Shown here: piece by piece, positions 1 through 20,278 of the stretch
Layout: each line of letters starts with the position of its first letter
How positions within the stretch are numbered: position 1 is the stretch's first letter
IMG/VR virus record: IMGVR_UViG_3300030098_006365
Coordinates: 1 to 20,278 of that record
Source of the DNA: a virus
DNA: 20,278 bases
Direction: 5' to 3' (one strand)
The notes under the pieces: generated by a model
Told to the model about the DNA's origin: nothing
Database searches by the model: none
What the model saw: the letters and a program-made list of their open reading frames with translations, nothing else
Made by a program: the position numbers and the translations under genes

Positions 1-1980
1 CCTGTAAATTTTAGACAAGGCGGCGCGGTTCAAAAGTTTGCTGATACAAACGCAAACCGTGTCGCCGGTGATTTGTCTGGAATTTTGGAAAGCGATTTAG
101 GTAAATCTTTTCAAGAACGCCGAGATCTTTACAGCGCGTTGATCCCGCCTGTTTATGGACCGGAGGAGTTAGCTGAAGAAAAAAGGTTAACAGAAGGTCA
201 AATGTTTTTTGATCTCGCCAGAGCCGGATTAGCACTTACACAACCGGGTAAACGCTCGGAAAGCTTGGCGCAGTCGTTAGCAAGAGCCGCTCAAGACAGT
301 AAAGTATTTGAAAATATTGGTGCAAGAACCCAAAGATTAAAAGATTTAGAACTTAAGGGTAAATTAGAAGATCGTAAGGTCGATATTGCAGCTTTGTCGG
401 CAGCAGAGGCGGAAGAAACCGCTAGATTGAAAGCAAAGAGAGATTTGTCAATCAAAGGCTTAGAATATGAACCGGGTTTAGTAACAATGTTGTTAGATGG
501 CGTGCCCGTTCCAGAGTTCACTGACACAAAAATGTTCAAACGAGAAATGCGTGCGTATTCGATGGATCCGAGGTATAAAGGGCGCATCACATACCGGAAA
601 ACAGGAACGGACGTTGGATCTACCGCAAAATATACTAATTTTTATCGTCTAACAGGGGGACCGGTCCAAGACGAAAAATATGGCGAAATGCGGCCTGACA
701 TAACCATTGACGTATCCACTCCAGCGGGTCGAGCGCAAGCGGATGTTTTAGTTGAACAATACGGGTATCTGCAAGGAAAAAGACCGACTGATGGCTCTTC
801 AAAAGCAGATATTCAAACTTTCATACCTGTAGAATCGCACACACCCTTCCAAATTGGCGAAAGGAAGTTCGATGGACGGCCCGTCGCTCTTGACTTAAAT
901 GATCCAGCCGAAAGAGAGATAGCGCGAATATTAAGAGAAGACCATCGGTACCTACTCTCTGGCGATCCAAGTTTCTCTGAGTTTTCGGAAAGGGTGAGCA
1001 AGGATTACGACCAAATTTTCTTAGGGTCTAACGCAAAAGAGAAACGAGATAACTTGTTATTTGATAGCGAATTAATTGCCGCTTACGCTAACGGTACCTT
1101 AGACGAGATACAAAAATATAAAGGCACCTCAATTACAGGGCGGCAAGTAGCGGGACGGATCTTGAGTGCCGCCCAAAATGCATATCGCAAAAAGCCTGTC
1201 AAAAACGAGGAAACGGGCATTGTCGAAATGAAGTCAGAGTTGCCGGTCCCGGACAGTTTCCTCGCGGCGGTGGAAAATAGAAAAAAATTAGGTTTGGAGG
1301 TTCCTCAATTAGACCCCAATCAAAACGTTATCAGACCTCGATATGACGTAGATCCTAATTTATATCTAGACAAGCAAACTAGGTATGCAGGAGACTTGGA
1401 TTTGACTCAGTCTTATGCCTTCAACAGCGGGTTTAATCGACTCATCAACAATCTTGGAGGTCAAATAGAAAGTGTTCTGGGAGGTTTTGGTGTTGGAGGA
1501 GAACCTTTTGTTGATACGATTTATGCAGATGCAAAAATAAAACTTACTGAAAAAGCAATTTTCAGTTTGCTCCGTGCTGACAACACGGGCAAAATTTTCA
1601 AAGCGGATGTAGACAAAATAAAAGAGACTGTTCAAGATTTCCAACCAGGATTGGGTAACACACCAAGAAAAGCTTTAGCTGCGGTAGAAGAAGTCCAAAA
1701 AAGTTTGCTTAGAGGATTAGGCAAATACTACGACATTTTAAACAACCCAGAGAAATATCCTGACGGCGCAACAAGACAAGCCGCAAGAGAACAAAGTCCT
1801 TTGTTGGAAGATGTAATTGGTGAATTAGAAGCCATCAAAATTTTATTCAGGAAAAATTTAGATATCCCGTCAGGCACCGTTCAGACTAGTGGCGGGACAC
1901 CTACGGGCGGATCATCCGGCCCACCCGGACTCGGGAGTAGAAGAGGGCCAACCAAAACAATTGGAACAGGCCCGCCATGA
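1..1980 (+). CDS. Virion-associated protein, 5' end outside window (partial)
   Basis: The reading frame is open from base 1 to a TGA at 1978-1980, giving 659 visible residues. A TTG at 73 could serve as a start, but good coding sequence continues in frame to the left edge with no start or ribosome site there, so I treat the gene as truncated by the window. The protein is hydrophilic and rich in charged, probably helical sequence (Ala/Glu/Lys/Arg stretch around visible residues 90-160). It ends in a flexible Gly/Pro/Thr/Ser-rich tail of about 45 residues. No enzymatic motif is visible. The next gene starts inside its last codons (ATGA at 1977-1980), so the two are translationally coupled. Position beside a very long internal-virion-like protein suggests a structural role, which is inference only. 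Base composition is A/T-rich compared with the replication genes. Confidence 0.75.
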   Translation, partial: PVNFRQGGAVQKFADTNANRVAGDLSGILESDLGKSFQERRDLYSALIPPVYGPEELAEEKRLTEGQMFFDLARAGLALTQPGKRSESLAQSLARAAQDSKVFENIGARTQRLKDLELKGKLEDRKVDIAALSAAEAEETARLKAKRDLSIKGLEYEPGLVTMLLDGVPVPEFTDTKMFKREMRAYSMDPRYKGRITYRKTGTDVGSTAKYTNFYRLTGGPVQDEKYGEMRPDITIDVSTPAGRAQADVLVEQYGYLQGKRPTDGSSKADIQTFIPVESHTPFQIGERKFDGRPVALDLNDPAEREIARILREDHRYLLSGDPSFSEFSERVSKDYDQIFLGSNAKEKRDNLLFDSELIAAYANGTLDEIQKYKGTSITGRQVAGRILSAAQNAYRKKPVKNEETGIVEMKSELPVPDSFLAAVENRKKLGLEVPQLDPNQNVIRPRYDVDPNLYLDKQTRYAGDLDLTQSYAFNSGFNRLINNLGGQIESVLGGFGVGGEPFVDTIYADAKIKLTEKAIFSLLRADNTGKIFKADVDKIKETVQDFQPGLGNTPRKALAAVEEVQKSLLRGLGKYYDILNNPEKYPDGATRQAAREQSPLLEDVIGELEAIKILFRKNLDIPSGTVQTSGGTPTGGSSGPPGLGSRRGPTKTIGTGPP

Positions 1981-4900
1981 GTTTACAAATTAACCCCATA
2001 GATATCAGTCAAGAGGAAGTAAATTCTTATGTCGATAATTTTGGCAATGCTGCTGAAACTGCTTTAGCCAAAGAGGTTGTGTCGGTGTTTGAGCAAGACT
2101 TTGCCAAACAAATAGAAAACGATCCCAATTATTTTAATTACGATGCTCTAAGAAGTGGTACGGCAGGTATTTTTGATGATTTGGGGCAAACTGATGTAAA
2201 AAAATTAGAAAGAGCTTTGTCTGACGAAGACATTTTGACCCAGTTTACGACAGCAGAAACACCCAATTTTTTGCGAACGTTGTTTAGTGAGGCGGTAAAA
2301 GCAGCCGGTTCCACCACCGTCGGCATAAAAGCCGCAGGACAGGTAGGTAGTCGGATTATTCCCCCTGCTGTTGCAACTGGTAACCCCTTGTTAATTGGTG
2401 GGTCTTTATTAACGACAGGCGCGGCTTACGCGGTGCCTTCAGTTTTAACTTACACCGGTCTCGACTTTTTGGAAAAAAAGGCTTACGGTGAAGTCCCTGC
2501 TGTTCCCCCGTCTTTTGGACCATCTGTAGCTGCTGTCGAAACTCTTGGGTCAATGGCGGGCGGTATTTTTACACCTTGGCTTCTTCCCTCAAAATTGGAT
2601 TTGGGCTCCATTGCATTCATAAATAATTTAGCAGAGGGTCAAAAAACCCCTGCGATGGTAAATTTAATTAAATCAATAGAAAAAATAATTCCAGAGATGG
2701 GTAATGCTGCCAGAAGGATGCCAAAGACGACACTTACCGCAGAAGGTCTGGCGGCAGGGACGACTTCGATCGCGGCGGCAGGAGCAGAAAGCATTGATCC
2801 GGGAGGGACCGCCACTCGTCTAGGTTTCGAAGTTTTAGCAGGGAATATTCTCCCTATCACCTTGCTTAGAGGAGTCCCAGACATTGCAAAAGACGCCGCA
2901 GAAGCAGGATCGGCACGTTTCGGTTTCGATGCAAAACAAAAAAAAGTTTTTGAAAGAATCAATGAGATTTACGGTAAATATGCAACGGACCAAGATTATG
3001 AAAATTTAATTAAAAATTTGACTGATCCTGGAATGCGTCAAGAATTACAAGACGCTTTCCCAGGCGTAGATTTTACAGCAGGTCAAATAAGTGACAGCCC
3101 GATATTCCAAACAATTGAGGCGGCGAGAGCAAACAGAAACGAAGATTTAGATTCTTTGAGAGAGCGTAATTATAGGGCCGCTAAAGATTTTACGCTCGAT
3201 TTGATACAGGCTCTTCAATCCAAAGGTGATCAAACCAGTGTAAATTATGCCGCGAAACTACGATCTAGTTATTTTGATGATTTATTATCTTCTCGTTTGC
3301 AAAAAAATTTAGACAGATTGGCTAACGCCAACAGCCGTTTAAAATTTGCCAAATCAGATTTAGGCGGAGAGCAAGCTCTAGATAGCGTAAGTGAGTTAGG
3401 TCAATCTATGTCGAGGCTGATAAAAGATAGTTTACAACTTGCTAGGAAAGAAGAAACCAGTTTATGGAACATGGTCCCGGATGTGCCTTTATTCACACCT
3501 GGTAGAGAAGTTTTGGATATTGATACGGGAACTTATATGGTTCCTGATGAAGAAATTCCTGGATACATTGCAAAGTGGACTGAGGGATTGGGCTTTGCCA
3601 ACCAGGCAGAGGATAGGAAATTTAAAAATACGTTTGATTTGATAGACAAAATTATAAGAGAGCACCGTCTCAATCTAGGTTTAATCAAAAATAAAACAGC
3701 ACCTTTCAACCGTGATGATAGTGATTTGAAAGCAGTGACTCTCAAAGAGCTGGTGTCTTTACGAAGTGCGGTGCTCCAAGCCATGCGAAAAGAATCTGCG
3801 GGCGACGCTCCTGATAATGCATACGTGCAAAAATTATCTAGTTTTTCGCAGGATTTATTAGATGACATAGAAGAACAAGGCAAATTAATTGATCAAGAGG
3901 AAGCAATTGATGCTTTTGCTACCGCTAGAGATTTCTCGAAATCTTTAAACGATGTTTTTTATCGGTCTGTTGTGGGAAAAAGTTTCAGAAAACGAGCCAC
4001 TGGAGAAGAATTTGCGGCCCCTGAGACTTTAATGAAACAACTTGGTATAGGCGGGAGGGCCGATCTTTCTGTCGCCAGAATGCGTCAACTGAAAAACTTT
4101 GGCGAATTTATGGCAAAGCTAGATCCAATCGACGGCGATCCAAGCACAACAGGTTTCGATCCAAGTCAAGTATCAACGAGTGTGGATGGTTTACTGGAGC
4201 AATATTTAAGAACTGTAAAAAAATTAGTCGGCAAAACTACTTTTGATCCAAAAACTGGAAAAGAAATTACTCGAGTAGACCCAACCGCTTTAAGCACTTT
4301 TCGTCAAGACAACAAAGAAATATTAGAAGAATTTTTTCCTCAGTTAAATATTGATTTGGCAAATGCGGCAAGAGCGGAAAGATTATTTCAAATATTTAAC
4401 CAGAGGTCTAAAGCTACTCAGAAAAAAAGAGATTCATTGAATAAAATAACAGAATTAGCCAATTTAGAAATTTCTCCGCAAGCTTATATAAGTCAAGCAT
4501 TCAATGCAGATAATGCGGCGGTGCAATTGAAAGAACTTTTTAATTTAGGCGTCAGGTCCGGGAGACCGCAGCGGACAGCACAACGTATAGCTGAAAAAAT
4601 TGGAGAAGGTGATACAAGCGTTGAGCAAGTGGGTTTTGGTTTAAGGAATGCGATACTGGAATTTGCTTTACAAAAATCTGGAGGTGAGGGAGTCTTCAGT
4701 CCTTCAACTTTCAGACAAATTCTTTTTGACAAAATGCCAAACAGTAACGTTTCTTTGATGGATGTTGCCACACAAGGACAATTCGCTGGTCGAATTTTCA
4801 AACCAGAAGAGGCTAGTAGACTTAAATTTATGGCGGAGACTCTTGCTAAAGTTGAAAAAGCAGATAAGGCTGGGACTTTAGTTGATGATACCGTCCTCGA

Positions 4901-5525
4901 ACAATTTGGTGCATTCAGAGATTTGTATACTAGATTTCTTGGTGCTATCGGTGGTAGTCAAGCCTATCAAGTTTTGCCAGGCACCGGTAGCGCGGCCTCT
5001 TTGCAATTCGGGTCAGCAGGGGTTAGATACGCACAAGAGATTTTTAATGAAATGCCACAAGCCAAAAAAATGGATATGTTAGACGCGTTATTCACTGACC
5101 CAGACATTGTTGCTACGCTCTTACTCCGTCCAAAAACAAATGAGCAAGCCGCAGAACAAACCAATAGAGTAATACAATTTTTGGAGAAAAAAGGTTTCAG
5201 CATTCCTTTCCAATTACAGCCAGAATTTATAAGAGAAGCCGGAGAACCGGGAGCTGATCCCGCGACGGAAGAACGTCTAGAGAATTTACCTGAAGAGCAA
5301 AAACGAAATTTGAGCGAAAGGTTTCAAGCCAGCGCAGAACTTCCCACTCCGCGCACGGCTCCTGCACCTATGCCCGCGCCGACACTAGCGGTTGCGCCAC
5401 AAGTTACACCACCTTCGCAGCCCGTCAACCGGGCTAGGTTCGCAGCAATGTTTCCAAACGATCCAATGAGTGCTTTGATACGCCAACAATCCGCCCAGCA
5501 GGGGATTGGCTCCCTAATGGGATAA
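1977..5525 (+). CDS. Very large internal virion / DNA-ejection-like protein
   Basis: ATG at 1977 overlaps the upstream stop (ATGA). The 1182-residue product has an acidic N-terminus. A region of hydrophobic and small residues follows at about 100-190, including a Gly/Ala/Leu/Thr stretch near 135-160 that could insert in a membrane. A long helical middle is rich in Asp, Leu, Arg and Gln, and a Pro/Ala-rich linker spans about 1120-1150. The C-terminus ends with the segment FPNDPMSALI and a Gln-rich tail. I recognise this tail type from large virion proteins of marine podovirus-like phages. Very large proteins that are helical with one hydrophobic region are typical of ejection proteins such as T7 gp16. 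No lytic transglycosylase motif is evident, so the ejection role is inferred from size, layout and the neighbouring virion gene. It could also be a tail-fibre-associated or core protein. Confidence 0.7.
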   Translation: MSLQINPIDISQEEVNSYVDNFGNAAETALAKEVVSVFEQDFAKQIENDPNYFNYDALRSGTAGIFDDLGQTDVKKLERALSDEDILTQFTTAETPNFLRTLFSEAVKAAGSTTVGIKAAGQVGSRIIPPAVATGNPLLIGGSLLTTGAAYAVPSVLTYTGLDFLEKKAYGEVPAVPPSFGPSVAAVETLGSMAGGIFTPWLLPSKLDLGSIAFINNLAEGQKTPAMVNLIKSIEKIIPEMGNAARRMPKTTLTAEGLAAGTTSIAAAGAESIDPGGTATRLGFEVLAGNILPITLLRGVPDIAKDAAEAGSARFGFDAKQKKVFERINEIYGKYATDQDYENLIKNLTDPGMRQELQDAFPGVDFTAGQISDSPIFQTIEAARANRNEDLDSLRERNYRAAKDFTLDLIQALQSKGDQTSVNYAAKLRSSYFDDLLSSRLQKNLDRLANANSRLKFAKSDLGGEQALDSVSELGQSMSRLIKDSLQLARKEETSLWNMVPDVPLFTPGREVLDIDTGTYMVPDEEIPGYIAKWTEGLGFANQAEDRKFKNTFDLIDKIIREHRLNLGLIKNKTAPFNRDDSDLKAVTLKELVSLRSAVLQAMRKESAGDAPDNAYVQKLSSFSQDLLDDIEEQGKLIDQEEAIDAFATARDFSKSLNDVFYRSVVGKSFRKRATGEEFAAPETLMKQLGIGGRADLSVARMRQLKNFGEFMAKLDPIDGDPSTTGFDPSQVSTSVDGLLEQYLRTVKKLVGKTTFDPKTGKEITRVDPTALSTFRQDNKEILEEFFPQLNIDLANAARAERLFQIFNQRSKATQKKRDSLNKITELANLEISPQAYISQAFNADNAAVQLKELFNLGVRSGRPQRTAQRIAEKIGEGDTSVEQVGFGLRNAILEFALQKSGGEGVFSPSTFRQILFDKMPNSNVSLMDVATQGQFAGRIFKPEEASRLKFMAETLAKVEKADKAGTLVDDTVLEQFGAFRDLYTRFLGAIGGSQAYQVLPGTGSAASLQFGSAGVRYAQEIFNEMPQAKKMDMLDALFTDPDIVATLLLRPKTNEQAAEQTNRVIQFLEKKGFSIPFQLQPEFIREAGEPGADPATEERLENLPEEQKRNLSERFQASAELPTPRTAPAPMPAPTLAVAPQVTPPSQPVNRARFAAMFPNDPMSALIRQQSAQQGIGSLMG

Positions 5526-5529
5526 AGTC

Positions 5530-6081
5530 ATGTTAGGCGAGCTGATGGCGATAACATCAGCCATATCAGCAATTAATCAAACTATATCCACCTTTAAAGA
5601 AGGCAGGGCCAATGCTCAAGAGGCTGCTGCACTCTTAGGAAAGTTTAGTAACACCGCTCAAAAACTCGATGACTGGGAAAAAAAGAAAAAACTCAAACGG
5701 CCTTTGACCCCCAAAGAGGCGATGGATCTCTCTATAAAACGTCGAGAAATCAAGGCGGTAGAGACGAAAATTAAAGACCACCTCATGATGTCTGGGATGT
5801 CCGATGTTTGGAAAGAGGCGGAGCGCATACGCAAGCAATCGGAAAAAGATCATCAGCAGTACCTTAAAGATATACACAAAAAGCGTAAAATACGCCAACA
5901 AAAAATGAAGGATCGCCTTGCTGTTCTTTTTATAATTTTTTCTATAGCCTTTGTAGGTTGGGCGGGTTGGTATGTTTACGAAGAAGTCATGGAGCGAAGA
6001 CTTGATTCCGCTAAACAACGACTCGAGCAAGCAAAAGAGAGACAGCGTAATCTACGAAAATGTGGACGCTACAAATGTTAG
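5530..6081 (+). CDS. Single-pass membrane protein of the virion gene cluster
   Basis: ATG at 5530 lies four bases after the previous stop and no strong ribosome site is visible, suggesting coupling. The 183-residue protein has an amphipathic Ala/Ile-rich N-terminus (1-45) and a highly basic middle with a Trp near 50. The motif MSGMSDVWKEAERIRKQ at about 87-103 is followed by one strong transmembrane segment at about 130-150 (LAVLFIIFSIAFVGWAGW) and a coiled, Arg/Gln-rich tail ending with two Cys. I recognise this general form (helical N-terminus, conserved Trp region, late helix) from unnamed proteins near virion genes in marine phages, but no function is known to me. Its TAG stop is immediately followed by the stop codon of the convergent helicase. 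A small holin or tail-assembly role is possible but unsupported. Confidence 0.75.
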   Translation: MLGELMAITSAISAINQTISTFKEGRANAQEAAALLGKFSNTAQKLDDWEKKKKLKRPLTPKEAMDLSIKRREIKAVETKIKDHLMMSGMSDVWKEAERIRKQSEKDHQQYLKDIHKKRKIRQQKMKDRLAVLFIIFSIAFVGWAGWYVYEEVMERRLDSAKQRLEQAKERQRNLRKCGRYKC

Positions 6082-7548
6082 TTACATGAGCCACGTTTTT
6101 GCGTCTTCACCAAGCACTTCACTCGCTAAATTAATCTTGTTGCGTAAAGCTTTCAAAATCTTTTCATCGATCGTACCTGGAGTCACTAAGTCAATGTAGG
6201 TGACTTTGTTAGTTTGACCAATGCGATGGGCCCGGTCCTCAGATTGTAACCGTATTTCAAGGTCGTAATTATTACTGTAGTAGACTACAGTTTTGGCCGC
6301 AGTCAGGGTAATGCCGTATCCGCCGGTTCTGGGTTGGCCCACAAAAAACTGCAAAGGATTCTCAGGATCTTGGAACTTTTGAATGATTTCTTGCCGTTCA
6401 TCTTGCGGCGTTTCCCCATAATAAGTTGCGACCGATTCGGGCCCAAACCGGTCGCGCAAGGCATCTGCAATTTGTTGGATGTCATGCGTATATGACGCCC
6501 AAATAATTGCTTTGCCCTGAAGCTCGTCCACCACGCTCATCAACTCAGTAAGTCGATTGCTCGGAAGGACTTGAATGTCTCCATCGTCGGGAGCCAAGAA
6601 CCCACAACAAATCTGCTGTAAACGCATGATTTGGGTCAACACACTTGCTGTCGTAGACAGCTCGCCATTTTCGAATTGCGTCAACGCCAGCTTCTTCATT
6701 TGGTTATACATTTTCATTTGTTGCGGCGTAAGAGTCACGTCCCGCCGAACATACACTTTGTCCGGTAAATCCAAACAATCTTCTTTCAACACTCGAGTAC
6801 TGAATTTATCTAGTTTTTCGCTCAATTCGTCGAGCTTGCGGTAGCCTACAATCTGGTTGAACTGCCGGGGTCCCATGTTACGACGCTGTACGTTTGCGTA
6901 CCTGCCTTGAAAGGCGTAATAACTCGTAAAACCAAGACAGGCAGACTCCAAGAACTCACACTGACTGAACAAGTCCATCGGTGATTTTGTAATGGGCGAC
7001 CCGGTCAAAATGCGTCGGTACTTGGCTTTGCGGCGCAGACTCACAATGTTAAACGTTCTTTTCGCACCCCGGTTCTTAATGTTGGTGCTTTCGTCAACGA
7101 TCACCATATTGTTTTCGTTGTTCTCGAGAAAAATCTCTGCAAACTCAATTGCTTTGTTTGTGCTCAATCCTTCCACATTCATTGCAAGTATTTTAAGGCC
7201 ATAAAAAAATTCAAAGGTCAGCTCCTCAAACTCTTTCAAAAACGTCTTTGTGTGATTTGGTTGCCATCGTAAAAGTTTACGGTCAATCCTTTCGGGCAAG
7301 TGAGCCGGAATTTCCGATTTAAGCCAATTATCGAACACGCCTTTGGGCGCAATAATTAAAACGGCATCGACCAACCCTGTTTCATGGAGCACGGCCATGT
7401 TGTCGATCGCTACTTTTGTTTTGCCAGTGCCCATCTCCATAAAAAGTGCATGGCTTTTTTCTCGCCAGGACCTCTCAAGTGCTGTACGCTGATGGTCGAA
7501 GGGTTGGGTTTTAAATTCGTAATTAACTTTGTCCGTAATAAAATTCAT
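6082..7548 (-). CDS. SNF2-type superfamily 2 DNA helicase/translocase
   Basis: The 488-residue product has the full helicase set. Motif I is MEMGTGKTKVA (37-47), Ia is APKGVFDNW (67-75), II is VDESTNIKN (151-159) and III is LTGSPITKSP (181-190). The C-terminal lobe carries PRTGGYGITLTAA and the motif VI signature QSEDRAHRIGQ. The RAHRIGQ form is diagnostic of SNF2/Rad54-like ATPases. Motif II reads DEST instead of the usual DEAH. The enzyme is expected to use ATP to translocate on double-stranded DNA, for replication, recombination or branch migration. The start is ATG at 7546-7548 with an AAGGG-type ribosome site just upstream on the minus strand (7553-7558). It is the only clear minus-strand gene, divergent from the replication operon and convergent with the virion operon. 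No nuclease domain is fused to it. Confidence 0.95.
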   Translation of the reverse strand: MNFITDKVNYEFKTQPFDHQRTALERSWREKSHALFMEMGTGKTKVAIDNMAVLHETGLVDAVLIIAPKGVFDNWLKSEIPAHLPERIDRKLLRWQPNHTKTFLKEFEELTFEFFYGLKILAMNVEGLSTNKAIEFAEIFLENNENNMVIVDESTNIKNRGAKRTFNIVSLRRKAKYRRILTGSPITKSPMDLFSQCEFLESACLGFTSYYAFQGRYANVQRRNMGPRQFNQIVGYRKLDELSEKLDKFSTRVLKEDCLDLPDKVYVRRDVTLTPQQMKMYNQMKKLALTQFENGELSTTASVLTQIMRLQQICCGFLAPDDGDIQVLPSNRLTELMSVVDELQGKAIIWASYTHDIQQIADALRDRFGPESVATYYGETPQDERQEIIQKFQDPENPLQFFVGQPRTGGYGITLTAAKTVVYYSNNYDLEIRLQSEDRAHRIGQTNKVTYIDLVTPGTIDEKILKALRNKINLASEVLGEDAKTWLM

Positions 7549-7634
7549 AAAAACCCTTGACTGTGAGAGGATATGAGATAATATCAGTTTTTCCCAAGGG
7601 GCGAAAGCCTTTAATCAACGAAGCGAGGTACATA
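7549..7634. promoter_or_regulatory. Divergent promoter region between SNF2 helicase and replication operon
   Basis: On the plus strand TTGACT (7557-7562) and TAATAT (7573-7578) are spaced by 16 bases, a fair sigma-70-type match. It would start transcription about 50 bases before the 7635 gene. On the minus strand a TATTAT -10 box lies in the palindromic GATATTATC/GATAATATC, with a weak TTTCGC 17 bases upstream, which could serve the helicase. The two -10 boxes overlap, so firing in the two directions would be mutually exclusive. A small hairpin (GGC, GAAA loop, GCC) lies in the plus-strand leader near 7600. These calls rest on reading by eye. Confidence 0.5.
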
Positions 7635-8225
7635 ATGAACGATACATTGATTGACGCACACAAACAAATATCCGGTTTTTTTGAGCCAGAATCTCCAAAG
7701 GTAGAACAAGTTGGCAACAACGAGGTTGCCGCTATCGCCGATCTTTGTAAGCGAGCGAATGAGAAGAAGGAGCTGATTACGAAGATGGAGGAAGAGCTGA
7801 AGCAGTTAAAAAAGGAGCTGCTTACAATCACCGACGAAGACATTCCCGATACCATGACAGAAATCGGCGTGTCAGAGTACAAGCTCATCGACGGAAGCTC
7901 CGTCACCTTAAAACCCACCTACGGCGCACATATCAGCGAGGCCAACAAAGAAGAAGCTTTCCAGTGGTTACGCGACAACAAATGCGACGACATTATCAAG
8001 AATACGGTGTCCGTTCAATTTGGTCGCGAGGAAGACGAAAAAGCTTTGGCTTTCAAGGAGCTTGTAAAGGAACAGAAATACGAACCCGAGCAAGTTACCA
8101 AAATTCATCCTCAAACATTGGTTGCGTTTATCAAAGAACGCATCGAGAAGGGGTTGGAAATACCAAACAATTTGTTCGGAGTTTGGGCCGGACAACGAGC
8201 AGTCATCAAGAAGGGGGACAAGTAA
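7635..8225 (+). CDS. Conserved phage protein with coiled coil, upstream of SSB-like gene
   Basis: I choose ATG at 7635 (196 residues), preceded by AGCGAGG. The frame is open to a TTG at 7557, but that TTG is part of the likely -35 box, so the longer form is improbable. A charged coiled-coil stretch lies at about 35-65 (Lys/Glu/Leu heptads around MEEELKQLKKELL). A compact alpha/beta-looking region follows (GVSEYKLIDGSSVTLKP at 78-94), then a Lys/Glu-rich C-terminal half with WLRDNK (111-116) and a final segment around LFGVWAG. No catalytic motif is seen. It sits two bases upstream of the probable ssDNA-binding protein gene, apparently as the first gene of the replication transcript, so a role as replication accessory or nuclease inhibitor is plausible but unproven. 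Confidence 0.8.
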   Translation: MNDTLIDAHKQISGFFEPESPKVEQVGNNEVAAIADLCKRANEKKELITKMEEELKQLKKELLTITDEDIPDTMTEIGVSEYKLIDGSSVTLKPTYGAHISEANKEEAFQWLRDNKCDDIIKNTVSVQFGREEDEKALAFKELVKEQKYEPEQVTKIHPQTLVAFIKERIEKGLEIPNNLFGVWAGQRAVIKKGDK

Positions 8226-8227
8226 TC

Positions 8228-8977
8228 ATGGCAAAAGATATCCAAGAAAAGCAAACTGGAGAGGTGGCATTGGCGGCAATGTTCGAGGAAGCGGTCAACG
8301 ATGAAAATCTTGGCGCAGAGGATTTAGCTCTTCCGTTTCTTAAAATATATTCCGGGCAAGAAGATTTTGAAATCGACGGCAAGAAAGGTGACCTTTTTAA
8401 TACGGTCACTAACGCCGTGTACCCAGGTGCGGAAGGGGTTCGCGTAATTTTTTGTGCTTATCAGAAGCGGTTCATCGAGTGGGCACCAAGGGGTTCGGGC
8501 ACTGGAGCACCGGTCAACATTTTTGAGCCCCATGAAGAAAGGCCAAAAACTGAAAGAGACCCCGACACCAACAAAGACATGGTGGTGCAAGGCAATGGCA
8601 ACTACATTGAGGAGACTCATCAACATTTTTGCCTTGTATTAAGTGACGACGGCACGGCGGACAACGTGTTGGTCATAATGAAAGGCACGCAGTTGAAAAA
8701 AAGTCGAAAGCTCAATTCGATGTTGACGTCTCAAAAAATGAAGGGCAAAGACGGTGTTTATACGCCGGCACGGTTTTGTTACGTCTGCAACCTAAAAACT
8801 GTGCGCGAAGAAAACGCCAAAGGCAATTGGCATGGTTTTGAGGTGTCCATCGAAGGTCCGGTTCAAGAAGCGGATTTATTCCAACAGGCTAAAAGCTTTC
8901 ACGAAAGCATCACAGCCGGTGACATTAATATTAAACACGAAAGTGATGAGGTGCAGGAAGAAAAGCACGCATTCTAA
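8228..8977 (+). CDS. Probable single-stranded DNA-binding protein
   Basis: ATG at 8228 follows an AAGGGGG ribosome site slightly far upstream. The frame is open to 7964, but that part lies inside the previous gene. The 249-residue product has the pattern LPFLKIYSGQ (35-44), GKKGDLFNT (51-59) and a beta-strand-rich core with VIFCAYQKRFIEWAPRG (73-89). A region with two Cys follows (RFCYVCNL), and the tail is acidic with a final Phe. I associate the YQKRFIEWAPRG pattern with phage proteins predicted to bind ssDNA. The acidic tail ending in Phe resembles that of T7 gp2.5, where the tail recruits replication partners. Its place directly before the primase supports this. The assignment is by pattern and context only, and an OB fold has not been shown. 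Confidence 0.6.
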   Translation: MAKDIQEKQTGEVALAAMFEEAVNDENLGAEDLALPFLKIYSGQEDFEIDGKKGDLFNTVTNAVYPGAEGVRVIFCAYQKRFIEWAPRGSGTGAPVNIFEPHEERPKTERDPDTNKDMVVQGNGNYIEETHQHFCLVLSDDGTADNVLVIMKGTQLKKSRKLNSMLTSQKMKGKDGVYTPARFCYVCNLKTVREENAKGNWHGFEVSIEGPVQEADLFQQAKSFHESITAGDINIKHESDEVQEEKHAF

Positions 8978-8983
8978 TTCACG

Positions 8984-9005
8984 GGGGCCGCTAGGCCCCT
9001 TTTTT
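8984..9005 (+). terminator. Rho-independent terminator after SSB-like gene
   Basis: GGGGCC (8984-8989), loop GCTA, GGCCCC (8994-8999), then six T (9000-9005). Outer CACG/CGTG (8980-8983 and 9006-9009) extends the dyad around the T run. It begins seven bases after the stop of the SSB-like gene and ends only 11 bases before the primase start, with the primase ribosome site at its edge. It probably sets a high SSB-to-primase ratio by partial read-through. Confidence 0.9.
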
Positions 9006-9016
9006 CGTGAGGTATT

Positions 9017-10552
9017 ATGGATTTCCAAAAATTCAAAGAGATCTTTGACGGTCTTCAAGCCGCCTACGGCTATTTTCGGATTGAGAAAACTGCCGCTAAC
9101 GGCAAGAACACAGGCAAGGCGGGCATTCTGCGTCAACCACGGACCGAGGGCCTTTGGGAAGCACATCTTAAAGGCAGTGGTCAGGGGCTCGGAATTATCC
9201 CAATCAATGAGAACAATCAATGCAAGTGGGGCTGTATAGACATTGATGAGTATCCGCTTGATCACAAACTGTTGATTGAGAAGATCCGACGTATGAAGCT
9301 ACCTTTGGTAGTATGTCGAAGCAAATCAGGGGGTGCTCATTGTTTCTTGTTTAGTTCTGAATGGGTAGACGCAAAGGACATGCAACACGCATTGCAAAAT
9401 ATTAGTGCCGCCCTCGGTTATGGCGACAGTGAAATATTTCCGAAACAGATTACCCTGCATCTGGAGCGGGGAGATGTAGGCAACTTTTTGAACTTACCCT
9501 ATTACAACCATGAGGAGGGCCTGAGATACGCTATTCTTGATGACGGTACCTCTGGCACCCTTGAAGAGTTTTACGGCCTCTACGACGCTCATGTGCAGTC
9601 TCCAGAGCAAATTATAGCCTTGCAAGTCACAAAGAACGGTGACGGCGATATGCTTAAAGATGGTCCGCCATGTTTGCAGATCATCTGCACCGATAAAATC
9701 AGCGAAGGTGGACGCAATAATGGTCTATTTAACATCGGTGTTTACTTGCGAAAGGCGTTCCCAGACTCATGGGAAGATGAAATTTTAAAGTACAACATGG
9801 AGTATCTGTCGCCGCCTCTGCCGTTGAATGAAGTTAATATCGTGGCAAAGCAGTTGCAACGTAAAGATTACGCTTACAAGTGCTCTGACGCCCCAATCAA
9901 CTCACATTGCAACAAGATGCTTTGTCAGACTCGAAAATACGGAGTTGGAGCCGCCGTGCAGGGCGCGAGCATCGCCAATCTTAGAAAATACAACAGCTCA
10001 CCACCGGTATGGTTCATGGACGTCAACAGCGAGCCGCTCGAACTTGACACGGAAGCCCTGCTGAATCAGGCAACCTTCCAGAAAGCGTGCATGGAACAAT
10101 TAAATTTTATGCCACGGTCTGTTCAGAAACAGCAGTGGGAGTCACGGATTTCGACACTGATGACTGAGATGAAGGACAACGACTCCGCCATCATAGAGGT
10201 TTCCCAGGATGCATCTATTTCTGGTCAGTTTTTTGATTATTTAGAGGAGTTCTGCCGTCATTTACAGCAAGCGCAGGACAAAGAAGAGATATTACTGCGG
10301 CGCCCCTGGACCGATGAAGAGACCGGGCTTACGTATTTCAGGCTGAAAGACTTTGAATCTTTTTTGAAGAAGAACAAGTTCTTTGAGTATAAAAGCCACA
10401 AGATTGCACAGCGCCTACGTGACATCAATGGCGAGAGCGTGGTGCTGAAGATCAAGAAGCGTTCGGTGCGTGTGTGGCAAATCCCGGCTTTTGACAGTGC
10501 AGATGTAGACATCACAACCCCATCATTCGGAGGAGAGGAGATACCATTTTGA
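9017..10552 (+). CDS. Archaeo-eukaryotic-type (AEP) DNA primase
   Basis: ATG at 9017 has GAGG four bases upstream. The 511-residue protein contains the AEP catalytic signature: WGCIDIDEYP with the DxD pair D75/D77, then CRSKSGGAH (100-108) carrying the second motif's Ser/His, then GNFLNLPYY (155-163). A helical PriCT-like region follows, with GGRNNGLFNIGVYLRKAFP. A Cys cluster comes next (YKCSDAPINSHCNKMLCQTRKYG) that may bind zinc. The C-terminal 150 residues are charged and could form a winged helix. The enzyme would lay primers, or prime and extend, for the phage polymerase, with the nearby SSB and helicases. No DnaG-type Toprim motif is present. The arrangement resembles primases of the TOTE/phage AEP group, but the exact family is not certain. 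Its stop (TGA 10550-10552) overlaps the TTG start of the next gene. Confidence 0.85.
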   Translation: MDFQKFKEIFDGLQAAYGYFRIEKTAANGKNTGKAGILRQPRTEGLWEAHLKGSGQGLGIIPINENNQCKWGCIDIDEYPLDHKLLIEKIRRMKLPLVVCRSKSGGAHCFLFSSEWVDAKDMQHALQNISAALGYGDSEIFPKQITLHLERGDVGNFLNLPYYNHEEGLRYAILDDGTSGTLEEFYGLYDAHVQSPEQIIALQVTKNGDGDMLKDGPPCLQIICTDKISEGGRNNGLFNIGVYLRKAFPDSWEDEILKYNMEYLSPPLPLNEVNIVAKQLQRKDYAYKCSDAPINSHCNKMLCQTRKYGVGAAVQGASIANLRKYNSSPPVWFMDVNSEPLELDTEALLNQATFQKACMEQLNFMPRSVQKQQWESRISTLMTEMKDNDSAIIEVSQDASISGQFFDYLEEFCRHLQQAQDKEEILLRRPWTDEETGLTYFRLKDFESFLKKNKFFEYKSHKIAQRLRDINGESVVLKIKKRSVRVWQIPAFDSADVDITTPSFGGEEIPF

Positions 10553-10695
10553 GCGACAATGAGGCAAGAAACTTGAAGATTTTGGAGATGCATTTGAGCC
10601 ACATGACAAATGTGGCGATTGCACAGCGGGTTGGTTTGACGCCCGAGCGAGTGCGGCAGATCGTCGCAGAGATGAAGAAGTCGATGAATGTTTAG
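10549..10695 (+). CDS. 48-residue sigma region 4-like helix-turn-helix protein
   Basis: TTG start at 10549 overlaps the primase stop as TTGA and has an exceptional ribosome site, AGGAGAGGAG at 10531-10540, eight bases upstream. The TAG stop at 10693-10695 overlaps the next gene's ATG (10688) by eight bases. The product is little more than one helix-turn-helix. The segment AIAQRVGLTPERVRQI (24-39) closely matches the region 4.2 helix-turn-helix of sigma-70 factors, which typically read IAERLGISRERVRQI, and a Lys-rich end follows. Residues 1-20 form a probable helix. No other sigma regions exist, so it is not a sigma factor itself. It may bind DNA at -35-like sites or compete with the host sigma. 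Too short for many gene finders, but its spacing and strong ribosome site argue that it is made. Confidence 0.75.
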   Translation: MSDNEARNLKILEMHLSHMTNVAIAQRVGLTPERVRQIVAEMKKSMNV

Positions 10696-12205
10696 AATTT
10701 TTGGGCCTCCAGGCACCGGTAAGACCACGACGTTGCTTAACATGGTGGACGACGCTCTGGAGTCTGGGACCATGCCCCATGAGATTGCTTTCCTAGCTTT
10801 CACACGCAAAGCCGCTAATGAGGCAAAAGAACGGGCGGCTAACCGATTCAACCTCGATGCAAAGAAAGACCTGCAATATTTCCGCACTCTCCATAGTCTG
10901 GCCTTAATAACGACAGACATTCAGTCGGATCAAGTGATGGGCAACGCGCAATACAAGGAGCTGTCCGGGGCGATTGGCGTCACGTTAGGCGGACAAGGGT
11001 CCACGGGTCTGGATGATGATCTGCCCTCGATGGTTTCAAGCTCGGATCCGATTCTAGGATTGATTAATCTGGCGCGTCTCAGGCGCATAGATTTACGCCA
11101 ACAATACAACGAGTCTTCGATTGAATACGACTGGAACACGGTCAGCTACGTCGATAAGTGTCTGACTGAGTACAAAGAAAAAATGAATCTGTACGACTTC
11201 ACCGATATGCTCGAGATGTTTGTGAAGCAAGCACATTTTTGCTGTCCAAAATTTAAGCTGGTGTTTCTGGATGAGGCACAAGATTTGAGCCCCTTACAGT
11301 GGGAGATAGCTCATGCTTTAGATCAGCATAGCGAAAAAATGTATGTGGCAGGAGACGATGATCAGGCCATCTATAAGTGGGCCGGCGCGGATGTGGATGC
11401 TTTCATCAATTTGCCCGGAGGGGCGGAGACGCTGTCCCAGAGCTACCGGGTGCCCTCGAACGTGCATCATCTGGCTGAAACGATCGTGAGTCGTATACAT
11501 AGGCGGTTCCCAAAGCGGTACGAGCCGCGCAAAGCCACCGGTCGCGTGTCACGGATCAGCACCCTGGACAGTGTGAACATGGAATCAGGGACATGGTTGA
11601 TTCTTGCTCAAGCGGGATACCACCTACAGCCGGTTGCAACTGATCTTAAAAGCAACGGATACCTATTTAATTATCGGGGACACCGATCAATCAGCGAAAA
11701 GATTAGCGACGCAGTCAACGGATGGGAGCAACTGCGAAAGGGCAGAGAAGTCAGCGGGGAAGTAGCAAAGAAGATTTACAGTTTGATGAGCAGTAAAGAC
11801 CGTGTTAAACGGGGGTTCAAGAAGCTTTCGGGGGTCGATGACAATGAGCTAGTCACATTAGATTATTTGATCGAGCATCAAGGTCTCCTGGCAACGAAAA
11901 AGATGATCTGGTCCGAGGCGATGGACCGAATACCGGACTCTGAGCGAGCCTATATCACGGCGTTGCTCAGACGTGGGGAGAAGTTCAATGGATTGCCACG
12001 TATTACGGCGTCCACGATTCACGGTGCCAAGGGTGGCGAAGCGGACAACGTTGTGTTGTTTACGGACCTGAGTCCTGCGGCAGACGAGGCCATGCAATAC
12101 AACCCAGATGACCTGCACCGGGTCTTCTACGTAGCGGTTACGCGAACAAAAGAAAACTTGTATATAATTGAGGGCGAAGATGTTACGAGAAGTTATGACC
12201 TTTGA
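10688..12205 (+). CDS. UvrD/Rep-type superfamily 1A DNA helicase
   Basis: The 505-residue product has all SF1A motifs. Motif I is FGPPGTGKTTT (5-15), Ia is AFTRKAANEAKERA (37-50), II is LVFLDEAQDL (191-200) and III is AGDDDQAIYKWAGAD (221-235). Motif IV is LSQSYR (249-254), V is TIHGAKG (443-449) and VI is VFYVAVTRTKENLY (479-492). It should unwind DNA 3' to 5' using ATP. At about 500 residues it is shorter than UvrD or Rep (about 670-720), with small 1B/2B insertions. Motif V carries GAKGGEADNV in place of the usual KGLEFDxV. It lies between the primase and the lysis cassette and overlaps its upstream neighbour by eight bases. It could be the phage's replicative helicase, since no DnaB-like gene is visible, or it could act in repair and recombination. 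Confidence 0.93.
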   Translation: MFRIFGPPGTGKTTTLLNMVDDALESGTMPHEIAFLAFTRKAANEAKERAANRFNLDAKKDLQYFRTLHSLALITTDIQSDQVMGNAQYKELSGAIGVTLGGQGSTGLDDDLPSMVSSSDPILGLINLARLRRIDLRQQYNESSIEYDWNTVSYVDKCLTEYKEKMNLYDFTDMLEMFVKQAHFCCPKFKLVFLDEAQDLSPLQWEIAHALDQHSEKMYVAGDDDQAIYKWAGADVDAFINLPGGAETLSQSYRVPSNVHHLAETIVSRIHRRFPKRYEPRKATGRVSRISTLDSVNMESGTWLILAQAGYHLQPVATDLKSNGYLFNYRGHRSISEKISDAVNGWEQLRKGREVSGEVAKKIYSLMSSKDRVKRGFKKLSGVDDNELVTLDYLIEHQGLLATKKMIWSEAMDRIPDSERAYITALLRRGEKFNGLPRITASTIHGAKGGEADNVVLFTDLSPAADEAMQYNPDDLHRVFYVAVTRTKENLYIIEGEDVTRSYDL

Positions 12206-12417
12206 TATTAGCGTTTTTGCTCGTTGTAATCGTCGATCAGGAGCCGGTGTCCGATGAATTTATGCTCTTTCGAGACGCTTATCGGTGCCAGTTTTTTGCG
12301 AATATCTTGGAGCAAGGCAGATGGTCTCCGCAAAATCGCAACTATTGGCGTCAAAAAAATGTTACGGCATATTGCATACCAAAAAGGGTACCTGCTACCC
12401 GCAAATTCTACGACTAG
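12202..12417 (+). CDS. Small exported or membrane-anchored protein with two cysteines
   Basis: TTG at 12202 overlaps the helicase stop (TTGA 12202-12205), a coupling arrangement used elsewhere in this window. The 71-residue product begins with a short hydrophobic run (ILAFLLVVIV, 2-11), followed by a polar domain with FRDAYRCQFFA (23-33) and a second Cys at 58. The hydrophobic start with two spaced cysteines suggests a periplasmic or membrane-anchored mini-protein with one disulphide. A similar plan is seen in the 51-residue protein at 17893. A gene in another frame with an ATG at 12254 overlaps, but the true start of that gene is at 12428. Function unknown. The ribosome site is weak (GAGAAG about 10 bases upstream), so expression probably depends on coupling. 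Confidence 0.65.
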   Translation: MILAFLLVVIVDQEPVSDEFMLFRDAYRCQFFANILEQGRWSPQNRNYWRQKNVTAYCIPKRVPATRKFYD

Positions 12418-12427
12418 GAGTATATAC

Positions 12428-12835
12428 ATGTGGCAAATCAGCGCGGTGTTAGGCATCGCACTTATGACAACCGGGGGCGCGTTTAAGGTTTATTACGACA
12501 AAACGCAAGCCGAGAAAGAAACAATGGCTTTGGAAATTAAGCAAGCGGCTGAAAACCAAGTCATCTTGGAAAACAGCATCAAAAGCTTAAATGATCAGGT
12601 CCTGCAAGCTGAAGAAGATAAAAAGCGTGCGTTCGAACAAATTAACGTGTTGCAAAAAGCAAACGAAGAGGCGCGTGCAGAGGTAAGCAATTTGAAAACC
12701 AAGTTTGCCAAGCATGACATGAACGTTTTGAGTTTGCGGAAACCGAAACTGATTGAAAATATTATCAATAAAGGAACAAAAGGAGTGCTGAATGATTTCG
12801 AGAATCTTACCAGTTTGTCTAATAATCCTGAGTAG
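12428..12835 (+). CDS. Inner-membrane coiled-coil protein, i-spanin-like
   Basis: ATG at 12428 is preceded by TAGGAG. The frame is open further upstream to 12254, but that stretch lies in the previous gene. The 135-residue product has an N-terminal membrane helix (about 3-20: ISAVLGIALMTTGGAF). A long charged coiled coil follows (about 28-95, rich in Glu, Gln, Lys, Ala), then a basic region (KHDMNVLSLRKPKLIENI). This is the form of an i-spanin: the helix in the inner membrane and the coiled coil crossing the periplasm to meet an outer-membrane lipoprotein. The lipoprotein gene starts inside its 3' end in another frame (44-base overlap), as in many phage spanin pairs. I recognise this pair from marine phages. 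Disruption of the outer membrane as the last step of lysis is inferred. Confidence 0.65.
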   Translation: MWQISAVLGIALMTTGGAFKVYYDKTQAEKETMALEIKQAAENQVILENSIKSLNDQVLQAEEDKKRAFEQINVLQKANEEARAEVSNLKTKFAKHDMNVLSLRKPKLIENIINKGTKGVLNDFENLTSLSNNPE

Positions 12836-13181
12836 CGGCTGTAGCTTGATTGGCGGCAAGCCCTATGTGCCAGAGACAAAGGCGGTGGAGGTAGTGACGG
12901 TGACTAAACAAGCCGTGGTTTACCATCCGCCCATGCCGAACCCGATTATGACGAAGCCTGTCGAATGGAAAGTCCTTACGCCAGACACGATGGGGGAATA
13001 CCTGGAGGATTTAGAGAAAGGCGAAGCGCCAGTTAATGTCTATTATGGGGTTAGCCCCACCGGATACGAGAATTTGTCCGTAAACATGAGCGAAATCAAA
13101 CGGTATCTGCGACAAATGTTTTCGATTATTACCTATTACAAGGAGTTGAACGATGGTCAAGACGAAGAAAAAGCTGATTAG
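12792..13181 (+). CDS. Lipoprotein, o-spanin-like partner
   Basis: ATG at 12792 follows AGGAG (12781-12785). The 129-residue product begins with a lipoprotein signal: basic Arg4, a hydrophobic run and LSSGC, with Cys17 as the lipidated residue. The mature part has a Pro-rich segment (YHPPMPNPIMTKP), the phrase VEWKVLTPDTM, and a C-terminal region YENLSVNMSEIKRYLRQM, all features I associate with the lipoprotein next to the coiled-coil protein in marine phages. It overlaps the i-spanin-like gene upstream by 44 bases and the lipase gene downstream by 29 bases. It is longer than classical Rz1, so an alternative envelope role is possible. Confidence 0.65.
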   Translation: MISRILPVCLIILSSGCSLIGGKPYVPETKAVEVVTVTKQAVVYHPPMPNPIMTKPVEWKVLTPDTMGEYLEDLEKGEAPVNVYYGVSPTGYENLSVNMSEIKRYLRQMFSIITYYKELNDGQDEEKAD

Positions 13182-13752
13182 CCACCAGGATTTATCAATC
13201 ATTTGTGCGGAGAGCTATCAATCGGTTGATTTCGAAGAGGCGAACATCGAAGTAGTTGTTCGAGAAAACAGTGTGTTTGCTTTTCGAGGCACTGACGAAG
13301 CGAAAGACGTGGTGCGAGATCTGAGAATTTTACCCTGGTGGATTCATGAGTTGGGTTGGGTACCCGCAGGATTTGCGAAGGCGTCCCGCAGACTGGCGAC
13401 AAAAGTATTGTCCGAGTGCATGGCGCGAGATATTGATAGCGGCGACATTGTCCTGACCGGGCACAGTTTGGGTGGCGCAGTCGCTTTGTTAGTTGGTGCT
13501 TTTTTGGTCCGTGACGAAGTCAAGGTTAGGGAGATTGTCGCTTATGGCGCTCCAAGGTGCGGGCGATTAAAGATACTTGATCAAACGCCGGTGACCCTTT
13601 ACCGCAACGGCAAAGACCTGGTGCCCATGGTTCCGCCATTGATGCGGCGGCACAAAGTCATGGAGGAGTTTGGTGAGCGTAAGCATTACATCCGAGATCA
13701 CTTCATGAAAAACTATGTCGAAATGCAAAAAGCCCCAAGGAGTTTAGTTTGA
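13153..13752 (+). CDS. Class 3 lipase family alpha/beta hydrolase
   Basis: ATG at 13153 has AAGGAG six bases upstream and overlaps the lipoprotein gene by 29 bases. The 199-residue product shows the lipase class 3 set: VFAFRGTD (41-48), the nucleophile elbow GHSLGGA with Ser105, the strand YGAPRCG (131-137), RNGKDLVPMVPP with the acid Asp155, and IRDHFMKNY with His183. All three triad residues are present in the expected order. No signal peptide is visible, so it would be cytoplasmic until the membrane opens. It could hydrolyse membrane lipid (phospholipase or acylglycerol lipase) during or after lysis. Its position within the spanin/lysozyme cassette supports a lysis or membrane-remodelling role. 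Substrate is unknown. Confidence 0.88.
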   Translation: MVKTKKKLISHQDLSIICAESYQSVDFEEANIEVVVRENSVFAFRGTDEAKDVVRDLRILPWWIHELGWVPAGFAKASRRLATKVLSECMARDIDSGDIVLTGHSLGGAVALLVGAFLVRDEVKVREIVAYGAPRCGRLKILDQTPVTLYRNGKDLVPMVPPLMRRHKVMEEFGERKHYIRDHFMKNYVEMQKAPRSLV

Positions 13753-14096
13753 TGAACGATAAAACGGTAGACCCAAACAGTGAGCTGAATAAGCTCGATA
13801 CCAACGGTGACAACGTGATCAGTCAAGAAGAATACGAGCAAAGTGAGCGCCGGATACGATTAGAGCTCTTGAAGAATGAAGACCAAAAACAAGACCAGCA
13901 ACTACGGATGATCTGGTATAGTCTGATTTCACTACTCATTTTCCCGATTTTGTTAATATTTTCAAGTCTTTACGGACTTGACGACGCCGGTAAGAACCTC
14001 ACGGAAATGAGTAGTATTTTTTTCTTAACGATCGGTGGATTGGTCAGCGTGTTCTTTGGCAGTCAGGCCATCAAAAAAAATGGGAACGGACGATGA
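13752..14096 (+). CDS. EF-hand protein with two membrane helices (holin candidate)
   Basis: ATG at 13752 shares one base with the previous stop (TGATG). A TTG at 13749 is also in frame. The 114-residue product has a textbook EF-hand calcium loop, DTNGDNVISQEE (16-27), with Asp, Asn, Asp, Ser and Glu at ligand positions 1, 3, 5, 9 and 12. A charged helix follows, then two hydrophobic segments (about 54-74 and 87-104) with a short polar turn, and a basic Lys/Asn/Gly/Arg tail. Two helices, a charged tail and a place three genes before the lysozyme make it a holin candidate. A calcium-binding N-terminus would be unusual for a holin. The role is inferred. The stop overlaps the next ATG as ATGA. 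Confidence 0.75.
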   Translation: MNDKTVDPNSELNKLDTNGDNVISQEEYEQSERRIRLELLKNEDQKQDQQLRMIWYSLISLLIFPILLIFSSLYGLDDAGKNLTEMSSIFFLTIGGLVSVFFGSQAIKKNGNGR

Positions 14097-14293
14097 ACTG
14101 TTGGCACTGTAAGACAGAGCTTATCTGGGGTGGCGATCACGACGAAGAAGAAGATTCTGAATATTCAATATCGACAAACTTGTCGTGTCCAAAATGTAAT
14201 GCACTTGTAATAGTGTATTTGCCAAAGGAAGAGCATTGGTCCGAAAGCCTCCCGGAGACGGACATCACGATAGAAGACAAGGAGACACCTTAA
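14093..14293 (+). CDS. Zinc-ribbon mini-protein
   Basis: ATG at 14093 overlaps the previous stop (ATGA). The 66-residue product has CxxC at 3-6 (CWHC) and CxxC at 32-35 (CPKC), a classical four-Cys zinc ribbon with an acidic loop (DHDEEEDSEY) between and an acidic tail. I recognise near-identical short proteins in marine phages, but no function is assigned. It could bind nucleic acid or a host protein. It sits between the EF-hand membrane protein and a 19-residue peptide gene, and its stop TAA shares its last A with the next start (TAATG). Confidence 0.8.
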   Translation: MNCWHCKTELIWGGDHDEEEDSEYSISTNLSCPKCNALVIVYLPKEEHWSESLPETDITIEDKETP

Positions 14294-14352
14294 TGGAGAT
14301 GGCATTAGCAGTCGGCTTCCTGCTTGGATATTTAGTAGGGAGATACGCATGA
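14293..14352 (+). CDS. 19-residue membrane micropeptide with glycine zipper
   Basis: A 20-codon frame begins with ATG at 14293, sharing a base with the upstream stop (TAATG), and ends at TGA 14350-14352, overlapping the lysozyme start (ATGA at 14349). It has a strong ribosome site, AAGGAGA at 14279-14285. The product is MEMALAVGFLLGYLVGRYA: one hydrophobic helix with Gly at 8, 12 and 16, a glycine zipper that favours helix packing, and Arg17 at the end. Both-side stop/start overlap plus the ribosome site make it likely to be translated rather than chance. It could be a pinholin-like or regulatory peptide, or merely a coupling leader for the lysozyme. Confidence 0.6.
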   Translation: MEMALAVGFLLGYLVGRYA

Positions 14353-14810
14353 AAGAAAGAAGCAGGGAAAACGTTTACGAGCAGTTGAAAATTGATGAGG
14401 GCGTCGAATACAAAGTCTATCTAGATCACCTTGGTTACAAAACCTGCGGCGTCGGTCACCTATGTGTCGAAGGCGACCCGGAGAAAGACCTCGAAGTGGG
14501 TGCCCCGGTATCTGAAGCGCGAGTCAAGGAACTCTTTGAATTGGATCTGAATACTGCTATTAGTGAATGCGTGGTCCTATTTGGTGAGGGTGCCTGGGAG
14601 GGCTTTCCAGAAGAAGTAAAAGAAGTCTGTGTGAACATGATGTTTAATATGGGACGCCCAAGGTATAGCGGGTTCAAAAAGCACTTGGCCGCTTTATGGT
14701 CAGGAGACTGGGCAGAGGCAGGAAGACAAGCCCGAGACTCGAGATGGCATGGTCAGGTGGGTGACCGGGCAGAGCGCCTTTGTTTAAGATTGGAGGCGAT
14801 AGATGGATAA
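14349..14810 (+). CDS. T4-type lysozyme (GH24 muramidase endolysin)
   Basis: ATG at 14349 overlaps the micropeptide stop. GGGAGA lies about seven bases upstream. The 153-residue product has the GH24 catalytic pattern DEGxxYKVYLDxxGYKTCGVGHL, with Glu17, Asp26 and Thr32 at exactly the spacing of T4 lysozyme (E11, D20, T26). The rest of the fold follows, including NMMFNMGRPRYSGFKKH and the C-terminal ARDSRWHGQVGDRAERL. It cleaves the N-acetylmuramic acid to N-acetylglucosamine bond of peptidoglycan. It has no signal sequence, so it needs a holin. Length is close to T4 lysozyme (164). It overlaps the next gene by eight bases. Confidence 0.95.
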   Translation: MKERSRENVYEQLKIDEGVEYKVYLDHLGYKTCGVGHLCVEGDPEKDLEVGAPVSEARVKELFELDLNTAISECVVLFGEGAWEGFPEEVKEVCVNMMFNMGRPRYSGFKKHLAALWSGDWAEAGRQARDSRWHGQVGDRAERLCLRLEAIDG

Positions 14811-15192
14811 AAACACCTTTACGCACAAAATCAGAGATGAACTGCTTGATCGAGCAAAAGACTTGGTCAACGGTCCACGGAACGAAATTTACGGCGATCC
14901 AGAGGAAAATCACCAACGGATCGCAGATATGTGGGGCGTTATTCTTAAACGAGATGTATCCCTGCATGAAGTCTATTTAATGATGTGCGCGCTCAAAATG
15001 AGCCGATTGATTGAGTCACCGAATCACAAAGACAGTTGGATTGATCTGATCGGTTACGCGGCGTTAGGAGGAGAAAATGAGTTTGCAAATGGCGATGTTT
15101 ACACCAAGGAGCGAGTGGTTGCCGCCCTTGGAGCTACCCGATCTTACGGCGGCGAAAAAAATCGCAATCGACGTGGAGACGAAAGATCCTAA
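14803..15192 (+). CDS. DUF6378-like (MazG-like helical) protein with overprinted tail
   Basis: ATG at 14803 follows GGAGGCGATAG. The 129-residue frame carries the DUF6378 pattern in its first 90 residues: ELLDRAKDLV, RNEIYGDPEENHQRIADMW, a VYLMMCALKMSRL helix and KDSWIDLIGYAALGGE. This family is helical and has been likened to MazG-type nucleotide pyrophosphohydrolases. Its activity is not established, and nucleotide-pool handling is an inference. The final about 38 residues lie in the sequence that also codes for the start of DNA polymerase, in another frame (116-base overlap). They look unlike a folded domain (Arg/Gly/Asn-rich), so they are probably an extension produced by loss of an earlier stop codon. 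Confidence 0.8.
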   Translation: MDKNTFTHKIRDELLDRAKDLVNGPRNEIYGDPEENHQRIADMWGVILKRDVSLHEVYLMMCALKMSRLIESPNHKDSWIDLIGYAALGGENEFANGDVYTKERVVAALGATRSYGGEKNRNRRGDERS

Positions 15193-16969
15193 CCTAAAAG
15201 TTAACGGACCCGGATGGCCGACTGGCGATGGTGAAGTTGTCGGCTACGCCATCGCCGTGGACGACTGGTCTGGGTATATACCAGTTCGGCACCTTGGCGG
15301 AGGCAATCTTGACGAAAAGATTGTCAATCGATGGCTAAAGAAAGTGTTCGAGTGCCCTGCTGACAAGATTATGCACAATGCCCAATACGACCTTGGCTGG
15401 ATCAAGCAGATGGGGTTTCAGGTGAATGGCAAAATAATTGATACGATGTTGATTGCATCTTTGTTAGATGAGAACAGATTCTCTTATTCCTTAAATGCAT
15501 TAGCTTATGACTTTCTGAATAAAACAAAGTCTGAGAAGCAATTAGTGGAGGCGGCGAGAGAGTTTGGTGTCGACCCGAAGGCCGAGATGTGGAAGATGCC
15601 CGCTGGCTTCGTTGGACCCTATGCTGAAGTCGACGCCGAACTCACGCTGGAACTCTGGAACTGCTTCAGTGTTCAGCTTGCCAAAGAAGACTTGGGGACA
15701 ATCGCGGATCTGGAACTGAAACTGCTCCCATGCCTCGTTGAGATGACGGCGAGGGGCGTCAGGATCGATCAAGAGCGGGTTGAGCGAACGCGGGATAATC
15801 TTCTCAAGCGGGAAGTGGAGGTGCTGAAAGACATCAAGCGCATCACGGGGATGGAGGTAGAAATCTGGGCGGCTCAAAGTCTCGCCAAGGCTTTCGACAA
15901 GGTCGGCATCGATTATCCACGCACCGAAAAGGGCGCACCGAGCTTCACTAAGTTCTTCCTCCAGGACCATGAAGCCCGTCTCCCACAATTGATTGTCCAA
16001 GCTCGGAATCTCAATAAGAGTTCCGGCACATTCATCAACACAATCATGAAGCACACTGACAGAGACGGTCGCATTCATAGCCACATCAACCAGATACGGT
16101 CCGATGACGGTGGCACTGTAAGCGGGCGTATATCCATGAACAATCCTAACCTCCAGCAAATTCCAGCGCGGGACCCGGAACTCGGTCCGATGATCCGTAG
16201 TTTATTCCTCCCGGAGGAGGGTGAACAGTGGGCGGCGATTGATTTCTCGCAACAAGAACCACGGATCTTGGTGCATTATGCTCACACTTATGGGAAAACT
16301 CGAGGGATTGAGTTAGAAAAAGCCGCTGATTTTGTCGAAGCCTATCAAAACAACCCGGACATGGACTTTCATACGATGGTGGCAGAGATGGCGGGCATAC
16401 CCAGGAAGACGGCAAAAGTGGTCAACCTGGCGCTGATGTATGGCATGGGGGTCAATAAACTGAGTGAGCAACTCGATATCCCAGTAGATGACGCGAAAGC
16501 GATGGTTAAGCAGTATCATGAGCGCGTGCCGTTCGTTAAAGGATTGATGCAAGGGGTAACTAACCGTTTAAACGATCGTTCTTCTGGGGGCTCTGTACGC
16601 TCTATCCTGGGACGGAAGTGCCGTTTCGATATGTGGGAGCCCGATACATTCGGCATGAATAAGGCTTTGCCCTATCAAGAAGCGGTAAACGAATACGGCG
16701 CGACCACGCGACTGAAGCGTGCTTACACGTACAAAGCTTTGAATAGATTGATCCAGGCATCCGCCGCAGATATGACCAAGAAAGCAATGGTAGATATTTA
16801 CGAGTCCGGAAGATTGCCTTTGATACAGATTCACGATGAAGTCGCAATGTCGGTAAAAGATAAGGTAGAAGCAGAAATAATTTCTAAAATCATGACGGAT
16901 GCAGTGCCCTTAGAGGTTCCAAATAAGTGTGACATCGAAATAGGACCTAGTTGGGGTGAGGCAAAATAA
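15077..16969 (+). CDS. polA-like: Family A DNA polymerase with 3'-5' exonuclease, Leu in motif B
   Basis: ATG at 15077 follows GGAGGAG six bases upstream. The 630-residue protein has the proofreading domain intact: DVETKD (Asp32, Glu34), NAQYD (Asn101 to Asp105) and YAEVD (Tyr182 to Asp186). It also has the polymerase domain: motif A AAIDFSQQEPRI (catalytic Asp389, with QQEP replacing the usual QIEL), motif B RKTAKVVNLALMYG (443-456) and motif C HDE (586-588). The motif B residue equivalent to E. coli Pol I F762 is Leu451 (codon CTG at 16427). No 5' nuclease domain is present, as expected for phage replicative PolA. It is the last gene before a hairpin and terminator. Confidence 0.97.
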   Translation: MSLQMAMFTPRSEWLPPLELPDLTAAKKIAIDVETKDPNLKVNGPGWPTGDGEVVGYAIAVDDWSGYIPVRHLGGGNLDEKIVNRWLKKVFECPADKIMHNAQYDLGWIKQMGFQVNGKIIDTMLIASLLDENRFSYSLNALAYDFLNKTKSEKQLVEAAREFGVDPKAEMWKMPAGFVGPYAEVDAELTLELWNCFSVQLAKEDLGTIADLELKLLPCLVEMTARGVRIDQERVERTRDNLLKREVEVLKDIKRITGMEVEIWAAQSLAKAFDKVGIDYPRTEKGAPSFTKFFLQDHEARLPQLIVQARNLNKSSGTFINTIMKHTDRDGRIHSHINQIRSDDGGTVSGRISMNNPNLQQIPARDPELGPMIRSLFLPEEGEQWAAIDFSQQEPRILVHYAHTYGKTRGIELEKAADFVEAYQNNPDMDFHTMVAEMAGIPRKTAKVVNLALMYGMGVNKLSEQLDIPVDDAKAMVKQYHERVPFVKGLMQGVTNRLNDRSSGGSVRSILGRKCRFDMWEPDTFGMNKALPYQEAVNEYGATTRLKRAYTYKALNRLIQASAADMTKKAMVDIYESGRLPLIQIHDEVAMSVKDKVEAEIISKIMTDAVPLEVPNKCDIEIGPSWGEAK

Positions 16970-16982
16970 GTATACTGAAGTA

Positions 16983-17013
16983 GTCGGCATTGATTCTCCC
17001 CCGAATCGCCGAC
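16983..17013 (+). other. Bulged RNA hairpin after the polymerase gene
   Basis: GTCGGC (16983-16988), bulge ATT, GATTC (16992-16996), loop TCCCCC, GAATC (17003-17007) and GCCGAC (17008-17013) form an 11-base-pair stem with one 3-base bulge. No T run follows, so it is not itself a terminator. It lies between the polymerase stop and the terminator at 17027. It could protect the 3' end of the message or be an RNA-processing site. Confidence 0.6.
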
Positions 17014-17026
17014 ATCGGTGAAGTTT

Positions 17027-17051
17027 CCCCCTCTTTTGAGGGGGTTTTCTT
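17027..17051 (+). terminator. Rho-independent terminator of the replication/lysis operon
   Basis: Perfect stem CCCCCTC (17027-17033), loop TTTT, GAGGGGG (17038-17044), then TTTTCTT. It ends transcription after DNA polymerase. The promoter for the next gene begins at its last bases. Confidence 0.92.
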
Positions 17052-17092
17052 GCAAGTTCCCATAATGTCGCGTACACTCTTGTTCCAGGAGG
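17050..17092 (+). promoter_or_regulatory. Promoter and ribosome site of the ribbon-helix-helix gene
   Basis: TTGCAA (17050-17055) and TACACT (17073-17078) are exactly 17 bases apart, each four of six matches to sigma-70 boxes. The -35 box lies in a perfect palindrome, CTTGCAAG (17049-17056), which could be an operator, for example for the regulator made by the next gene. AGGAGG (17087-17092) is an optimal ribosome site seven bases before the ATG at 17100. Confidence 0.5.
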
Positions 17093-17099
17093 TGCGAAA

Positions 17100-17282
17100 A
17101 TGGATACAACCAAGTGGAAATCAGTCAACGTGCCACGCGACGAATACGAAGTGTTGAAGACAACTGCGAAAAATGAGGGCCGAACATTGTCAGGCCAGCT
17201 CAGATTGATCTTCAAAGAGTGGCAAGATCAAAGAAAAGAACAACTTAAGACACAATTGCAATCGCGAGAGAGGGTAGGTTAG
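17100..17282 (+). CDS. Ribbon-helix-helix DNA-binding protein
   Basis: The 60-residue product begins WKSVNVPRDEYEVLKTTAK and continues with EGRTLSGQLRLIFKEW, the strand-helix-helix pattern of Arc/MetJ-like proteins: alternating residues in the strand (Lys6, Val8, Val10), a helix from Asp13, a Gly turn at 26 and a second helix to about 41. The tail is charged and probably disordered. Such proteins dimerise and bind short inverted repeats, often at their own promoters. The palindrome over its -35 box is a candidate target. It heads a short transcript with the leader/hairpin element and the exported nuclease. Confidence 0.8.
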   Translation: MDTTKWKSVNVPRDEYEVLKTTAKNEGRTLSGQLRLIFKEWQDQRKEQLKTQLQSRERVG

Positions 17283-17283
17283 A

Positions 17284-17358
17284 ATGGACCTCCTTATATA
17301 TGTTTGTGTGTGTACCCCTCGGCGGTCTGGTGCTTTGGCTCCGAGGGGTAATTTATGA
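17284..17358 (+). CDS. Possible 24-residue leader peptide
   Basis: A 24-codon frame starts with ATG at 17284, one base after the upstream TAG, and ends at TGA 17356-17358, overlapping the next start as ATGA. It runs through the whole hairpin at 17313-17350. The peptide starts MDLLIYVCVCTPRR and has no recognisable function. A ribosome translating it would open the hairpin and finish exactly at the next gene's start. Translation is not proven, and the upstream ribosome site (GAGAGGGTAGG) is only fair. Confidence 0.4.
   Translation: MDLLIYVCVCTPRRSGALAPRGNL
17313..17350 (+). promoter_or_regulatory. Hairpin that sequesters the ribosome site of the 43-residue gene
   Basis: TACCCCTCGG (17313-17322) pairs perfectly with CCGAGGGGTA (17341-17350) around an 18-base loop. 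The 3' arm contains GAGGGG (17343-17348), the only good ribosome site for the ATG at 17355, six bases downstream. There is no T run, so this looks like a translational control element rather than a terminator. Confidence 0.6.
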
Positions 17359-17486
17359 GACCTTTACTTCCTTTTGTAAGCACAATCCCTTTAACCAACG
17401 AACAACGCGAACGATTGTGGCGTGTTCGATTAGCGCGTTTTAGGAAAAAATTCAAACCCTACTTGATTAATGGAGGTTGTCCATGA
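17355..17486 (+). CDS. 43-residue basic protein
   Basis: ATG at 17355 has GAGGGG six bases upstream, inside a hairpin arm. The TGA at 17484-17486 overlaps the nuclease start (ATGA). The product begins MRPLLPFVSTIPLTNEQRER and continues with an Arg/Lys-rich helix (WRVRLARFRKKFKPYL) that could contact nucleic acid or membrane. No family is recognised. Stop/start overlaps on both sides support it as a real gene. Its 3' end carries the GGAGG ribosome site of the nuclease gene. Confidence 0.55.
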   Translation: MRPLLPFVSTIPLTNEQRERLWRVRLARFRKKFKPYLINGGCP

Positions 17487-17893
17487 GATACGCCCTGCTT
17501 CTTTTGTTTTTGTTCCCTGCGTGCGCCCTGGCAGAAGAAAAGCCTTGTTTCCCGGTCGATCGGGTCCTGAAAGTCGTTGATGGCGACACCGCTGACGTTT
17601 CTTTACAGCTCGAGCCTTTCTCTATTTACTACAATATTCGAGTTCGAATGCAAGGAATCAATGCCTGGGAGAGCAGAACACGCAATCTGGAGGAGAAAGA
17701 GTTAGGCTTGGCCGCCAAAGCGCGGCTCACGGAGCTGATGTCCGGGCCAGTCATGGTGTGCACCAACGCGCAGGGCAAATTTGGCCGTTGGTTAGGCGTC
17801 TTCCTCGATGCAAACGGCAATTCAATCAATCAGCAAATGGTTGATGAAGGCCACGCACACTACTATGACGGCGGCAAGCGCAAACAGTTCTAG
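17483..17893 (+). CDS. Exported staphylococcal-type (thermonuclease) nuclease
   Basis: I choose ATG at 17483 (136 residues), with GGAGG seven bases upstream. An in-frame TTG at 17477 is less likely. A type I signal peptide is clear: Arg2, a Leu-rich core, and cleavage after ALA at 17. The mature enzyme has the SNase pattern VVDGDTADV (Asp33, Asp35), then VRMQGINAWES, where Arg55 and Glu63 align with catalytic Arg35 and Glu43 of S. aureus nuclease. The calcium ligand Asp40 is replaced by Asn60. GKFGRWLGVF follows, with Arg102 matching Arg87. It should cut DNA or RNA with calcium, outside the cytoplasm. The mature domain is shorter than the S. aureus enzyme. It may degrade incoming or released DNA in the periplasm. 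Confidence 0.9.
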   Translation: MRYALLLLFLFPACALAEEKPCFPVDRVLKVVDGDTADVSLQLEPFSIYYNIRVRMQGINAWESRTRNLEEKELGLAAKARLTELMSGPVMVCTNAQGKFGRWLGVFLDANGNSINQQMVDEGHAHYYDGGKRKQF

Positions 17894-18048
17894 TGGTCCA
17901 CCTCTACATATTTGGAATCTCGCACATATTTCTATGGGCGTCCTACACTAATATGGACGCTTGTCTCGAGGCGCGTGACCGCGTCCTGGAACACCTTACC
18001 GACGATGAATTTATAGCTGAATGTTTGGAGTTTGAAAAAAACCGTTGA
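17893..18048 (+). CDS. 51-residue small hydrophobic-start protein with two cysteines
   Basis: GTG at 17893 shares a base with the nuclease stop (TAGTG). The 51-residue product begins with a semi-hydrophobic segment (YIFGISHIFLWAS, 5-17), then YTNMDACLEARDRVLEHL and FIAECLEF, with Cys24 and Cys44. The plan (short hydrophobic start, aromatic, Cys, acidic/Arg helix, second Cys) resembles the 71-residue protein at 12202 and small exported proteins I associate with marine phages. Function unknown. Its last codons carry the -35 box of the next promoter. Confidence 0.6.
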   Translation: MVHLYIFGISHIFLWASYTNMDACLEARDRVLEHLTDDEFIAECLEFEKNR

Positions 18049-18072
18049 CATTGTCTTATATTATCGCATAAG
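18045..18072 (+). promoter_or_regulatory. Sigma-70-type promoter
   Basis: Perfect TTGACA (18045-18050), a 16-base spacer, then CATAAG (18067-18072; four of six). It reads into the 18103 gene and the two unknown genes after it. The -35 box lies inside the stop region of the 51-residue gene. Confidence 0.65.
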
Positions 18073-18102
18073 CTTCAGTTTCACACACAGATTTGGTGAC
18101 AT

Positions 18103-18279
18103 TTGAAAAAAGTTTACGCAGATTTGGACTCAATTTTGTTTTTGAAAAAACGCACGATCGATGACATAGATCGTAAGTTGATTAAACAAATGGTGTCCTT
18201 CCTGAAAAAACGATATGGCATGTGCCGCGAATCGTCTATCCAAATCATTGAACGTTGGAAATTAAAAAGGAGCACATAA
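18103..18279 (+). CDS. 58-residue charged protein with TTG start
   Basis: A TTG at 18103 lies about 30 bases after the -10 box of the promoter at 18045, with GGTGA as a weak ribosome site. The 58-residue product is Lys/Arg/Ile-rich (KKVYADLDSILFLKKR at 2-17, then IDDIDRKLIKQMVSFLKKRYG), probably two amphipathic helices. Its stop (18277-18279) lies just before the next ATG, and its end carries that gene's ribosome site. No in-frame ATG near the 5' end exists, so the start is uncertain. No family recognised. Confidence 0.5.
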   Translation: MKKVYADLDSILFLKKRTIDDIDRKLIKQMVSFLKKRYGMCRESSIQIIERWKLKRST

Positions 18280-18281
18280 TT

Positions 18282-18566
18282 ATGAGTTTGCATTTTTATC
18301 AAGAAATTTCGGTTTGTACTTTGATGGACGCTCTTCGAGCGCATTTCAAAGCACACGGTCTGGACCTTCCTGAAGAGGCGTTTCAGGATTTTCCTTGTGT
18401 TCGATATCGGGACGTCGTTTATCAGCGCACCAAAAGCGGTAAATTTCGTAAAGACGAAGAAGGGCGTCCTATAGTTGATAGGGAAAAAACAGAATGGCGT
18501 ACTGTTTATTTGGACGATGACTGCGAAATACATTTCAGTCTTGCGTTAGAAGAGAAAGATGCCTGA
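18282..18566 (+). CDS. 94-residue protein of unknown function
   Basis: I choose ATG at 18282, with AAGGAG (18266-18271) 10 bases upstream. The frame is open upstream to 18255, without a better start. The acidic product has an N-terminal helix (CTLMDALRAHFKAHGLDLPEEAF), then a Lys/Arg/Glu-rich beta-like stretch (DVVYQRTKSGKFRKDEEGRPI) and a final DDDCEIHFSLALEE. No family recognised. It overlaps the next gene by eight bases, so the two are likely co-translated partners. Confidence 0.75.
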   Translation: MSLHFYQEISVCTLMDALRAHFKAHGLDLPEEAFQDFPCVRYRDVVYQRTKSGKFRKDEEGRPIVDREKTEWRTVYLDDDCEIHFSLALEEKDA

Positions 18567-19710
18567 TCATTTCAGAAACTTCAGCGAGGGTTACAACGAG
18601 TGGTTAGATCGGGCCGAGGTCTATGAAGAATACATGCAGGGTCGTATGTCTAACGCAAATTTTTTTCGGTGGAAAGAAAAAAAAGGTATTTCCGGCCCTT
18701 TAGATATAACGCCTATTTGGAATGGAAAGGGAGTTTTAAACATACCCGCTGACAAGGTTACCGTTTTTAATGAGATTTGGATGCATAACTTGTTGATTGC
18801 TCCTTTTCTTCGAAAAGCATTTAAATTTCAAATGGATAGTAAAATTTGTAGTGATGTTATTAAAAAAAATTGGGAAGAATTTTCCGTTTCTTTACCTTTT
18901 GATAGAGTGTTTTTAGATATCAAAAACGAACGGGCTCCTAAAGAACAAGGCATTAAAGAAATTTTATTTTTTCTTAAAAAAGAAGACCCAATGCCAAAAA
19001 AAGAGATGGAAAACTTTATCAATGAGTTTGAGGTGTTCCCTCCAGACTACGTCAGAGACGAGTTGGAAAAAACGGCTTTTTTTTGGTCTAAGCCTTTTAT
19101 CAAAATGAATGTCGCCGTAAGGACGACATCTAAAGAAAGAAATCGAAAATTACTTTTTTATCCGATGTACGGAATTATGCCTCAAGAACAAGAGGTATTG
19201 AGCTTAGATGATTTCAAATTAGAATGGAATCCGATTTCGCCTGAACTGATAGACATTGATGACTATCTTTCGGAAAATACTCAAATTACCGGAAAAACGA
19301 CGATAGCATACCTTGCGAAAGGAATGTTATTTTGTTTTTTCAAAACGCTTTACCTCAAGCAACAAAGTCAGGCAGTGCAAACCACCCACGGTTTCAAAAA
19401 ACCGTCCGAGGTTACTGCACGGCCTCCAAAGAAACGCAAAAAACACCCGCTGTATGAATATCATTTGCTCGAGATCAAACCCCAGGTTGCTCCACGATCG
19501 GAGCCCAGTATTGGCGATGAGCCGAACGGCACTCGACAACGACGGCACATGGTTCGCGGGTTTTATAGGACGTACAAGCGGCCAATCAGGAGTGGTCCGA
19601 ATGTAGGCAAAACAAGGGTCTTTGTGCGGTCTCATGCGAGAGGCGATGAAACCCTGGGATATGTCAAAAAAGATTATGTGTTTGCGAACGATGAAAATGT
19701 GGTAGATTGA
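18559..19710 (+). CDS. 383-residue two-part protein of unknown function with conserved basic C-terminal domain
   Basis: ATG at 18559 overlaps the previous gene by eight bases. Residues 1-270 are helical with many aromatics (for example YNEWLDRAEVYEEYMQG, FFRWKEKKG, FFWSKPF). Residues about 275-383 are basic and include KKHPLYEYHLLEIKP, RQRRHMVRGFYRTYK, GPNVGKTRVFVRSHARGD and GYVKKDY. I recognise this last domain (the RRHxVRG/VFVRSHxRG/GYVxKDY pattern) in phage proteins, but no function is known to me. Base composition changes sharply near 19375: hand counts give about 28% G+C at 18841-19020 and about 52% at 19501-19680. This suggests the two halves have different histories. No enzyme motif is visible. 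Confidence 0.8.
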   Translation: MPDHFRNFSEGYNEWLDRAEVYEEYMQGRMSNANFFRWKEKKGISGPLDITPIWNGKGVLNIPADKVTVFNEIWMHNLLIAPFLRKAFKFQMDSKICSDVIKKNWEEFSVSLPFDRVFLDIKNERAPKEQGIKEILFFLKKEDPMPKKEMENFINEFEVFPPDYVRDELEKTAFFWSKPFIKMNVAVRTTSKERNRKLLFYPMYGIMPQEQEVLSLDDFKLEWNPISPELIDIDDYLSENTQITGKTTIAYLAKGMLFCFFKTLYLKQQSQAVQTTHGFKKPSEVTARPPKKRKKHPLYEYHLLEIKPQVAPRSEPSIGDEPNGTRQRRHMVRGFYRTYKRPIRSGPNVGKTRVFVRSHARGDETLGYVKKDYVFANDENVVD

Positions 19711-19893
19711 TAATGCGGCAATCTCCGGGGGCATTCGCGAGTGTCCCTTAAAAAGGGCGACGTGCGTGCCGCCAACCACAATTCATGATGCGCGGATCCC
19801 GGCTCGCGACTAATTTATGAGCGAACGTTTTCTAATGTGTTTTAAGGCGCTTCAGAAAAAACTAAAACTGACATCGAGCGGGTGCGAGGCCCG

Positions 19894-19909
19894 CGTTTCA
19901 CGTGGAACA
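19894..19909. promoter_or_regulatory. parS-like palindrome
   Basis: CGTTTCACGTGGAACA differs from the bacterial centromere site TGTTTCACGTGAAACA at two of 16 positions. The dyad GTTYCACGTGRAAC is preserved with one mismatch. ParB/Spo0J-family proteins bind such sites. No parA or parB gene is visible in the window. Confidence 0.45.
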
Positions 19910-19939
19910 CCCAAGTCTCCATTGAATCTCCATTATTTC

Positions 19940-19971
19940 TTTACACGATCTTAACATTTGTGCGATATTAT
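19940..19971 (+). promoter_or_regulatory. Promoter candidate for the last gene
   Basis: TTTACA (19940-19945) and GATATT (19964-19969) are 18 bases apart (five and four of six matches). An alternative -10 box, TATAAG at 19969-19974, matches better but lacks a -35 box. The predicted start falls at about 19977-19982, next to the CATGGG hairpin. Confidence 0.4.
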
Positions 19972-19981
19972 AAGAGTTAAG

Positions 19982-19996
19982 CATGGGAGCCCCATG
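19982..19996. repeat. Perfect inverted repeat at predicted transcript start
   Basis: CATGGG, loop AGC, CCCATG. It sits at the predicted start of the final transcript and could cap the RNA 5' end as a stem-loop or serve as an operator for a dimeric repressor. Confidence 0.5.
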
Positions 19997-20035
19997 TTTG
20001 AAGTTCTTTAAAAACACACAAAGGAGATAAGTCAA

Positions 20036-20278
20036 ATGACTTTATGGATTGGAAAGGAGGCCCGTGGTCCTCAACTCTATACCAAAGCAAAATCTTTGAA
20101 AGAGTATGAAAAGAAATTGCAACGTTTTAATGCAGACAATTCTTTTGTACTACGTGTATTCAAATCTTTGAAAAAAGCACAAGAAGGATTTGATTACGTC
20201 AATTATGACTGGGATGGGAAGACGTTGAAAAAATCAAACGCTCAACCCGCCGTTGAACTTAATCGAAGATTTGCCGGG
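20036..20278 (+). CDS. Unknown protein, cut by the window end (partial)
   Basis: ATG at 20036 with AAAGGAG (20020-20026) nine bases upstream. The frame is open to the last base (81 residues visible). The product begins MTLWIGKEARGPQLYTKAKS, then a Lys-rich helix (SLKEYEKKLQRFN) and FDYVNYDWDGKTLKKS. No family recognised. The strong ribosome site and dedicated promoter suggest an early, well-expressed gene, which is inference. Confidence 0.7.
   Translation, partial: MTLWIGKEARGPQLYTKAKSLKEYEKKLQRFNADNSFVLRVFKSLKKAQEGFDYVNYDWDGKTLKKSNAQPAVELNRRFAG

What the first reader, a model, noticed from the sequence alone, without database searches (positions are those of the whole stretch)
17284..17486. 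Leader peptide, ribosome-site-masking hairpin and coupled starts ahead of the exported nuclease
A 10-base-pair perfect stem (17313-17322 with 17341-17350) buries GAGGGG, the only good ribosome site for the 43-residue gene. A 24-codon frame runs through the stem and stops exactly on the next start (ATGA 17355-17358). The 43-residue gene in turn stops on the nuclease start (ATGA 17483-17486). Nuclease output could thus depend on translation of a leader: either reinitiation or hairpin opening. The dedicated hairpin plus two coupled overlaps are directly visible. The switch behaviour is inferred.
Basis: partly seen in the sequence, partly recalled or inferred. Interest (0 to 1): 0.62.

Follow-up and report, generated by a model that had tools for sequence, protein, structure and literature searches.

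The report
Hairpin-guarded relay frame coupling phage genes
In a marine phage, a stem-loop hides the ribosome site of a tiny gene, and a short reading frame running through it probably lets ribosomes arriving from the gene before open it; this kind of switch is known, but close cousin phages join the same genes without it.

Summary
17313-17322/17341-17350 is the only perfect inverted repeat of 9 bp or more (loop up to 30) in the window. It buries the ribosome site of the 43-codon gene, whose start is the hardest to open of 22 starts examined (16.8 kcal/mol). All six close relatives found keep stem, frame and overlaps. In two, the loop is replaced and 2 nt shorter, yet the eight outer pairs survive, one through a double change, and the leader ends at a TAA 3 nt before the start. 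The leader peptide is not conserved, so the act of translation, if anything, matters.

The nuclease has its own strong, accessible ribosome site, so nothing shows that it is under hairpin control. The likely effect is on the 43-codon protein, tied to the upstream ribbon-helix-helix gene. The sister clade (five contigs) carries the same gene pair joined directly by ATGA, without leader or hairpin. The clades thus differ by about 72 nt holding a hairpin plus relay frame. This is a new, lineage-specific instance of known translational coupling by hairpin opening (phage f1 VII/IX, SGI1 S004-repA, integron attC short frames). No expression data exist.

The parts
17027..17044 (+). Intrinsic terminator CCCCCTCTTTTGAGGGGG followed by TTTTCTT, closing the polymerase operon
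   Evidence: conserved in the relatives
17050..17078 (+). Promoter-like TTGCAA-17-TACACT (TATACT in all relatives aligned), probable start of the operon; inferred
   Evidence: in the window itself below the scan threshold
17100..17282 (+). Small ribbon-helix-helix (Arc/CopG-like) protein gene, 60 codons, upstream partner
   Evidence: RHH_5 E=5e-4, below Pfam cut-off; Arc-like PHROG E=0.005; strongly conserved, pN/pS 0.08
17284..17358 (+). 24-codon leader (relay) frame, starts 1 nt after the previous stop, ends on the next start (ATGA)
   Evidence: frame kept in 7 of 7 relatives including the window (21-26 codons), peptide not conserved
17313..17322 (+). 5' arm of the hairpin, TACCCCTCGG
17341..17350 (+). 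3' arm of the hairpin, CCGAGGGGTA, holding the ribosome site GAGGGG (17343-17348)
17355..17486 (+). 43-codon gene (p43), small basic protein of unknown function, the masked gene
   Evidence: pN/pS 0.09
17471..17475 (+). GGAGG, the nuclease gene's own ribosome site, accessible
17483..17893 (+). Staphylococcal-nuclease-family nuclease with signal-peptide-like N terminus
   Evidence: Pfam SNase E=8.8e-8; phrog_452 endonuclease E=1.3e-28

Best explanation
It is a hairpin-plus-relay-frame module in a phage mRNA. The hairpin keeps ribosomes from starting the 43-codon gene by themselves. A ribosome finishing the ribbon-helix-helix gene stops 30 nt short of the stem. That ribosome (or a fresh one) starts the short frame one base further on, melts the hairpin by translating through it, terminates on or 3 nt before the 43-codon start, and restarts there with the exposed ribosome site. 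Production of the 43-residue protein thus follows translation of the upstream regulator gene. The nuclease behind it can also start on its own. Shown: the hairpin, its masking in silico, conservation of stem, frame and overlaps, and the absence of the module from sister phages that use direct ATGA coupling. Inferred: translation of the leader, unfolding, reinitiation and any effect on protein amounts.
For: The p43 start has the highest opening cost of 22 starts and 14.5-18.8 kcal/mol in all seven sequences. The outer 8 bp are kept in all, with U-A to C-G, A-U to G-U and U-A to U-G changes only, while the loop is replaced in two. Leader frame open and ending at +4 or -3 of the start in 7 of 7, despite a 2-nt length change and a 6-nt insertion. 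A footprint on leader codons lowers the cost from 17.5 to about 10 and then near 0, and a ribosome at the previous stop is too far away. Sister clade couples the same two genes directly by ATGA, with no SD in the L188 group. Same anatomy shown to work by mutation in SGI1 S004-repA (PMC7826253).
Against: Covariation is statistically weak: one double change, 78 of 500 shuffles as good. The leader peptide is not conserved, its own SD weakens in L085-L087, and other frames here are open too. Two inner pairs are lost in two relatives. No expression or probing data.
Confidence: 0.55

Rival explanations
1. The hairpin is a static brake that keeps p43 synthesis low relative to its neighbours; the leader frame is incidental and not translated.
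For: Masking is strong. The peptide is not conserved and several frames are open, so the frame could be chance.
Against: The start sits one base after the previous stop in 7 of 7 and the frame stays open to the p43 start through two length changes. The sister clade shows the same junction is kept coupled.
Confidence: 0.2
2. The hairpin is a regulated element opened by a signal or trans-acting factor (protein bound to the invariant U/G-rich tract 17300-17312, small RNA, or leader stalling).
For: TGTTTGTGTGTGT just before the stem is invariant in all seven without need from the peptide alone.
Against: No Rfam family; no conserved leader peptide for stalling; opening cost near 17 kcal/mol argues against simple melting by temperature. 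The U/G tract may merely be unstructured or pair weakly with the start region.
Confidence: 0.12
3. The hairpin acts on the mRNA itself: a processing, stability or pausing element, or a decayed terminator, separating the regulator transcript from the p43-nuclease part.
For: Cousin phages have GC-rich terminator hairpins with 13-22 nt loops in the stretch behind the polymerase and this regulator gene.
Against: No U run behind the stem in any of seven (TAATTTATG, TGACTTATG, TAACTTATG, TGACTCATG); not listed as terminator-like.
Confidence: 0.08
4. One reading: nuclease output depends on leader translation or hairpin opening.
For: p43 and nuclease overlap by ATGA; an untranslated p43 could reduce nuclease translation or mRNA stability.
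Against: The nuclease has its own strong accessible ribosome site in all relatives.
Confidence: 0.05

Closest known systems
Phage f1 genes VII/IX translational coupling, RNA-unfolding case (reviewed in PMC12548453)
   Same: Very short phage gene whose translation opens a hairpin just ahead of the next start; 4-nt overlap
   Different: In f1 the opener is a real protein gene; here it is an unconserved peptide frame, and the stem contains the ribosome site itself. No sequence kinship looked for or expected
SGI1 S004-repA leader coupling, with similar plasmid replication leaders (PMC7826253)
   Same: Leader frame runs into an inverted repeat that masks SD and start of the next gene, stop and start close together; leader translation in cis was shown to be required
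   Different: Controls plasmid replication; leader longer, repeat covers the start; no antisense RNA found or sought here
Short reading frames in integron attC stem-loops and attI1 ORF-11 (PMC8876359)
   Same: Ribosome leaving the preceding gene restarts on a short frame inside a stem-loop, prevents its folding and hands over to the next gene; the peptide sequence hardly matters
   Different: attC is a recombination site; no integrase or repeat cassette here
ATGA termination-reinitiation at overlapping genes (PMC6728339)
   Same: 4-nt overlaps at p43 and at the nuclease; the only link between regulator gene and p43 in the sister clade
   Different: Here a hairpin and relay frame are interposed
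Translation attenuation leaders (ermC, cat, cmlA; PMC8876359)
   Same: Leader frame and masked ribosome site
   Different: No conserved stalling peptide, no conserved alternative hairpin, target is not a resistance gene

Membership tests
Translational coupling by RNA unfolding (f1 VII/IX, SGI1 S004-repA type) | Secondary structure over the downstream ribosome site | tested here: met
   seven of seven sequences
Translational coupling by RNA unfolding (f1 VII/IX, SGI1 S004-repA type) | Upstream frame runs through the structure and stops near the downstream start | tested here: met
   stop ends at +4 (5 sequences) or -3 (2 sequences)
Translational coupling by RNA unfolding (f1 VII/IX, SGI1 S004-repA type) | Downstream expression falls when upstream translation is stopped in cis | not testable with these tools
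   needs reporter fusions
ATGA termination-reinitiation pair | 4-nt stop/start overlap | tested here: met
   (leader/p43 in 5 of 7; p43/nuclease in the aligned relatives)
Translation attenuation (ermC/cat/cmlA type) | Conserved leader peptide able to stall ribosomes | tested here: not met
   pN/pS 0.60 over six codons against 0.08-0.10 for the genes; C-terminal half entirely different in L085 and L087
Translation attenuation (ermC/cat/cmlA type) | Two alternative hairpins | tested here: inconclusive
   consensus shows one extended hairpin; no systematic search for alternatives was made
Intrinsic terminator or attenuator | U run directly behind the stem | tested here: not met
Riboswitch, thermometer or other Rfam family | Match to a covariance model at gathering score | tested here: not met
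   only sub-threshold matches

The most novel reading that the evidence does not exclude
A lineage-specific cassette of about 72 nt (hairpin plus relay frame) was gained between two genes already coupled by ATGA, converting direct coupling into gated coupling; its loop is exchangeable, and the invariant U/G-rich tract before it receives a regulatory signal.
Probability: 0.12. Interest if true: 0.5.

Novelty: new member of a known kind. Interest (0 to 1): 0.3.

Why it matters
It gives a natural with/without comparison: the same two phage genes joined directly by ATGA in one clade and through a hairpin and relay frame in its sister. That offers a cheap test between the two models of translational coupling (RNA unfolding versus the same ribosome carrying on) that a 2025 review (PMC12548453) describes as not settled. 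Otherwise it is a small regulatory detail of one group of uncultured marine phages.

Tried and rejected
Anti-SD-like ACCTCCTTA in the leader (17288-17296): not conserved, dropped. Internal promoter TTGCAA-18-TAGAAT at 17256-17285: 9 of 12 matches, but the region has fewer such sites than its shuffles (5 against 8.8), dropped. Mobile hairpin: the loop core pattern occurs only in the same relatives; no similar stretch in isolated phages. p43 in bacterial genomes: none; in isolated phages: none credible. Distant ribbon-helix-helix relatives: mostly no leader, hairpin or p43 behind the gene. tRNA remnant before the terminator: ARAGORN finds none. Rfam: no match at gathering score. Operator motif ATCGCRTA: not enriched in the window. 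Descent of the window hairpin from the cousins' large-loop terminators: a resemblance only (GTCTGGT..GC....GGCT), not tested.

Full report
Where it is. The window is a 20,278-base record of a phage from a public viral collection; its polymerase is 51-55% identical to those of Pelagibacter phage HTVC023P, phage 023Pt_psg01 and phage DSL-LC04. Behind the polymerase, an intrinsic terminator (17027-17044) and a promoter-like TTGCAA-17-TACACT (TATACT in relatives; inferred) precede a small operon: a ribbon-helix-helix protein (17100-17282; weak RHH_5 and Arc-like hits), the 24-codon frame (17284-17358), the 43-codon gene p43 (17355-17486) and an SNase-family nuclease with a signal-peptide-like N terminus (17483-17893).

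Observation. Stem, coordinates and overlaps are as described. The stem is the only perfect inverted repeat of 9 bp or more with a loop of up to 30 in the window; shuffles give 0-1 of 10 bp or more, so its presence alone is weak evidence. Placement is what stands out: among 22 gene starts the p43 start is the costliest to open, 16.8 kcal/mol, the next being 14.3. Four-base overlaps occur elsewhere in this genome and are ordinary.

Relatives. The same six close relatives came back from searches with the nuclease, the ribbon-helix-helix protein, p43 and a DNA pattern (each search missed none or one of them). All keep the gene order, the leader ATG one base after the previous stop, the hairpin, and the overlap or near-overlap at p43. 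Opening costs at p43 are 14.5-18.8 in all, while the nuclease start costs 8.5-10.4 and has its own GGAGG. In L085 and L087 the loop and inner stem are replaced and 2 nt shorter. The outer 8 pairs persist, one as C-G instead of U-A; the inner two become U/U, and a different 4-bp inner helix appears in some predicted folds. L082 and L084 have A-U to G-U; several have U-G in place of U-A. All changes in the outer 8 pairs keep pairing, but they are few and the shuffle control is not significant (78 of 500). I count this as supportive, not as proof.

Leader frame. The frame is open in 7 of 7 (21-26 codons). In L085 and L087, where the loop is 2 nt shorter, the frame ends at a TAA 3 nt before p43; elsewhere it ends on ATGA; L083 has a 6-nt insertion that keeps frame. 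The peptide is not conserved: pN/pS is 0.60 over six codons, a very small sample, against 0.08-0.10 for the three genes. That suits a frame whose translation matters rather than its product; it equally suits an untranslated stretch. Other frames here are also open.

Mechanics. With a ribosome-sized footprint blocked in the folding model, the cost of freeing the p43 start is 14-18 while the ribosome is on the first seven leader codons, about 9-12 on codons 8-16, and 0-5.5 on codons 17-25. A ribosome ending the ribbon-helix-helix gene at 17282 is 30 nt short of the stem. So if p43 is to be coupled to the regulator gene, the leader must relay (inference).

Sister clade. L179 (L259), L258, L188 (L255), L192 (L256) and L257, five contigs with polymerases 79-82% identical, form the sister group of the window and L162 with support 93/86, just short of the tool's mark for a firm branch. 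They carry a p43 homologue (BLASTP E = 4e-10 for L179 and 3e-6 for L188 against the window's, single comparisons) straight behind the ribbon-helix-helix gene, stop and start overlapping as ATGA, without leader or hairpin. The p43 start has no SD in the L188 group and a weak to moderate one in L258 and L179. The L258 record also encodes the nuclease, 57% identical, behind p43 (a short masked stretch lies inside). The two clades thus keep the regulator-p43 junction tight by different means. Gain or loss of the module cannot be polarised, because no p43 was recognised in the other polymerase relatives. The hairpin core was found nowhere else in IMG/VR.

Interpretation. The best reading is gated translational coupling: hairpin closed by default, opened by ribosomes passing along the relay frame, with restart at p43. 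Known parallels are phage f1 VII/IX (in PMC12548453), SGI1 S004-repA (PMC7826253), short frames in integron attC stems (PMC8876359) and ATGA reinitiation (PMC6728339). Terminators and drug-type translation attenuation were considered and do not fit what was tested. What p43 does is unknown; it is short, basic and conserved.

Limits. Everything rests on sequence and folding: seven close sequences, energies at 37 C on isolated RNA, host unknown.

Noticed in passing
L176:3448-3590, L177:2378-2525, L178:6829-6968, L184:2386-2530, L186:7308-7453, L189:3160-3300, L191:5994-6130, L209:7442-7586, L216:6045-6190: Cousin phages share a structured 5' leader behind the polymerase: promoter-like TTGCTTATCCCATAC..TATA, a small hairpin, near-invariant CTCCGTAGTTGA, then a 7-9 bp stem with a 13-15 nt loop (GGTTGCCCCCGGC) and a T-rich tail just before the SD and start of a gene beginning ME..FVDGL.AKKP. 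No Rfam family matches the loci scanned. It looks like an attenuator or small RNA; the CUCC could pair with the SD.
   Followed up: partly
L184, L185, L186 (about 440-490 bases after the polymerase stop): Inverted repeat TATGCGAT-N12-ATCGCATA (N10 in L185) overlapping a promoter-like region, a candidate operator for the ribbon-helix-helix repressor; the half-site is not enriched in the window.
   Followed up: partly
L190:7061-7111 (-): Glutamine riboswitch aptamer (Rfam RF01739, E=1.4e-9) between polymerase and ribbon-helix-helix gene of a cousin phage.
   Followed up: no
window 16990-17026: Second hairpin GTCGGCATTGATTC...GAATCGCCGAC directly before the terminator, conserved in the relatives that reach this far; the relatives carry a tRNA-like stretch before it, but ARAGORN calls no tRNA.
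   Followed up: partly
window 17300-17312: Invariant TGTTTGTGTGTGT tract before the hairpin in all seven sequences; the reason for its conservation is unexplained (weak pairing with the p43 start region, or a binding site).
   Followed up: partly
L087 / L162 upstream of the ribbon-helix-helix gene (A1 columns 138-217): About 80-nt insertion between the -10 box and the ribbon-helix-helix gene in one relative, with an AAACCGTTTG inverted repeat.
   Followed up: no
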